Assembly (NCBI GenBank): GCA_026003175.1
Contig: BPGT01000003.1
Location: 62,001 to 126,000 of the forward strand
Reading direction: 5' to 3'
Origin: Armatimonadota bacterium
GTDB lineage: Bacteria > Armatimonadota > HRBIN16
Length of the DNA: 64,000 nt
How positions within the stretch are numbered: the first letter of the stretch is position 1; every line of letters starts with the position of its first letter. The position numbers and the translations under genes were made by a program. Below, one piece after another: positions 1 to 64,000 of this stretch. Below the pieces are notes generated by a model. That model was not told the DNA's origin and did not search any database. It saw only the letters and a list, made by a program, of their open reading frames with translations.

Positions 1-1922
1 ACAAATATTTCAGCCACCTGTACTTGTGCGACCTGCGCACGCGCGAGGTGCGCCAGTTCACCTGCGGCGAGGTCGCCGACAGCCAGCCACGCTGGTCACC
101 CGACGGCAAGACCATCGCCTTCGTCAGCAACCGCCAGAAACCCAGGTCACAGATATTTCTAATACCAGCCAACGGCGGCGAAGCGCGCGCGCTCACCTCG
201 CTGGAAGAGGGGAGTATCGGCGAGATTGCCTGGTCGCCAGACGGTTCCATGATTGCATTTACCTTCCGCCTGATGCCCGAACAGTGGCGCGAACAGACGG
301 TGAAAGAGCGCAAAGAGAAGGGCTTTTCCACCCCACCCCGCATCATCACGCGCCCGTTCTACCGACTGGACGGAGCAGGCTACTTTGACGGCGAGTACTA
401 CCAAGTGTGGGTGACGGATGCCCGCACCGGTGAAGCAAAACAGCTGACGAATGAGGTCACATCCTGCGGCAGTCTGAGCTGGTCTCCGGACGGCAGCAAA
501 ATCGCCTTCGTGTGCAATCGTAGCGAAGACCCCGACCTGAATCCCAACCTGGAGGAAATCTGGCTGGTTCCTGCCGAAGGCGGCGAGTTGCAGCGGGTAG
601 AAGCCCCTAAGGGACCCAAAAACAGCCTTGCCTTCTCACCCGACGGCGCACGTATCGCCTACATCGGGCATACGAAGGTGGATGACATCTGGGGTGTCAC
701 CAACGACCACCTGTGGGTAGCCGACTTGAACAACGGCACCGCGCGAGACATCATGGAGAACTTTGACCGCTCGCTGGGTAACCTGACGCTCAGCGATATG
801 CGTGACGTGGGCGGTGGAAGTCGTCCGGTATGGACACCCGATGGCAAGCAGATTCTGTTCCTTGCCAGCGATAGAGGCAGCACAGTGCTTTACAGCATCT
901 CCGCGGAGGGGGGCGAACCTGTTGCCCTGCGCGGAGAGCGTGCGGACATCACAGGGTTCTCCCTGAGCTCAGATGGTGAACGTATCGCCTGGTGTGAGGG
1001 TACAGCTACGCAGCTGCATGAGGTGTTCGTCGGTTCGCTGGAGAACGGAGCGGTACAGCACACTGATACCGTCACCAGCTTCAACGCCGACTGGCTGGCG
1101 GAGGTGCAGATACAGACTCCCGAGGAATTCACCTGCCTCTCACCCGATGGCAACGAGGTACACGGCTGGGTTTTGCATCCACCCGACTTTGACCCTGCGA
1201 AGAAGTATCCCCTGATACTGGAGATTCACGGCGGACCGCACGCACAATACGGTTGGGTGTTCTTCCACGAGTTCCAGCTGCTGGCAGCACAGGGTTATGT
1301 AGTAGTGTACACCAACCCACGCGGAAGCAAAGGCTACGGTGAGGCGCACACCGCCGCTATCAAGGGTGCATGGGGCGGTCCCGACTACACAGACCTAATG
1401 GCGGCGGTGGACGCCGTGCTAAAGCGCGGCTATATCGACGAGACACGCATGGGGGTGATGGGCGGTTCCTACGGCGGCTACATGACCAACTGGGTAGTGT
1501 CACATACCGACCGCTTCCGCGCCGCCATTACCGACCGCAGCGTGGTGAACCTGCACAGCATGGCGGGAACATGCGACTTCCCCTTACTACCCGGAGGCGA
1601 TTACTTCCGGGGCAACGCGTGGGCGGAGCCGGAGCATCTGTGGGAACACTCGCCGCTGAAGTACGCGGGCAATATCAACACCCCGCTGCTCATCATCCAT
1701 AGCGAAGGCGACCTGCGCTGCCCTATCGAGCAGGCAGAGCAACTGTTCGCCGCATTAAAGGTGCAGAAGAAGGAGGCGGTACTGGTGCGCTACCCGTTGG
1801 AAACCAGTCATGGGTTGTCGCGTTCTGGTCCGCCCGACCTGCGCGTGCACCGATTGCAACAGATTGTGGACTGGTGGCAGAAGCACCTTGGGACAGGAGA
1901 GACAATTCGCCCAGCGAATTAG
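1..1922 (+). CDS. S9-family prolyl oligopeptidase / acylaminoacyl-peptidase (5' end outside window)
   Basis: Serine peptidase of the S9 family, which removes short peptides or acylated N-terminal residues. The reading frame is open to the left edge (first full codon at base 3), so the start lies upstream. Numbering residues from the TTG at 24, the N-terminal half holds repeated WSPDG/FSPDG blades of a PD40 beta-propeller (to about residue 350). The C-terminal alpha/beta hydrolase carries the nucleophile in GGSYGGYM (Ser482), then Asp563 in HSEGD and His596 in SHGLS, so the triad is complete. The stop at 1920-1922 is followed 32 bases later by the start of the next gene, so the two may be co-transcribed. 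Confidence 0.93.
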   Translation, partial: KYFSHLYLCDLRTREVRQFTCGEVADSQPRWSPDGKTIAFVSNRQKPRSQIFLIPANGGEARALTSLEEGSIGEIAWSPDGSMIAFTFRLMPEQWREQTVKERKEKGFSTPPRIITRPFYRLDGAGYFDGEYYQVWVTDARTGEAKQLTNEVTSCGSLSWSPDGSKIAFVCNRSEDPDLNPNLEEIWLVPAEGGELQRVEAPKGPKNSLAFSPDGARIAYIGHTKVDDIWGVTNDHLWVADLNNGTARDIMENFDRSLGNLTLSDMRDVGGGSRPVWTPDGKQILFLASDRGSTVLYSISAEGGEPVALRGERADITGFSLSSDGERIAWCEGTATQLHEVFVGSLENGAVQHTDTVTSFNADWLAEVQIQTPEEFTCLSPDGNEVHGWVLHPPDFDPAKKYPLILEIHGGPHAQYGWVFFHEFQLLAAQGYVVVYTNPRGSKGYGEAHTAAIKGAWGGPDYTDLMAAVDAVLKRGYIDETRMGVMGGSYGGYMTNWVVSHTDRFRAAITDRSVVNLHSMAGTCDFPLLPGGDYFRGNAWAEPEHLWEHSPLKYAGNINTPLLIIHSEGDLRCPIEQAEQLFAALKVQKKEAVLVRYPLETSHGLSRSGPPDLRVHRLQQIVDWWQKHLGTGETIRPAN

Positions 1923-1954
1923 ACAACAGGAAATACCGAAAGGAGGTGACATCC

Positions 1955-2341
1955 GTGCGCATACGGCAAACGGTAGCCTGTTTGTTGGCGGCGATGCTCT
2001 TGCTGAATGTGACAGTGCTGGCACAAAAGGGAGCGAGACCGAAGGCGGACAAAAACGTCCCCAAGTACATCTGCATGATGTGCAAGGTGGGCGCAGACAA
2101 GCAGGGGAAATGCCCGATTTGCAACCTGCAGATGGCGAAGGCTGGCGTGTACGTGTGCACCAGCTGCGGTGCAATGGCGGACAAGCCTGGCGATTGCCAG
2201 CACTGCAAGAAGCCGATGGTCAAGCTCTCCAGCCTTGCGAAGAAGTGTAAAGTATGCGGCTATTACAGCGACAAGAACAAGAAAGAGTGCCCCGTCTGCG
2301 AATACCGCAAGAAGACAAGCAAGAAGGCAAAGGCGAAGTAG
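1955..2341 (+). CDS. small secreted protein with three CxxC pairs (heavy-metal-binding-domain type)
   Basis: About 128 residues. I place the start at the GTG at 1955 because AGGAGGTGA lies 6 bases upstream and the protein then opens with a signal peptide (VRIRQTVACLL...VTVLAQ). The mature part has three repeated modules, each built from two CxxC knuckles: CMMC/CPIC, CTSC/CQHC and CKVC/CPVC. The YICMMC...GKCPICNLQM segment resembles the heavy-metal-binding domain (YHS/HMBD type) found at the ends of copper ATPases and efflux proteins. The tail is Lys-rich. Metal binding outside the cytoplasm is inferred from the cysteine pattern; the metal is unknown. A longer reading from 1874 would overlap the peptidase gene and lacks this ribosome site. 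Confidence 0.75.
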   Translation: MRIRQTVACLLAAMLLLNVTVLAQKGARPKADKNVPKYICMMCKVGADKQGKCPICNLQMAKAGVYVCTSCGAMADKPGDCQHCKKPMVKLSSLAKKCKVCGYYSDKNKKECPVCEYRKKTSKKAKAK

Positions 2342-2347
2342 CAGGCT

Positions 2348-2375
2348 CCCCTCTCCCGAAGATTCGGGAGAGGGG
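2348..2375. terminator. perfect hairpin between convergent genes
   Basis: CCCCTCTCCCGAA and its exact reverse complement are separated by two bases, giving a 13-bp stem. It lies between the convergent ends of the small Cys-rich gene (stop 2341) and the lectin gene (stop 2390), where a bidirectional terminator is expected, but there is no T-run. The CCCCTCTCC core recurs in the 186-bp mobile elements of this window, so it may equally be a REP-like palindrome. Confidence 0.5.
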
Positions 2376-2389
2376 ACACGGGGTGAGGT

Positions 2390-4426
2390 TTACTCGTCCC
2401 CGATCGCGCCGAAGTTGCGCACCAGAATGCCGAAGTCAAACAGGGTCACTTCCAGGTCCCCGTCCAGGTCGGCGTTCGGGTTCCAGTTGCTGTCGCCTGG
2501 CATCGAGCCAAAGGCCGCAACCAGCCCGCCAAAGTCGAACAGCGTGACCTCATTATCTCCGTCGATGTCGCCGTTAATCAGGGCGACATCCTGACCAGCA
2601 ACCTCCTCTGCCAGCCCAAGCGTCACCCCCGTCAGGTTCACACGCAGCCAGTGGCTGGCTTTGAAAGAGACCTCATACGTGCCCGGCTCCACCCACAGCG
2701 AGTAGTCGCCGTTGCGGTTGGTGAAGATGGTGCGAGTCTCCTCGCCACCACCCTCCTTGCGCAGGCGCACAGAGATGGGAACCAACGAGGGATCGCCATC
2801 GTAATCGCCCAGCGCCACGTTGCCTCGAATGACCGCCAGCTTGCCGTACAGCACAAAGGCGCAGTTCCAGCGGTCCTTCGGGTCCTGTCCTGCTTTAGGC
2901 TGAATGGTGTTTGGCGCATACATTTCAAAGCCAGGGTCGGGGAAGAAGCGCGACCGCCACATAAAGTCCTGTTCCACCTCCGTCGGCTGAAGGTCGGCAC
3001 CACTTAACCATGCGAGCGCACTGAAACCGGTGGTGTTTCCGGCGCCGACGCCATCCGAGTAGATGGTCAGGTAGTAGTCGCCCTCCGGCAGGAAGATATT
3101 CAGGTTGGAGTAGCGGTGCAGCCAGTCCTCACCGCCCGGGATGCGCGGGTCGTCCACACCTGCGGAGTACGGTCCGAGCACGCCTTGCGCCACCTGATCG
3201 CCGTCCACCGGTCGGTTCAAGCCGGTGCGCCTCCAGATAATGTAGCGCACATTCGCGCCCTGGTAACCGTCCACCACAAACCAGTCCGCATCTACCTGGC
3301 TGATAAGCGCACCGCCTGTCGGAATGCGGAAGGGAATGGCAGACCAACGCTGTGGCAGCGCCGTTGAATAGTTGCCGGAGATATAGCCCAGGTACACCTC
3401 CTGACCGCTGGAAAGCAGTGTATGCGGCGCGCCAGTATCCCATACAGGGGCTTTGGTGGACTCGTACACTGCCCTCACGATATGGTTGTCGTCCAGCGTT
3501 ATCTGCAGTTGGGGATCGCCAGAGTAGTCAGTACCGTCCACCTGCCACTTCTCGAACTCATTGCCGTCAGGCGCGAGGGTTGCCGCGTTCAACGTAACGG
3601 GTGTGCCTGCGGGATACACGCGCGCGAAGGGAGTCACGCCGTCGCCGGTGCCCACCAGGTCGGCGGGCGATACGGTAATGTTTGGTCCCTCATACGGGTT
3701 GTCAGCAAGCACAATGAGCGTACGGGCAGGCGCGGTGAACGGCGTCAGCGTCCAGTTCAGCACGTCGGTGTTCTCGTAAGCGAACACCGTGCGTCCGCTG
3801 AAGCCTACCCACGCGGAGCCGGAGCTGTCTAGGGCGCCAACAGCTGCGAGGTCCACAGCGACCACAAGTACCGCCTCATTATCCACAGAGACGGTCAGCC
3901 AGCCTCCCGCTTAATCGATGCGCGCGGTATGCACGCCTTGGTCGTTGATGTCAATGGTGTTGGGGAAGAGGCTGGTGTCACTTATCAGCTCACCGTTGAC
4001 GTAGACAGCAACCACGTTGGGGAAGTTGCCCTCCGGCAACTCGTAAAAGGTGGCGAAGCTCACGGTAACGGTTCCCGCTGCGCCCTTTTCGTTGACGTTC
4101 AGGGTTGCCGAAACGTTTTGGATGTGGAACCCCAATCCGTAGCCCAGACCATCCTCAGGTGAAGGACCATGTAACTGGAACTGGAAGGTGGTGGAGAAAC
4201 CATTTGTCAGGTTCTGTTTGGTGGTGTACCAGGCAGCCCCTTGCTGGTTCATGCGGTTCTCGGTAAGACGAAGCCGGTTCGCTGTGACCTGAGCGTTACC
4301 CACCAGGTTTAGCCCTGCAGAGGAGCTGAAGCCGGGGTAGTTAATCTGCGCAAACGCAGGGGCAACGACGAGGGTAGCAAAAGCCCAGACCAGCAGACCG
4401 ATAACCGTTCGAGGAACGCGGAGCAT
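2390..4426 (-). pseudogene. secreted L-type lectin / dockerin-repeat protein broken by one in-frame stop
   Basis: A single reading frame of 679 codons if the TAA at 3911-3913 is ignored. The start is the ATG at 4426 (AAAGGAGGAGG upstream; signal peptide MLRVPRTVIGLLVWAFATL, cleavage near AFAQ). Residues about 25-230 form a legume-lectin-like beta-sandwich (GYGLGFHIQN, VYVNGELISD, then SSGSAWVGFSG and AYENTDVLNW beyond the stop). The C-terminus has two calcium-loop dockerin-like repeats (NGDIDGDNEVTLFDF and NADLDGDLEVTLFDF). The stop falls where ...TARID-x-AGGWLTV needs one residue, most likely Tyr (TAC or TAT to TAA). The two halves (2390-3886 and 3911-4426) are otherwise intact and in phase. 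A sequencing error or stop readthrough is possible. Confidence 0.85.
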
Positions 4427-4482
4427 CTTGGTACCTCCTCCTTTCGTGATTGATAGTGCACTGAGTATGCACCGGTATAAAA

Positions 4483-4511
4483 AGTATATTACAAACACAA
4501 TGGAAGCGCAA
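4483..4511 (-). promoter_or_regulatory. sigma-70-type promoter of the lectin gene
   Basis: Read on the minus strand: TTGCGC, a 17-base spacer, then TATACT. It ends about 57 bases before the ATG at 4426 and near the AAAGGAGGAGG ribosome site, in a locally A/T-rich stretch. Confidence 0.5.
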
Positions 4512-4554
4512 GATGGTTGGTGCGTCAAGGCTGATGCTTGATGTGGTCGCAGGT

Positions 4555-5403
4555 TTATGAACTTGGTATAACCGCACCCTCCTGTAGCTGGCGCACGTAG
4601 CGCGACACCGAGTCGGTACCCGGACCGGCATCCGCCTCGGGGTCGAAGCCACGTAGCATGATACCCTGCCCGCGCGAGAGGTGTGTCAACACCGTTGGAT
4701 GGTCAGTGGGATCGCGCATCTGTATCAACAGGGTAGTGCGTGCCTCTTGAGTGGTATTGACCCCTGATCCGTGAATGGTGAGGTAACTAAAAACAACCAC
4801 ATCACCCGCCTCAGCAGGCACAGGCACCGCCGACTCCAGCGGGTACTGCTCTACAGGCAAATGCCATCCTCCTTCGGGATTGTGCTCTAGCGGGCCCAGT
4901 TTATGGCTGCCCGGCACCACTCGCACGCATCCCTTCTCGACAGGTGCGTCGTCGAAGTGCACAATCGCCGCCAGCATAGTGTGTTTCTCATGGGGGAAGT
5001 AGGGATAGTCCTGGTGCATCGGGAACGGCGCACCCTTTTCCGGTGGCTTGATAAACAGCTTTGTGTGGTGCAACTGGATGTTCTCGCCGATGAGGTCGGC
5101 AATGCGGTCGGTCAAGCGCGGGTCTAACATCAGTTGGGCGAAGGCAGCGCTGTGGTATTGGGCATTATGGCAGTGCAGCAGCTGTGCAGGCAAATTGGTG
5201 AGTTTCTTCGAGCTGCCCCACGCGGCGTTGATGCCGTTCTCGGAGTATATCTGCGCCAGGCGGGCAATCAGTGCATGAGCCTCTTCCCGCAAATACCGTG
5301 CTTCTTCACGGGTGAACACGGATTTCAACAACAGGTAGCCGTTCTCACGGTAGAACCGCACCTGCTCTGGCGTGAGCGCGTACTGTTTTTGGGCGGAAAT
5401 CAT
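4555..5403 (-). CDS. phytanoyl-CoA dioxygenase (PhyH) family oxygenase
   Basis: Fe(II)/2-oxoglutarate-dependent oxygenase of the PhyH family, 282 residues, the usual length. The double-stranded beta-helix metal site is visible: HQDYPYF gives the His-x-Asp pair, HGSG near the C-terminal third gives the distal His, and EARTTLLIQM the Arg that usually holds 2-oxoglutarate. The N-terminus (LTPEQVRFYRENGYLLL) is the typical PhyH opening. The substrate cannot be read from sequence; relatives hydroxylate small or lipid molecules. It stands alone between the lectin gene and dapL on the same strand. Confidence 0.85.
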   Translation of the reverse strand: MISAQKQYALTPEQVRFYRENGYLLLKSVFTREEARYLREEAHALIARLAQIYSENGINAAWGSSKKLTNLPAQLLHCHNAQYHSAAFAQLMLDPRLTDRIADLIGENIQLHHTKLFIKPPEKGAPFPMHQDYPYFPHEKHTMLAAIVHFDDAPVEKGCVRVVPGSHKLGPLEHNPEGGWHLPVEQYPLESAVPVPAEAGDVVVFSYLTIHGSGVNTTQEARTTLLIQMRDPTDHPTVLTHLSRGQGIMLRGFDPEADAGPGTDSVSRYVRQLQEGAVIPSS

Positions 5404-5497
5404 CGGTGTGCAACCCCTCCTGAGAGATTTTTTCTTTGCTAAATTGTGTCACACCGCGCCACACGTCGTCAAGGTGCAGATTATGCCCAGCACATCG

Positions 5498-6670
5498 CTA
5501 CCCAAAATGCTCCCGGATGCGCCTGACAGCCTCTTCCACTCGCTCGCCGTGGTGGTCGCCGCTGACGGTGATGGAGAAGCGCACATAGCCCTCGCCGTGC
5601 TCCCCATAGCCGATGCCTGGTATCGCCAGAATGCCCGCCCGCTCCAGCAACTGTTTGGCGAACTCGATGGAGGACATTCCACCAGGCGTTGGAACCCACA
5701 CGTAAAAAGTGGCTTTGGGCTTTTGCACCTGCCAGCCGATGGACTGAAGCCCCTCTACCAGGATATCGCGTCGCTTCTGGTAGAGGCTCAGCGTGCGTGT
5801 GTTGTCAGCGTATAGCAGGGCGTATGCTCCTGCGCGTGAGATGGCGGCGAACTGTTTGCTGTCCACATACGATTTCATCTTGTTCAGGTTGGCGATGGCG
5901 TCGCGGTTACCCGCTGCGAAACCGATACGCCAACCCGTCATGTTGAACATCTTGGAGAGCGAGTTGAACTCTATCGCCACCTCTTTCGCGCCCTCTACCT
6001 GCAGCAGGCTAGGATGACGATAACCGTCGTATACCACCTCAGAGTACGCCGCATCGTTCACCAGCAGGATGTCGTATTCGCGGGCAAACTGCACAGCCTG
6101 CTGGTAGAAATCCAGCGTGGCAACCGCGCCGGTAGGGTTGTTCGGGTAGTTCAGGAACAGCAGTTTCGCCCGTCGTGCCACATCAGAGGGGATCGCAGAA
6201 AGGTCAGGCAGGAAGCCGTTCTCGCGTTTCAGGGGCATGGTGTAAGTTTCGCCGCCTGCCATGCGCGTGTTAATCGCATACACCGTGTAAGCGGGATCGG
6301 GAACCAGTGCAATGTCGCCAGGCTCGATGTAAGCCCACGCCAGATGGGCTAACCCCTCTTTGGAGCCTATCAGCAGCAAGATTTCACCTTCCGGGTCTAC
6401 CGACACCCCGTATCGTCGACGATACCATTCCGCCACCGACTGCAGGAAGAACGGTTCACCGTAAGGGGTTTCGTCGTAGCGATGGGTGGCGGGGTCTTGC
6501 GCTGCCTCGTACAGTTTGTCGATAATGTCGCGCGGCGTCGGCTGGTCGGGGTCGCCGATGCCGAAATCTATCAGGTCACGCCCTTCCGCCAGCGCTTTCC
6601 CCTTCAGCTTGGCGATTTCACCGAACAGGTAGGGCGGGGTTTTATCCAGACGAGATGCGCGTGCAGGCAA
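5498..6670 (-). CDS. dapL: LL-diaminopimelate aminotransferase
   Basis: PLP-dependent class I/II aminotransferase, 390 residues. The Schiff-base lysine is K240 in NSLSKMFNMTGWRIG; NYPNNPTG (174-181) and the Asp in VNDAAYS (206) are the other PLP contacts. In the DapL route it converts tetrahydrodipicolinate directly to LL-diaminopimelate for lysine and peptidoglycan. The substrate call rests on similarity to DapL-type sequences and on its position 19 bases behind dapF on the same strand, which supplies the next enzyme. Other aminotransferases of this fold are hard to separate without a tree. Confidence 0.85.
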   Translation of the reverse strand: MPARASRLDKTPPYLFGEIAKLKGKALAEGRDLIDFGIGDPDQPTPRDIIDKLYEAAQDPATHRYDETPYGEPFFLQSVAEWYRRRYGVSVDPEGEILLLIGSKEGLAHLAWAYIEPGDIALVPDPAYTVYAINTRMAGGETYTMPLKRENGFLPDLSAIPSDVARRAKLLFLNYPNNPTGAVATLDFYQQAVQFAREYDILLVNDAAYSEVVYDGYRHPSLLQVEGAKEVAIEFNSLSKMFNMTGWRIGFAAGNRDAIANLNKMKSYVDSKQFAAISRAGAYALLYADNTRTLSLYQKRRDILVEGLQSIGWQVQKPKATFYVWVPTPGGMSSIEFAKQLLERAGILAIPGIGYGEHGEGYVRFSITVSGDHHGERVEEAVRRIREHFG

Positions 6671-6689
6671 ACCTCTCTCCTCCTTCGAT

Positions 6690-7529
6690 TCAGATGTCTA
6701 TCTCTCCCACGAACACTTCGGTGGCGGGACCGGTCATCAGCACACGTCCGTCGCCCAGCCACTCGATTTGCAGATCGCCACCAGGCAGGTGCACCAGTAC
6801 CTCCCTGCTGGTCAGCTTGTTTAACGCACCTGCGACCACTGATGCGCACGCCCCCGTGCCACAGGCGAGTGTCAGCCCCGCGCCGCGTTCCCATGTGCGC
6901 AGGATGATTTCACGGCTGTTCACCACCTGAACGAACTGCACATTGGTGCGTTTGGGGAACAGCTTGTGGTTTTCGATTTCGGGACCGACTTTCTCCACAG
7001 GGAAGCCGGCAACGTTGTCCAGAAAGATGACCGCGTGCGGGTTGCCCATCGACACAGCGGTGAACTCCAGCTTTTTACCCGCTACGCGCAGGGGATAGCC
7101 GATGACGCTTTCCGCACCGTCTACTCGCACCGGTATCTCCTCCGGCGCCAGGCGCGGCACGCCCATGTCTACCGTAACAGAGGTGACTTTGCCTCCCTGC
7201 GTGCTCAACTTGAGCGATTTAACCCCCGCCAGCGTCTCCACGCTCATCTGCGGGCTGGTAGTGTGTCTGCGGTCGTAGGCATATTTGGCGAAGCAGCGGA
7301 TTCCGTTACCGCACATTTCCGCTTCGCTACCGTCGGGGTTGAACATGCGCATCCGCAGATGCGCTACCCGCGAGGGCAGCACTAGAATCAACCCATCTGC
7401 GCCAATACCAAACCGTCGGTCGCACAGGCGACGTGCTAAATCGGGCAAGCTCTCCTCGGCAAGTTCCGACTTCAGGCAATCTATCACCACGAAGTCGTTG
7501 CCGATGCCGTGCATCTTGGTGAACTGCAC
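6690..7529 (-). CDS. dapF: diaminopimelate epimerase
   Basis: Cofactor-independent epimerase that makes meso-diaminopimelate from the LL isomer. 279 residues, standard length. The two catalytic cysteines are seen in EMCGNGIRCF (C73) and LACGTGACAS (C223); the opening FTKMHGIGNDFVVID is diagnostic. It lies between hfq and dapL in the minus-strand series miaA-hfq-dapF-dapL, so both final lysine/cell-wall steps are made together. Confidence 0.97.
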   Translation of the reverse strand: MQFTKMHGIGNDFVVIDCLKSELAEESLPDLARRLCDRRFGIGADGLILVLPSRVAHLRMRMFNPDGSEAEMCGNGIRCFAKYAYDRRHTTSPQMSVETLAGVKSLKLSTQGGKVTSVTVDMGVPRLAPEEIPVRVDGAESVIGYPLRVAGKKLEFTAVSMGNPHAVIFLDNVAGFPVEKVGPEIENHKLFPKRTNVQFVQVVNSREIILRTWERGAGLTLACGTGACASVVAGALNKLTSREVLVHLPGGDLQIEWLGDGRVLMTGPATEVFVGEIDI

Positions 7530-7617
7530 TTTGCGTTACTATCAACCTCCTGTGTATCCCAAGGTTGCACTGCAAAGGGGCGAATAATCATTCGCCCCTG
7601 CAGATTTGTTAAGACGG

Positions 7618-7926
7618 TCAGGCATTCTCTGCGGGGGGCTCGCCGGTTTCCGCTGCGCCCTCGACAGGCGTACTCACCGCGCGCGCCGCGGCTTCCGGTG
7701 GGCGATAGGTGGAGACCGGTCTGGAGGGCACCACCGAGGTAATCGCATGTTTGTACACCAGCTGGGTAGGTTTGCCCGGACTGTCGAGCAGCACCGTGAA
7801 GGCATCGAACCCGCGAACCAACCCGCGCAGTTGCACGCCTCCAATCAAGTAGATGGTGACGGCAATGTTCTCCTTGCGCACCTGGTTCAAAAAAACATCC
7901 TGCAAGTTGATTTGAGTCTTCGCCAT
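7618..7926 (-). CDS. hfq: RNA chaperone Hfq
   Basis: 102 residues. The Sm1 region ([28 protein letters not shown], residues 8-35, shown here only by its ends) and the Sm2 signature YKHAI (58-62), which lines the proximal RNA-binding face, are present. The C-terminal 35 residues are a Pro/Ala/Glu-rich disordered tail ending in acidic residues. It directly follows miaA (30-base gap), the conserved miaA-hfq order of many bacteria, and so implies small-RNA regulation in this organism. Confidence 0.97.
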
Positions 7927-7956
7927 GTTGTTGGCTCCCCTCCGTCCAAAAATCCA

Positions 7957-8895
7957 TCAAGTGTGTTCGCTCCGCAGTCGCTCCAGTATCTGCCGCGCCG
8001 TCTCTTCAGCGCCTTGCGAAGCGTCTATCCATTCGATCTGCTTGTCGGCGCGGAACCATGTTAATTGACGCTTGGCGAAGCGCCGAGTTTCACGTTGTAT
8101 CAGCGCTATCGCCTCTTGCAATTCCAGTTTACCCTGAACGACCTGCGCCAGCTCCGCATACCCCAGCGACCGCATAGCGGGCAGGTTGGGGCTGTAACCA
8201 GCTTCCAGCAACCGACGCACTTCCTCCTGCCAGCCCTGTGCTATCATTCGCTCCACGCGCTCGTTGATACGCCGGTACAGAAGCGCACGCGGCATGGTCA
8301 ACCCAAACCGGCGCGCTCTACCGACCTCTGGAGGAGGCTGGCTTCGTTGCCACTCTGAAATCGGTCGTCCGGTGAGGTGATACACCTCCAGAGCGCGGAT
8401 GATACGTACCGCGTCGTTAGGGTGGATACGTGACGCCGCCTGAGGGTCTACCTCCTGCAGTCGCACGTGTAACGTTGCGCTACCCAGCCTCTTTGCGTCC
8501 TGCCATAATTGTTGGCGCAGTGCCTCGTTTGCAGCAGCGGGCGGGATATGGAACCCATCCAGCAACGCCTTCACATACAACCCAGTGCCCCCCACCACCA
8601 TTGGCAGTGCCCCACGCTGCCGAATCTGCCGAATTGCCTCCAGTGCCATCTGCTGAAACCTTGCAACACTGAAGGGCTCGTCGGGGTTGCAGACATCGAT
8701 GAGGTGGAAGCGCACGCGCTGCTGTTGCTCTGGCGTGGGCTTGGCAGTGCCGATATCCATACCCCGATACACCGCCATGCAGTCCGCGGAGATAATCTCT
8801 CCACCCAGTGCCTCCGCCAGCAAGATGCCCACCTCGGTCTTGCCGGTCGCGGTAGGACCCACTATCGCCAGAACGTCAGGCAGGAACTCTTTCAT
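7957..8895 (-). CDS. miaA: tRNA dimethylallyltransferase
   Basis: Transfers a dimethylallyl group to A37 of tRNAs that read UNN codons. 312 residues from the ATG at 8895. The reading frame stays open far upstream to 9531, but that extension has no homology and crosses a good promoter, so I reject it. Walker A is GPTATGKT (13-20); the DCMAVYRGMDIGTAKP, GGTGLY and RRFAKRQLTWFR segments are typical MiaA motifs. First gene of miaA-hfq-dapF-dapL. Confidence 0.96.
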   Translation of the reverse strand: MKEFLPDVLAIVGPTATGKTEVGILLAEALGGEIISADCMAVYRGMDIGTAKPTPEQQQRVRFHLIDVCNPDEPFSVARFQQMALEAIRQIRQRGALPMVVGGTGLYVKALLDGFHIPPAAANEALRQQLWQDAKRLGSATLHVRLQEVDPQAASRIHPNDAVRIIRALEVYHLTGRPISEWQRSQPPPEVGRARRFGLTMPRALLYRRINERVERMIAQGWQEEVRRLLEAGYSPNLPAMRSLGYAELAQVVQGKLELQEAIALIQRETRRFAKRQLTWFRADKQIEWIDASQGAEETARQILERLRSEHT

Positions 8896-9231
8896 TGGCT
8901 CTGCGCTTCTGAGAGTGTGGCTGTTGCGCACGCCCTTGCAACTTGACAAGGTACATAGCATCTGCGCAACCCAGTATACCACAAGCACGGGGTAACCTGC
9001 AAGATGAGCAACGTCGTACCTCCTGACCCACGTTATATCGTATTCTCCGCGTGCAGGGTGGCCCATGTGCTTTGTCAACACCTTCAGGTTGCTTACAAGA
9101 CATTGGTAGTGTGTTGCCGCGCAAGTTGACAATTTGCTTATGGCGTGATACGATTCAACATGGATAGCACCACCTGCTGATACTTCTTTCTCCAACCGCG
9201 ATTCGTAAGCTGCGAGAGGAGGGTGGTCACC
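8896..9231. promoter_or_regulatory. divergent intergenic region with promoters for miaA and the PII-like gene
   Basis: 336 bases with no gene. Minus strand: TTGCAG, 18 bases, TATACT (8973-9002) reads towards miaA. Plus strand: TTGACA, 17 bases, TACGAT (9126-9154) reads towards the PII-like gene, which has GAGGAGGG before its ATG at 9232. Nothing else recognisable was seen between the two promoters. Confidence 0.6.
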
Positions 9232-9528
9232 ATGAAGATGCTCATGATTGTCTGCGAGACGGGCATCGACTACCGCGTGGTCAAGGTGCTCGACGAAGTG
9301 CATGTACCGGGCTATACCCGCTATTCTGGGGTATCCGGCGTCGGGGAAACGGGTAGAAGATTGGGTTCGCCTATCATGCCCGGACAGAACACCGTCTTCC
9401 TGAGCGTCATGCCAGATGAGATGGCGCAGCAGGTTACCGAGAAGCTCAAGCAACTGGTTGACAGCTTTGAGGAACGACGCAAACCTGCTCTTCGCGTGTT
9501 CGCCATGCCTGCAGAAATCATGTTGTGA
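9232..9528 (+). CDS. small PII-like / ferredoxin-fold regulatory protein
   Basis: 98 residues from the ATG at 9232 (GAGGAGGG 8 bases upstream; the GTG at 9223 falls in that ribosome site and is not used). The pattern of a conserved first strand (MLMIVCETG), a central Gly-rich loop (GVSGVGETGRRLGSPIMPGQN) and a second strand-helix unit fits the PII/CutA-like fold. Such proteins bind nucleotides or metals and act as sensors. Here the T-loop residues of classical GlnB are not recognisable, so the signal is unknown. It has its own promoter and a strong terminator, so it is monocistronic. Confidence 0.55.
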   Translation: MKMLMIVCETGIDYRVVKVLDEVHVPGYTRYSGVSGVGETGRRLGSPIMPGQNTVFLSVMPDEMAQQVTEKLKQLVDSFEERRKPALRVFAMPAEIML

Positions 9529-9547
9529 CACCTGCTGAGTTAGCTAG

Positions 9548-9581
9548 GCGGCTCTTCCACAAGCAGGAAGAGCCGCTTTTT
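9548..9581 (+). terminator. rho-independent terminator after the PII-like gene
   Basis: GCGGCTCTTCC and GGAAGAGCCGC form a perfect 11-bp stem with a 7-base loop, directly followed by TTTTT. It starts 20 bases after the stop of the preceding gene. Confidence 0.93.
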
Positions 9582-9612
9582 GCATGGAATTTGATAAAAA
9601 GGAGGGGGCAGT

Positions 9613-9966
9613 ATGAAGGTCATTCCATCAGCGCAAATGGCGTTTCAACCGGTGACCACAGAAGGAGCCTGTGGAGCGTACATCAAGGAGCTCATTACCG
9701 ACCGCGATGGCGCACCAACCTTTGCCATGCGCCTGTTTGAAATCGCCCCGGGCGGGAACACCCCACTGCACCAACACCCATGGGAACATGAGGTGTTCAT
9801 CCTAAGCGGGCAGGGCGAACTACGTGGCCAAAACCAAAGCCACCCGTTCCGGGAAGGCGATGCGGTGTTCGTACCGCCTGATGAACTGCATACCTTTGTC
9901 AATACCGGCGAGCAACCCCTGCGGTTGCTGTGCATGATTCCGGTCCAACAACCTTGCTGCCGGTAG
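9613..9966 (+). CDS. small single-domain cupin
   Basis: 117 residues, one cupin barrel. Motif 1 is HQHPWEHEVFILSGQGEL with the metal-type His-x-His...Glu...His set; motif 2 (GDAVFVPPDELHTF) gives the fourth His. The ribosome site AAAAGGAGGGG precedes the ATG. The last residues (PVQQPCCR) contain a Cys pair. Function is not known; such stand-alone cupins are often metal-dependent isomerases, oxygenases or sugar binders. The deacetylase-family gene starts 17 bases later, so the two probably form one transcript. Confidence 0.8.
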   Translation: MKVIPSAQMAFQPVTTEGACGAYIKELITDRDGAPTFAMRLFEIAPGGNTPLHQHPWEHEVFILSGQGELRGQNQSHPFREGDAVFVPPDELHTFVNTGEQPLRLLCMIPVQQPCCR

Positions 9967-9982
9967 CATAAGGAGGGTAAAA

Positions 9983-10864
9983 ATGGCACAAGAGGTCTCA
10001 CTTGCAGTCAAACTGGGTTTTAAGCCGACCGATAAGGTACTTATCGTCAACGCTGATGATGTGGGCATGAGCTACGCTGCCAACCAGGCGACCATTCAGG
10101 GGATGGAGAAGGGGTTAATCACCGCCGGTTCTATTATGGTTCCCTGCCCGTGGTTCCTGCAAATCGCCGAATACGCCCGCACTCACCCCAAGGCAGATTT
10201 CGGCATCCACCTCACCCACACCAGCGAATGGAAATACTACCGCTGGGGACCCGTCGGTGACCGGTGTAAATTGAAGGGGCTGATTGATCCGCAGGGTTAT
10301 ATGTGGAGTGATGTGCCTGAGGTTTATGCTCACGCCACCCCCGAGCAAGCAATGATTGAGGCGCGTGCGCAGATAAAGATGGCAATGGATAACGGCGTCG
10401 ATATCACCCACCTCGATTCGCACATGGGAACCCTGCAGTACAGCGATAAGTACTTCTACGAGGTATATGTGCCGCTGGCAAAGGAGTTCAACCTACCGGT
10501 GCGCATGGGTTCGCAAGAGCTGCTGGCGCAGTTCGGCTATCCTGATATGCGTCAAAAGGTGCTGGAACAGGGTATCCTGTTCCCGGATTACCTGATACAC
10601 GGCGGGCGCAAACCGGGCGAAAGCGTAACCCAGTACTGGAAGCGCATGTTGCGCGAGCTCAAACCGGGCGTTACCGAACTGTACATCCACCCTGCGCTAC
10701 CCACCGAAGAGATGCAGCACATCGCCGGCTCATGGAAAGACCGCGCCGAGGAGTTTCGCCTGTTTACCACCGACGCAGAGATACGCCGTATCCTCAAAGA
10801 GCAGGACGTGAAGCTCATCGGTTGGCGCGTGATTCGCGACCTGCAACGGAAGGAAAAGCGATAG
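9983..10864 (+). CDS. ChbG/HpnK (YdjC-like) family carbohydrate deacetylase
   Basis: 293 residues. VLIVNADDVGMS carries the paired Asp residues, FGIHLTHTSEW the first metal His and THLDSHMG the Asp-x-His set of the YdjC-like TIM barrel. Members remove N-acetyl groups from chito-oligosaccharides (ChbG) or hopanoid precursors (HpnK). The substrate here is not evident. RBS AAGGAGG is close to the ATG at 9983. It sits behind the cupin gene and ends at a shared hairpin with murJ. Confidence 0.88.
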   Translation: MAQEVSLAVKLGFKPTDKVLIVNADDVGMSYAANQATIQGMEKGLITAGSIMVPCPWFLQIAEYARTHPKADFGIHLTHTSEWKYYRWGPVGDRCKLKGLIDPQGYMWSDVPEVYAHATPEQAMIEARAQIKMAMDNGVDITHLDSHMGTLQYSDKYFYEVYVPLAKEFNLPVRMGSQELLAQFGYPDMRQKVLEQGILFPDYLIHGGRKPGESVTQYWKRMLRELKPGVTELYIHPALPTEEMQHIAGSWKDRAEEFRLFTTDAEIRRILKEQDVKLIGWRVIRDLQRKEKR

Positions 10865-10879
10865 GCAACATCACCCCAC

Positions 10880-10905
10880 CCCCCTGCTCCACTGGGAGCA
10901 GGGGG
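10880..10905. terminator. bidirectional hairpin between convergent deacetylase and murJ genes
   Basis: An 11-bp perfect stem, CCCCCTGCTCC with GGAGCAGGGGG, around a four-base loop. It lies 15 bases after the deacetylase stop and 6 bases before the murJ stop on the other strand. There is no T-run on either side. Confidence 0.6.
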
Positions 10906-10910
10906 AGACA

Positions 10911-12476
10911 TCAGCTGCCCTTTCTCCGTAACGCCTTTAGCGCAGTGGCCATCTCCTCGGCACGCAGCAGCCTGGCTATCAACAGATACACCCCTCCACC
11001 CACCAGCAACACCAGCGCAATCGCCAGCAGAGACACCAGCTTGGGATGCAGCCCTGCTCCATGAAGTAATGCCGTAAGCGACATGCGCAACGCATAGCCT
11101 ACCGCCCCGCTGACTCCAGATGCCAGCACTATCCTCGCAAAGGGCAGCCCCAGCTGTCCAATCGGTATCTGCACCTTGTGCCTCAGGGCGTACAGCATCC
11201 ACAGAACATGCAATATCGCCGCAAGGGAACCCGCCAGCGCAAGCCCCTTATGCGCCAGCGGAGCCATCAACCACCAGTTGAGCGGCACGAACACCAGCGT
11301 GGTCAGCGTGCCGATGACCACCGGCGTTACGGTATCCTGCACTGCGTAAAAAGCACGGTTCAGGATCGCTTGACTGGAGAAGGCAAACAGACCGATGCAG
11401 TAGAATACCAGCGCCTCGGCGGTAATGCGCGTATCGTACGCGGTAAACTTCCTGTATTGCAACAAGATGGAAACGATATCGGTAGACAACACCATCATCA
11501 ACACCGAAATGGGCACGGTGAGGAACCACAGTGCCCGCAAGCCCTGCAATAGCGTGCGACGGAAGGCTTCCATATCGCCGCGCGCTGCCTGTGCGCTGAG
11601 CGTGGGGAACACCGCGATACTGATAGCCTGTGCGAAGATGCCCAAAGGCGCTTGCATCTGCTTGTTAGCGTTGTCTAGCGCGGAGACCGCCCCGGGAGGT
11701 AACAACGAAGCGAATGCGCGGTTAATCAACACGAACACCTGTGGTAGCGATAGCCCCAGTATCACCGGTAGTACCAGCTTGCCCACCTTCACCACGCCCG
11801 GATGCCTGAGGTGCAGGCTAAAACGATAACGCACTCCCACCCGACGCAGAAAAACCATTTGCAGCAGTAAATTGCCCACTATCGCGCCCACCAGCGCACC
11901 CCACGACAGTCCGGCAACCCCCAGACGTCCTCCCAACAACCAGCCGCCCGCGATGATGCCTAGGTTGTAGATGATGGGTCCCAGTGCAGGAACAAGGAAG
12001 TGCCCGCGCACGTACAGAGTAGCCATCATCAGCCCGCCCAGAAAGAAGCATATCTGCGCAGGCAGCACAATGCGCGTGAGCGCAGCGGTCATATCTAGCT
12101 GCCAGGGCTGGAAACCGGGTGCCACCAGTGGAACCAGCTGGCGGGCAAATATCTCTCCGATGAGCACAAAGCCTGCTACCACCAGCGTCATCAAGGTAGC
12201 AACCACCGAGAAGACCTTCCATGCCTCCTCTTCCTCTCCACGCGTGAGATATTCGGTGAACACCGGCACAAAGGAGGAGGAAAGCGCACCCCCGGCAATG
12301 AGGAAGAAAAGCAAATCGGGAATGGAAAACGCTGCCCGATACACATCGGTATAGGCGTTTTGACCGAACCAGGCGGCAATAGCAGTGTCCCGTAATTGCC
12401 CCAACACGCGGCTGATAAAAATCGCCGCCATCATCACCACCGCGGCGCGGGCAACCCTGTGTGTCTCCTGAGTCAT
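10911..12476 (-). CDS. murJ: lipid II flippase MurJ (MviN)
   Basis: Polytopic inner-membrane protein of the MOP/MVF family, 521 residues with about 14 hydrophobic segments, which moves the peptidoglycan precursor lipid II across the membrane. The opening (FISRVLGQLRDTAIAAWFG), the GGALSSSFVPVF stretch and the central NRAFYAVQDT segment are characteristic of MurJ. It has its own unit, convergent with the deacetylase gene; its upstream side carries a 186-bp mobile element 48 bases from the start. Confidence 0.95.
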   Translation of the reverse strand: MTQETHRVARAAVVMMAAIFISRVLGQLRDTAIAAWFGQNAYTDVYRAAFSIPDLLFFLIAGGALSSSFVPVFTEYLTRGEEEEAWKVFSVVATLMTLVVAGFVLIGEIFARQLVPLVAPGFQPWQLDMTAALTRIVLPAQICFFLGGLMMATLYVRGHFLVPALGPIIYNLGIIAGGWLLGGRLGVAGLSWGALVGAIVGNLLLQMVFLRRVGVRYRFSLHLRHPGVVKVGKLVLPVILGLSLPQVFVLINRAFASLLPPGAVSALDNANKQMQAPLGIFAQAISIAVFPTLSAQAARGDMEAFRRTLLQGLRALWFLTVPISVLMMVLSTDIVSILLQYRKFTAYDTRITAEALVFYCIGLFAFSSQAILNRAFYAVQDTVTPVVIGTLTTLVFVPLNWWLMAPLAHKGLALAGSLAAILHVLWMLYALRHKVQIPIGQLGLPFARIVLASGVSGAVGYALRMSLTALLHGAGLHPKLVSLLAIALVLLVGGGVYLLIARLLRAEEMATALKALRRKGS

Positions 12477-12523
12477 GCTGGGTGTTATTGTACTGTGCTA
12501 TTGCTGCCGTGTCAAATACCTGT

Positions 12524-12709
12524 GAGGGTGTTCGAGAATTGTTGAGAAGTTGGTTGTAGCGCAAGGAGAGAGGCGTTCTTGCTATCCCTGCCTTACCTCA
12601 CCCCCGTCCCCTCTCCTACGAGGAGAGGGGCGTTCCCCCTTCCCTTGCAGGGAAGGGGGCAAGGGGGTTAGGTTATCTATCCATTCAACCAGCAATTTCG
12701 AACACCCTC
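12524..12709. mobile_element. MITE copy 1 (186 bp) with 9-bp target duplication
   Basis: Ends are GAGGGTGTTCGAGAATTG and the inverted CAATTTCGAACACCCTC. The duplicated target AATACCTGT is at 12515-12523 and 12710-12718. Inside are two hairpins: CCCCTCTCCT/AGGAGAGGGG and CCCCCTTCCCT/AGGGAAGGGGG. No credible protein is encoded; the 60-residue reading is an artefact repeated in every copy. It lies between murJ and the HEAT-thioredoxin gene. The same element occurs at 25268 and 45358. Confidence 0.95.
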
Positions 12710-12807
12710 AATACCTGTTTACAGTGAACCCGCTGATGTGGTAGACTTCATGCGGGGTAGGTAGTAGGTACTGCATCTTTTTTCATCATTGGGCAGGGAG
12801 GTACGGG

Positions 12808-13995
12808 ATGGCTTCTTCTCCTCAGTCGGGCGCCGAAGGCGAGAAAACACAGCAAAAGGTTCATCCACTCTGGGGAGCGCTGGTGATTGGTGCCGCTCTG
12901 GCGGTGCTCTTCGTGATGGTGTATCCCTTCATCGCCAGCCGCAGACACCAGAACCTGCAGCTGCCCACTACCGAAGAGACCACCGTCAGGGTCGCTGACA
13001 GGATGTCCGCTTTGCCCAGCGCCGAGCGTGTTAAGCTGGCGCATGAGCTGTTCCGCAGCCCCAATCCGCTTCTGCGCCTAGCAACGGTGGAAGCTATCGA
13101 AGACTGGAAAATCCAGGGCGCTTATTCTCTGCTGGAGCGAGGGCTGGAAGATAATTGCTCGGCGGTGCGCAGGCGCTCGTTAGAAGCGTTATGGAAGCTA
13201 GAGCTCGAGCGCGGGATGCGTTTACTGCTGGCTGGGTTGCGCGATGAGGATGTGGATATCCGCCGTGCCGCCATCAGCCAACTGCGCTTTGCCAACGATA
13301 GGCGCGTGATACCTGCCGTTATCCCACTTCTGGACGACTATGACCAGACCACCCGTTTTTTCGCGCTGGGTGTACTGCGCAAGATAACCCGACAACCTTA
13401 CTTCGCCAGAACTACCGACCCACCCGAAAAACAGCGAGCGGTCATCAACCAGTGGAAACAGTGGTGGACGAGAGAAAGAGCGCGATGGGTGAGTGAGCAA
13501 CAGTGGGCAACTGCCCAGCCGATATACCCCAAGCGCACGGACCCCGCGCCTCCCTTCACCCTGAGAAGTCTCGATGGCGCACGATTGCACCTGCAGGACA
13601 TGAAAGGTAAAATACTGCTGCTTCATTTCTACGGTACGTGGTGTGCTCCGTGCGAGATAGAGATGCCCGTGCTGGTACGCTTACGCCAGACATACCCACA
13701 AGAGGATCTGGCGATGATAGGGGTGGCTGTGAACGAAACGCAAGGAGAACGTGCCGTGCGCGAGTGGATAGCAAAGTTCAAAATCAACTACCCACAGGCT
13801 CTGGCAACCACCGATATCGTCTCCGCATACTGGGTACAGGGTGTGCCGATTACCTACCTTATCGACCAGGAAGGGCGCATCCGTTGCCGCTTCGAGGGCG
13901 AGAGGGATTTCGAAACGCTACGCAAAGCGATTGAGCGCATACGCAGGGAGGCTACCGCCACAGGTTCATCACCCACACCAACAACGGCGCAATGA
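12808..13995 (+). CDS. membrane-anchored HEAT-repeat / TlpA-like thioredoxin fusion
   Basis: 395 residues with an unusual layout. Residues 20-43 form one membrane anchor (LWGALVIGAALAVLFVMVY); 65-200 are HEAT/PBS-type helical repeats (LRLATVEAIEDW, VRRRSLEALWKL, IRRAAISQLRF); 245-390 are an AhpC-TSA/TlpA redoxin with the active site WCAPC (278-282) and the cis-Pro GVPITYLID. Thiol-disulfide exchange outside the membrane is expected, with the HEAT part as a probable docking surface. GGGAGGT precedes the ATG. The last 44 bases overlap the convergent DUF554 gene. Confidence 0.88.
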   Translation: MASSPQSGAEGEKTQQKVHPLWGALVIGAALAVLFVMVYPFIASRRHQNLQLPTTEETTVRVADRMSALPSAERVKLAHELFRSPNPLLRLATVEAIEDWKIQGAYSLLERGLEDNCSAVRRRSLEALWKLELERGMRLLLAGLRDEDVDIRRAAISQLRFANDRRVIPAVIPLLDDYDQTTRFFALGVLRKITRQPYFARTTDPPEKQRAVINQWKQWWTRERARWVSEQQWATAQPIYPKRTDPAPPFTLRSLDGARLHLQDMKGKILLLHFYGTWCAPCEIEMPVLVRLRQTYPQEDLAMIGVAVNETQGERAVREWIAKFKINYPQALATTDIVSAYWVQGVPITYLIDQEGRIRCRFEGERDFETLRKAIERIRREATATGSSPTPTTAQ

Positions 13996-14641
13996 GCAGC
14001 GCAGGCAAGAAGTTTGCCACCGGAATCGGGCGCAGGTTCAGCAGACGGATACCCAGCCCCAACATCATCAAGCCGCCGGTGGCGAACATCACGTTCTTCA
14101 TCCCTTCGGTCAGCGTGTTGCCTATCCAGCCTGCGCCCAGTGTCAATGTGCCCTGTACCACCAGCACCGTGCCCGCCGAGAACAACACTCCCCAGCCCAG
14201 CGCAGCGGTGAAAAAGGCAGCGGAAACCCCGTCCAGCAGGCTCTTTACCAGAAGCAAGCTGTAGTTGCCGGTCAATCCGTCCTGAATACAGCCCATGATA
14301 GTCATGGGACCGACGCAGAAAAGGATGCTGGTGCTCACGAAAGCCTGGCTGAAGGTGCTGCCACCTTCGTTGCTGAAACGTCGCTGTAATGCCTCGCCCA
14401 ATGCATCCAGCTTGCCCTCGATATCCAGTCCCTCGCCGAGGAACGCACCCAATAGCAGGCTTGCCAGAGGCAGGAGAGGGTTCTTTTCGCTCAGGCTCAT
14501 CTGCACCCCAATCATCAGCGTCATCAACCCGATGATGTGCATGGTGGTTTCGCGCAGGCGCGGCTTAAGGAACCGCCTCGCTGTTAACCCCACGCCCGTG
14601 CCGATAACCACCGTGGCTGTATTAATGAAGGTGCCGATCAT
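13952..14641 (-). CDS. DUF554 family membrane protein
   Basis: 229 residues with about seven hydrophobic segments. MIGTFINTATVVIGTGVG, LLLGAFLGEGLDIE and SILFCVGPMTIMGCIQDG are the conserved stretches of DUF554 (YdfK-like), possible small-molecule transporters. Its ATG overlaps the acyl-CoA ligase stop as ATGA (14638-14641), so it is translationally coupled to that gene. Its 3' end overlaps the convergent HEAT-thioredoxin gene. Confidence 0.9.
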   Translation of the reverse strand: MIGTFINTATVVIGTGVGLTARRFLKPRLRETTMHIIGLMTLMIGVQMSLSEKNPLLPLASLLLGAFLGEGLDIEGKLDALGEALQRRFSNEGGSTFSQAFVSTSILFCVGPMTIMGCIQDGLTGNYSLLLVKSLLDGVSAAFFTAALGWGVLFSAGTVLVVQGTLTLGAGWIGNTLTEGMKNVMFATGGLMMLGLGIRLLNLRPIPVANFLPALLIAPLLVWVMNLWR

Positions 14642-16173
14642 CCTGCGCTCGCGCCCTGCTCTTGCTCCACTTCCTTGCGCAACAGACGCTTGAGAATCTT
14701 ACCCGTGCCTGACTTGGGCAGCGACTCGCGAAACTCCACGCGCCGCGGCACCTTGAAGTTCGCCAGCCTCTGACGGCAATATCGGATAATCTCACGCTCG
14801 GTTGCCTGCGCCCCCGGCTTCAGCACCACGTAAGCCACCGGAGCCTCACCGCGCAGCTCGTCATACTCCCCGACGACGGCCGCTTCCGCTACCGCCGGAT
14901 GGGTATGTAGTACTTCCTCTACCTCGCGCGGGTAAACGTTTAGACCGCCTACGATAATCATGTCCTTCTTGCGGTCCACGATGTAGAAGTAGCCGTCCTC
15001 ATCCATCTTGCCGATGTCGCCGGTGTGGTACCAGCCGTTGCGCATGGCTTCGGCGGTGGCTTCAGGCTGGTTATAGTAGCCCAGCATCACGTTCTCGCCA
15101 CGCACCACAATCTCGCCCAGCTCACCCACTGGAACCTCGTTGTCGTTGTCGTCGAAGATTTTCATCTCCACGCCGGGGATAGGTAGCCCGATGCTGCCCG
15201 GCTTGCGCACCCCTCGCGGCGGGTTTACAGCGGTAACTGGTGAACACTCGGTGGGCCCGTCGCCCTCCACAATCACCACATTGAACCGCTTCTCAAAGGC
15301 TTCCATGACCGCCACCGGCATCGGCGCACCGCCCGATACGCAGATGCGCAGGGAAGACAGGTCGTACTCGCGCGGCAACGGGAAATGCAGGATGGCGGCA
15401 AACATCGTCGGCACGGCAGGGAAGATGGTGCACCGATGCTTCTCGATAGTCTCCAGCACACCGTCGGGAGTGAATCGCTCTACCAGCGTGCTGGTACAGC
15501 CGACATGGACGGACAGATGCATACACACCGTGCCTGCGAAGGCGTGGAACAACGGCAACACGGTCACGAAGTTATCCGAAGGCGTCATCTCCAGCACAGG
15601 CACGCACGATTCGCAGTTCGCAATCAGGTTGCGATGACTGAGCATACACCCTTTAGGAAAGCCCGTCGTGCCGGAGGTGTAGAGAAATACGGCAGGATGC
15701 TCGCGTGGGTTGAACTCCGGCACAGTGGGCACGGGGGCAGGTTGTTGCCACAGGGCATCGAAAGGCAGAAAGTCTGCCGCCTCACCGCCTGCCAGCAGTA
15801 GATGTTGCAGAGATGGAACCTGTGGCTTCACTGCCCGCAGCACGTCCGCCAGCATCGGTATCGTCACCGCTGCTTTTACACCGGCGTCGTTGTAGATGTA
15901 GCGCAGTTCATCAGGCTTCAGCAGGGGATTGGCGGGCACAGCGATCGCGCCCAGCGCCTGGCAGGCGTAATATGCCATCACGAACTGCGGCATGTTGGGC
16001 AGCAGAATCGCCACCCTGTCGCCCTTCTCGATGCCGATATCTTTCAACCCCTTTGCTACTCCGCTTACCGCATGAAGCAGTTGTCCATAAGAGATGGCGT
16101 TGTCACGGAAGATGATGGCAGTCTGGTCAGGATTGCGCTGAGTGGTCTGCAAAAGCATTCCGAAGAGATTCAT
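14638..16173 (-). CDS. long-chain fatty acid-CoA ligase (AMP-binding family)
   Basis: 511 residues from the ATG at 16173. The frame is open to 16317, but GGGAGGTG lies 12 bases before 16173, so the shorter form is preferred. ATP/AMP motif YTSGTTGFPKGC, the YHTGDIGKMDEDGY hinge region, DRKKDMI and the C-terminal lysine motif PKSGTGKILKR are all present, so it should be an active adenylate-forming enzyme making acyl-CoA from free fatty acids. Start and stop neighbours: divergent from yceD-rpmF, coupled downstream to DUF554. Chain-length preference cannot be read. Confidence 0.9.
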   Translation of the reverse strand: MNLFGMLLQTTQRNPDQTAIIFRDNAISYGQLLHAVSGVAKGLKDIGIEKGDRVAILLPNMPQFVMAYYACQALGAIAVPANPLLKPDELRYIYNDAGVKAAVTIPMLADVLRAVKPQVPSLQHLLLAGGEAADFLPFDALWQQPAPVPTVPEFNPREHPAVFLYTSGTTGFPKGCMLSHRNLIANCESCVPVLEMTPSDNFVTVLPLFHAFAGTVCMHLSVHVGCTSTLVERFTPDGVLETIEKHRCTIFPAVPTMFAAILHFPLPREYDLSSLRICVSGGAPMPVAVMEAFEKRFNVVIVEGDGPTECSPVTAVNPPRGVRKPGSIGLPIPGVEMKIFDDNDNEVPVGELGEIVVRGENVMLGYYNQPEATAEAMRNGWYHTGDIGKMDEDGYFYIVDRKKDMIIVGGLNVYPREVEEVLHTHPAVAEAAVVGEYDELRGEAPVAYVVLKPGAQATEREIIRYCRQRLANFKVPRRVEFRESLPKSGTGKILKRLLRKEVEQEQGASAG

Positions 16174-16570
16174 TTGCCCTATCACACCTCCCATTAAGCT
16201 AATTCGTGAACGAAGGAGTCTTTTCCTGCGAAAAAGGGTTTGGAAGATATTGTAGGTTGCGTATAGAGAAAGTGTGCAAAATGGCGCACTCGTGTGTGAA
16301 AATCCCCTTTTACACACAAAAGGAGTTACAACCTTGACAGAGCACTAGCGCGTGTTATGCAGGAGAGCGCCCTTGAGGGAAGCGAATTATACAAACACAG
16401 AACCTCCGGGACGAAAAATAGAGAATGGGGTATATCAGTGTGACCAGATTCCGTGTCAAAATAATATGGCAGTACCTGCGTGAAGGGCATACTATCGTGG
16501 TGGCAGACCCTTCAACCAGCACAGGCACTGCGCGCTGAACCATATTATGCTTAGAGAGGGGGAGTTCCCC
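16174..16570. other. intergenic region between acyl-CoA ligase and the fatty-acid operon
   Basis: About 397 bases without a gene. A possible plus-strand promoter is TTGACA (16334-16339), 16 bases, TATGCA. A second A/T-rich box, TATTAT (16543-16548), lies just before the yceD start but has no good -35. The stretch 16200-16320 is A/T-rich and probably holds the minus-strand promoter of the ligase. No repeat or RNA structure was recognised. Confidence 0.35.
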
Positions 16571-17107
16571 GTGAGACTGGATTTAACCGAGATTGCCCAG
16601 CATGTGGGCAAGCAAATGTCATATCAGGTAGACGAGCCGGCGAGCTCCATTGAGGATGTACAGGTGCTGGCACCGATTCAAGGCAACCTGCGCTTTACCA
16701 ACACGGGTGACCTGCTGCTGGTGCGCGGATTTTTGCACACCAGCGTGGAGTTGGAATGCAGTCGGTGTCTGCGTCTTTTCGAGATGCCTCTGCTGTGTGA
16801 GGTAGAGGAGCAGGTGGAACTACGTGCTATCGCGGCTCGTCCGTTCGAGCATCCGCAGGTTACCATCGTGCCGGAAGAGGGTGATACGCTCTTCCTGGAA
16901 GGCAACATCCTGGACCTGACGGAGCTGATACGGCAGATGCTACTGGTTTCCTTACCTATCAAACCGTTGCATGATGAGGAGTGCAGGGGACTGTGTCCGA
17001 CCTGCGGCGCCGACTTGAACGAGGGCGAATGCTCCTGCGAACGACCGGTAGGGCATCCCGCCTTCGCTGTGCTGGCACAGCTTCTTGCGCAGATGGAAGA
17101 GACGTGA
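16571..17107 (+). CDS. YceD/DUF177 family protein
   Basis: 178 residues. The GTG at 16571 is chosen over the upstream ATG at 16547 because GAGAGGGGGAG precedes it and homologues begin with a similar VRLDL segment. The family is linked to 23S rRNA accumulation and is almost always next to rpmF, as here. Seen: ECSRCLRLF in the middle and a Cys cluster near the C-terminus (CRGLCPTCGADL...CSC), suggesting a zinc knuckle. First gene of the operon that runs through fabF. Confidence 0.9.
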   Translation: MRLDLTEIAQHVGKQMSYQVDEPASSIEDVQVLAPIQGNLRFTNTGDLLLVRGFLHTSVELECSRCLRLFEMPLLCEVEEQVELRAIAARPFEHPQVTIVPEEGDTLFLEGNILDLTELIRQMLLVSLPIKPLHDEECRGLCPTCGADLNEGECSCERPVGHPAFAVLAQLLAQMEET

Positions 17108-17154
17108 AACATGATATAATATATCGGCAACTTTTATGGGAAAGAGGTGAGACG

Positions 17155-17373
17155 GTGGCTTTACCAAAAAGACGGCATTCCCATGCGCGAACGGCAAAAC
17201 GGCGCACCCACTATATCTTAAACGCTGCAACGGTGGTCAAAATAGGGCGTTGTCCGACCAACAACCCCGACTGCCCCGGCGCGCACCTGTCGCACACTGC
17301 CTGCCCTGTTTGCGGTTACTACAAGGGACGACAGGCAGTGCTGGTGAAGCGGAAGCGAGAGAGCGAGAGATAA
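17155..17373 (+). CDS. rpmF: 50S ribosomal protein L32
   Basis: 72 residues from a GTG at 17155, with AAAGAGGTGAG just upstream. The opening ALPKRRHSHARTAKRRTHY is typical, and the zinc-ribbon cysteines are retained (CPTNNPDC ... CPVCGYY). A TATAAT box at 17115-17120 could give an extra internal promoter. Followed 10 bases later by plsX, the usual order. Confidence 0.95.
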   Translation: MALPKRRHSHARTAKRRTHYILNAATVVKIGRCPTNNPDCPGAHLSHTACPVCGYYKGRQAVLVKRKRESER

Positions 17374-17383
17374 CACGGCTTCG

Positions 17384-18451
17384 ATGGCGCTTGCCAACTC
17401 TGCCATACGGATCGCTGTAGATGCCATGGGGGGCGATTATGCCCCGCAGGAAGTGGTTCGGGGATGTCTGGCGGTCGCTCACGAGATGCCCTTTGTGGAT
17501 ATTACGCTGGTAGGCGACCGGGAGCGTATCTCTGCGGAACTACGGGGAGCTTCTTTGCCCTCCAACGTGCGTCTTCGCCACGCCTCGCAGGTCATCGAGA
17601 TGGGCGAAAGCCCGGTGCAGGGTATCCGTCGCAAGCGCGACGCCTCCATTGTGGTTTGTGCGCAGATGGTGCAGGATGGCGAAGCGGATGCTTTCTTCTC
17701 CGCAGGCAACAGCGGCGCGGCGATGGCGGTAGCCGCCCTGCAAATCGGGCGCATCCCCGGCATCGACCGCCCTGCCATCGCGGCGGCAATACCCAGCAAA
17801 AAGGGACGCTTTGTGCTGATTGACGCAGGCGCGAATGTGGATTGCGACCCCTCGCACCTGTTAGAGTTCGCCATTATGGGCTCGGTGTACGCTCAGGTGA
17901 TACTGGGCATCGCCGAACCAAAGGTGGGGTTGCTCAGCAATGGCGAGGAAGAGGGCAAAGGTAATCAAGTGGTGAAGCTGGCACACAAGCTACTGCACCA
18001 GAGCGGGCTACCCTTCGTGGGCAATATCGAGGGCAAGGACGTCTTTGAAGGCAAGGCAGACGTGGTGGTGTGTGACGGATTCGTGGGCAACGTTGCGCTC
18101 AAAATCGGCGAAGGAACCGCCAGCTTTATGGTGAGCCTGATTGAGGAAGAGGTGCGGCGTAATCCGTTGCTGGTGATACCGCTCGGTTTGATGAAGAGTG
18201 TGATTCGTCGCCTCAAGCAGCGCACCGACTACGCCGAGTACGGCGGCGCACACCTGCTGGGCGTGCGGGGTGTGTGTGTTATCGGACATGGACGTTCGCA
18301 CGCCAGCGCGATTGCCAACGGCGTGCGCCTGACGGCGCGCTCTGTGCAGGAGCGCATGGCGGAACGCATCGAGAGCGCGATGCTCCAGCAAACCGCCCTG
18401 CTCAGTACCCTACCTTTCCTCTTGCAGGAGAACGAAACCGATGCGCAGTAA
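17384..18451 (+). CDS. plsX: phosphate acyltransferase PlsX
   Basis: 355 residues. Makes acyl-phosphate from acyl-ACP, the first step of phospholipid synthesis with PlsY. IAVDAMGGDYAPQEVVRG, FFSAGNSGAAMA and the GNIEGKDVFEGKADVVVCDGF region (only its ends quoted as motif) are typical. It overlaps fabH by 11 bases, so the two are translationally linked. Peripheral membrane enzyme. Confidence 0.95.
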   Translation: MALANSAIRIAVDAMGGDYAPQEVVRGCLAVAHEMPFVDITLVGDRERISAELRGASLPSNVRLRHASQVIEMGESPVQGIRRKRDASIVVCAQMVQDGEADAFFSAGNSGAAMAVAALQIGRIPGIDRPAIAAAIPSKKGRFVLIDAGANVDCDPSHLLEFAIMGSVYAQVILGIAEPKVGLLSNGEEEGKGNQVVKLAHKLLHQSGLPFVGNIEGKDVFEGKADVVVCDGFVGNVALKIGEGTASFMVSLIEEEVRRNPLLVIPLGLMKSVIRRLKQRTDYAEYGGAHLLGVRGVCVIGHGRSHASAIANGVRLTARSVQERMAERIESAMLQQTALLSTLPFLLQENETDAQ

Positions 18452-19436
18452 GGTGCGGGCGGGCATCGTGGGGGTCGGTGTCGGTATTCCCGACAAGGTC
18501 GTCACCAACCGCGATTTGGAGCAACGTATCGACACCACCGATGAATGGATAGTCACCCGCACCGGCATTCGTGAGCGGCGTGTTGCTCCCCTACACATTG
18601 CGACTTCCGACCTGGCAGCGCAGGCGGCGCGCCAGGCGTTGCACAACGCGGGCAAGAGTGCAGAAGAGGTGGACCTGATTGTGGTTGCTACCGCTACACC
18701 CGACATGCCCTGGCCCTCCACGGCATGTCTGGTTCAGGCGAAAATCGGGGCGGTTCGCGCTGCTGCCTTTGACTTGAATGCGGTGTGTTCAGGCTTCGTA
18801 TATGCACTGTGGGTAGCCGCGCAGGCGGTGGAGACGGGCGCGTATCGCTGCGTGCTGGTAATCGGCGCGGATGTCCTTTCGCGGCAGGTAAACTGGGAAG
18901 ACCGTGCTACCTGCGTGTTGTTCGGCGACGGCGCGGGTGCGGTAGTTCTGGTTCCGGTTGAGGAGCCTTATGGCGTGCTTTCAGGGGTGCTGGGCGCAGA
19001 CGGCACAGGCGTGCCCCTGCTCAACGTGCCTGCGGGTGGTACGCGTGAGCCGCTCACCCCTGAGGTAATCGCCCAGAAACGGCACACTATTCACATGCGC
19101 GGGCGAGAGGTGTTCAAGTTTGCTGTTACCATCATGGGCGAGGTAGCGGTGCAGGCTCTGGAAAAAGCAGGCATTCCCCCCGAGCAAGTAAGCCTTTTCA
19201 TCCCACATCAGGCAAACATCCGCATCATTCAGGCGGCGGCAGAGCGGTTGAACCTGCCGATGGATCGCGTGTTTGTGAACGTAGACCGCTACGGCAACAC
19301 CTCGGCGGCGTCCATACCCATCGCTATTTATGAGGCATGGGAACAGGGACGACTGAAAAAAGGCGACGTGGCGGTGGTGGTAGGCTTCGGCGCGGGATTA
19401 ACGTGGGGAGCCTGCGTGTTACGGTGGGCGTATTAG
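18441..19436 (+). CDS. fabH: beta-ketoacyl-ACP synthase III
   Basis: 331 residues. Starts fatty-acid elongation by condensing acetyl-CoA (or a branched starter) with malonyl-ACP. The catalytic triad is seen as C116 (DLNAVCSGF), H256 (IPHQANIRI) and N286 (RYGNTSAAS). The start overlaps the end of plsX; fabD begins 10 bases after its stop. Confidence 0.97.
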   Translation: MRSKVRAGIVGVGVGIPDKVVTNRDLEQRIDTTDEWIVTRTGIRERRVAPLHIATSDLAAQAARQALHNAGKSAEEVDLIVVATATPDMPWPSTACLVQAKIGAVRAAAFDLNAVCSGFVYALWVAAQAVETGAYRCVLVIGADVLSRQVNWEDRATCVLFGDGAGAVVLVPVEEPYGVLSGVLGADGTGVPLLNVPAGGTREPLTPEVIAQKRHTIHMRGREVFKFAVTIMGEVAVQALEKAGIPPEQVSLFIPHQANIRIIQAAAERLNLPMDRVFVNVDRYGNTSAASIPIAIYEAWEQGRLKKGDVAVVVGFGAGLTWGACVLRWAY

Positions 19437-19446
19437 GAGGGTGAGC

Positions 19447-20382
19447 GTGTACGCGCTGGTATTTCCAGGACAAGGCTCGCAAACATCGGGCATGGGCAGA
19501 GAGATTGCCGAAGCGTTCGCGTCGGCGCAAAGGGTTTATGAGGAGGCAGACGAAATACTAGGCTACCGCCTGAGCGTACTATGCTTTGAGGGCAACGAGG
19601 AAGATCTGCGTCAGACGGTTCACGCTCAGCCTGCGCTGTTCGTGACGAGTGTGGCAACATGGCTTGTTCTGAACGAAATGTTAGGACCACATCCTGTTTG
19701 CGTGGCAGGGCACAGCGTGGGGGAATACGCGGCTTTGGTGGCGGCAGGCGTGCTGGAGTGGCAGGATGGATTACGGCTGGTCAGGGCGCGCGCCGAAGCG
19801 ATGCAGGCTGCAGCAGAGAAGTATCCCGGCGCGATGGCGGCAGTGCTGGGTTTGGGGGCGGAGGCAGTAGAAGCGACGTGCGTAGAGGCATCGTCCGCCG
19901 GGGTGGTGTGTGTGGCAAATTATAACTGCCCGGGACAGGTAGTGATTTCGGGCGAGGTGGATGCTGTTGCCCGAGCGGCTGAGCTGTGTAAGGCGAAAGG
20001 AGCAAAACGAGTGATCCCCCTGCGCGTTAGCGGAGGGTTCCACTCGCCGCTCATGCAAGCTGCTGTTGAACAGTTTCGTGAGACTTTGCAGAAGGTCACT
20101 TTTCGCCCGCCGAAAATGCCTGTGGTGGCAAATCGCACTGCAGACGTGTTGTCAGCAGATACCGATTTCGTGGCGCTGCTTACCGAACAGCTGCTCCAGC
20201 CGGTGCGCTGGGAGGAAAGCGTGCATCGGATGTGGGCATTGGGAGCGCGACTGTTCGTAGAGTTAGGTCCTGGCGACGTGTTGAGCGGGCTGATAAGGAG
20301 GACGGTTGCCGAGGCGCAAACGCTGACGGTACGCAACGTAGAGGAAGTGTACCGTGCTGCGGAGATATTGAAGGATCGGTAA
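19447..20382 (+). CDS. fabD: malonyl-CoA:ACP transacylase
   Basis: 311 residues from the GTG at 19447, which has AGGAGG 6 bases upstream; the GTG at 19441 touches that ribosome site and is less likely. FPGQGSQ opens the protein; the acyl-enzyme Ser is in AGHSVGEYAAL (about residue 90) and the catalytic His in SGGFHSPLM. Loads malonyl groups onto ACP for fabH/fabF. Confidence 0.95.
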   Translation: MYALVFPGQGSQTSGMGREIAEAFASAQRVYEEADEILGYRLSVLCFEGNEEDLRQTVHAQPALFVTSVATWLVLNEMLGPHPVCVAGHSVGEYAALVAAGVLEWQDGLRLVRARAEAMQAAAEKYPGAMAAVLGLGAEAVEATCVEASSAGVVCVANYNCPGQVVISGEVDAVARAAELCKAKGAKRVIPLRVSGGFHSPLMQAAVEQFRETLQKVTFRPPKMPVVANRTADVLSADTDFVALLTEQLLQPVRWEESVHRMWALGARLFVELGPGDVLSGLIRRTVAEAQTLTVRNVEEVYRAAEILKDR

Positions 20383-20525
20383 CCCCCTCTGGAGGGCGAG
20401 ATTCCCGCCGAGCCGTGATCATGTCGCCGGATGCGCACTGAAGTGCGCTGCTACAAACAGGAGGATTTAGTAGGGCAGGCTTCAGCCTGCCATATGATGA
20501 AAGAACGACGCACGGGGAGGATATT
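20383..20525. repeat. intergenic REP-like palindromes before fabG
   Basis: 143 bases inside the fatty-acid operon. It contains GGGCAGGCTTCAGCCTGCC (near-palindromic) and GCGCACTGAAGTGCGC, plus GGAGGGCGAGATTCCCGCC. Similar phrases recur elsewhere in the window (GCAGGCTGAAGCCTGC near 26411; GGCGAGGCTCCCGCCGG near 41889), so this is probably dispersed intergenic repeat material. The fabG ribosome site GGGGAGGA is at its end. Confidence 0.45.
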
Positions 20526-21278
20526 TTGAGGCTCGAAGGCAAAGTGGCACTGGTTACCGGCGCAGGAAAAGACAGTCGGGGTATCGGACACGGCATCGCG
20601 GTTGCTCTGGCACGGGAGGGGGCAGACGTGGCGGTGGCATCGCATACACTGGCAAACGCACTGCGGGTCGCCGACGCGGTGCAGGCGTTAGGAAGGCGTT
20701 CGCTGGCGGTGGAGATGGATGTCTCCCGCGAGGAATCCGTAGAAGCCGGTGTTGCCGAGGTGCTCAATGCCTTCGGCAGGATAGATATTCTGGTCAACAA
20801 CGCAGGCATCACGCGCGACGCCCTGCTGGTGCGCATGCGCGAAGAGGATTGGGACGCGGTGCTGGACGTGAACCTGAAAGGGGCATTTCTGTGCAGCCGT
20901 GCCGTCGCGAAGGTGATGATGAAACAGCGTGCCGGCAGTATCGTCAACATCACCTCCATCATGGGATTGACCGGCAACGCCGGACAGGCGAACTACGCTT
21001 CGGCGAAGGCGGGGTTAATCGGTCTGACCAAATCGCTGGCACGGGAGCTGGGCTCGCGCAATATTCGCGTCAACGCCGTCGCCCCCGGCTGGATAGAGAC
21101 CGCCATGACCGACTCCCTGCCTGAATCGGTGCGCGACACCATCCTGAAACAAATCCCACTAGGGCGTTTGGGCAAGGCGGAAGATGTTGCGGGCGCGGTG
21201 GTATTCCTGTGTAGCGAAGAAGCGTCATACATCACCGGGCAGGTCTTGACGGTAGATGGCGGTCTCGTTATGATATAG
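20526..21278 (+). CDS. fabG: 3-oxoacyl-ACP reductase
   Basis: 250 residues, short-chain dehydrogenase. It starts with TTG at 20526, five bases after GGGGAGGA. NADPH motif [11 protein letters not shown] carries a longer loop than the usual TGASRGIG. The catalytic residues are S144, Y157 and K161 (YASAKAG). Reduces the keto product of fabH/fabF. The C-terminus [11 protein letters not shown] is standard for FabG. Confidence 0.94.
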
Positions 21279-21336
21279 CAAGCCGTTACTGCAATCGGAG
21301 AAACATGGAAAAAAACTCATCACACGGAGGGAACGA

Positions 21337-21576
21337 ATGAGCACGTTTGACCGCATTAGAAAAGTGATTGTGGACAAGCTGGATGTCGACGAGAACGAGG
21401 TAACACCGGAGGCATCCTTCGCTGAGGACCTCGGTGCAGACTCTCTCGACGTAGTGGAGCTCATCATGGCTCTGGAAGAGGAGTTCAACATCGAGATCCC
21501 CGATGAAGATGCCGAGGGTATCCGCACAGTACAGGATGCGGTGAACTACATCGAGCAGAAACTGGCTGCGGGTTAA
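21337..21576 (+). CDS. acpP: acyl carrier protein
   Basis: 79 residues, acidic, four-helix ACP. The phosphopantetheine attachment Ser is S36 in [20 protein letters not shown] precedes the ATG. Sits between fabG and fabF as usual. The long minus-strand open frame opposite acpP-fabF is a shadow. Confidence 0.98.
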
Positions 21577-21591
21577 TCGACGGTGGGCGCG

Positions 21592-22833
21592 ATGTGGCGA
21601 CGGGTAGTGGTGACCGGCATGGGCGCCATTACCCCGTTGGGTTTGGATGTGCCTTCGTTCTGGGAAGGACTGAAAAGCGGACGCAACGGGGTGGCGACCA
21701 TCACCTCTTTTGACCCTTCTGGACAGCCGGTGCGTTTCGCGGCGGAAGTCAAAGGTTTTATCCCTGAAAACTATATCGAGCGCAAGGAAGCGCGCCGCAT
21801 GGACCGCTTCACGCAGTTTGCCATCGCGGCGACCAAAGAGGCACTGGCGAGCTCGGGGCTGGAGATTACCGACGAGAACCGTGCGCGCATCGGCACGTTG
21901 ATTGCCAGCGGCATCGGTGGGTTGCAAACCCTCGAAGAGCAGCATAAGGTGTTCTTGGAACGCGGTCCCGACCGCGTAAGCCCCTTCCTCATCCCGATGA
22001 TGATTGCAAACATGGCGTCGGGACAGGTTGCCATTCAGTTTGGGTTGCAGGGACCCTGTACAACGGTGGTGACCGCCTGTGCAGCAGGTACGAACGCGGT
22101 CGGTGATGCTTGGGAAATTATCCGCCGCGGCGATGCCGACGCCATGATCGCAGGAGGTACCGAGGCGGCGATTACCGCCCTCGCGCTCGCTAGCTTCGCC
22201 AACGCCCGTGCACTTTCCACCCGCAACGACGACCCCGAGCACGCCAGTCGCCCCTTTGATGCCGAGCGCGATGGTTTCGTGATGGGTGAAGGAGCGGGCG
22301 TGCTGGTGCTGGAGGAGCTTGAGTTCGCCCTGCAGCGCGGCGCGCCCATTCTGGCGGAAATCACCGGCTACGCCATGACCGCCGACGCCTACCACATTAC
22401 TGCTCCCGACCCGGAAGGCGATGGCGCAAAGCGCGTCATGGAGCTGGCAATGCGCAAAGCGGGCGTCGCCCCTGACGAGGTGGATTACATCAACGCGCAC
22501 GGCACCTCTACCCCCGCCAACGACCGACTGGAGACGCTGGCTATCAAGCGCGCTTTTGGAGAGCATGCCTATCGACTGGCTGTCAGCTCTACTAAATCGA
22601 TGACAGGGCACCTGCTGGGCGCAGCAGGAGCCATCGAAGCCATCGCCACGGTGCTTGCCATCCAGCACCAGATTGCCCCGCCGACCATTAACTACCAGAT
22701 TCCCGACCCGGAGTGCGACCTGGACTATGTGCCAAACGAAGCACGCCCGATGAAGATAGATGTTGCCCTGTCTAACTCCTTCGGATTCGGCGGACATAAC
22801 GCCACGCTGGTGTTCAAACGCTGGGAGGGCTAA
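21592..22833 (+). CDS. fabF: beta-ketoacyl-ACP synthase II
   Basis: 413 residues from the ATG at 21592 (a GTG at 21583 is also possible). Elongating condensing enzyme. The Cys-His-His triad is visible: C163 in [10 protein letters not shown], His in [11 protein letters not shown] and His in [12 protein letters not shown]. Last intact gene of the operon, 15 bases after acpP. Confidence 0.96.
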
Positions 22834-22836
22834 GCG

Positions 22837-23027
22837 GTGGAACTCACCACCCACGAGCGCGTGAGGCAGATGTATGAGCACCGCGAAGCGGACCGCGTGC
22901 CCATTCATTCCCATAATGAAAGAAGGCGGGGGGCATCATCAGCTCCGCCCACTCCGTACCCGGCAGCATGCGCCTGAAGCAGTTCCGTGCCTTCGTGCAG
23001 AAGGCGAAAGAGCTGGGAAGATACTAA
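22837..23027 (+). pseudogene. remnant of a uroporphyrinogen-decarboxylase-family gene (both ends only)
   Basis: Two fragments in different frames. 22837 onward reads VELTTHERVRQMYEHREADRVPIH, the usual N-terminus of URO-D-like proteins. From about 22930 another frame reads GIISSAHSVPGSMRLKQFRAF...ELGRY and stops at 23027, the usual C-terminus of the same family. About 300 central codons are missing, so an internal deletion with a frame change explains it. No function is expected. Its last bases overlap the original stop of the restriction gene on the other strand. Confidence 0.75.
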
Positions 23028-23873
23028 ACCATGAGGTCAAAGGGCAGGTCGCTAATGTCACGCAGCCTCCTCCCTTCTACCAGCGTGCCAAGCATATCTG
23101 CCTGGTCCAGGTTCCCTGCGGTATCGATGGCTTGGTTTCAGCTCCGGTAGCGCGATATGGTACACACACTCAATATCCCCTGCGCCCAGCGCCAGCGAGG
23201 AGATGCGTGTGGGCATGGGGTCTGCAGTCACAGCGACTATACGAGGGGTATGCCCCTTTCGGTTGCGGATAATGTTCAGCGCTTCGGTGCGTGTGTTCTG
23301 TGCCCTGTCACTACGGATAGTCCATTTGCACGAGATAATCGCATGCAAGAGATAGCCCCTGTAGTTCGCTCGACGTGCAGGGGTCAGTGGAGCTGGCAAA
23401 GAGTCTTCCGTAAACAGGGAACCCTCAGGGTCAAAAAAGGCATCCTCCTCGCTATGTCGGGCGATGATGATATCCGGCTTCACCAGATACTCAGCGCCCA
23501 GCAGTGCTCTCAGGTCAGGATACTGCTTTGCGAGATTGTCCAGCAGAGCCAGATGCTCGTACTGGTAGTACTGGGAGATGTGTCCTCCGAGGTCAAACCG
23601 CCACGTTCCCGGACGGGCGTGCAAAAGCGCAGTGAATGTTCCTTCTATGAAACGGCGGGTGATTTCCTGAAACTGTGCCCCAACCTCCTGTGGAGACAGG
23701 CGTGAGTGCGCTGGTGCATCCGGCATCAGTTCGACGAGCTCTTTGCCAATACTCACGCTACTGGGCGAATCCTTATCCGCCCAGTTGGGAACACCAGACT
23801 CGTCCACAAACAGGAGACGCCTGCATATTGCAGCAAGGTACTCTCTGCGGAAGTTCGAAACCCTTTCTCTCAT
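23024..23873 (-). pseudogene. NgoMIV-like type II restriction endonuclease, frameshifted near the C-terminus
   Basis: The uninterrupted part (271 residues, stop at 23058) matches the NgoMIV family. Active-site residues fall as in NgoMIV: E70, D134 (KPDIII), S181-x-K183 (SCKWTIRSDR), E197. NgoMIV cuts GCCGGC and works as a tetramer. After IALPEL the frame gives an unrelated Arg/Pro-rich tail. One base less in the T-run at 23136-23138 restores a natural end (NQAIDTAGNLDQADMLGTL...LPFDLMV, stop at 23024). The core is intact, so residual activity is possible. Its ATG overlaps the methylase stop as ATGA (23870-23873). Confidence 0.8.
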
Positions 23874-25207
23874 TTGATCAACCCAATCACGTATTCCTGG
23901 TGCATTCGCTGCTCAATCACACTACTGTTGTCCAGATGACGGCTGGCAGGCATCATACGCCTGTCACGACGGATGCACCGTGTACCAACCCCTGCGACAC
24001 GAAAGCCCACTGTTTGGGCAATCTCGCTCAGGCACAGGTCTGCTCGAGTATCTATCCCGCGCAACCGCGAGCTGGCTACCACAAAAACCGCGCAACGCCC
24101 CGGAAGCAGAACACGGTAAGCTTCGCGCATCACCCGTGTCATGTCCTGATAATACCTTTCCAGCACCTTCGCTTTACGGGCGTCCGCTTCGCACACTCGT
24201 TGAATCACTTGCTGCGCGGATTCCGGTAAGGGTAAAGGCAAGTCGTACTGCGAGGCTTCCTGTCCCACGTACTCTTTCCGCCGGGAGGACAACCTGTCAA
24301 TGGGATATCCAAACCAAACCAGGGAAAACTTATGGGCGCGCATATAGTCGATGGCATTCGCAGCGTACGGGGGTGAGGTGATGATAAGATGTACACTATT
24401 ATCCCTCAAGGGAAGCGCACGCGCGTCTGCACACAGTATAGCCGCCTGTCCAGGAGAGCGCCCTGTCTGCTGGATGCTGGCAACGTTTTTTCGCAATCTT
24501 TTCGCGAACTCCTCGATCGCCGGGCGAGGCGTTTTCCTTTCCACTTTATGCGGGCGGGTATGTGCCAGGTCCATCGCTAGTGACACGCCTCCCGACTTGG
24601 TGACGATGATACCGGAGAAGCACAAACGCAGGAATTGGCGGATTTCGGGGTCTGGCTCTGTCTCGATCTGCAAGAGTAGAGCTACCAGCTCTTCCTGTGT
24701 TTCACGGGCAAACCAGTAGTCCAGAAAATCAAGCGTCCTGTCGTCGAACCGCCTCCTCATCTCACGACGTAGCGAGGGACGCTCCCTTTGCAGCATCAGA
24801 TAGGCGCGGTTACAGACACTGGAGCCAGACTGAAAAGCGCGAGTAGGGTCTGGGGGAGCCGCTTTGACCTGGGCAAGAAGAAGCGCAAGGGGGTCTACAT
24901 CTACGCCGATGCCATGCCTGTCGATACGTATGGCTTCCAGAACGGTTGTACCAGAGCCAACCATCGGGTCCAGCACCACTTCACCCGGCTGAGTCAGGTG
25001 CTGAATGAAGAGCCGGGGTAGCGCAGGTGGATACTTTGCCGGAAAAGCGTGCAGGTTGTGCATTGTCGAGTTCTCAGCATCCTGGGCGAAGTCCAGATCC
25101 CCTTCCAGAAGCTTGCCCAGTATGTCATCCAGAGACGAGGAGACAAAACCCGAAAAGGAGTTCTGGGCGATATGTGGAGTAATCATCAGCTGTCCCTGTT
25201 GCGCCAT
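23870..25207 (-). CDS. type II DNA methyltransferase (amino-methylating, N4-cytosine type)
   Basis: 445 residues from the ATG at 25207, which has GGAGGAG upstream. AdoMet motif I is LDPMVGSGTTVLEA (79-92), the catalytic motif IV is TSPPY (277-281), with about 190 residues between them that may hold the target-recognition part. HAFPAKYPPALPR before motif I is common in cytosine-N4 enzymes. It is directly coupled to the NgoMIV-like nuclease, so it should protect the same site. M.NgoMIV itself is, as far as I know, a 5-methylcytosine enzyme, so the pairing is a swap. A 186-bp mobile element lies 61 bases upstream. Confidence 0.85.
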   Translation of the reverse strand: MAQQGQLMITPHIAQNSFSGFVSSSLDDILGKLLEGDLDFAQDAENSTMHNLHAFPAKYPPALPRLFIQHLTQPGEVVLDPMVGSGTTVLEAIRIDRHGIGVDVDPLALLLAQVKAAPPDPTRAFQSGSSVCNRAYLMLQRERPSLRREMRRRFDDRTLDFLDYWFARETQEELVALLLQIETEPDPEIRQFLRLCFSGIIVTKSGGVSLAMDLAHTRPHKVERKTPRPAIEEFAKRLRKNVASIQQTGRSPGQAAILCADARALPLRDNSVHLIITSPPYAANAIDYMRAHKFSLVWFGYPIDRLSSRRKEYVGQEASQYDLPLPLPESAQQVIQRVCEADARKAKVLERYYQDMTRVMREAYRVLLPGRCAVFVVASSRLRGIDTRADLCLSEIAQTVGFRVAGVGTRCIRRDRRMMPASRHLDNSSVIEQRMHQEYVIGLIK

Positions 25208-25267
25208 GAAGAACCTGCTCCTCCTGCCCCATTTTACCAAGATTCGGCGGAAAAGTCACGACTGGAC

Positions 25268-25453
25268 GGGGGTGTTCGAGAATTGTTGAGAAGTTGGTTG
25301 TAGCGCAAGGAGAGAGGCGTTCTTGCTATCCCTGCCTTACCTCACCCCCATCCCCTCTCCTACGAGGAGAGGGGCGTTCCCCCTTCCCTTGCAGGGAAGG
25401 GGGCAAGGGGGTTAGGTTATCTATCCATTCAACCAGCAATTTCGAACACCCTC
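25268..25453. mobile_element. MITE copy 2 (186 bp), inserted at the ctaA stop codon
   Basis: Same element as at 12524 and 45358, differing by an end base (GGGGGTGTTC instead of GAGGGTGTTC) and CCCCCATCCCC for CCCCCGTCCCC inside. Target duplication CGACTGGAC at 25259-25267 and 25454-25462. On the minus strand the target is GTC CAG TCG, immediately followed by TGA in the pre-insertion sequence, which was the ctaA stop. Confidence 0.95.
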
Positions 25454-26395
25454 CGACTGGACGGGGGCGGTGGGGGACATGACGGCAGATTCGCGGGCAG
25501 GAACCTCCTGCGAAGCGAGTGCCGCCGCGGAGAACAACACCAGCACAATCCATATCATATCAGACAGCAGTAAATGTATCAGCTGCAGCCACACGGGGGC
25601 TTTCAGCACCACGTTGATCGCACCGGCAATCAGCTGAAAGACAAACAGCATCATGAGTATCATCACCAGGCGGCTAACCAGCGGCTGGGGACGATGGTTC
25701 AGCACCCAGATGCCCGCTGTGGAGAGGTAAACACCTGCCAGCACCGCAATCACAGGATGAATTGGGCGCAGAAGTACCAGCGTGCGTACCAGCGGTGACT
25801 GCTCAGGGGCAATGCCCAGCCCGAGAGTCAGTGTGTCGCCCAGCGCGATCACCGCGCCTGTCATGCCGGTGACGAGCATCGCGAACACCCCACCTGCCAG
25901 CACCTGCAGGAGCTTCCCCTGCCCGCGCAGGCGAAAGCTTGCGCCACCAGAAGCCCACCATGCAGTGAGTGTGAGCGCGGCTAACAGCAGGAAGGTGTTG
26001 GCAAGATGTAGCGGCATCGATATCGCCCGCGCGAAGGATATATTGTGAGCGACCCACTCGAAAAGCACCAGTGCTGCCCCTACCAGTGCCTCGGTGATTA
26101 TGAAAAGCAGCGATAACGACGCTCCAAGGCGCACGATGTGTCTGCGTGGGTAAGCGCGGAAAGCCCAGATGAACATTGCCAACACCGCCAGCAACGCCAA
26201 TCCACTCGTGGCGCGATGGGTGAACTCGATGAGGGTTTCCAGCGAGTGCGGGCGAGGGATCACCTCGCCGTTGCAAAGGGGCCAGTGACTACCGCATCCT
26301 GCCCCGCTGCCTGTAGCACGCACATACGCCCCCCACAGGATGACCAGCACGTTGTAAATTAGAACACCCCAGCAGAACTTCGCTAATCGGCTCAT
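25421..26395 (-). CDS. ctaA: heme A synthase (CtaA/Cox15) with a mobile-element-derived C-terminus
   Basis: 324 residues from the ATG at 26395, eight hydrophobic segments in two four-helix halves. It oxidises heme O to heme A for cytochrome oxidase. Seen: GSGAGCGSHWPLCNG (paired extracytoplasmic Cys), EFTHRATSG (heme His), the second-half His in LRPIHPVIA and LIHLLLSDM. The last residues SEGVRNCWLNG come from MITE copy 2; without it the protein would end at ...PTAPVQS. The change affects only a tail after the last helix, so activity is probably kept. Confidence 0.92.
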   Translation of the reverse strand: MSRLAKFCWGVLIYNVLVILWGAYVRATGSGAGCGSHWPLCNGEVIPRPHSLETLIEFTHRATSGLALLAVLAMFIWAFRAYPRRHIVRLGASLSLLFIITEALVGAALVLFEWVAHNISFARAISMPLHLANTFLLLAALTLTAWWASGGASFRLRGQGKLLQVLAGGVFAMLVTGMTGAVIALGDTLTLGLGIAPEQSPLVRTLVLLRPIHPVIAVLAGVYLSTAGIWVLNHRPQPLVSRLVMILMMLFVFQLIAGAINVVLKAPVWLQLIHLLLSDMIWIVLVLFSAAALASQEVPARESAVMSPTAPVQSEGVRNCWLNG

Positions 26396-26448
26396 GGCAC
26401 GCTCCACCAGCAGGCTGAAGCCTGCGCTTCAGGTGTCTTCATTATACC

Positions 26449-28302
26449 CTACCGCTGGGCTACCGCTATCGGGCGGGGACGAATCTCGAACACCACCACC
26501 GACCTGTTCCGAAACCGCTCCACCAGCGCGCCGCGCGCTACGGCATCCATCAGTAGCCTGCGCCAGTGCTCCCTCTCTGCACCCGGCGGCGCAAAAGCCA
26601 GATTCTGCAACACAACCTGATACCCCATACGGTGCAGGGCGCGTACCAGCATGTCGCCATCGGTAAAAGAGTCGTAGTCAATCAGCGTGTGGTGCCCCGG
26701 GTTACCCCACAGGTAGCGTCGCTGCAGGTAAAAGCCGCGCGTCTCGTCATAGAGTATCACCCCCGCTTCATGTGGGGTGTTACGGTTTATCCACTCGCAG
26801 GCTTGCCACAACCCCGGCAGGGCACGCTCCAGATACGCCGAAGCGCCCTCGCTCCACACAGTAGTTGCTCTGCTCCATAAGGGTGATATACCGATAGCGC
26901 ACCACAGCACCTGCAGCACGATGGCAGCTTGCATCGCCCTCGCCGTCCATCTGTAGTCCCTCTGCACCGCCAGCCAGCCGCACCAGAGCGAAACTAGCGG
27001 GAAGATGGTCATCAGGTAGCGCACCTGCTGCATCAGTACGAACCATAACGCCAGCGACACCAGCGAGAACAGCACCCACCATCGCCCCGCGTCGGGTAAG
27101 CGCCGCACGAAGAGCAAAGGAATTAGCCCCGCCAGATACACAAAGCCCGGCGAACCTACAAACGGCAGGGGATCAAAAAAGCGGTTCCAGTAAAAGACGA
27201 GATTAAAAGGTGACATGAGTAGCTGATACGGCTCCCTACCCATGCCGAACGCCAGCTGCGCCTCACGGTAGATCCGGGCGTTCTGCGCCGTCCAGTTACG
27301 CCCGCCGAATATCTCGTAGAAGTAGGGGTAGACCGGATTGCCGGTGTACACGTACGTCTTGATATACCACGGCGCGCCCACCAGCACCGCGATGCCCACA
27401 CACATGGCTATTTCCGCAAAACGCACCTGACGCCGGCGCACCGCTTCCCAAACCAGCAGCCCCGCCAGCAGTCCTACACTGCCCAGCGCGGTCATCTTCG
27501 TACCCAGCGCAAGACCGCCCATCAGCCCAGCCAGCACCAGCCATCCACGTCGGGTGGAGGCATTTTGTTCTGCTGCAGCGTTCCACGCTGCCAACAGACA
27601 GAGTAGCGTGTAGGCTGTGGTGGCGAGGTCAGCGTAGGCAACGGTGGATTCCCACAACACTACAGGCACTGAGATCAGGCTCATCGCCGCCCAGAAACCG
27701 CTGAACCCCGCTCGACGTGCGAAAGCAAGCACCGCCGCCAGTGTGATAAGCAGAGTCGCCCAGTGAAACACTTTTGCCCCGCCTGCCCCCATCCCTGTAC
27801 CCAGCGCCCAGAGATACTGCATCTCGATCACAAACGGGAAGTTGGAGTGGTGCATGAAAGGGATGTAGCCGATGCGTCCCTCACGCAACCAGATGGCAGG
27901 CGCAGCTAAGTGGTAAGACAGCCCATCCCAGTCGGTAGCGGCGGGAGGCGAAGCCACCATGGGCAACACCAGCAACGCCAGCAGCGCAAATGGAAGCCAC
28001 GTTCGCCAGGGGAAAGAGAGTTCTTCTTCTGTCACAGCGCGCACACGCCACCACGCTATTGCGCCCATCAGCAGAACCGCACTGAACAGAAGCCACAGCA
28101 CTCCTTGCTGGAGCCGTCCCAGCAGCCCAGCTGCCAGTATCAGGTACGACAGTGTGCCCGTGCTGAGCGCAAGGCCGAAAGCCAGCTGCTCACCCAAGTC
28201 ACCAAACGGTATTCGCCAAAGCCGGCACCACCGACTGCCCGCCCACCCCAGCAAAACGACAGCCAGTATTGCCCATGCCCATCCCCATGGGTGATACAGC
28301 AT
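26449..28302 (-). CDS. membrane glycosyltransferase-like protein (GT-C / ArnT-PMT type)
   Basis: 617 residues from the ATG at 28302. Ten or more hydrophobic segments, with the first extracytoplasmic loop carrying ATDWDGLSYHLAAPAIWL, the Asp-containing motif typical of lipid-phosphate-sugar-dependent GT-C enzymes (GT39/83-like). The soluble C-terminal part (about 480-617) is short. Its ATG overlaps the stop of the upstream hydrolase gene (TGATG at 28300-28304), so the two are coupled. Donor and acceptor are unknown. Confidence 0.75.
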   Translation of the reverse strand: MLYHPWGWAWAILAVVLLGWAGSRWCRLWRIPFGDLGEQLAFGLALSTGTLSYLILAAGLLGRLQQGVLWLLFSAVLLMGAIAWWRVRAVTEEELSFPWRTWLPFALLALLVLPMVASPPAATDWDGLSYHLAAPAIWLREGRIGYIPFMHHSNFPFVIEMQYLWALGTGMGAGGAKVFHWATLLITLAAVLAFARRAGFSGFWAAMSLISVPVVLWESTVAYADLATTAYTLLCLLAAWNAAAEQNASTRRGWLVLAGLMGGLALGTKMTALGSVGLLAGLLVWEAVRRRQVRFAEIAMCVGIAVLVGAPWYIKTYVYTGNPVYPYFYEIFGGRNWTAQNARIYREAQLAFGMGREPYQLLMSPFNLVFYWNRFFDPLPFVGSPGFVYLAGLIPLLFVRRLPDAGRWWVLFSLVSLALWFVLMQQVRYLMTIFPLVSLWCGWLAVQRDYRWTARAMQAAIVLQVLWCAIGISPLWSRATTVWSEGASAYLERALPGLWQACEWINRNTPHEAGVILYDETRGFYLQRRYLWGNPGHHTLIDYDSFTDGDMLVRALHRMGYQVVLQNLAFAPPGAEREHWRRLLMDAVARGALVERFRNRSVVVFEIRPRPIAVAQR

Positions 28303-30224
28303 CACCCTACCCACTGCAGTATCTCCCCGTCCGAAGCCTGTATCGGCGATACCGAAATGGTTGGCGCGAAGCCTGTTAGCGCGGCACGGTGTGCCTCCTC
28401 CGTGCTCAAGTGGTGAATCAGCAATTTCGTCGGCAGAGCCAGCACTGCTGCCGTTGCCCAATCGCCCAACCTGCGAATGCCGGGCACCCAGACGTTCTGC
28501 AGAAAGAATCGGTTGCTACCGTCGCATCCGTTCAGGTCGGCAACCACGGCGTGCAGCTTGCGGTCACAGGATGCCGCCAGCAACGCCCACCATCCCGCAT
28601 TGCCTGCGCCCACGATAGAGATTCGCCCCACCCCACGTTGCGAGCGAAGCAGTGCCAGAGCGGTCAGCGTATCCTGCACCTGCCACTGCACGTCTGTGCG
28701 GTTGAAGGTCTCGGGGAAGTTGCCCTTCAGCTCGCGCTTACCGAAGTGGCGTAGGTGCTCACCCGTGCCGAAGGCGTCCAGCGTCATCACGGTGTATCCG
28801 GCATCCAGCAGGTGATGCAGCAGCGTTTCCCCACGCAGCCACGCCTCTGTGCCATCTGGGTGGAGCAACAGCACCGCCCTTCCAGAAGCCCGTCTTGTCG
28901 GCTGGAACAATGCGCCAAGTACCACCTCCCCTGTTGCTCGGCGGCGGAAGGCGACACGACGATAGGGCATAGGGGTAGATCTGCCTTGCTCGTCCAGCAC
29001 TTCCACCTGCGAAGGCGACACTGCTTCCACAGCCAATGTGTGCATCCAGGCGTTGCCAAGCCAGCGACGGAAAGTGGGAATCTGTTGAGGCGTGTGCGGG
29101 AAGCGTTTGCGCAGTTGCCCGGCATCCTGTTGACGCAGAGTTTCCAGCACAGCGTCTCCTCGCTGGTATCCTGCGGGTAGAACGCCATCGGGGAAGACCC
29201 GTACCTTCTCGGGAGGGTCCACAGTGAAAGCAGGCTCGTGCGCAGGCGCGTCGACGTTCAGCCATTTCCCGAAAAAGGCGTACACCGCCTCACGGCTGGC
29301 GCGATTGTAGTTGTGGTCTGCCTCGTAGCGCACGGCGGAGACACGCGATTCCGCCCCCAGCAGGGCATAGATGGCTCGCGCTGCAGGATATTCCTCCTCC
29401 ATGGTGTTCTTCGTCCAGTCGCCGGTTGCGGCAACCAGCAATAGCGGACGAGGCGCGGCAAGCGCGGCGATTTCCACGTTGTTTGTATCCAGACGCAAGC
29501 CGGGCGCGTTTTCGCAGAAGCACCCTCCCTGATAGTGCGCAGAGACCATGCACACCGGGGCGGCGGCGGCAACGCGGGGTTCTACCGCCGTGAGCAGAAA
29601 GGTCTGCGTGCCTCCCCCCGAAGAGCCGGTGCAGCCGATACGGCGTGTATCCACCTCTTTCAGGGTGTGTAGCAGATCCATCGCCCGCAAACTGTTCCAT
29701 AATTGCAGACGCAGCAGGTGGATCCCCCATAGCTCCCACTCTTTGCTCACGCGCTGGTGCGGCAGTTGCAGGCTGTCGTTGTAGCCAATCATGTCGTAAC
29801 TGAAAGCGATATAGCCCTGTTTCGCCAGATTGACGCACAAGCCTGCATACGAGGTGGCGTTGTTGTCGTTGGGGTTATCTTCTAGTCTGCCGGACCGAGC
29901 ATGACCATGCGGACACAACACCGCTGGAAATGGAGGCTTTTTGCCTACAGGACGGTACAGATTGCCCGTGCAGAGGAATCCCGGGAAGCTTTCAAAGTAC
30001 ACCTTCTCCACGCTGTAATCTTCATGTTCGATACGTCCGAAGAAGCGTGCTTTCAAGGGCGTACGCGGCGGCAAAGGAAGTAACCCCGCACTGTTCAAAA
30101 TATGTTCTCGCAGCCACCTTGCCCGCTCTTCCCATTGCTGGCGCGAAGAGTAAGTGGGTGTGGGCAGGTGCATCTCCCCGTGTCGAACGGTAATCACGCG
30201 CTCATCGTGAGAAGGAATGTCCAT
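28302..30224 (-). CDS. tandem alpha/beta-hydrolase protein (acetyl-xylan-esterase-like), second half without nucleophile
   Basis: 640 residues in two hydrolase-like halves. The first (about 80-330) has HGHARSG, the nucleophile Ser202 in TGSSGGGTQ, Asp in AATGDWT and His in EADHNYNR, a complete triad. The second (about 400-640) repeats the fold (LLLHPDGTEAW, VMTLDAFGTGEH) but at the nucleophile turn has VGAGNAGWW, with no Ser, so it is probably structural or substrate-binding. Relatives are annotated as acetyl xylan esterases or dienelactone-hydrolase-like enzymes. No signal peptide is seen. Coupled to the membrane glycosyltransferase gene. Confidence 0.82.
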   Translation of the reverse strand: MDIPSHDERVITVRHGEMHLPTPTYSSRQQWEERARWLREHILNSAGLLPLPPRTPLKARFFGRIEHEDYSVEKVYFESFPGFLCTGNLYRPVGKKPPFPAVLCPHGHARSGRLEDNPNDNNATSYAGLCVNLAKQGYIAFSYDMIGYNDSLQLPHQRVSKEWELWGIHLLRLQLWNSLRAMDLLHTLKEVDTRRIGCTGSSGGGTQTFLLTAVEPRVAAAAPVCMVSAHYQGGCFCENAPGLRLDTNNVEIAALAAPRPLLLVAATGDWTKNTMEEEYPAARAIYALLGAESRVSAVRYEADHNYNRASREAVYAFFGKWLNVDAPAHEPAFTVDPPEKVRVFPDGVLPAGYQRGDAVLETLRQQDAGQLRKRFPHTPQQIPTFRRWLGNAWMHTLAVEAVSPSQVEVLDEQGRSTPMPYRRVAFRRRATGEVVLGALFQPTRRASGRAVLLLHPDGTEAWLRGETLLHHLLDAGYTVMTLDAFGTGEHLRHFGKRELKGNFPETFNRTDVQWQVQDTLTALALLRSQRGVGRISIVGAGNAGWWALLAASCDRKLHAVVADLNGCDGSNRFFLQNVWVPGIRRLGDWATAAVLALPTKLLIHHLSTEEAHRAALTGFAPTISVSPIQASDGEILQWVG

Positions 30225-30387
30225 ACTGCGCCCTCCGGCAAATAGTACCCTTTACACACTACGCCAGCGCGTTCAGGGTTCCTGCTTCCCCATACGGCTG
30301 GTGTCAAACGTCTGGTACCTTTCCCATAACCCTTTCCTCTGTTACATCGTCTAAAGAACGCAGTACCTTCGCAAAGGAGGGAGAACC

Positions 30388-32622
30388 ATGCGCACTCCCG
30401 TGATTGTGGGTGTTCTGCTGGTGTGTCTCATCACAACAGCGATGGCACAGGGTGTGCTGATTGCACCCGATGTACGAGGGCATCCGTTTCAAGTGAAGCA
30501 GCATCTGGTAAACGTCTCTATCCGCGACGGTGTGGCGGAGACTACCATCGATCAGACCTTTGTCAACCTCTCCGAAGTGGCTCAGGAGGCGGAATACTGG
30601 TTTCCCGTGCCGGAGGGTGCGGCGGTCACTCGCTTCACGCTCACCGTCGGCGACCGCGTGGTAGAAGCACGCCTTTTGCCCAAAGAAGAGGCGCGGCGTA
30701 TCTACGAAAACATCGTGCGCCGACGGCGTGACCCTGCCCTACTGGAGTTCGCCGAGCGCAATCTGCTTCGCGCCCGCGTGTTCCCCATTCCACCGAAAGG
30801 TGAAAGGCGCATCCAGCTGCGCTACGTTGAAACCATGCGGCGTGAGGGAGAGGTCAATCGCTATCTCCTGCCCCTGCGGGCGACGCGAGCGGTTTCCAAA
30901 CCGACAGGCTACGTGCGCGTGCGGGTAGAGTTAGCGACTAGCACACCCCTTACAAACGTCTACTGCCCCTCCCACCCCGAGGCGATAGTGAAGCGGGAAA
31001 GCGCCAACCGTGCTACCATCGAGTGGAGCGCAGAGAGCATCCTTCCTGAGCGCGACCTGCAGGTGGTGTACAGTACCTCTTCCGAGAAGTATGACCTGCG
31101 CGTACTTACCTACCGTGCCTCGGGGGATGGCTACTTCGTGATGTTACTCGCACCCAACGCTGGACAGAAACCGCCCAGACTGCCCAAACAGATTGTGTTC
31201 GTGTTTGACCGCACGGGCAGCATGGCGGGCGATAAAATCCGACAGGCGAAAGAGGCGCTGGCTTACTGCGTGCGCAGCTTGCAACCTGAAGACCGCTTCA
31301 ACGTCATCCTGTTCAATGAGCAACCCCGAACGCTATTCGAGGGGCTGGTGCCTGTCACCCGCGAAAACGTGGACAAAGCGGTGCGCGAGGTGGAGGCTCT
31401 CACCGCGCAGGGGGGGACCAACATCGCCGACGCACTGCGAGAGGCGTTGCGCCTGTTCCCCAAAGAGGAAACGAACAGCCTGCAGGCGGTGGTGTTTCTC
31501 ACCGACGGCTTGCCCACTGTGGGCGAGACCGACCCTGCTCGCATCCTGAACACGGTGAGCGAGCTGAACCCGAACCGCCGCATCCGCATCTTCTCCTTCG
31601 GCGTGGGATACGATGTGAACGTGCACCTGCTGGACAGGCTATGCCAGCAGAATCGGGGCATCTCGAGCTACGTGCGCCCCGAGGAGAACATCGAAGCGCG
31701 TGTCTCCGCCTTCTACAACGCCATTAATGCGCCCGTCCTGGCGGACCTGAAACTGCTCTGCGAGGGAGTGGAAGCGTATGATATCTACCCGCGCGACCTT
31801 CCTGACCTGTTTGCCGGCGACCAGATAGTGGTTACGGGTCGTTACAAAGGCAGTGGACGGGGAGCGGTGGTGCTGGAGGCGATGTCGCGCCAGCAACGCG
31901 AACGTATCCACCACGTGGTAGACTTCCCCGAACGCGCCGAGAGCATGGACTTCATCCCGCGCTTGTGGGCGGTGCGCAAAATCGGCTATCTGCTGGATGA
32001 GGTGCGCCTGCACCGCAACCAGGAGGTGATAGAGGAGATTGTGCGCCTCGCGAAGGAGTACGGCGTGGTGACCGAGTTCACCTCCTTCCTGATAGACGAG
32101 GATATGATCATGGCGCAGGCGGATGATCGCAGATTGCTTCTCCGTGCTTCAGACGCATCCGTGTTGCTTGCGCGTCCCTCTTCGGGCGCCGCCGCCGTGG
32201 GAGCCAGCACGCAGACGCAGAGCCTGCAACGGCAGGGATTCGGCGGTGCGGCAGCAGCTCCGATACCGAGCCAGCCGGGCAGAGCACAACAGAGCCAGGA
32301 GAGCCTCGGGCTGGCGTATGTGCCCTCCGAGGTGGCGCAACGCGCCGAGCAGGTGGTGCGCAATATCGGGGTGCGCACCTTCTACCAGCAGGGCAGGCAG
32401 TGGGTAGATAGCCGGTTCCAGAGCGGTCAGCGGGTCATCACCATTCAGGCGTTCAGCGAGGCACACTTCGCCCTACTGCGCAAGCGACCGGAGCTGAGGC
32501 AATACCTGTCGCTAGGTGAGGATGTGGTGGTGCAGCTGGAGCGTGTGGCGCTACAAGTTGCCCCACGGGGCAAGACCAGCCTGACCGAAGAGGAATGGAG
32601 GCTGATTGAGGCGAGGTCGTAG
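30388..32622 (+). CDS. secreted VIT + von Willebrand A domain protein
   Basis: 744 residues with a signal peptide (MRTPVIVGVLLVCLITTAMAQ). Residues 30-150 are a VIT domain as in inter-alpha-trypsin inhibitor heavy chains; about 267-440 are a VWA domain. Its metal site reads VFDRTGSM (D274), i.e. DxTxS instead of the usual DxSxS; the distal VFLTDGLPT is present. A Gln/Ala/Pro-rich linker (about 595-640) leads to a C-terminal region of unknown fold. GCAAAGGAGGG precedes the ATG. Probably an extracellular adhesion or scaffold protein. Confidence 0.87.
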   Translation: MRTPVIVGVLLVCLITTAMAQGVLIAPDVRGHPFQVKQHLVNVSIRDGVAETTIDQTFVNLSEVAQEAEYWFPVPEGAAVTRFTLTVGDRVVEARLLPKEEARRIYENIVRRRRDPALLEFAERNLLRARVFPIPPKGERRIQLRYVETMRREGEVNRYLLPLRATRAVSKPTGYVRVRVELATSTPLTNVYCPSHPEAIVKRESANRATIEWSAESILPERDLQVVYSTSSEKYDLRVLTYRASGDGYFVMLLAPNAGQKPPRLPKQIVFVFDRTGSMAGDKIRQAKEALAYCVRSLQPEDRFNVILFNEQPRTLFEGLVPVTRENVDKAVREVEALTAQGGTNIADALREALRLFPKEETNSLQAVVFLTDGLPTVGETDPARILNTVSELNPNRRIRIFSFGVGYDVNVHLLDRLCQQNRGISSYVRPEENIEARVSAFYNAINAPVLADLKLLCEGVEAYDIYPRDLPDLFAGDQIVVTGRYKGSGRGAVVLEAMSRQQRERIHHVVDFPERAESMDFIPRLWAVRKIGYLLDEVRLHRNQEVIEEIVRLAKEYGVVTEFTSFLIDEDMIMAQADDRRLLLRASDASVLLARPSSGAAAVGASTQTQSLQRQGFGGAAAAPIPSQPGRAQQSQESLGLAYVPSEVAQRAEQVVRNIGVRTFYQQGRQWVDSRFQSGQRVITIQAFSEAHFALLRKRPELRQYLSLGEDVVVQLERVALQVAPRGKTSLTEEEWRLIEARS

Positions 32623-32675
32623 GGAGCTTGTCGGTGAAAAAGGGGCGTGGCTTGAGCCGTGCAAGGGGGTAGCCT

Positions 32676-32767
32676 GCGTGCAGTCGGCATGTAAAAAAAG
32701 CCCGAAGCCGGAAGAACACCCGTAAGTCGGGACGAGTCTCACCAGTCGGCTGCACGCTTTGTTAGTC
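32676..32767 (-). other. attC-like site 4 (after the SnoaL gene)
   Basis: On the minus strand, directly after the SnoaL stop, GACTAACAAAGCGTGCAGCC resembles the left half of an integron attC (core RYYYAAC). GTCGGCTGCACGC (32745-32757) pairs with GCGTGCAGTCGGC (32676-32688) as a near-perfect 13-bp inverted repeat. The distal core (GTTRRRY) is not recognisable. It could alternatively be a plain terminator stem. Confidence 0.4.
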
Positions 32768-32801
32768 CGCAAACTCATCGCGACGCCATTTGGTGTTTGA
32801 T

Positions 32802-33209
32802 TCACTCGGCGACGCCAAGTTGCCGCATCATGCCAAACTGATCGAACTGCGCGTGCAATGCAGTAACCCGGCCATCGGCTATATGAAGAATGGCAATTGC
32901 TTCAACTTCAATGGACTTCCCCGAAGGTGGAATGCCCATAAACAAGCTAAGATGTGTGCCGCGCAAGGTGAACCGAACTACTGCTGTGGCATCGTCTGCG
33001 ATGATCTCCTCAACCGTATGGTGCAAGTCTGGGAAGCCTGCATAGAAAGCGCTGGCGAATCCCTGATGGTCGGATAAGGTCATGGAGGGATTACTCCCAA
33101 TCCGAGCGACATAATCCGATGCGCATAGATCGGCGTCAGGCCCGCCTCTCAAACGATCTTGCGCCTCAAAGAATCGACGGCCGATGTCTCTATTCGTGTC
33201 TGTCAACAT
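32802..33209 (-). CDS. SnoaL-like / ester cyclase fold protein
   Basis: 135 residues from the ATG at 33209 (AAAGGAG upstream; the frame is open to 33260). Single cone-shaped alpha+beta domain of the NTF2-like SnoaL family: YAGFPDLHHTVEEIIADDATAV and VEAIAILHIADGRVTALHAQFD contain the usual His/Asp pocket residues (quoted only as landmarks). Members are small cyclases, isomerases or of unknown role. It shares a cassette with the cupin gene upstream. Confidence 0.8.
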   Translation of the reverse strand: MLTDTNRDIGRRFFEAQDRLRGGPDADLCASDYVARIGSNPSMTLSDHQGFASAFYAGFPDLHHTVEEIIADDATAVVRFTLRGTHLSLFMGIPPSGKSIEVEAIAILHIADGRVTALHAQFDQFGMMRQLGVAE

Positions 33210-33267
33210 GCTGGTTTTCTCCTTTATTAGTAAACTGATTTGATTGTGTTTGAGAGCCATATCTCCC

Positions 33268-33636
33268 TCATCCTTGTTGCTTCACGGCGTCTGCAAGCTC
33301 GATCAATACATTCGGTTCGTCACCGACAACCCAAGCGTCGTGTCCAGGTTGTATGATCGCCACATCCCCTGGACCGAATTCCATCTCGGTACCGTCATCC
33401 ATGCGGATTCGTTGGCGTCCCGCGAGAAAGATCTTCACGTGGAATCGCTGGCAGCTTTCGCCACCCAAGACGGGCTTGACATGCTTCGACCACTGCCAGC
33501 CAGGCTCCAGTATCTCGCGGTAGAATGTCAGACCGTTGATAGTGACGACATCGATGCGACCCTTCTCAAAGGGTCGCCGGGTTTCGTCAGGCGAGTCGAA
33601 GCTCTTTCCCGTAATGCTCTCGAACTTGTCGGACAT
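33268..33636 (-). CDS. cupin-domain protein of the cassette-like island
   Basis: 122 residues. Motif FHVKIFLAGRQRIRMDDGTE and GPGDVAIIQPGHDAWVVGDE form one cupin barrel, but the usual metal His cluster is reduced (one His in each motif). AAAAGGAGG precedes the ATG at 33636. No attC-like site separates it from the SnoaL gene, so the two may form one two-gene unit. Function unknown. Confidence 0.75.
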   Translation of the reverse strand: MSDKFESITGKSFDSPDETRRPFEKGRIDVVTINGLTFYREILEPGWQWSKHVKPVLGGESCQRFHVKIFLAGRQRIRMDDGTEMEFGPGDVAIIQPGHDAWVVGDEPNVLIELADAVKQQG

Positions 33637-33671
33637 GATTTACCTCCTTTTGCTTTGTTCACAAGCGAACG

Positions 33672-33743
33672 GGCTAACGTCAAAGCTCACCTGCCACTAT
33701 GGGGCGCAGCGGAAGTGAGGTCAGGTGTAGCGATTTATTGGGC
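33672..33743 (-). other. attC-like site 3 (methyltransferase / cupin boundary)
   Basis: 72 bases. On the minus strand it begins GCCCAATAAATCGCT with the methyltransferase stop TAA inside it, as is common for attC sites, and ends GCTTTGACGTTAGCC (core GTTRRRY with one misfit). ACCTG/CAGGT and CACT/AGTG arms pair in the middle. This is the most complete of the four candidate sites. Confidence 0.5.
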
Positions 33744-34355
33744 TACCTTTTTAAAAAGACAATATAGATACATTTGCTCCACTCCTCCCGGTGTGACATG
33801 TAATTCTTTGGACTTCTTCTTAAGCACAAATGCTGATCCTAAGATTCTTTCAAGTTCTTCAGGTGAGTATCGTTGCACAGGTAGACCGCTGCATTTGGGA
33901 GGGGCTTCCACCGAAAAGGTAGCCATAATCACATGGCCTCCAGGTCTCAATGCCTTTGAAAGATTCCCTACATATCGTTGTTGCTGTTCTGAAGAAGTCA
34001 AAAAGTGAAAAACTGCCCGATCGTGCCATAGATCGTAATGATGGACTGGGAGATCCATAGAAGTTATATCGCCTTCTATCCAAGTAACCAGTGTCGCTCT
34101 TTCGCCCAACCGTTTCTTTGTCAATGCCAAAGCTGTCTTGGACAGATCAATCACAGTTATCGAGCTATAGCCGATCTCCACTAGGTCATCAACTAGCGTT
34201 GAGGCACCGCCGCCGACATCAATGATATTCGCATCTTTGCCCAAAGAGAGTTCACCTATCCAATTCACGGAAGTCTCCAAATGAGGTTTGTACCAGCTGA
34301 CTTGATCCGGCTGATTTGTTGAGTAAATCTTTTCCCAATGAGCTCGTTGGGACAT
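33735..34355 (-). CDS. class I SAM-dependent methyltransferase
   Basis: 206 residues from the ATG at 34355 (AAAGGAGA upstream). The opening HWEKIYSTNQPDQVSWYKPH and motif I IIDVGGGAS (about 44-52), followed by acidic VIDLS and WHDRAVFHFL, fit the small cytoplasmic methyltransferases often annotated as tellurite-resistance TehB-like or thiopurine-like enzymes. Base composition is clearly more A/T-rich than the neighbours, a sign of separate origin. Substrate unknown. Confidence 0.85.
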   Translation of the reverse strand: MSQRAHWEKIYSTNQPDQVSWYKPHLETSVNWIGELSLGKDANIIDVGGGASTLVDDLVEIGYSSITVIDLSKTALALTKKRLGERATLVTWIEGDITSMDLPVHHYDLWHDRAVFHFLTSSEQQQRYVGNLSKALRPGGHVIMATFSVEAPPKCSGLPVQRYSPEELERILGSAFVLKKKSKELHVTPGGVEQMYLYCLFKKVAQ

Positions 34356-34372
34356 CCGCCATTCTCCTTTCA

Positions 34373-34484
34373 GCCTAACGTTCTGTTTCAGCGGCAGCGG
34401 CGGCACGGACAAGACACCTCCGCTCGCTGACGGCACAGACCCGGAGCGGCGTGTAGCCGCTGTCTGCCTGCAAACGGTACGGGA
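34373..34484 (-). other. attC-like site 2 (flavin oxidase / methyltransferase boundary)
   Basis: On the minus strand it ends GCCGCTGAAACAGAACGTTAGGC; the last seven bases GTTAGGC (34373-34379) are a perfect attC R' core. GCCGCTG can pair with CAGCGGC near 34455. The outer left core is degenerate, so this may be a decayed site. Confidence 0.4.
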
Positions 34485-34498
34485 CGCAGGATGTCCTC

Positions 34499-35878
34499 TC
34501 AGTCCGGTTTGATGTTCTGGTTCACGCGGAAGAAGTTGGTCGGATCGTACTTTTTCTTGATAGCCACCAGGCGGTCGTAGTTGTCGCCGTAGGTTGTCCG
34601 GACGCGCCCTTCCCCTTCTTCCATCATGAAATTCACGTACGTACCCCCCTGTGTATAGGGATGCACGGCTTCCCAGTAGCTCCTGGCCCACGCTGTGATC
34701 GCTTCCGCCTTGGCCGGGTCGGGGGCGATTCCCGCGATAACCATGGACCACGTCGCATCCCGGTAGTTCCAGGCTGTCTCATTTCGCCCCACACGATGAA
34801 CCGCGCCGTCTATGGGATACAGATGCATCAACGACAGCTCGCTCGGAGCCTCCGCAGTGTGCTCCAAATGCACGTCGAACACTGCATCGGGAAGCTCTTT
34901 GACAAAGTCACCCTTCCAGTACCACTGCATGCCCTGAGGCAGCAGCGGGTCGAACATGGTCTGCAGGGTCGGGAACGGCATGGGGCCCATCCAGTCCAGG
35001 ATGGGCGGAGGAAGCTCCTGGCGAATTGGTTTCACTGCATCTTCCGCCTTTTCCAGCGGCCCGCTGTAGCAAGAGATCAAAGCACAGATTTTCTTCCCCC
35101 AGAGCTCCTTGGGGAAAGGGTCGGTCGAAGGCATCGTCTTCAAACCAAAGAACGGACAAAGCTCGACCGGCGCCTGGGACAGAAACTCGCGGTACCACTG
35201 CATCACCCGGCGTGCGTCCTTTATCTCCCAGAAGACTGGCCCGGCATAGACTGTGCTCACGGGGTGAGCGCGATAAACGAAGCTCGTCACGACGCCAAAA
35301 TTCCCGCCGCCGCCGCGCAGACCCCAGAAGAGATCCTCATGTTGCGATGCACTGGCGGTCACAAAGCTGCCGTCGGCTAACACAACATCCGCCTCGATCA
35401 GGTTATCAACGGTCAGACCGTACTTGCGTGTGAGATAGCCGTGTCCGCCACCCAGCGTGAGCCCCGCAATACCGGTCGTTGAGACGATGCCGGCTGGCAC
35501 AGCCAGGTCAAAGGCATGACTGGCGTGATCCACGTCGCCTTGCGTGCAACCAGCTCCCACCCGCACAGTGCGGTTCCCCGGATCGACGCGCACCCCCTTC
35601 ATCAGGGAGAGATCAATCACCAGCCCGTCGTCGCAACTGCCCAGCCCGGCCCCGTTGTGACCGCCGCCGCGTATAGCCGTGAGAAGGTCATTCTCCTGAC
35701 CAAATCGCACGGTGGAGATCACATCGGCTACATCGGCACAACGAACGATCAGAAGCGGCCGCTTGTTGATCATGCCATTATACAGCTTGCGGGCTTGCTC
35801 GTAGTGCTTGTCGCTGCGCTGGATCAGTTCACCGCGCAGACTCGCCTTGAATTTCTCAATACTCGTTTTGTCCAACAT
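34499..35878 (-). CDS. FAD-linked oxidase (VAO / berberine-bridge type)
   Basis: 459 residues. The FAD-binding PCMH domain holds both covalent anchors: H74 in RGGGHNGAG (8-alpha-histidyl) and C111 in VGAGCTQGD (6-cysteinyl), so bicovalent flavinylation is predicted. The C-terminal BBE segment (YDRLVAIKKKYDPTNFFRVNQNI) is complete. No signal peptide. Such enzymes oxidise sugars, alkaloids or aromatic alcohols. It starts 12 bases after the monooxygenase gene, so the two are co-expressed. Confidence 0.9.
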   Translation of the reverse strand: MLDKTSIEKFKASLRGELIQRSDKHYEQARKLYNGMINKRPLLIVRCADVADVISTVRFGQENDLLTAIRGGGHNGAGLGSCDDGLVIDLSLMKGVRVDPGNRTVRVGAGCTQGDVDHASHAFDLAVPAGIVSTTGIAGLTLGGGHGYLTRKYGLTVDNLIEADVVLADGSFVTASASQHEDLFWGLRGGGGNFGVVTSFVYRAHPVSTVYAGPVFWEIKDARRVMQWYREFLSQAPVELCPFFGLKTMPSTDPFPKELWGKKICALISCYSGPLEKAEDAVKPIRQELPPPILDWMGPMPFPTLQTMFDPLLPQGMQWYWKGDFVKELPDAVFDVHLEHTAEAPSELSLMHLYPIDGAVHRVGRNETAWNYRDATWSMVIAGIAPDPAKAEAITAWARSYWEAVHPYTQGGTYVNFMMEEGEGRVRTTYGDNYDRLVAIKKKYDPTNFFRVNQNIKPD

Positions 35879-35890
35879 GGTGCTCTCCTT

Positions 35891-36208
35891 TCAGAACTGT
35901 TGTTGGTGCGCCTGGCGTTCCAGTTCGGACCCGGCAGGCCACCGGGAAATGAGGGTATGCAGCTCGTAGGCACGACGCTGCGGCATAATGTCAGATGGCA
36001 AGTTGGGGCGAACATGCTTGGCGAACCACTCTGCGGCGTCTTTTGACGACTCCCATACTTCCACGACACGCCAACCCCCATCGATTGGGTGGCCGAAGTG
36101 CATGATGAAACCAGGAGCCCCCCTGAGGGCACCTTCAAGAATCCGGATCGTCTGTTCGTATCCTTCCTTCGTCTGACCCGGGACGTCTGCAATAATCGCT
36201 ACAGCCAT
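35891..36208 (-). CDS. antibiotic-biosynthesis-monooxygenase (ABM) fold protein
   Basis: 105 residues, dimeric ferredoxin-like ABM fold: AIIADVPGQTKEGYEQTI, GAPGFIMHFG and WRVVEVWESSKDAAEWF are the strand-helix landmarks. Family members include quinol monooxygenases and heme-degrading enzymes, and many of unknown role. AAAGGAGAACC precedes the ATG. First gene of the minus-strand pair with the flavin oxidase. Confidence 0.8.
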   Translation of the reverse strand: MAVAIIADVPGQTKEGYEQTIRILEGALRGAPGFIMHFGHPIDGGWRVVEVWESSKDAAEWFAKHVRPNLPSDIMPQRRAYELHTLISRWPAGSELERQAHQQQF

Positions 36209-36269
36209 GCCTGGTTCTCCTTTCTGACTTATTCAGTGCCTACCGTCGCGTCACTCGGCAATCAGGGCT

Positions 36270-36363
36270 GCCCAACGTATCTTCTCTCCGCTGGCAAAGC
36301 CCACATGCCATCACACCTGTTACCAATGGCTGGCTGCACACTCTGTAGGGCGGCGTTTTGGGT
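36270..36363 (-). other. attC-like site 1 (upstream edge of the cassette-like island)
   Basis: The minus strand reads GCCAGCGGAGAGAAG then ATACGTTGGGC; GTTGGGC (36270-36276) is a perfect GTTRRRY core directly before the ABM unit. The partner half (near 36355, GTTTTGGGT on plus) is poor. The rest of 36297-36494 holds no gene and may be a decayed older cassette. Confidence 0.35.
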
Positions 36364-36503
36364 GTACTACCGAACTTTACTCATCGAAACAAGCAAATTA
36401 GAATCTGGGGCATGGAAAAAGCCATCCGCTCTTTCTCATCTTCTCCTACCGCTCACTAATGGTCAAAGTGTACCTCGTGTTTGCGCGTTTGTCAATGCAT
36501 TTT

Positions 36504-37516
36504 GGAGGGTGTTCAAAAAATCGGTTAGTATCGGGTATATCGATTCCATGAAACGACGATACCTACCACAAAGCAGACTCACTACCCTGTCGGTGAAGGT
36601 CATCTTCACCATCGTCCAACGCTTCTGCCAAATCCATCCTCTGCCCCCACGCCGCGGGCGACCCTACAAATACCCCGAAGCGCTCATCCTCACCCTCCTC
36701 TTGCTGGGAGTGCGCGAAAACGCCTCCTACCGACGCCTACTGTTCGCCCTCGCCCCAGAACTGCTGCCCGACCAACCCCTGCCTGCCTTAGGCACGCTCG
36801 CCTACCGCTTGCAGCATCTTGCAGACGAACGCCTGCACCAACTGCTCACTTGGCTTGCCCAGCAGGGCATCGCGTCAGAGACGCCGACCCGTGAGACGCC
36901 GTGTGTGTTTGTGGATGGCACGGGCGTGGGGTATGCCTCACCGTTTTTGGCGCAGTATTTGCGTGGGGCACAGGTACGTCAGCAGCGGTCGCATGTGAAG
37001 GTGGTGGCGTTGGGGTGTTGGCAGGGGGGTCGGGTGTGGGTGATGGGGTTATCGTGTGGGGGGGCATATGCGGATGAGGGGCGTCTGTTGTGGGAGTGGG
37101 TGGAGCGTCATGGGCTTGGTGGTTTGTCGTGTGGCACTTTATTAGTTGGGGACGGGTTGTATGGTTATCGGGCGCAGTTATTGGTTGCGTTGGAGCGTGC
37201 GGGTTGGTTGCCTGTGGCAGTGGTTCGGGATGGCGTGTGGCAGCAGGTGCGTGCGGATGCGCGGTTGCGTGCGCGTGCACGTGCGCAGACATATGGTTGG
37301 GCGTTGCGGGAGCGTTATCGGATAGAGCAGGTGTTTGGTAGTGTGAAGGGAGCTTATGGGAGTGTGTGGCGAGCGCGTTCGTGGGTGGTTGCACGGGTGT
37401 GGGTGTGGGGCATGTTTGTGTTGTGGAACATGGTGGGTGTGGTGCAGGTGGCTGGTAGCGGTTGTTTTGTGTGTTGGTGGTGGGTGTGGGGTCTATGCGA
37501 TTTTTCGAACACCCTC
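36504..37516 (+). mobile_element. insertion sequence, IS4/IS5-type DDE, with 9-bp target duplication
   Basis: About 1,013 bp. Left end GAGGGTGTTCAAAAAATCG, right end CGATTTTTCGAACACCCTC: 19-bp inverted repeats with one mismatch. The target ATGCATTTT is duplicated at 36495-36503 and 37517-37525, with one extra G at the left tip. It carries one transposase gene. The outer 10-14 bases of its ends are identical to those of the three 186-bp MITEs in this window, which also duplicate 9 bp. Confidence 0.92.
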
Positions 37517-37582
37517 ATGCATTTTTGCTTGATCGAAAAAAATTTTTACAGATTTATGGAAGCAGATGCAAGCCGAGCCTGA
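36548..37582 (+). CDS. DDE transposase
   Basis: 344 residues from the ATG at 36548; the frame is open upstream outside the element but that part is not real. The catalytic triad is D123 (VFVDGTGVG), D202 (LLVGDGLYGY) and E260 (RYRIEQVFGSVKG), as in IS4/IS5-type RNase-H-fold enzymes. The gene has no stop inside the element: it reads through the right inverted repeat (from residue about 318) and borrows a TGA at 37580 in the host flank, giving 20-odd foreign residues. Codon third positions switch from C-rich to G/T-rich near residue 115. Confidence 0.9.
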   Translation: MKRRYLPQSRLTTLSVKVIFTIVQRFCQIHPLPPRRGRPYKYPEALILTLLLLGVRENASYRRLLFALAPELLPDQPLPALGTLAYRLQHLADERLHQLLTWLAQQGIASETPTRETPCVFVDGTGVGYASPFLAQYLRGAQVRQQRSHVKVVALGCWQGGRVWVMGLSCGGAYADEGRLLWEWVERHGLGGLSCGTLLVGDGLYGYRAQLLVALERAGWLPVAVVRDGVWQQVRADARLRARARAQTYGWALRERYRIEQVFGSVKGAYGSVWRARSWVVARVWVWGMFVLWNMVGVVQVAGSGCFVCWWWVWGLCDFSNTLMHFCLIEKNFYRFMEADASRA

Positions 37583-37662
37583 CAGGTGAACAGGTTTGGC
37601 AGGAGAGGAACAACCACATCGCGAAAAAGCTTGTAATCTCACACGGAACAGGCAAAGTGAGG

Positions 37663-38694
37663 ATGGCACAACCGCCCATCACGAGCGTAGACGAACTGGA
37701 AGAAAGGCTTTCTCGTCCTACACCGGAGGTAGTGCAGCTCTTTCGGGAAGTGCAGGGCGACCTGCTGGTGCTGGGCGTAGCGGGCAAAATGGGTCCCACA
37801 CTGGCGCGGATGGCGCGTCGCGCGATGGACGAGGCGGGTAACCCCGCGAAGGTGATCGGGGTAGCCCGCTTTTCACAACCGGAGGTGCGCGAGCAGCTGG
37901 GGCAGGCTGGGATACATACCGTCGCCTGCGACCTGCTGGACCCGGAATCGGTGAATAGTCTGCCCGATGCCCCCAACGTGGTGTTCATGGCGGGCATGAA
38001 GTTCGGCACCACCGGCGCAGAACCACTCACCTGGGCAATGAACACTGTTGCCCCTGCATACGTCGCAAACCGATTCCGCCAATCTCGGATCGTGGTGTTC
38101 TCCACCGGCAACGTGTATCCCCTGGTTCCAGTGACAAGCGGCGGCGCAACCGAAGAGACCCCTCCTGCACCGATCGGCGAGTATGCGCAATCCGCGCTGG
38201 GCAGGGAGCGCGTTTTCCAGTACTTTTCCGCACGCTGTGGCACTCCGGCAGCCATCTATCGCCTGAACTATGCGGTGGAGCTGCGCTACGGTATTATTCT
38301 GGACGTAGCGCAGAAGGTGTGGACGGGCGAGCCGGTTCCGCTGGCGATGGGCTGTGTGAACGTGATATGGCAGGGCGATGCCTGTGCGTGGGCGCTGCGC
38401 TGTTTGTCGCTGGCGCAGTCACCGCCGCTGGTACTGAACGCTACCGGTCCCGAGACGCTCTCTGTCCGTTATCTGGCGCACCGATTAGGCGAGCTGATGG
38501 GCAAGCAACCGCGCTTTGAGGGTACGGAGGCGGAAACGGCTCTGCTCAGCAACGCTAGCAAGGCGCATCGTCTCTTCGGTTATCCGACGGTGACGGTAGA
38601 CACCGTCATCCAGTGGGTAGCGCATTGGGTAATGCAGGGGTTTCCCACCCTGAACAAGCCCACACACTATGAGGTGCGAGACGGGAGGTTCTAG
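37663..38694 (+). CDS. NAD-dependent epimerase/dehydratase-like protein
   Basis: 343 residues from the ATG at 37663 (the frame is open further up, into the insertion sequence, but the protein similarity begins here). Rossmann fold with LGVAGKMGPTLA (37-48) as the dinucleotide loop. The usual YxxxK of extended SDRs is not present (GEYAQSALGRERVF has Tyr but no Lys), so catalysis may differ or be lost. Sugar-nucleotide or related substrates are possible. Followed after 30 bases by a GT4 glycosyltransferase on the same strand. Confidence 0.75.
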   Translation: MAQPPITSVDELEERLSRPTPEVVQLFREVQGDLLVLGVAGKMGPTLARMARRAMDEAGNPAKVIGVARFSQPEVREQLGQAGIHTVACDLLDPESVNSLPDAPNVVFMAGMKFGTTGAEPLTWAMNTVAPAYVANRFRQSRIVVFSTGNVYPLVPVTSGGATEETPPAPIGEYAQSALGRERVFQYFSARCGTPAAIYRLNYAVELRYGIILDVAQKVWTGEPVPLAMGCVNVIWQGDACAWALRCLSLAQSPPLVLNATGPETLSVRYLAHRLGELMGKQPRFEGTEAETALLSNASKAHRLFGYPTVTVDTVIQWVAHWVMQGFPTLNKPTHYEVRDGRF

Positions 38695-38724
38695 CTGTAA
38701 CACAGGAGGTTAGACGATATTCAA

Positions 38725-39954
38725 ATGCGGATTATCATGCTCTCGTGGGAGTACCCTCCGAAGATAGTGGGAGGCATTGCACGGCACGTTTACGAACTGG
38801 GGCACGCGCTGGCGGAAGAGGACGTGGAGGTGCACGTCATCACCGCTGAGTTCCCCGGCGCGCCTGCATACGAACGGCAGCATGACCTCTTGCACGTGCA
38901 TCGTGTGCCGGTGACCGAGCACGCCAACGACTTTGTGCACTGGGTGCAGCTGCTCAACCGCTCCATGCAGGCGAAAGCAGAGGAGTTGCTGAATCACTGG
39001 CAACAGGAGGGCAAGCCTTTTAAATCGCGTGCTTTTGCCGACGGTGTGTTGTTGCACGCGCACGACTGGCTGGCGCACTACAGCGGCGCTTATCTCAAAC
39101 ACGCCTATCACCTGCCGCTTATCGCCACTATCCACGCCACCGAGTACGGACGCAATAACGGTCTGCACAACGACCTGCAGCGTTACATCGCCAGCGTGGA
39201 GTGGCAGCTCAGCTACGAGGCATGGCGGGTGATATGTTGCTCGTGGTACATGAAGGGCGAGGTGGAATTCGCCCTGCAAACGCCTTCCGACAAGATCGTA
39301 GTGATTCCCAACGGTGTGGACGCCACCAAGTTTGAGTTCAAGTTCGACGAAGCGGAGAGGCAAGCCTTCCGTAACAACTACGCCGCGCCCGACGAAAAGA
39401 TTCTCTTCTTTGTCGGCAGGATGGTGCGCGAGAAGGGTGCGCATGTTCTGCTGGAAGCATTGCCCAAGGTGCGTGTGGTGTATCCGAAAGTGAAGCTGTT
39501 GATTGTGGGCGGTGGGTATCGCGACCACCTGGTGCAGCTGGCAAACTGGCTAGGTGTTGCTCCTCACGTATACTTTACTGGCTTCGTGCCTGACGATGTG
39601 CTGTTGCGCATCTACCGCATCGCCGACGTGGCGGTGTTCCCGAGCCTGTACGAGCCGTTCGGCATCGTTGCGCTGGAAGCGATGGCGGCGCGTATTCCCG
39701 TGGTGGTCTCCGATGCAGGGGGCTTGAAAGAGGTGGTGGAGCACAACGTAACGGGTATTGTCACCTGGCTCAATAACTCTGATAGCCTCGCGTGGGGTAT
39801 TTTGGAAGTGCTGCAAAACCCCGAGCGCGCCCAGGAGATGGTGAAAGAGGCGTACAAGCGGGTGAAAACCACCTACAACTGGAAGCGCATCGCCCGACAG
39901 ACCATCGAACAGTACCGGCAGGTGTGGAGCGAGTACCGGAAGAGCGACTGGTAG
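38725..39954 (+). CDS. GT4-family glycosyltransferase
   Basis: 409 residues, GT-B fold. N-terminal EYPPKIVGGIARHVYELG (donor/acceptor glycine loop), HAHDWLA, and the C-terminal donor site PSLYEPFGIVALEAMA with the retaining-GT E-x7-E pattern. NGVDATKF and FVGRMVREKG are the standard linkers. Similar to starch/glycogen-synthase-like GT4 enzymes using ADP- or UDP-glucose; the exact product is unclear. Cytoplasmic. Confidence 0.88.
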   Translation: MRIIMLSWEYPPKIVGGIARHVYELGHALAEEDVEVHVITAEFPGAPAYERQHDLLHVHRVPVTEHANDFVHWVQLLNRSMQAKAEELLNHWQQEGKPFKSRAFADGVLLHAHDWLAHYSGAYLKHAYHLPLIATIHATEYGRNNGLHNDLQRYIASVEWQLSYEAWRVICCSWYMKGEVEFALQTPSDKIVVIPNGVDATKFEFKFDEAERQAFRNNYAAPDEKILFFVGRMVREKGAHVLLEALPKVRVVYPKVKLLIVGGGYRDHLVQLANWLGVAPHVYFTGFVPDDVLLRIYRIADVAVFPSLYEPFGIVALEAMAARIPVVVSDAGGLKEVVEHNVTGIVTWLNNSDSLAWGILEVLQNPERAQEMVKEAYKRVKTTYNWKRIARQTIEQYRQVWSEYRKSDW

Positions 39955-39997
39955 CCTCTCTTGATTTTACTCCCCTCTGCTCAAGTATACTGAAGAC

Positions 39998-41176
39998 ATG
40001 CAGACGGCAGAAAAGAGGGAAACTATCCCACCTGTTTCCGCAGCCACCAATCCGCTTTCCGCGTGGCTCTTTTTTCGACGCAACCTGTCGCGTACCGCGC
40101 CGGTAGCTCTGGTCATCGTGTTGTCGGTAGTGCTCATCGGTACGGTGGTCACCATCATCCGCAGCATCGACCTTACCGTGCTCACCGTTTACGGCTACAA
40201 CCGCTACTTTCTGGTGGCGGTGCCGCGCAATGGCAACCAGATTGCGCCCCAGGCGGAGATGACCATCCGCGCCGAGCCGCTGGCGAAGCAGATTTATCGC
40301 ATCAGCGTGTGCTTTACCAACATCCACACCATCTTTGGCAAATTCCCGTTTGTGCTGTTCGGCTTGACGCAGGAAGAGATGCCGAAGATGCTACGCTTGA
40401 CGCGCATGAGGCTGGTGCAGGGCAGACTGCCTCGTGAGGGTGAGGCGGCTTGTGCTCTCTCGATAGGCATCGCGCGCAACCGTAACCTCAAAATCGGCGA
40501 CGTGGTGCTTGCGCCCAATATTGAAGACAGCTTCGCCCCTGTACCGGTAAAGCTGGTGGGACTGCTGGACGGCGAGAACTGGTTCGCTGTTATCTCGAAA
40601 GAGTTCGTGCAGAAGAACTACTTTCCACCGTTGGAAGAGATTGTGGTTGCCGCGCCTGCTCCCGAACAGCAACCGGAGCTGGACAGACGGCTCGACAAGG
40701 CACTGGACAAGCGGCTGGTACGCCTGTTCACGTTCGGGCAGCTGGTTCGGGAGCTGCGCTCCTCACTGAGAAACCTGTATCTGATTATGAACATCGTTAT
40801 CGCGATTGTGGTGCTGGTGATTGCCATCATGATGGGGATGCTCTCCAACATCTTCTTTATGCAGCGGCTGCCGGAGTTCGCCCTGCTGGCGGCGATGGGC
40901 TACACGCGCGGGATGTTGCTGTGGCGTGTGGTGCGGGAAACCGCGCTGCTGGTGGCTATCGGCTGGACGGTGGGCGTGCTATTGAGCATGGGTATCCTGT
41001 GGGGGCTGTATTGGTGGGTGTTCGAGCCGCGCGGGATGTTACTGCAGCCGATGGACTGGCAGGCGTACCAATACACCGTTCCCGTTCCGATTGCGGTGCT
41101 AGCGTTCGCGGCAATGTCGGTGGGACCACGCCTGCTGGCGATGGACCCCGTGCTGGTGATTGAGCGGAAGGTGTAA
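39998..41176 (+). CDS. ABC transporter permease (FtsX/MacB type)
   Basis: 392 residues with the four-helix FtsX layout: one N-terminal membrane segment (VALVIVLSVVLIGTVVTII), a large periplasmic domain (about 60-255), then three C-terminal segments (LIMNIVIAIVVLVIAIMMG, TALLVAIGWTVGVLL, VPVPIAVLAFAAMSV). The next gene is its ATPase, 4 bases after the stop, so the pair forms a lipoprotein-export or MacB-like mechanotransmission machine. Confidence 0.85.
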   Translation: MQTAEKRETIPPVSAATNPLSAWLFFRRNLSRTAPVALVIVLSVVLIGTVVTIIRSIDLTVLTVYGYNRYFLVAVPRNGNQIAPQAEMTIRAEPLAKQIYRISVCFTNIHTIFGKFPFVLFGLTQEEMPKMLRLTRMRLVQGRLPREGEAACALSIGIARNRNLKIGDVVLAPNIEDSFAPVPVKLVGLLDGENWFAVISKEFVQKNYFPPLEEIVVAAPAPEQQPELDRRLDKALDKRLVRLFTFGQLVRELRSSLRNLYLIMNIVIAIVVLVIAIMMGMLSNIFFMQRLPEFALLAAMGYTRGMLLWRVVRETALLVAIGWTVGVLLSMGILWGLYWWVFEPRGMLLQPMDWQAYQYTVPVPIAVLAFAAMSVGPRLLAMDPVLVIERKV

Positions 41177-41180
41177 AGCG

Positions 41181-41840
41181 ATGCTGTACACGGACGAGGT
41201 CACTCTGGCATATCGAGAAGCGGATCGTGAGGTGCTGGCGGTAGACCGCGTGTCGGTAGAGGTGCGGGCAGGCGAGTTTGTGGGCATCATGGGACCTTCC
41301 GGTTCCGGCAAGAGCAGCCTGCTGTACCTGATGAGCGGATTGAAGCTGCCCACCAGCGGCGAGGTGCGTTACCGCAACCGGGTGATTCATCTGCTGAGCG
41401 AGCGCGAGCGGATGCAACTGCGCCGGCGCGAGTTTGGTTTCGTGTTCCAGCAACCCTATCTGCTTCCTTACCTCACCGCGTTAGAGAACGTACTGGTGGC
41501 GGTTCCGGGCGACCGCGAGGCGTACGAACGTGCGCTGGAGCTGTTCGATCGGCTGGGGCTGTCGCATCTGGCTAACCGCTATCCGCACAAGCTGTCGGGC
41601 GGCGAGAGACAACGGGTGTGTGTGGTGCGTGCGATGGTGCATCAACCGCAGATTATCTTCGCCGACGAGCCTACCGCCTCGCTGGACCACATCAACGGGC
41701 ACGCGGTCATCCGCCTGCTGGCGGACTATCGTGGGAGGGGCGCGGTGGTTGTGGTCACACACGACCCCGAGATGCTCGCCGACGCCGACCGAATATACTC
41801 TCTGCGCGATGGGCGGCTGGTTCAGCCGGTGAGGGTGTAA
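41181..41840 (+). CDS. ABC transporter ATP-binding protein (LolD/MacB type)
   Basis: 219 residues from the ATG at 41181. Walker A GPSGSGKS, Q-loop FVFQQPYLLP, signature LSGGERQR, Walker B IIFADEP and H-loop THD are all intact. Partner of the FtsX-like permease directly upstream. Cytoplasmic face of the membrane. Confidence 0.93.
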   Translation: MLYTDEVTLAYREADREVLAVDRVSVEVRAGEFVGIMGPSGSGKSSLLYLMSGLKLPTSGEVRYRNRVIHLLSERERMQLRRREFGFVFQQPYLLPYLTALENVLVAVPGDREAYERALELFDRLGLSHLANRYPHKLSGGERQRVCVVRAMVHQPQIIFADEPTASLDHINGHAVIRLLADYRGRGAVVVVTHDPEMLADADRIYSLRDGRLVQPVRV

Positions 41841-42025
41841 ACGGGGTTCCGGGTCCACCCTTCAGAGCTGGAAAGAATCCGGCGAGGGCGAGGCTCCCGC
41901 CGGTCTGTATGCCGCGACCTTCGGGTTGCGCTGGCTGAAACCTGCGGCTATAACTCTGCAGCAGGGTTTCGCTTGATGTAGCCACAGGGCATCCGCCCAT
42001 CGACTCGTTGGCAGCCTCGCTTCTA

Positions 42026-43495
<1,470 letters not shown>

Positions 43496-43543
43496 TTATT
43501 TTACACGCATAGAAGGCTTCTGGCAACGTTTGGCGCGGTAAGT

Positions 43544-45274
43544 TTAGCGCAGGGTTTTGGGGGCGGTATAGGTGACCTTTAGCCAGTAGCTGGGCTTCGG
43601 GTTATCTGATGGGGTATTATAGCTCCGAACAAAAAACTCGTAGTACTCGTAATCGCGGATGTTGAAGGGAATAAACGACAGGCGGGCGCCCTGTGAGGTA
43701 GAGCGGGTGACGGTTAGCCTGCGCATCAGCCGTCCCCGGGCGGTGCGCAGCTCCACCACGATCGAAGTGGTATCCGTCCAGCTGCGCGCATCCCAATATA
43801 GCTCTGCGACGATGGGCTTGCGGGCAGCAACGCAGATTCGCCCTACCTTCACGAGGCGGGTATTGTCGGCAGGGGGAATGTCCAGGTCCACAGCCCCTGC
43901 GAACTCCTGCGTGACCGGCTGCTCCTGTATTGGGAAGGTTCCGGTGATACCGCTCACCGAGTAGGCAACGTAGCCGTTCGCCGGTATCGTGATGGTTACT
44001 CGTCCATAAGCGTCGGTCACACGGTCGGGAGCGTTGCCGGTGTAGTCATGGATGCGAGTATACGGGGCAAAACCGGTTTGCACAGTTACCGTTTTGCTGG
44101 CAAGCTCGTTATCGTTCAAGCCAACCAGCAGTTTATACCCGCCCGTGCGCTCGTATACGAAGACATCCTCATCTTTCCACCGCTCTTGCGTGGTACCCGA
44201 AGCGATGTGTTCATGTATCCAGATGAGGTTGTCGATAATGGGCTTCATGCCGTACTGGTAGTAATCCTTCCAGAAGACAGTGGGATACCCTTCCGAGGTC
44301 AAAATATAGGCGTAGGCAAGATGCTTGTTTTTGATGATGGGGTCGTAGCGGTCGGTATCATGGTTTTCCACAAAGGTCACTGCCTTCCACGGGTCAATGC
44401 CCACCAATCCGGCGTGGTCTAAGCGTCGCATATCGTAGAAGCCGCTGGAGTTGCACATGTTTTTCAGCTCTTCACGCAGAGCGAAGTCGAACACGTGCGC
44501 TCGTCCACCCATTGCCACGTTCGCCCACCAGTTCAGCGTGTCTGGGTTGGTATCCCAGTACTCCCCGACCGCGAACTTGTCCGCCATTGCACCGTATGCC
44601 AGATACTCCTTCAGATAGGTATAACTGATACCCTTCACGTTATCCAGGCGGTAGCCCTGTACGCCCAGCGCCTTCGTCAACCAGTCTCCGGCAGCTTTCA
44701 GCCCCTCCGCCACATAGGGGTTTGTATGGCACAGGTCGCGCCCAAAGCCCCAGTAATCACCCGGCACATTGGGGCACTGGCTATGGTAGTTGGGGTGGAA
44801 GTCAAAGTAGCCCTTCTGGAATCGCCCGCGCCCATCGTTGCCGTAGGCATCCTTATAGCGGAAGTTCCAGTACCCGTCATCGCCGTTGCGGTGGTTCAAC
44901 ACCATGTCCACGTATACGTCCAGCCCGTTGGCGCGCATCACCGCTACCGCCCTTAGCAGTTCATCGCGGGTGCCCCATCTGGTAGCTACTGTGCCTTTCT
45001 GGTTCTTACTGCCGATGTCGTAGTCGTCGAAGGGGTCATAACCGCTGGAGTATCCGCCAGATGCCCCTTTCAGCACAGGGGGTATCCATACCGCCGTAAA
45101 TCCCGCCTTGCGCAGGCTGTTAGCTTGTTTCGCCAGGTACGTCCACCAGGAGTCCCGCCCGCCGGTGCTGGCGTCCCAGTAGAACCCCTGCATGAGCACG
45201 CCTGCAGAGGCTCGCAACCACAATACGAGAGCGAGAACAGCGGTAAATACCCAGCGACCTGTGCGCAGTTTCAT
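43544..45274 (-). CDS. secreted alpha-amylase (GH13) with C-terminal beta domain
   Basis: 576 residues from the ATG at 45274; signal peptide MKLRTGRWVFTAVLALVLWL. Catalytic residues: D211 (GYRLDNVKG), E238 (AVGEYWD), D306 (FVENHDTDR); VDMVLNHR is conserved region I. After the barrel and C-domain (to about 470) comes an extra beta-sandwich of about 100 residues without a clear family. Hydrolyses starch outside the cell. A near-consensus promoter and the palindrome GAATACGTATTC lie just upstream, shared with the lacI at 60 kb. Confidence 0.92.
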   Translation of the reverse strand: MKLRTGRWVFTAVLALVLWLRASAGVLMQGFYWDASTGGRDSWWTYLAKQANSLRKAGFTAVWIPPVLKGASGGYSSGYDPFDDYDIGSKNQKGTVATRWGTRDELLRAVAVMRANGLDVYVDMVLNHRNGDDGYWNFRYKDAYGNDGRGRFQKGYFDFHPNYHSQCPNVPGDYWGFGRDLCHTNPYVAEGLKAAGDWLTKALGVQGYRLDNVKGISYTYLKEYLAYGAMADKFAVGEYWDTNPDTLNWWANVAMGGRAHVFDFALREELKNMCNSSGFYDMRRLDHAGLVGIDPWKAVTFVENHDTDRYDPIIKNKHLAYAYILTSEGYPTVFWKDYYQYGMKPIIDNLIWIHEHIASGTTQERWKDEDVFVYERTGGYKLLVGLNDNELASKTVTVQTGFAPYTRIHDYTGNAPDRVTDAYGRVTITIPANGYVAYSVSGITGTFPIQEQPVTQEFAGAVDLDIPPADNTRLVKVGRICVAARKPIVAELYWDARSWTDTTSIVVELRTARGRLMRRLTVTRSTSQGARLSFIPFNIRDYEYYEFFVRSYNTPSDNPKPSYWLKVTYTAPKTLR

Positions 45275-45300
45275 CGCCTGATACACCTGTTCAATGAAGG

Positions 45301-45312
45301 GAATACGTATTC
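45301..45312. promoter_or_regulatory. LacI-type operator of the alpha-amylase gene
   Basis: Perfect 12-bp palindrome GAATACGTATTC with the central CpG typical of LacI-family operators. It begins 8 bases after the -10 box, i.e. at the transcription start. The same palindrome, in the same position relative to a promoter, stands before the lacI gene at 60956-60967; the common extended form is AGAATACGTATTCC-N-TTC. Confidence 0.8.
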
Positions 45313-45320
45313 TCACAACG

Positions 45321-45349
45321 ATTCTACCGCCCCGTTCCACGCCTGTCAA
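45321..45349 (-). promoter_or_regulatory. alpha-amylase promoter
   Basis: Minus strand: TTGACA, 17 bases, TAGAAT. The first T of the -35 box is part of the 9-bp target duplicated by MITE copy 3, so the element abuts the promoter. Confidence 0.8.
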
Positions 45350-45357
45350 CGTCCGCT

Positions 45358-45543
45358 GAGGGTGTTCGAGAATTGTTGAGAAGTTGGTTGTAGCGCAAGG
45401 AGAGAGGCGTTCTTGCTATCCCTGCCTTACCTCACCCCCGTCCCCTCTCCTACGAGGAGAGGGGCGTTCCCCCTTCCCTTGCAGGGAAGGGGGCAAGGGG
45501 GTTAGGTTATCTATCCATTCAACCAGCAATTTCGAACACCCTC
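45358..45543. mobile_element. MITE copy 3 (186 bp) between divergent amylase and recG promoters
   Basis: Ends and inner hairpins as in copy 1, sequence nearly identical. Target duplication ACGTCCGCT at 45349-45357 and 45544-45552. It separates two divergent -35 boxes that would have been only about 8 bases apart before insertion. Confidence 0.95.
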
Positions 45544-45551
45544 ACGTCCGC

Positions 45552-45581
45552 TTGACAAACCATCCCTGAAACGTTTACAAT
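45552..45581 (+). promoter_or_regulatory. recG promoter
   Basis: TTGACA, 18 bases, TACAAT. The first T is the last base of the right-hand target duplication of MITE copy 3. Confidence 0.7.
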
Positions 45582-45622
45582 CTATCCCTGCAGGGTGCAA
45601 ACATCGGCAGGGGTAGGGAAGG

Positions 45623-48808
<3,186 letters not shown>

Positions 48809-48856
48809 ACGTGCACCACATCCGAATCTGCTGAATTCAAAAGGAGGAGGAAATAG

Positions 48857-49588
48857 ATGTCTCGTCTAGAGCGTGCCTTTACCCTTATCGAGCTTCTTGT
48901 GGTTATCGCCATTATCGCTATCCTGGCGGCGATACTGTTCCCCGTCTTTTCTCAGGCGAGGGAAAAGGCACGCCAAACTGCGTGCCTCTCCAATATGCGC
49001 CAGCTGGGGATCGCGCTAAGTATGTACATGGAGGATTCCGACGGCTTGAGCTTCTTCTTCGGGCACAACAGTCGGCTGAGCCGGTGCTACCCCACTGCTC
49101 CACTGGGCGCGACTCGTGAAAACCGCTGGTGGAACCAGATACTACCCTACACACGCATGAGTGGTGCGTTGCTGGTGTGCCCGTCGGATGGTGGACGAAC
49201 GCCTCACGCGCTGGAGGATGGGCGGGAGGGGCGGCCGTTCGTGCCGCGCTCGTATGTGGCGAACCGCGCAGGAGAGTGTTTGCCCATTGCGGCGATAGAT
49301 AACCCCGCGGATATCGTGATCGTCACCGAAAAAGGTGATCCTTTTGACGATTCATGGTTCGAACCGCCTAAGAACCTGTACGACAAGACAGGATATAACC
49401 AGCCGGTGCTGGCAATGACACGCCATTCGGGAGGGTGCAACAGCATGTTCTTTGATGGTCACGCGAAGTGGCTCAGTCGGGGAGCATGGCTATCGAACCC
49501 CTGCGGGGAGCCTTATTCGGGGGTCGAATTGATTCGCCGCTACCCCATTCCGGGTGGTGACTTCTGGCACCCGAACTGTCCGCAATGA
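48857..49588 (+). CDS. DUF1559-type prepilin (H-x-DG family)
   Basis: 243 residues. Class III prepilin N-terminus [26 protein letters not shown]; the residue before the cleavage point is Ala, not the usual Gly. [20 protein letters not shown] follows, and the C-terminal part has [17 protein letters not shown], the H-x-DG box. These proteins are abundant in Planctomycetes and Armatimonadota and form type II secretion or pilus-like fibres. AAGGAGGAGG precedes the ATG. Confidence 0.93.
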
Positions 49589-49590
49589 GT

Positions 49591-50472
49591 TCAGGGAGTG
49601 GTGTAGCTGGCGCCACGTTCCAGCAGCATCTCCAGCTGCCGGGGCGCAACGCGGCTGATATCGTAGTTGGCGATGAACAGCTCTTTGCCCGGCAGAGCAC
49701 GTCCCTGCTTGTAGTTGTTCATCCCGTACTGCAGCGTCCATTCCAGCATGTACGCCCCTTTGAACAACTCGCGCACTTGCGGACAATCATCGTAGGTGAT
49801 GAGCCACCGATGCGGGCAGCGGCGCATCGTTTGCGCAAAGCGCTCGTGATCAAAGTTCAGGTGCAGTTCTCCGCGCCGACCGTAGAGACGGGAGTCAGCA
49901 ACGGAGTAATAGGGGGGATCCAGAAAGAGAAAAGCCCGCTCCCCCGGAGCCGTCACCACCTCGGCGTAGTCCAGACAGGTAATTCGCACATCGCTTAGCA
50001 CCAGTGCGACACGCGCCAGGTTTCGAATGGCGGAGATGGTAAACCTGTCATGAAACGCGCCTTCCGAGTAGCCACCGGAATCCACCGTGCCTGAGAAAGT
50101 GATCCGATTCAGCACAAAAAAGCGCACCGCGCGCTCAAACTCGTCTCCGGTGCCGTACTTTTCCAGCAAGCTGTAGAAAAGCTCGCGTCCATCTGTCGCC
50201 TGTTCGCGGATGCGCATTACCGCCCTGACCAGTTCGGCGTTTCGAGTTTGCGCCATCTTCCAGAAGCAGTACAACTCGTAGTTTACATCATTTATCCAGT
50301 ACAGGCGGTCAGGATAGAGCTGTTTCACCCTCAGAAAGACGGAACCTCCCCCTACCATCGGCTCGCGAAACTCCGCGAAGTCAGCAGGGATAAGAGGCAA
50401 AATCTGCGGCAACGCCCGCGATTTACCTCCTGGGTAACGCAATGGAGTGGTCACAAATGCAGTTTTAGCCAT
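49591..50472 (-). CDS. D12-class DNA adenine methyltransferase
   Basis: 293 residues from the ATG at 50472. Motif order and content of the alpha class: RYPGGKSR (12-19), EPMVGGGSVF (37-46) as AdoMet site, and catalytic LDPPYYSV. Methylates N6 of adenine, commonly in GATC-like sites. It overlaps the end of the nuclease gene by 8 bases on the same strand, so the two form a restriction-modification pair. Confidence 0.9.
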   Translation of the reverse strand: MAKTAFVTTPLRYPGGKSRALPQILPLIPADFAEFREPMVGGGSVFLRVKQLYPDRLYWINDVNYELYCFWKMAQTRNAELVRAVMRIREQATDGRELFYSLLEKYGTGDEFERAVRFFVLNRITFSGTVDSGGYSEGAFHDRFTISAIRNLARVALVLSDVRITCLDYAEVVTAPGERAFLFLDPPYYSVADSRLYGRRGELHLNFDHERFAQTMRRCPHRWLITYDDCPQVRELFKGAYMLEWTLQYGMNNYKQGRALPGKELFIANYDISRVAPRQLEMLLERGASYTTP

Positions 50473-51214
50473 CGTGTGTTCCTGCTCCCTCAATAACGAC
50501 GGGCACGTTAATGCGCCTTGATTCTTCGTTCAGCCAGTGCAGAATAGAGCGTGTTCTTGGTGGTACGTTCCACTTTCCAGCGCACTCTTTGATAGCGCTT
50601 GCCTCAGCGGGAAGCCGCAGACTTCCCTGCAGCCGATTACTTGTCAATCGCAACTCTACTAAGGTGGATACAGAGTGTCCACCTACCCTGACGTTTTCCA
50701 GATGCGAGAAAAGAAGCAGTTTGAATAAACCGTCTTTGATGTCGCTGATAGCAGGTAAGAAAGCGCGAGAGGTGTTCTTGCACTCGCGTATGACCAGTGT
50801 ATCATTGTTCACCAGGTAAACCTCGTCTGCGGTAAGGTAATAAACTCCTCCGAGGTAGTTCGTCAGGTGAAATAGGGCTTTCGTACCGCTAACCGACAGG
50901 TTCTCACTCTCATGTTGAGTGACGGTTTCGTGCTGCGCTGAGAGATGCGAACGACGAAGCGTCAGATCACGGAAGCGGTCGATGTCGAGCAGGTCTGGTG
51001 TTTCAGCACTCCTTACCGAAGCGAGGAAAGCACGGTGGGCTTCTTCTGAATGCATTGAGACCTTTAGCTTCTGGGCTATCCGCTTATACGCCTCCATAGC
51101 CCGCTCGTAGACAGGTATGAAGTCCCTTTGAAAGTGCTCCTGATTCCAGTGGTGGGCATCGAGCTTGTATTCGATGATACGTTCCATTTGGGTGCGGATG
51201 TAATCGTTGTCCAT
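50465..51214 (-). CDS. type II restriction endonuclease, possibly with frameshifted N-terminus
   Basis: 249 residues from the ATG at 51214. A PD-(D/E)xK-type core is seen: EVYLVNNDTLVIRECKNTSR with D138 and E144-x-K146. Nothing else identifies the site it cuts, but the coupled D12 adenine methylase implies an adenine-containing target. The chosen ATG has a poor ribosome site. A better start (51359) opens a 40-codon frame that ends at a TGA (51237) inside a GAAGAAGAG purine run, so the real protein may begin there and be shifted by one base. Confidence 0.7.
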   Translation of the reverse strand: MDNDYIRTQMERIIEYKLDAHHWNQEHFQRDFIPVYERAMEAYKRIAQKLKVSMHSEEAHRAFLASVRSAETPDLLDIDRFRDLTLRRSHLSAQHETVTQHESENLSVSGTKALFHLTNYLGGVYYLTADEVYLVNNDTLVIRECKNTSRAFLPAISDIKDGLFKLLLFSHLENVRVGGHSVSTLVELRLTSNRLQGSLRLPAEASAIKECAGKWNVPPRTRSILHWLNEESRRINVPVVIEGAGTHDG

Positions 51215-51236
51215 GCATTGACGAGTAATGCGAGTT

Positions 51237-51359
51237 TCACTCTTCTTCTGTGCATTCGTATACCATGCCAAGATGATGTAAATATTGGCTAGGTTGCCCC
51301 GAGAAAAGCAAGCTACGTATTTTGCCTTCCACAAGAAGTTGCGCTTGTTGTTCTGGCAT
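51237..51359 (-). pseudogene. probable detached N-terminus of the restriction endonuclease
   Basis: 40 codons: MPEQQAQLLVEGKIRSLLFS... to ...MVYECTEEE, stop TGA. It looks like real protein sequence with GGGTGAT before its ATG. A single extra base within GAAGAAGAGTG would join it to the frame that continues KSETRITRQCMDNDY into the nuclease. Confidence 0.5.
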
Positions 51360-51422
51360 AAGATCACCCATTTTTATTGTAGCAGGCGTTCATCAGGTGA
51401 GCAAGCTGGTATCTCGCCCACT

Positions 51423-51451
51423 TTGAGCTCCCTGCGCACCTGTGGTATAAT
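51423..51451 (+). promoter_or_regulatory. rpmE promoter
   Basis: TTGAGC, 17 bases, consensus TATAAT, about 45 bases before the rpmE start, in the gap between the nuclease (minus) and rpmE (plus). Confidence 0.7.
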
Positions 51452-51495
51452 CACGCAGTGGGCAGAGTGCCGATAATCAGGGAGGAAGATTCGGG

Positions 51496-51699
51496 ATGAA
51501 GCAAGGCATCCATCCAGAATACAAGATTGCGACGGTGACCTGCGCGTGCGGAAATACCTTCACCACGCGCTCGATCAAAGAAGAGATTCACGTCGAAATC
51601 TGCTCGCAGTGCCACCCGTTCTTCACGGGCAAGCAGAAGATTGTGGACACCGGCGGGCGCGTGGAGCGGTTCCTGCGTAAGTACGGCCTGCAAGGGTAG
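51496..51699 (+). CDS. rpmE: 50S ribosomal protein L31
   Basis: 67 residues, zinc-containing C+ form: CACGNTF and [13 protein letters not shown] supply four cysteines. GGGAGGAAG precedes the ATG. Followed at 30 bases by DUF1385, the order also common in Firmicutes. Confidence 0.97.
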
Positions 51700-51728
51700 T
51701 GCGGTCACCCCGCCCACAGGAGGGCGCG

Positions 51729-52637
51729 ATGAAAGAAAATCTGCAATACGGCGGGCAGGCGGTCATCGAGGGAGTGATGATGCGCAGTCCGCGATACTTC
51801 GCGGTAGCATGCCGCCACCCGAACGGCGAGATTGTGCTCAAGCTGGAAGACCTCGCCAACTCGTGGTTGTCGCGCTTGAAATGGCTCAATCGTCCCTTCC
51901 TGCGGGGAACGCTGGCGCTACTGGACGCGATGGCGTTGGGCATCCGCGCGTTGCGCTTTTCCGCTGACGTGCAACTGGAGGAACAAACGCAAACCGTCCA
52001 GCAGAAGCGCATTAACGACCTTGCGGTCGGCTCCACGATGATAGTGGGGCTGCTGGTGGGGTTAGGGCTGTTTGTGGCGTTGCCTACCGCGTTGACCCAG
52101 CTGCTCCCCTGGAAGAATCCCGTGCTGCTCAACATGCTGGACGGGGTGGTTCGCATCACCTTGTTCATCGGCTACGTGATGGCGGTAGGGAGCCTGAAAG
52201 AGATTCGGCGCGTGTTCCAGTATCATGGCGCGGAACACAAGGCGATTAACGCCTTCGAGGCGGGGTTGCCTTTGACAATGGAGAACGCAAAGGCGCAGTC
52301 ACGCATCCATCCCCGCTGCGGCACCAGCTTCGTGATGGTGGTTCTGATACTGGCTATCTTCGTGTTCTCGCTCACCGGCCGCCCGCCGATATGGATACGC
52401 ATTCCCTTGCATATCGCGCTGTTGCCTCTGGTGGCGGGTATTGCCTACGAGGCCATCAAGTTCGCGGGCAGGCACAAGGATTCACGCTTCACGCGCTGGT
52501 TGCTCGCGCCCGGCTTGTGGAGCCAGTATATCACCACCCGCGAGCCAGAGGAGGCTCAGATAGAGGTCGCTCTGCGCGCCCTGCAGGCGGTGGTGGAGCA
52601 GGAACAGCAGACGAGTGAAGTGGTTTCGGTGGCGTAG
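51729..52637 (+). CDS. DUF1385 family membrane protein
   Basis: 302 residues from the ATG at 51729. The opening YGGQAVIEGVMMRSP is the family signature; four hydrophobic segments follow (e.g. STMIVGLLVGLGLFVALP, FVMVVLILAIFVFSL), with YHGAEHKAINAFE and HPRCGTSF between them. Function unknown; conserved behind rpmE and before prfA in many bacteria. Its 3' end overlaps the convergent AMMECR1 gene by 107 bases. Confidence 0.93.
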   Translation: MKENLQYGGQAVIEGVMMRSPRYFAVACRHPNGEIVLKLEDLANSWLSRLKWLNRPFLRGTLALLDAMALGIRALRFSADVQLEEQTQTVQQKRINDLAVGSTMIVGLLVGLGLFVALPTALTQLLPWKNPVLLNMLDGVVRITLFIGYVMAVGSLKEIRRVFQYHGAEHKAINAFEAGLPLTMENAKAQSRIHPRCGTSFVMVVLILAIFVFSLTGRPPIWIRIPLHIALLPLVAGIAYEAIKFAGRHKDSRFTRWLLAPGLWSQYITTREPEEAQIEVALRALQAVVEQEQQTSEVVSVA

Positions 52638-53160
52638 GTTCTTCTATCGTATACACCCGAAACACGTAGACCTCCACCGGCTCTCCTTCGTGAATGCCTG
52701 CTTTTTGCCTTGCCAGGGTAAGCATCCGTCGCACTGTGCGCCCTTCATGTGGTAGCACCAGCGCACTACGCCCCCCGCTTCTGACGAGCACGCCGTGTTC
52801 GCGTGGGCGGATGCGGGCAGGCGAGGTGGGTTGAGGCGGACTAATGACAATGGTGAGGATGATTCTCGCCCTGTCCACTTCCTCTGCCCGCAGGGGAGGG
52901 AAGCGTGTATCGCGGGTGGTTACCCCTCTCGCTACCGCCACAATCTCCTCGGCGATGTGGCGATGTTGAGGTTCCAGCGTGCCCCAGCAGGCGCGCAATT
53001 TGCCCTCTCGCACGAGCGTCAGGAATACGCCGGCGCGACGTGTAATGAGCTCGTGCGGCAGGTCGCGCGGCAGGCGGTATGGTCTACCGTGTACAGCTGC
53101 CTCCAGAGCGCCTCGGGCGAGGGTAAGTAGTTGCTTGCGCTGTGCAGGTGGTATCATCAC
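52531..53160 (-). CDS. AMMECR1-domain protein
   Basis: 209 residues. Residues 8-175 fit the AMMECR1 domain (LARGALEAAV, GVFLTLVREGKLRACWGTL, DTRFPPLRAEEVDRARI). The normally conserved GCIGT is ACWGT here. The last 35 residues are Pro-rich and lie opposite the end of DUF1385, so the true biological end is uncertain. Function of the family in bacteria is not established; some members act with MEMO/radical-SAM partners, not seen here. Confidence 0.8.
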   Translation of the reverse strand: MMIPPAQRKQLLTLARGALEAAVHGRPYRLPRDLPHELITRRAGVFLTLVREGKLRACWGTLEPQHRHIAEEIVAVARGVTTRDTRFPPLRAEEVDRARIILTIVISPPQPTSPARIRPREHGVLVRSGGRSALVLPHEGRTVRRMLTLARQKAGIHEGEPVEVYVFRVYTIEEPTPPKPLHSSAVPAPPPPAGRAERPLSEPPLARGW

Positions 53161-53236
53161 CCCAAAGATTTTTCACAGGAGGCTCAAAATCCTTGACGAA
53201 TGCACGGTGCCAGGAGGGGGAATATTCGTAAATCTC

Positions 53237-53265
53237 TTGTCGCCTGGCATGGACTGTGCTACGAT
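53237..53265 (+). promoter_or_regulatory. promoter of the first LacI gene
   Basis: TTGTCG, 17 bases, TACGAT, 25 bases before the ATG at 53290. An 8-bp palindrome GAATATTC lies upstream at 53220-53227 and could be an operator half-related to GAATACGTATTC, but it lacks the central CG pair. Confidence 0.55.
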
Positions 53266-53289
53266 AATATACAGATTGGGGAGAGAGCG

Positions 53290-54321
53290 ATGCACAGACG
53301 GACTCCAACCATCTGGGAAGTTGCCGAGGCAGCGGGGGTTTCCATCTCCACCGTCTCGAATGTGTTGCACGGAAAACGAGGCTTGTATTCTGCAGAGACC
53401 GCGCAGCGCGTCTGGACAGCTGTGGAGCAGTTGGGCTACCGTCCCAATCATATCGCTCGCAGTCTGGCGCGTCGGCGCACCTTCACCATCGGGGTCGTGG
53501 TAGAACAGTCACTGGGCAACGTTTCCCACAATCTGTATTTCAGCATCGTGCTGGATGGCATTTTGCAGGGCGCTACGGATCGGAATTACCAGGTCAAAAT
53601 CGTGAGGGTTCCCCTGGACTCGTATGAAAGAGCTGTGGGACACATCGAGGACGGCTCGGTAGAGGGGGTTGTTCTGGTTGCACTGCTGGCAGGCAACCCT
53701 GTTATCGAACACATGGAACACAGCAGCGTGCCCGCTGTGATGGCGGGAAGCATTCCTCCCAACGTGAAACTGCCCCGCGTGGATGTGGAGGACATTGCAG
53801 CAACCTATCAGGCGGTACGGTGGCTGATCAGCCTCGGGCATCGACGGATAGGTACCATTACAGGGGATATGAAGCAGTGGAGTGCACGGCGCCGTGAGCA
53901 GGGCTACCTGATGGCTTTGCAGGAAGCAGGTATTGAACCCCACCCATCATGGCGCTATGAGGGAGATTATCGTCTGGAAGCGGGCGAAGCGGGAGCAATG
54001 CACTTACTTCGGGCAGACCCTCCTCCTACCGCCATTGTCTGTGGTAACGACCGTATGGCTATTGGCGCTTTGCATGTGTTGCAGGAGAAGGGGGTGAAAG
54101 TACCGGAGCAAATCTCCGTACTCGGTTTCGACGATGAGGAGGCAGCAGCCTTCACCGTGCCGCCGCTGACCACCATCCGCCAGCCCATGTTCGATATCGG
54201 CTTGAGAGCCACGGAAATGTTACTGCAACAGATAGAGCAGGGCAAGCGGTTCCAGCATAGCCTGCTGCTGCCCGCCGAACTGGTAGTACGGCAAACCGTA
54301 GCTCCTCCACCACCTGATTAG
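53290..54321 (+). CDS. LacI-family transcription regulator (first)
   Basis: 343 residues from the ATG at 53290. HTH TIWEVAEAAGVSISTVSNVLHGKRG with hinge NHIARSLARRR, then a periplasmic-binding-protein core ending in IPPLTTIRQP-like PPLTTIRQPMFDIG. The effector is not evident; neighbours are the GNAT-mutarotase-like fusion and the GH13 gene on the other strand, so a sugar is likely. Confidence 0.92.
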   Translation: MHRRTPTIWEVAEAAGVSISTVSNVLHGKRGLYSAETAQRVWTAVEQLGYRPNHIARSLARRRTFTIGVVVEQSLGNVSHNLYFSIVLDGILQGATDRNYQVKIVRVPLDSYERAVGHIEDGSVEGVVLVALLAGNPVIEHMEHSSVPAVMAGSIPPNVKLPRVDVEDIAATYQAVRWLISLGHRRIGTITGDMKQWSARRREQGYLMALQEAGIEPHPSWRYEGDYRLEAGEAGAMHLLRADPPPTAIVCGNDRMAIGALHVLQEKGVKVPEQISVLGFDDEEAAAFTVPPLTTIRQPMFDIGLRATEMLLQQIEQGKRFQHSLLLPAELVVRQTVAPPPPD

Positions 54322-57300
54322 GGCAATCGGTTTACTTGTCGCAACGCCCGTCGATAAACCGTTACTCGCTCGCCGTGCCGCGCCAGCACCAGCCAGAAGA
54401 GAGCCTCTCGACACTCCCGCGGCTGGAAACGCAGTTCCGTTTCTGCCGCAAGATGTGCGCCCTCTCTACCGCAGTCCAGCACCTCCACACGACCATCTTC
54501 TGCCGGGTTTACCATGAGCAGCATAGCGCCGGTTTCTCCGTGTTGCACCGCCGCCCAGCTTGTCGCCTGCACGTCAACAGAGTAGTCACTACGGCGACGG
54601 GTTGCGACCTGCTCTGCTCGTTCATACATCGCTATCGTCCCCGTGCGCTCACCGCCAGGCTGACACCACACTGCTATTCCGAAGCGCGAACGCATCTCCG
54701 CAGGGGTGAGGTTATGCACCCGCAGCCTCACCGCAAGCAGGTTACTGCCCGGCAGGGTGAGATACTCACATTCCAGACGCAGCCAGCGCCAGTCGCGGTG
54801 TGAAGGCTGTGTGGTTACCCGAACGCCTTTCCACACAAAGCCTCGCTCTCCAACAGCCTCCACCGGTTCGCCGGTAAATACGGCATCGCTGAGCACGCGA
54901 CTCCACAACTCTCCACACAGTGGGTGGATGCCCCCAAACCAGGGATTGAACCACAGAAAAGGTCGCGGCTCAGGGTATGCGCTGAACAGATGATTCACTC
55001 CGTCCGCTTCCAGCGACACCAGTGAGCCACCGAATCGTGGGACGACCTGCAAACGCATCCAGCCGTTGTCCACAAGGTACGCTTCTCCCTCCTGCTGGGC
55101 GCAAAGCGAGGAGCGATGGTCGCCCACTTTCAGCACAGGCAGAGAGAACTCGCGCGAGGTGGTTTCTGTGTCCAGTACTGCTTGCACTGCGAAGGCGTCG
55201 TTACCGGCAAGCATGGTCACCATCTGAACCTGCTCGCGGAAGGGGTGTTGCAAGTCTACCTCTTCCAGCGCGAACTGTGCTTTTCGGAACGTCGCCAGGG
55301 GCGACCGCAGGCAGAGTGTGCCGCTCAGCGACTTCAGCCTCCGGTGATATACGCTCAGCGTGGCAATTACCTCATTTTCCAGCAACAGCAGAGGGGCGGG
55401 TTCCAGCCTAACCTCGGTGACCGGCGTAACGGGAAGTGGGGAAAGCGCCTCTTCTTCAGGATGGGTCAGTTTCCTCCACCACCGGCGTATGTCCTGCCAG
55501 TTGCCAACATCCGGCATCAGATACATCGGAGGCAGGAAGAAACTGCTTTGCGGGGGCACTTCCGGTACGATAAAGTCGTGGGTGACGCTTTCGGCATTCA
55601 TCTCCTGCTCATGGCACTCTTCCCAGACCACTCCCCTTGCGCGCCCATCTGCTTCCCAAGCAATCCACCCCTCCGCGTACTCCGACGCGCTGAGCGGCAA
55701 GTCGGCGTCACCCAGCGGGAACTCTCCCCAGCCTTCTATCGGCTCGTACAGGATGCCCTCTTTCAGGGGAATCGCTATCTGGCGGTTTCGAGGAGCAACT
55801 GTGGTGACCCGCAGCTTGCCCGAGAAGGGCGTTTCGCCGTTGTTCACCACCCGCCATTGCACCTGCACCACAGGCGACGCCGTAAGCGTAATCCACTTCT
55901 CCAGAATCAAGCGGGGTTCGTCCGCCGTGGGCATCTCTATCACGAGGGTTGCTGCGCCAGCGGACTCCTTCAGGTGCGCGCAAAAGGTTCTGGGTATCTG
56001 TTGCCACCCCTCAAAGGGCGGTCCGAGCGAGCCTGCCCACTGCCATATTGGCACCTTATCCAGCAAGCGGTGGTGAATGTACAAACTACCTTCCTTCAGC
56101 GAAACGCTGATCGTCAGCGTCTCGTTCTCCAGCACCGCCTCGTGCGATTCGGGAAGAATGCTGCCCGCCACCTTGCCCGTATCCGTCGCACGCAGGGCAA
56201 TCTGTTTGGGACGACAGCGGAGCGGCGATTCGAAACCAAGAGTCTGCGCTCTGGATGTGTCCAACGCTTCATCCACCAGCGCCTGCACAGATGAGTTGAA
56301 CGTGCCCGCTTCCAGAGGCGTGACCACCAGAGTCACTGCGCCCCAGCTCTCCGCCCCTATTTCAAACGGAACCTGACGCTCTGCCACGTGTAGCCCGGGA
56401 GGTTGTTCCACCAGCAATTTTCCCCTTACGGGAAAAGGCAGGTTGCTGCGCAGGTTGATAGTAACCTTCTCCGGCTTCCCGACGCGGAGTCCGTAGCTGT
56501 CGAACCGGATGTCTACCGCAGGCAGGATGCGCACTCCGCTGCCCAGCTCGACGGACATACCGTCTACCAACAGTGTGGAGCGGATTTTGGGGGCAGGGCG
56601 ATCCGGGTCGGAAGGGCGAGCCTGCGGGTCCAGTCGGAACTCACGTTCCAGCACCATGCGTTCTTGCACCACAGCTCCTTCCTGCACATCCAGCACGATG
56701 CCTTCCTCACCGCGGGCGACGATGCCTACCGTTATCGGCTGAGATCGCCTGTTCTCTACCTCCCAGCGTGCCGTGCTCTTCAACCCCGCTGCCAACCGTT
56801 CGCAGCCTGTGGAACACGAAACCGCCAGATGGTTCGTCTCTATCGCCGTCACCGTCTCCGCTTCGCGGTCTATCGTCACGCGCAGATACTCGCCATCCGC
56901 TTCCCACTCGTAGATATACACCGGAATACCGTTCCATCGCTGGTCATCAGGTTGCACCGACAGGTCGCGCCGGAAGGTTCGATACCAGTCGTGTCGGGCG
57001 AAGAACTGCTGAGCGATGGGCAGAGCGAGGATAGATGGCATGAAGTTCTGCATGTATACGCCGGTATCGGGTTTCCAGAAGAAGCCTGTTTTCTTGTAGA
57101 GCGGCACTGCCTGCAGGTTGCCGGGCCAGGTGTGCAGAGTGAGCTGTTTGTAACCCAGCTCCAGCGCGCGCTTCAAGAGTGTCAGAATAAGGTCGCGTCC
57201 TAACCCTTTGCCCTGATGCGAGGGGGAGACGTTCAACAGGTCAATGTAGGCTACCTCGTGCTGCCCCTTCTGCGCGTACAGGTCGCCGTAGCCGACAATC

Positions 57301-57494
57301 TGCTCGCCGTGTTCCACCACGAATATCGCCAGGCGCGAGGCATTGCCCAGCCATTGCTGGATACGCTCCGCAGTGAAAGGCACGCCGTGTGTGAAGCCTT
57401 CGGGCCAGGCCTTATCGGACTCGTTCCACATCTCGGCGAGCTTGCGGGCGTCTTCGGCATCGTCCCGACGGTATTCACGGATGGTGTATTGCAT
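54318..57494 (-). CDS. GNAT acetyltransferase fused to a ~900-residue beta-sandwich / mutarotase-like protein
   Basis: 1,058 residues, no signal peptide. Residues 1-155 are a GNAT fold with the acetyl-CoA loop QGKGLGRDLI (94-103) and LYKKTGFFW. After a linker, residues about 165-800 are stacked beta-sandwich domains resembling CARDB/alpha-2-macroglobulin-like and glycosidase accessory domains (RVGKPEKVTINLRSNLPFP, WVTLTASPVVQVQWRVVNNG). Residues about 815-1050 look like a galactose-mutarotase superwing domain (VVPRFGGSLVSLEADGVNHL, FNPWFGGIHPLCGELW). I know no described protein of this make-up. It overlaps the LacI gene by four bases at the 3' ends (convergent) and lies next to GH13. Confidence 0.72.
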   Translation of the reverse strand: MQYTIREYRRDDAEDARKLAEMWNESDKAWPEGFTHGVPFTAERIQQWLGNASRLAIFVVEHGEQIVGYGDLYAQKGQHEVAYIDLLNVSPSHQGKGLGRDLILTLLKRALELGYKQLTLHTWPGNLQAVPLYKKTGFFWKPDTGVYMQNFMPSILALPIAQQFFARHDWYRTFRRDLSVQPDDQRWNGIPVYIYEWEADGEYLRVTIDREAETVTAIETNHLAVSCSTGCERLAAGLKSTARWEVENRRSQPITVGIVARGEEGIVLDVQEGAVVQERMVLEREFRLDPQARPSDPDRPAPKIRSTLLVDGMSVELGSGVRILPAVDIRFDSYGLRVGKPEKVTINLRSNLPFPVRGKLLVEQPPGLHVAERQVPFEIGAESWGAVTLVVTPLEAGTFNSSVQALVDEALDTSRAQTLGFESPLRCRPKQIALRATDTGKVAGSILPESHEAVLENETLTISVSLKEGSLYIHHRLLDKVPIWQWAGSLGPPFEGWQQIPRTFCAHLKESAGAATLVIEMPTADEPRLILEKWITLTASPVVQVQWRVVNNGETPFSGKLRVTTVAPRNRQIAIPLKEGILYEPIEGWGEFPLGDADLPLSASEYAEGWIAWEADGRARGVVWEECHEQEMNAESVTHDFIVPEVPPQSSFFLPPMYLMPDVGNWQDIRRWWRKLTHPEEEALSPLPVTPVTEVRLEPAPLLLLENEVIATLSVYHRRLKSLSGTLCLRSPLATFRKAQFALEEVDLQHPFREQVQMVTMLAGNDAFAVQAVLDTETTSREFSLPVLKVGDHRSSLCAQQEGEAYLVDNGWMRLQVVPRFGGSLVSLEADGVNHLFSAYPEPRPFLWFNPWFGGIHPLCGELWSRVLSDAVFTGEPVEAVGERGFVWKGVRVTTQPSHRDWRWLRLECEYLTLPGSNLLAVRLRVHNLTPAEMRSRFGIAVWCQPGGERTGTIAMYERAEQVATRRRSDYSVDVQATSWAAVQHGETGAMLLMVNPAEDGRVEVLDCGREGAHLAAETELRFQPRECREALFWLVLARHGERVTVYRRALRQVNRLP

Positions 57495-57549
57495 GACGGT
57501 TTCCTCCCCAACCCAACCGTTAGGAGTGTATCGGTTCCTGAGAGGATTG

Positions 57550-59697
57550 TCAAGGCGAGGGGAGTAACACCCAGCCGGTCATCGCGGGTATCCCCAGGGA
57601 GAGCCATCCGCCGCGTTGCACGGCAATGCGCTGAGGTGTGGTGCTTCCATCCGAGCGCAATATTACACCAAAGGCGTGCGCAGCCGCAGGCAGTTTGAGT
57701 CGGACAGCGGCTGGCTTTTCGCCATTGTTCAGCACCACCAGCACCTGCTCTTTGCCGTGCTGGCGCAGGTAGGCATACACGTTTTGTCTGTCATCGGTCA
57801 GCAGGGTTACCCACTCGCCGCGGCGCAGGGCGGTATGCTGTTTGCGCAGGTGTATCAGCGCAGTCACGTAGTCCCGCAGTGCTTTGCCCTCCGCAGACGG
57901 GTTCCAGTCCATCGGTCGGCGGTTGTCGGGGATGTTTCCGCCTTCCATGCCCACCTCATCTCCGTAGTAGATAGCGGGTGCGCCGGGCAGGGTCATTTGC
58001 AACATGAACGCTAGCCGTACCTTGCGCCAGTCTCCGCCGCACAGGGTGCGTAGCCGCTGGGTATCGTGACTGCCGAGCATGTTGTACATACCGTACGTCA
58101 CCGCGCGCGGATAGGTCATCGCCAACAGACGCAGGCGTTCATCCAGTACCGAAGGCGGGGTGCGACGAAAAGCTACCCAGTCCAGCACGATACCGCGCCA
58201 GGGGTAGTTCATCACCGCGTCGAACATGTCGCCGCGCAGCCAGTGTGTGGCATCGCCCCATATCTCGCCGATGATGACCGCATCGGGACGTACACGCTTG
58301 ACCTCACGTCGAAACTCACGCCAGAAGTGGTCGGGCACCTCGTTCGCCACGTCTAGTCGCCAGCCGTCAAAGGGCACTCGCTGCATCCAGGGGAGAATCA
58401 CCTGATTCAGGAGATAGTCCCGCACCTCGGGGTTCTCGTGGTTCAATTTGGGCACGTAGGGAATGCCCCACCATGCGGAGTAGGGCGCAGGGTTCTCTAT
58501 CCGCACCGGGAATCGGTGCACGGTGAACCAGTCACGGTATGCCGAAGCCTCCTGTTTCTCCAGCAGGTCACGGAAGGCGAAGAAATGCACGCCCACGTGA
58601 TTGAACACACCGTCCAATATCAGACGCATCCCCCGCCGCTTGAGCTCGCGACACAGGGTGATGAACGCCTCATCGCCCCCGAAATGCGGGTCTACACGGG
58701 TGTAGTCGTCGGTGTCGTACTTGTGGTGTGTGACGGAGGTGAAAATGGGCGTCAGGTAGATCGCCGTGACGCCCAGCTGGTGCAAATAGTCTACCTTCTG
58801 CACCACGCCCCACAGGTCGCCGCCGAAGAACTGGTCGGTACGTCCGGTTTCGTCCAGCGGTCTGTTGGGGTCAGGGTCGTTGGTAGGGTCGGCGTTCAGG
58901 AAACGGTCGGGCACAATCTGGTAGAAAATCGCGTCGGCTGTCCACGCGGGAACCTGCACCTCAGGCAATCGCTCTGGCTGTAGGCGAAACCACTGCACCG
59001 GCTTCACATCGGTGGCTCCTTGGGGAGAAAGCCACACCTGCCTGCCTCCGTCCTGCACCGAAAACAGGTAGTGCAACGAGCGTCGCGGAACGCTCAGCTG
59101 ATAGTAGGCGAAGAGCGTATCCCGTACGACGCACGGCAGGGGCTTCTTCACGAACCGCTTGCCATCGTACAGGGTGATGGTCACCTCCTGCACATCATCC
59201 CGTCGTGTGCGCAAGGTGATTACCGCGTTCTGTCCATCAGCGTGCAGGTAGAACATCTCACGCGGCTCATGGCGCAAGGCAGAGAGGGTGATGACCCTAT
59301 CCCCTGTGCGAGCAGGGGGATTGACGCCCTTCGCTTCCACAACCAGCAGGGAATTGATATTGCCCATGCCGTCGTCCACATTTTGCACGGCGTGGGGGTC
59401 GGTGCGCCAGTCTTGACCGTTGACCACGAACTTATACTGGTACACGCCCGGCATCAAGTGCAGGGTGAGCGTCCACGTTTTGCCGCCGTCTTCGCTGTGC
59501 ATGGGATGGCGTCCCACTTGCCAGTCGTTGAATGTCCCTGCCAGATAGACGCTTTGCACTGGCTCGTCCAGCTGAAGGCGAAAGGTAACGGGGACGCCGT
59601 CCTGCGCGTATGCCCCAGCGGTGGTGAGCAGCAACAAGAAGGTGAGAAGAAGGCAGATGAGAAACCGAACCTCCCGTCCTCCTTCCCTGCGCGGCAA
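57550..59697 (-). CDS. secreted neopullulanase/cyclomaltodextrinase-type GH13 with N-terminal starch-binding domains
   Basis: 715 residues if the TTG at 59697 starts it; AGAGGTGAG lies 10 bases upstream and a signal peptide follows (VRFLICLLLTFLLLLTTAGA). Residues about 25-115 are a CBM48-like domain (SVYLAGTFNDWQ, YQYKFVVNGQDW), about 120-225 a CBM34-like domain, then the barrel: FYQIVPDRF, D449 (GWRLDVAN), E478 (IIGEIWG), D545 (GSHDTQRL). Hydrolyses maltodextrins, cyclodextrins or pullulan outside the cell. The frame stays open through tandem repeats to 60003, overlapping lacI; that extension is rejected. Confidence 0.88.
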   Translation of the reverse strand: MPRREGGREVRFLICLLLTFLLLLTTAGAYAQDGVPVTFRLQLDEPVQSVYLAGTFNDWQVGRHPMHSEDGGKTWTLTLHLMPGVYQYKFVVNGQDWRTDPHAVQNVDDGMGNINSLLVVEAKGVNPPARTGDRVITLSALRHEPREMFYLHADGQNAVITLRTRRDDVQEVTITLYDGKRFVKKPLPCVVRDTLFAYYQLSVPRRSLHYLFSVQDGGRQVWLSPQGATDVKPVQWFRLQPERLPEVQVPAWTADAIFYQIVPDRFLNADPTNDPDPNRPLDETGRTDQFFGGDLWGVVQKVDYLHQLGVTAIYLTPIFTSVTHHKYDTDDYTRVDPHFGGDEAFITLCRELKRRGMRLILDGVFNHVGVHFFAFRDLLEKQEASAYRDWFTVHRFPVRIENPAPYSAWWGIPYVPKLNHENPEVRDYLLNQVILPWMQRVPFDGWRLDVANEVPDHFWREFRREVKRVRPDAVIIGEIWGDATHWLRGDMFDAVMNYPWRGIVLDWVAFRRTPPSVLDERLRLLAMTYPRAVTYGMYNMLGSHDTQRLRTLCGGDWRKVRLAFMLQMTLPGAPAIYYGDEVGMEGGNIPDNRRPMDWNPSAEGKALRDYVTALIHLRKQHTALRRGEWVTLLTDDRQNVYAYLRQHGKEQVLVVLNNGEKPAAVRLKLPAAAHAFGVILRSDGSTTPQRIAVQRGGWLSLGIPAMTGWVLLPSP

Positions 59698-59710
59698 GGG
59701 AGCGTGCTCA

Positions 59711-59895
59711 CCTCTGCCTGTGGGAGAGAGGTGCAATGGTGGATGACCTAACCCCCTGTCCCCCTTCCCTGCGAGGGAAGGGGGCAACTCCCCTCTGCCT
59801 GTGGGAGAGGGGTGCAATGGTGGATGACCTAACCCTCTGTCCCCCTTCCCTGCGAGGGAAGGGGGCAACTCCCCTCTGCCTGTGGGAGAGAGGTT
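59711..59895. repeat. 2.3 tandem copies of an 81-bp repeat between GH13 and lacI
   Basis: Units begin at 59711 and 59792, with a partial third at 59873. Each carries the hairpin CCCCCTTCCCTGC/GAGGGAAGGGGG and the phrase CTCTGCCTGTGGGAGAG. 81 is divisible by 3, so the GH13 frame reads through as LSPTGRGELPPSLAGKG units. The first hairpin is nearly the same as one inside the MITEs. The repeat also supplies the ribosome site used by the TTG start of the GH13 gene. Confidence 0.9.
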
Positions 59896-59932
59896 GGGGG
59901 AGAGGTTCCCGATCACCCTGCGCATTGCAACC

Positions 59933-60943
59933 TCACGCTGACGCCCTCTCCACCAGATGGCAGGGCACAATGTAACGCCGTTGAGGCACTTCACGCTCCT
60001 CAATCTGGTGAATCAGCACCTCCGTTGCCATCTGGGCGAGTGCACGAATGTCTACCGCTACCGAGCTCAGCGGCGGGTCTACGTACTGGCAGAAGGGCGA
60101 ATCGTTGAAGCCGATGACCGCCAGTTGCTGCGGGATAGAAGTACCGCGTTCCCTTGCGGCACGCAACGCGCCGACAGCCACCAGGTCATCTACCGCCACT
60201 ACCGCTGTAGGTGGGTTCGGCAGGCTGAGCAACCGGCTCATGGCGCGGTAGCCGTGTTCCTCGCTAAAATCGCCCCAGACGACCAGTTCAGGGACACAGC
60301 ACACCCCTGCTTCTTTCAACGCCTGCTGGTAACCGGTATAGCGGTCTTCACACACAAAGAGCCCACGTGGCCCGCTGATATGAGCAATTCGCCGGTGTCC
60401 CTTACGCAGCAGATATTCGGTCGCCATACGCCCCGCGCCGATGTTGTCGTTGTCTACCGAGTACACCGCATCGATCGGCTCGTAGCGCCCGATGAGCACG
60501 AAGGGAAAACCCTCTTCCAGCAGGCGAGGCATCCGTTCGTCTCGCGTTTGCGGTTCCACCAAAATCAGCCCGTCCACGCGGCGTGTGCGCAACAGGTCTT
60601 CGTAGATAGCGCGCCGCGACTGCACCGCCCGCGCTGCATCCACGCACAGGTGGTATCCCGCTTTGCCGGCGAACTCGATGATAGAGGCGATAAGTGCGCT
60701 GAAGAAGGGGTCACGGGCAAGCTGCTTGGGGGAGCGGTGCACCACCAGCCCCAGGATTCCCGTGCGCTGCGAGCGCAGAGATTGGGCACGGGCGTCGGGC
60801 ACGTAGCCGTGCTTTTCGATAACCGCCAGCACACGCTGGCGCAGCTCCTCGTTCACGCGCGGGTCGCCGCGCAACACCCGCGAGACGGTCGCCTGCGACA
60901 CCCGCGACAGTTTGGCTATCTGGTTCTGCGTCAGTTCAGGCAT
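59933..60943 (-). CDS. LacI-family repressor of the starch genes (second)
   Basis: 336 residues. HTH LTQNQIAKLSRVSQATVSRVL (only landmarks quoted) at 4-24, hinge ARAQSLRSQRTG, then the sugar-binding core with FVLIGRYEPIDAVYSVDND and CHLVERAS end. The gene has its own operator GAATACGTATTC 12 bases upstream and reads into the GH13 gene (59697). The same operator before the alpha-amylase gene makes maltose/maltodextrin a likely inducer (inference). Confidence 0.93.
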   Translation of the reverse strand: MPELTQNQIAKLSRVSQATVSRVLRGDPRVNEELRQRVLAVIEKHGYVPDARAQSLRSQRTGILGLVVHRSPKQLARDPFFSALIASIIEFAGKAGYHLCVDAARAVQSRRAIYEDLLRTRRVDGLILVEPQTRDERMPRLLEEGFPFVLIGRYEPIDAVYSVDNDNIGAGRMATEYLLRKGHRRIAHISGPRGLFVCEDRYTGYQQALKEAGVCCVPELVVWGDFSEEHGYRAMSRLLSLPNPPTAVVAVDDLVAVGALRAARERGTSIPQQLAVIGFNDSPFCQYVDPPLSSVAVDIRALAQMATEVLIHQIEEREVPQRRYIVPCHLVERASA

Positions 60944-60955
60944 GGCTTGCGAATG

Positions 60956-60967
60956 GAATACGTATTC
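60956..60967. promoter_or_regulatory. LacI-type operator (autoregulatory)
   Basis: GAATACGTATTC, identical to 45301-45312. It lies right after the -10 TATACT of the lacI promoter, where binding would block transcription. Confidence 0.8.
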
Positions 60968-60975
60968 TGAGAAAC

Positions 60976-61004
60976 AGTATATCCGTGTCGGGGCGGGTTG
61001 TCAA
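60976..61004 (-). promoter_or_regulatory. lacI promoter
   Basis: Minus strand: TTGACA, 17 bases, TATACT. Its -35 box is one arm of the palindrome at 60997-61024 that it shares with the divergent LuxR-gene promoter. Confidence 0.8.
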
Positions 61005-61024
61005 GAGCAATTACTCTTGACAAC
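60997..61024. promoter_or_regulatory. palindrome forming the -35 boxes of two divergent promoters
   Basis: GTTGTCAAGAG, six bases CAATTA, CTCTTGACAAC: a perfect 11-bp inverted repeat. Each arm contains TTGACA; the minus arm serves lacI, the plus arm serves the LuxR-type gene. A dimeric protein bound here would cover both. Confidence 0.75.
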
Positions 61025-61045
61025 CTGTGCACCCGGTTTTATGCT
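61017..61045 (+). promoter_or_regulatory. promoter of the LuxR-type HTH gene
   Basis: TTGACA, 17 bases, TATGCT, 34 bases before the ATG at 61079. Confidence 0.7.
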
Positions 61046-61078
61046 ATATCCAGCATTCTACCGCAAGAGGTATCCTGT

Positions 61079-61510
61079 ATGGCTACCGTATGGCTGATCT
61101 GTCCGGATGCAGTGTTACGCGCACGTCTGTTGCGGTGCTTGCGTGATGGGGAGCAGGTGACCGTATGCGTGAAGCCGTGCGTTGCGGATGCGGTGGTGGT
61201 AGTGCCTCCTGCGTTCACACAGGCTCAGGTGGAGACATTGCGGGCGTGTGTGGACACGGGCAGTGTACGTGAGGCGGCGAAGCGCAGGTGCTGTTCGGAG
61301 CAGACGGTTCGGCGTCATCTGGCGGCGGCGCGAGCGCGGGTGGGTGCGCAGAACGTGGCGCAGTTAGTGTATATCGCGTGCGCGCTGGGTTTATTAAACG
61401 CTGTATCTAGTGCAAATTGGGTACAAAAATGGCAAAATTTAGGTATTGACGCGGGGGGGGGACAGAGTAGAATAGAGGTAGAAAACTCTCAAAGGAGGAG
61501 GTTGAGGAAG
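61079..61510 (+). CDS. small LuxR-type DNA-binding protein (frame runs on into the next gene)
   Basis: AAGAGGT precedes the ATG at 61079. The first ~45 residues (MATVWLICPDAVLRARLLRC...) look like a worn-down receiver domain. Residues about 46-110 are a LuxR-type HTH (TQAQVETLRACVDTGSVREA, CCSEQTVRRHLAAARARVG). Beyond this the frame has no stop; it continues through a G9 run (61453-61461) straight into the Cys-rich gene. With eight or ten Gs it would stop within a few codons (about 61469-61474). I therefore place the natural end near 61470. Codons are unusually G/T-ending, like the second half of the transposase gene. Confidence 0.65.
61446..61473 (+). promoter_or_regulatory. promoter with a G9 run in its spacer
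   Basis: TTGACG, 16 bases, TAGAAT. The spacer holds nine consecutive Gs (61453-61461). Gain of one G gives the optimal 17-base spacing, so slippage could tune transcription of the Cys-rich gene. Confidence 0.55.
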
Positions 61511-61969
61511 ATGTTTTTGTGGAACGTCGCACGGATTAGATCTGCGTTCTGCATGCTCTTTGCGTTGGGGGCATGGTACCTGGTGGCGTTCGTTAGCAGT
61601 TCCTACTCTTGCCCTGATGATTGCCTCGGTACCAAGCCTGTGTCGATCCAGCCACTATCCGCCACCGGTGTAGATCCCCAAGAGAACCCTCCGCCAGTGC
61701 GCAATTTATGGGGCTACACATGCTCCTACAACCACGTAGCCAAGTGCACTACAAAGAATTGCCAGAACTCTGGTGGCAGTATTGGCGGCTGGCAGTTTGC
61801 CAGTTGGAAGTTTGTGAGCGACAATGTTCCTTATCCACGCTGTATCGTGGAGAAGGGTTCTATCTGTACCTACCAACCGCAAGCCTGTGGGACCTTTTAT
61901 TACTATGCGCTAGCCAACTGTATGGGCAAGGTGTACTCGAAGCCTGGATATCTGGAGCGGTGTTTCTGA
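61511..61969 (+). CDS. small secreted Cys-rich protein
   Basis: 152 residues from the ATG at 61511 (AAAGGAGGAGG upstream; TTG at 61502 is an alternative). Signal peptide or anchor (AFCMLFALGAWYLVAFVSSS), then ten cysteines in about 115 residues, including SCPDDC, KCTTKNC, ICTYQPQAC and ERC near the end, plus many aromatic residues. Five disulfides are plausible. No family recognised. It precedes a lipoprotein and an O-antigen-ligase-type protein on the same strand, so a cell-surface role is likely. Confidence 0.7.
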   Translation: MFLWNVARIRSAFCMLFALGAWYLVAFVSSSYSCPDDCLGTKPVSIQPLSATGVDPQENPPPVRNLWGYTCSYNHVAKCTTKNCQNSGGSIGGWQFASWKFVSDNVPYPRCIVEKGSICTYQPQACGTFYYYALANCMGKVYSKPGYLERCF

Positions 61970-62042
61970 TAAAGCCAGGCAGCAGGCAGGAGCCTCTTGG
62001 CTCCCGCCTGCTCTTGTACCCCGCGGGAGGGTGGATGAAGCC

Positions 62043-63236
62043 ATGAAGAGACAGAATATCTTGTCACTCTCGGTGATAGCAGCTGTTTCAGTCACGTCGT
62101 GCCTGGCAGGCTGTGCGAAAAGGACAAATCATATAGCCACCGCAACCGAGCCGCTAAAGGAAGCGGATTTCTGCAGCGTTACACGGCTGTGCTCCATATC
62201 TCGTGATAATTCGGCGGAGCAGAACTTTTCGCAGTTGTTTAGGCGGCACGAAGCAGCTATCAAACGTCTCAAGGGTATAGATGCTACATTGCGGTGTGTG
62301 CAAACAGAGTTTGTGCCGGTCGCAGGGCGAGGCGATAAAGTTACGGTACGGCGCGATACGGCAACTGTCAGGTGCAAGCTGGACATCGAGGGGCGGCGTT
62401 ACCAGCTCACTGGTGCCAAACCAGGGGGCGGAGAGGCGTTCTTTGAAAGCGTCTGCAACTCCCAGACCTGTGCAATCGTGAAGGAACGAGCTCATCACGA
62501 TTCACGCAGCCCAGCGTTTGCTGCAACGATTGCTTATGCGAGCAACACAGACATTCGGACAAGCGTGCTTCAAGCACCTGGCATTGTCCACTGGCTGGAA
62601 GCGCTGCTTATGCATCGGGTTGGCCCCCTGAACCCTGCTGGAGTAGTAGGAGAGGGGTGGCTCGGTTTGTGGCAAGGACACCTCCCGGATCCCAAAGAGG
62701 TAAGCAGATTCTCTTTCGTTGGAAATGATGTGTTGCCCGGATTCGGAATCTGCTACGTCTATTCCCTCACCTTCAGCGGTTCTGCCTTCAGAGGCTATCG
62801 GGCGTGGTTATGGTTTACAGATTCTGCACAGTGTGTACGAAGTGTCGAGATGGTTGAGCAGACGAACATGGTATACGTGCTTGAGGTAAAGAACACCTGT
62901 AGTAACGGTACGGTTTCTATACCCCAACGTGTGGTACGCAGCGACTACGTCTCTGCACGGCAGGCAGGTCAGTCTTTCCGCTCGGCGTCTCTGAGTCCGC
63001 TATTGACTGTTGAAGTCACCTTAAGCGATGTCTTGCTGAATCCAGAGTGGAAGGTGGGCGACTTCCAGATAGAGTTGCCTGCAAACACGCTGGTTTCGGA
63101 TGAACGGTACAAGCGCGTCTATCTGTACAGACCGACGGAGAGGAAGGGGTATCCCCTGTGGTTGGCAGCCGTACTGTCGCTGCTGTTTATACTATACCTG
63201 TGGCACAGAATGCGGATAAACCTCGGAAAGCGCTGA
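62043..63236 (+). CDS. lipoprotein with a C-terminal membrane segment
   Basis: 397 residues from the ATG at 62043. Lipobox LAGC after the signal segment LSLSVIAAVSVTSC; C-terminal membrane helix LWLAAVLSLLFILYLW followed by basic residues. So it should be anchored at both ends, which is unusual for a lipoprotein. The middle (about 60-340) is a large extracytoplasmic region resembling outer-membrane-lipoprotein sorting (LolA-like) folds only weakly. Function unknown. GCGGGAGGG precedes the ATG. Confidence 0.7.
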   Translation: MKRQNILSLSVIAAVSVTSCLAGCAKRTNHIATATEPLKEADFCSVTRLCSISRDNSAEQNFSQLFRRHEAAIKRLKGIDATLRCVQTEFVPVAGRGDKVTVRRDTATVRCKLDIEGRRYQLTGAKPGGGEAFFESVCNSQTCAIVKERAHHDSRSPAFAATIAYASNTDIRTSVLQAPGIVHWLEALLMHRVGPLNPAGVVGEGWLGLWQGHLPDPKEVSRFSFVGNDVLPGFGICYVYSLTFSGSAFRGYRAWLWFTDSAQCVRSVEMVEQTNMVYVLEVKNTCSNGTVSIPQRVVRSDYVSARQAGQSFRSASLSPLLTVEVTLSDVLLNPEWKVGDFQIELPANTLVSDERYKRVYLYRPTERKGYPLWLAAVLSLLFILYLWHRMRINLGKR

Positions 63237-63261
63237 CAAACACGGGAGGCGTCTTCGCGTG

Positions 63262-64000
63262 ATGTTGGTTCGCGGTAGCAGGGTTTGCCGTCCACTTCCT
63301 ATCTCGATCAGTCTGTGGGAGATGTTTGTCACTATCTTTCTCTTCCTGTTCGTTGCGGGGCTGGGACCTATCCCATTGCCCGGGAGCGCAACGATTGCTC
63401 TGCCGTATATAAACGCGCTCTTGGTCGAATCTACTGGGCAAGAGCACTTCGTTTACCTGGCGGGCTACCTGATACTACTTGGATTGACTGCACTTTCGCT
63501 GATGTTAGTGCTTCAACCGCAACCTGACAGCGCACCGCTTCGCTGGCTGAAGGTCTCAGCAACCTGTTTCTTCAGTCTGTATTTGCTTGACTGGTGGATT
63601 TCAACTGTAGAACCGTATCCGTACCGCTACGCGTGGCAGCCACTCTGCTGGGCTATTGTCTGGCACTTGGTCGCTACACAAAGTGACTCAGCGAAGTCGA
63701 TAAGATTAGTTAAGATCGCCACAATAGCTGCAAGCATTGCAGCATTGTATGGAGTGATATATTATATTGCAAATTACAATCAGTTTGTCACGCCAGGATT
63801 TGGCAAGCGCACCGCGGGAGTACACGTCACCCCAAACGTTCTGTATGGTATCAGCCTAGCAGCACTACCAGTTAGCATTTGCCTCACATCAGCGGCTAGG
63901 CTGAGGATCGAGAAACTTGCTTGGGGAACGAGCTCGCTCCTGTTAATCTTTGGGTTACTCTTCACCTACACCCGAACAGGCTGGTTGGCTTTTGCGATTG
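63262..64000 (+). CDS. O-antigen ligase / polymerase-type membrane protein (3' end outside window)
   Basis: The frame starts at the ATG at 63262 (a GTG at 63259 is out of phase) and is open to the right edge: at least 246 residues with about six hydrophobic segments. FTYTRTGWLAFAI at the end is the hallmark of Wzy/WaaL (O-antigen ligase, PF04932) proteins. It would join or polymerise surface glycans. It follows the lipoprotein gene by 25 bases. Confidence 0.75.
   Translation, partial: MLVRGSRVCRPLPISISLWEMFVTIFLFLFVAGLGPIPLPGSATIALPYINALLVESTGQEHFVYLAGYLILLGLTALSLMLVLQPQPDSAPLRWLKVSATCFFSLYLLDWWISTVEPYPYRYAWQPLCWAIVWHLVATQSDSAKSIRLVKIATIAASIAALYGVIYYIANYNQFVTPGFGKRTAGVHVTPNVLYGISLAALPVSICLTSAARLRIEKLAWGTSSLLLIFGLLFTYTRTGWLAFAI

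What the first reader, a model, noticed from the sequence alone, without database searches (positions are those of the whole stretch)
32676..36363. Integron-like gene-cassette array without an integrase
Five minus-strand genes of typical cassette cargo (SnoaL, cupin, methyltransferase, flavin oxidase, ABM) form three units. Each unit is followed by a segment with attC core motifs: GTTGGGC (36270), GTTAGGC (34373), a 72-bp site with both halves (33672-33743, methyltransferase TAA inside it), and GACTAAC plus a 13-bp inverted repeat (32676-32767). Cassette starts would be TTGGGC, TTAGGC and TTAGCC, as attC recombination predicts. The units differ in base composition. Integron cassettes in this kind of lineage would be new to me. 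Some cores are degenerate, so the array may be old.
Basis: partly seen in the sequence, partly recalled or inferred. Interest (0 to 1): 0.85.

Follow-up and report, generated by a model that had tools for sequence, protein, structure and literature searches.

The report
Decayed integron cassette array, no integrase
A hot-spring bacterium of the phylum Armatimonadota carries a decayed row of mobile "gene cassettes" inserted in its chromosome without the enzyme that normally moves them; a sister species carries related cassettes at another place, so such gene trading reaches a group from which I found no published report of it.

Summary

An attC covariance model trained without any sequence from this genus finds window 33672-33743(-) at 39.5 bits, the only hit in 1.66 Mb of this genome. 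Two other sites survive as half-sites (5' half at 32767, 3' half at 34373), each expected under 0.001 times by chance where it lies. The site at 36270 has no support beyond its 7-mer.

The 32.6-37.6 kb block is a species-specific insertion: its flanking genes are adjacent in sister species. The genome has no integron integrase, so this is a degenerate CALIN-like array.

Sister species HRbin16 carries an unmistakable five-attC CALIN at a different locus, with related cupin and ABM cassettes. Each cupin is closer to one from another phylum than to its sister's, which suggests separate captures. The cupin also lies in an attC array of HRbin33 that has a broken intI.

Ten of 291 Armatimonadota genomes encode IntI and 29 carry attC sites; a 2021 list of integron-bearing phyla omits Armatimonadota.

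It is a known kind of element in a lineage with no report that I found. How the array arrived is inferred.

The parts
32676..32767 (-). Remnant attC of the cupin-SnoaL unit: intact 5' half (R'' GACTAAC, L'' TGCAGCCGAC) and paired outer stem, but no recognisable R'; lies at the array/chromosome junction
   Evidence: 5' half-site rank 1 of 128,000 positions; 1 equal or better in 3.2 million background positions; whole site only 6.9 bits with the covariance model
32802..33260 (-). SnoaL-like protein gene, second gene of the cupin-SnoaL cassette
   Evidence: PF07366 E 9e-25
33268..33636 (-). Cupin-fold protein gene, first gene of the cassette
   Evidence: 89% aa identical to HRbin33, 85% to HRbin16; annotated homologues are cupins
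33672..33743 (-). attC site of the methyltransferase cassette, full length, with weakened stem; methyltransferase stop codon lies inside it
   Evidence: covariance model R1, 39.5 bits, E 6.4e-7; only hit in 1.66 Mb of own genome
33735..34355 (-). Class I SAM methyltransferase gene, single-gene low-GC cassette
   Evidence: PF08241 E 8e-13; 45% GC
34373..34500 (-). Decayed attC of the ABM-FAD unit: 3' half intact (GCCGCTGAAACAGAACGTTAGGC), R'' decayed; start approximate
   Evidence: 3' half-site rank 3 of 128,000; 4 equal or better in 3.2 million
34499..35878 (-). FAD-dependent berberine-bridge-type oxidase gene
   Evidence: PF01565, PF08031
35891..36208 (-). ABM-like small protein gene, first gene of the ABM-FAD unit
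   Evidence: sub-threshold ABM hit; 76% identical, frame-broken homologue in the HRbin16 array
36270..36351 (-). Proposed first recombination site (GCCCTAC ... GTTGGGC); not supported statistically
   Evidence: no covariance-model hit; half-site scores at chance
36467..36495 (-). Promoter-like TTGACA-17-TACACT reading into the array, just outside the IS
   Evidence: consensus scan, 10 of 12; shuffles give as many promoter-like sites, so unproven
36504..37517 (+). IS5-family-like insertion sequence with about 9-bp target duplication (ATGCATTTT), inserted at the upstream end of the block; transposase start codon at 36548
   Evidence: multi-copy in this genome; PF01609 and NF033579; ends
32631..37581 (.). 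Species-specific insertion (array plus IS) between a VIT/VWA protein gene and an NAD-epimerase gene; junctions not fixed to the base
   Evidence: flanks are contiguous in G003, G009 and G001, and about 670 bp apart with unrelated DNA in G004

Best explanation
The block is a degenerate integron cassette array without integrase (CALIN-like) in an Armatimonadota chromosome of the HRBIN16 genus. Shown: three units (ABM+FAD, methyltransferase, cupin+SnoaL), all in one direction, each followed by a whole or partial attC; no integron integrase in the genome; the block is inserted between genes that are adjacent in sister species; a sister species has a separate CALIN with related cassettes at another locus. 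Inferred: an integron integrase brought by a mobile integron, or by DNA from a hot-spring neighbour, acted in trans and placed circular cassettes into this chromosome at a non-attI (attG-like) site, or the array arrived as a piece of an imported integron. With no resident integrase the attC sites then decayed, and the genes persist as an operon-like block, perhaps read from the promoter-like sequence upstream.
For: attC hit with a genus-free model, 39.5 bits, unique in 1.66 Mb of the genome; negative control of 809 kb mostly actinobacterial DNA reaches only 15.6 bits; two further half-sites; sister HRbin16 contig with four significant attCs and one weak one, one after each cassette, plus a lone cassette with attC on contig C254; reciprocal empty sites; shared cupin and ABM; cupin DNA of G000 closest to HRbin33 (84.8%) and that of G003 closest to Meiothermus (85.7%), against 79.9% between the sisters, while the VIT flank is 83% and the epimerase side 86-88%; HRbin33 cupin in an attC array about 14 kb from a broken intI; no IntI over cut-off in this genus.
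Against: Only one of four sites is a full attC by score; IntegronFinder's default needs two. The best site folds no better than shuffles (z 0.14), so it is probably inactive. The 36270 site is unsupported. The 32767 half-site needs a one-base shorter spacer, allowed after seeing it although one training site has the same. Junctions are not resolved, so the route of arrival is not shown. The genus genomes are mostly drafts.
Confidence: 0.9

Rival explanations
1. Ordinary horizontally acquired gene cluster; the attC-like motifs are chance.
For: 7-mer cores are common; the cupin plus SnoaL/NTF2-like pair also occurs in Chloroflexi and Thermus without attC.
Against: 39.5-bit full site and further top-ranked half-sites, all at cassette boundaries in one orientation; the sister array has the same gene families between clear attCs.
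Confidence: 0.04
2. Remnant of an integron that was vertically inherited at this locus and lost its integrase here.
For: IntI and attC occur in other families of the phylum.
Against: The locus lacks an array in four sister species and none of the 10 genus genomes has IntI over cut-off; the sister's array lies elsewhere.
Confidence: 0.05
3. The array was carried in by the neighbouring IS as a passenger, or by an IS-mediated rearrangement, rather than by integron recombination.
For: An IS with many near-identical copies in the genome borders the block.
Against: Only one IS copy borders the block and it has its own about 9-bp target duplication, so it looks like a later insertion; no such IS was seen in the stretch of the HRbin16 array that was read.
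Confidence: 0.12

Closest known systems
[quoted passage not shown] Cury et al. 2016, described in PMC8618304, PMC9024848, PMC12444791)
   Same: attC-separated cassettes, common orientation, no integrase nearby or in the genome
   Different: Only one attC is still full length; the genus has no integron integrase in the genomes held; Armatimonadota is not in the 2021 list of phyla with integrons (PMC8618304)
Cassettes inserted at attG sites (Loot et al. 2024, as cited in PMC12444791 and PMC12901181)
   Same: cassettes at a non-attI chromosomal locus; sister species have different insertion loci
   Different: junction not resolved to a G/TT site; no integrase seen; a natural case, not a laboratory assay
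HRbin33 integron remnant (Bacterium HR33)
   Same: carries the 89% identical cupin; one of its attCs is about 87% identical (counted by eye) to the HRbin16 cupin attC
   Different: still has a (frame-broken) intI and well-folded attCs

Membership tests
CALIN | at least two attC sites within about 4 kb of each other | tested here: inconclusive
   one full attC, E 6e-7, plus two significant half-sites; the HRbin16 array meets it with four significant sites
CALIN | no integron integrase next to it | tested here: met
   no TIGR02249 match over cut-off in the whole genome; the best matches are Xer-like with the middle part of the IntI profile unmatched
CALIN | genes between attCs in cassette format and orientation | tested here: met
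   five minus-strand genes in three units, each followed by a site
Complete integron | intI plus attI plus Pc promoter | tested here: not met
   no intI; attI not identifiable; a promoter-like sequence exists but shuffles give as many such matches
attG insertion | junctions at a G/TT-type site on both sides | tested here: inconclusive
   sister empty sites locate the insertion within tens of bases only
Functional attC | bottom strand folds into a stable hairpin with R and L stems | tested here: not met
   -8.2 kcal/mol, z 0.14, against -26.9 and z -8.2 for an HRbin33 attC
Composite transposon | two flanking IS copies | tested here: not met
   one IS copy at one end

The most novel reading that the evidence does not exclude
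Integrase-less thermophilic Armatimonadota repeatedly receive cassettes from integrons of unrelated hot-spring neighbours (HRbin33, Deinococcota), inserted at scattered chromosomal sites: a natural case of off-target cassette seeding across phyla, with two sister species having captured the same cassette families independently.
Probability: 0.35. Interest if true: 0.65.

Novelty: new member of a known kind. Interest (0 to 1): 0.5.

Why it matters
It extends integron cassettes, and with the intI/attC survey complete integrons too, to Armatimonadota, a phylum missing from the 2021 list I read. It also gives paired natural empty and filled sites in sister species without integrase, where off-target cassette insertion can be studied. 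One cassette family (the cupin) can be followed across several phyla.

Tried and rejected
Rfam on the whole window: no match. Strict motif scan: no site in the window block, since all but one of the sites are degenerate. Whole-genome model search: its first look missed even the 39.5-bit site, so stretches making 1.66 Mb were fetched and scanned directly. 5'-half pattern search in the genus: at background. Methyltransferase in viral contigs: none; on plasmids only about 50% identical. Cupin tree: the close group is unresolved, so pairwise DNA identities were used. Fold energies of the window sites: the best site is no better than shuffles. Chance, ancestral-integron and composite-transposon readings were considered and judged weaker.

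Full report
What was claimed.

Lineage. The window lies in a 4.1-Mb, 7-contig genome, on a 488-kb contig. A sister genome, G003, is Bacterium HR16 (HRbin16): its 13,269-base contig 103 has the same length and content as the named record. HRBIN16 is placed in Armatimonadota (PMC11071339). The window genome is therefore an HRBIN16-genus Armatimonadota, a hot-spring lineage.

The attC test. I aligned 19 attC sites from class 1 integron plasmids, HRbin33 and one Armatimonadota genome outside the genus, with R and L stems set by hand, and built model R1. It contains nothing from this genus. Over the whole window, filters off, one match is significant: 33672-33743 minus, 39.5 bits, E 6.4e-7; the next is 13.3 bits. 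Over 1.66 Mb of the genome, 41%, it is still the only match. In 809 kb of mostly actinobacterial control DNA the best score is 15.6 bits.

The other sites. Decayed attCs may keep one half, so I scored halves separately. In 3.2 million background positions of the same genome the numbers equal or better are 1 (32767), 8 (33743), 4 (34373) and 4 (33672). The 36270 core has no half-site above chance.

The block is an insertion. DNA matching the flanks is contiguous in sisters. In G003 and G009 the matches to the VIT/VWA gene and the epimerase gene end about 90 bases apart, in G001 about 150, and in G004 about 670 with unrelated DNA. In the window they are 5 kb apart and hold the array plus an IS of a family with several near-identical copies in this genome. 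The IS has about 9 bases of target duplication and looks like a later arrival at the upstream end.

The sister array. HRbin16 contig 103 has, on one strand, cupin - attC - short unit - attC - another methyltransferase - attC - ABM (frame-broken) - attC - 232-aa protein - attC. Four sites score 54, 41, 38 and 32 bits; the fifth is weak at 14.7. This array sits between an M14-peptidase-like gene and TPR/HAD-like genes that are about 80 bases apart in the window's genome (gene names by inspection). The two species thus have arrays at different loci, each empty in the other. HRbin16 also has a lone NmrA-like gene with an attC.

Source of the cassettes. The cupin is 82-89% identical at the protein level in HRbin33, HRbin16, a Chloroflexi genome, Meiothermus luteus and one unplaced MAG, and 75% in an Elusimicrobia MAG. 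At DNA level the window cupin is closest to HRbin33 (84.8%) and the HRbin16 cupin to Meiothermus (85.7%), while the two sisters share only 79.9%; native DNA beside the window's block is 83% (VIT gene) and 86-88% (epimerase side) identical between the sisters. This favours separate captures, though a protein tree does not resolve the group. In HRbin33 the cupin lies downstream of four attCs and about 14 kb from a frame-broken intI. Meiothermus luteus has a full intI (465 bits) and an attC beside it, but its cupin is on another contig without a significant attC.

Integrase. No protein of the window's genome, nor of the nine sister genomes, passes the integron-integrase cut-off. In the phylum 10 of 291 genomes do, and attCs lie near most of these integrase loci (two of those attCs were training sites). 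R1 matches at E 0.001 or better occur in 29 of 291 genomes. The 2021 list of phyla with integrons (PMC8618304) does not include Armatimonadota, and searches of the held library gave no paper on integrons in it; papers outside that library were not checked.

How it likely works. CALINs are held to arise by off-target insertion by an IntI, loss of intI, or rearrangement (PMC8618304), and cassettes can enter genomes at attG sites (Loot et al. 2024 as cited in PMC12444791 and PMC12901181). Empty sister sites argue against loss of intI from an ancestral array at this locus. Off-target insertion, or import of an array fragment, remains. The last site keeps its 5' half and outer stem but no canonical R', which would fit a hybrid junction, but the junction is not resolved. 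The full site no longer folds better than shuffles (z 0.14, against -8.2 for an HRbin33 site), so the array is probably immobile now. A TTGACA-17-TACACT sequence reads into it, but the scan finds such sites as often in shuffles.

Verdict. A real, decayed, CALIN-like array: a known kind in a lineage for which I found no report, with a good natural pair of probably independent insertions.

Noticed in passing
G003:C103 (L063) 8657-11588: Sister species HRbin16 carries a five-attC, integrase-less array with a frame-broken ABM cassette, at a locus empty in the window's genome.
   Followed up: yes
G050 contigs 133, 142, 144, 158, 168, 194; G077:C132: Other Armatimonadota genomes hold long runs of similar-length 94-100-bp attC sites (12-15 matches listed), that is, large chromosomal integron-like arrays.
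   Followed up: no
L170, L172, L173 (other IS copies in G000): In three of the four other IS copies read, a roughly 190-bp element with the same terminal repeats lies directly beside the IS, separated by a short repeated target: tandem MITE plus IS insertions.
   Followed up: no
L063 8409-8479: A 70-90-bp repeat found in many places in the genus lies just upstream of the HRbin16 array, in AT-rich sequence.
   Followed up: no
L163 4125-5000 (HRbin33): HRbin33 integron integrase is split between two frames, with attCs downstream.
   Followed up: partly
L265 8001-8744 and L078 6001-6777: The cupin is followed by, or fused in frame with, an NTF2/SnoaL-like gene in a Thermus plasmid and a Chloroflexi genome without attC, so the pair may be a functional unit.
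   Followed up: partly
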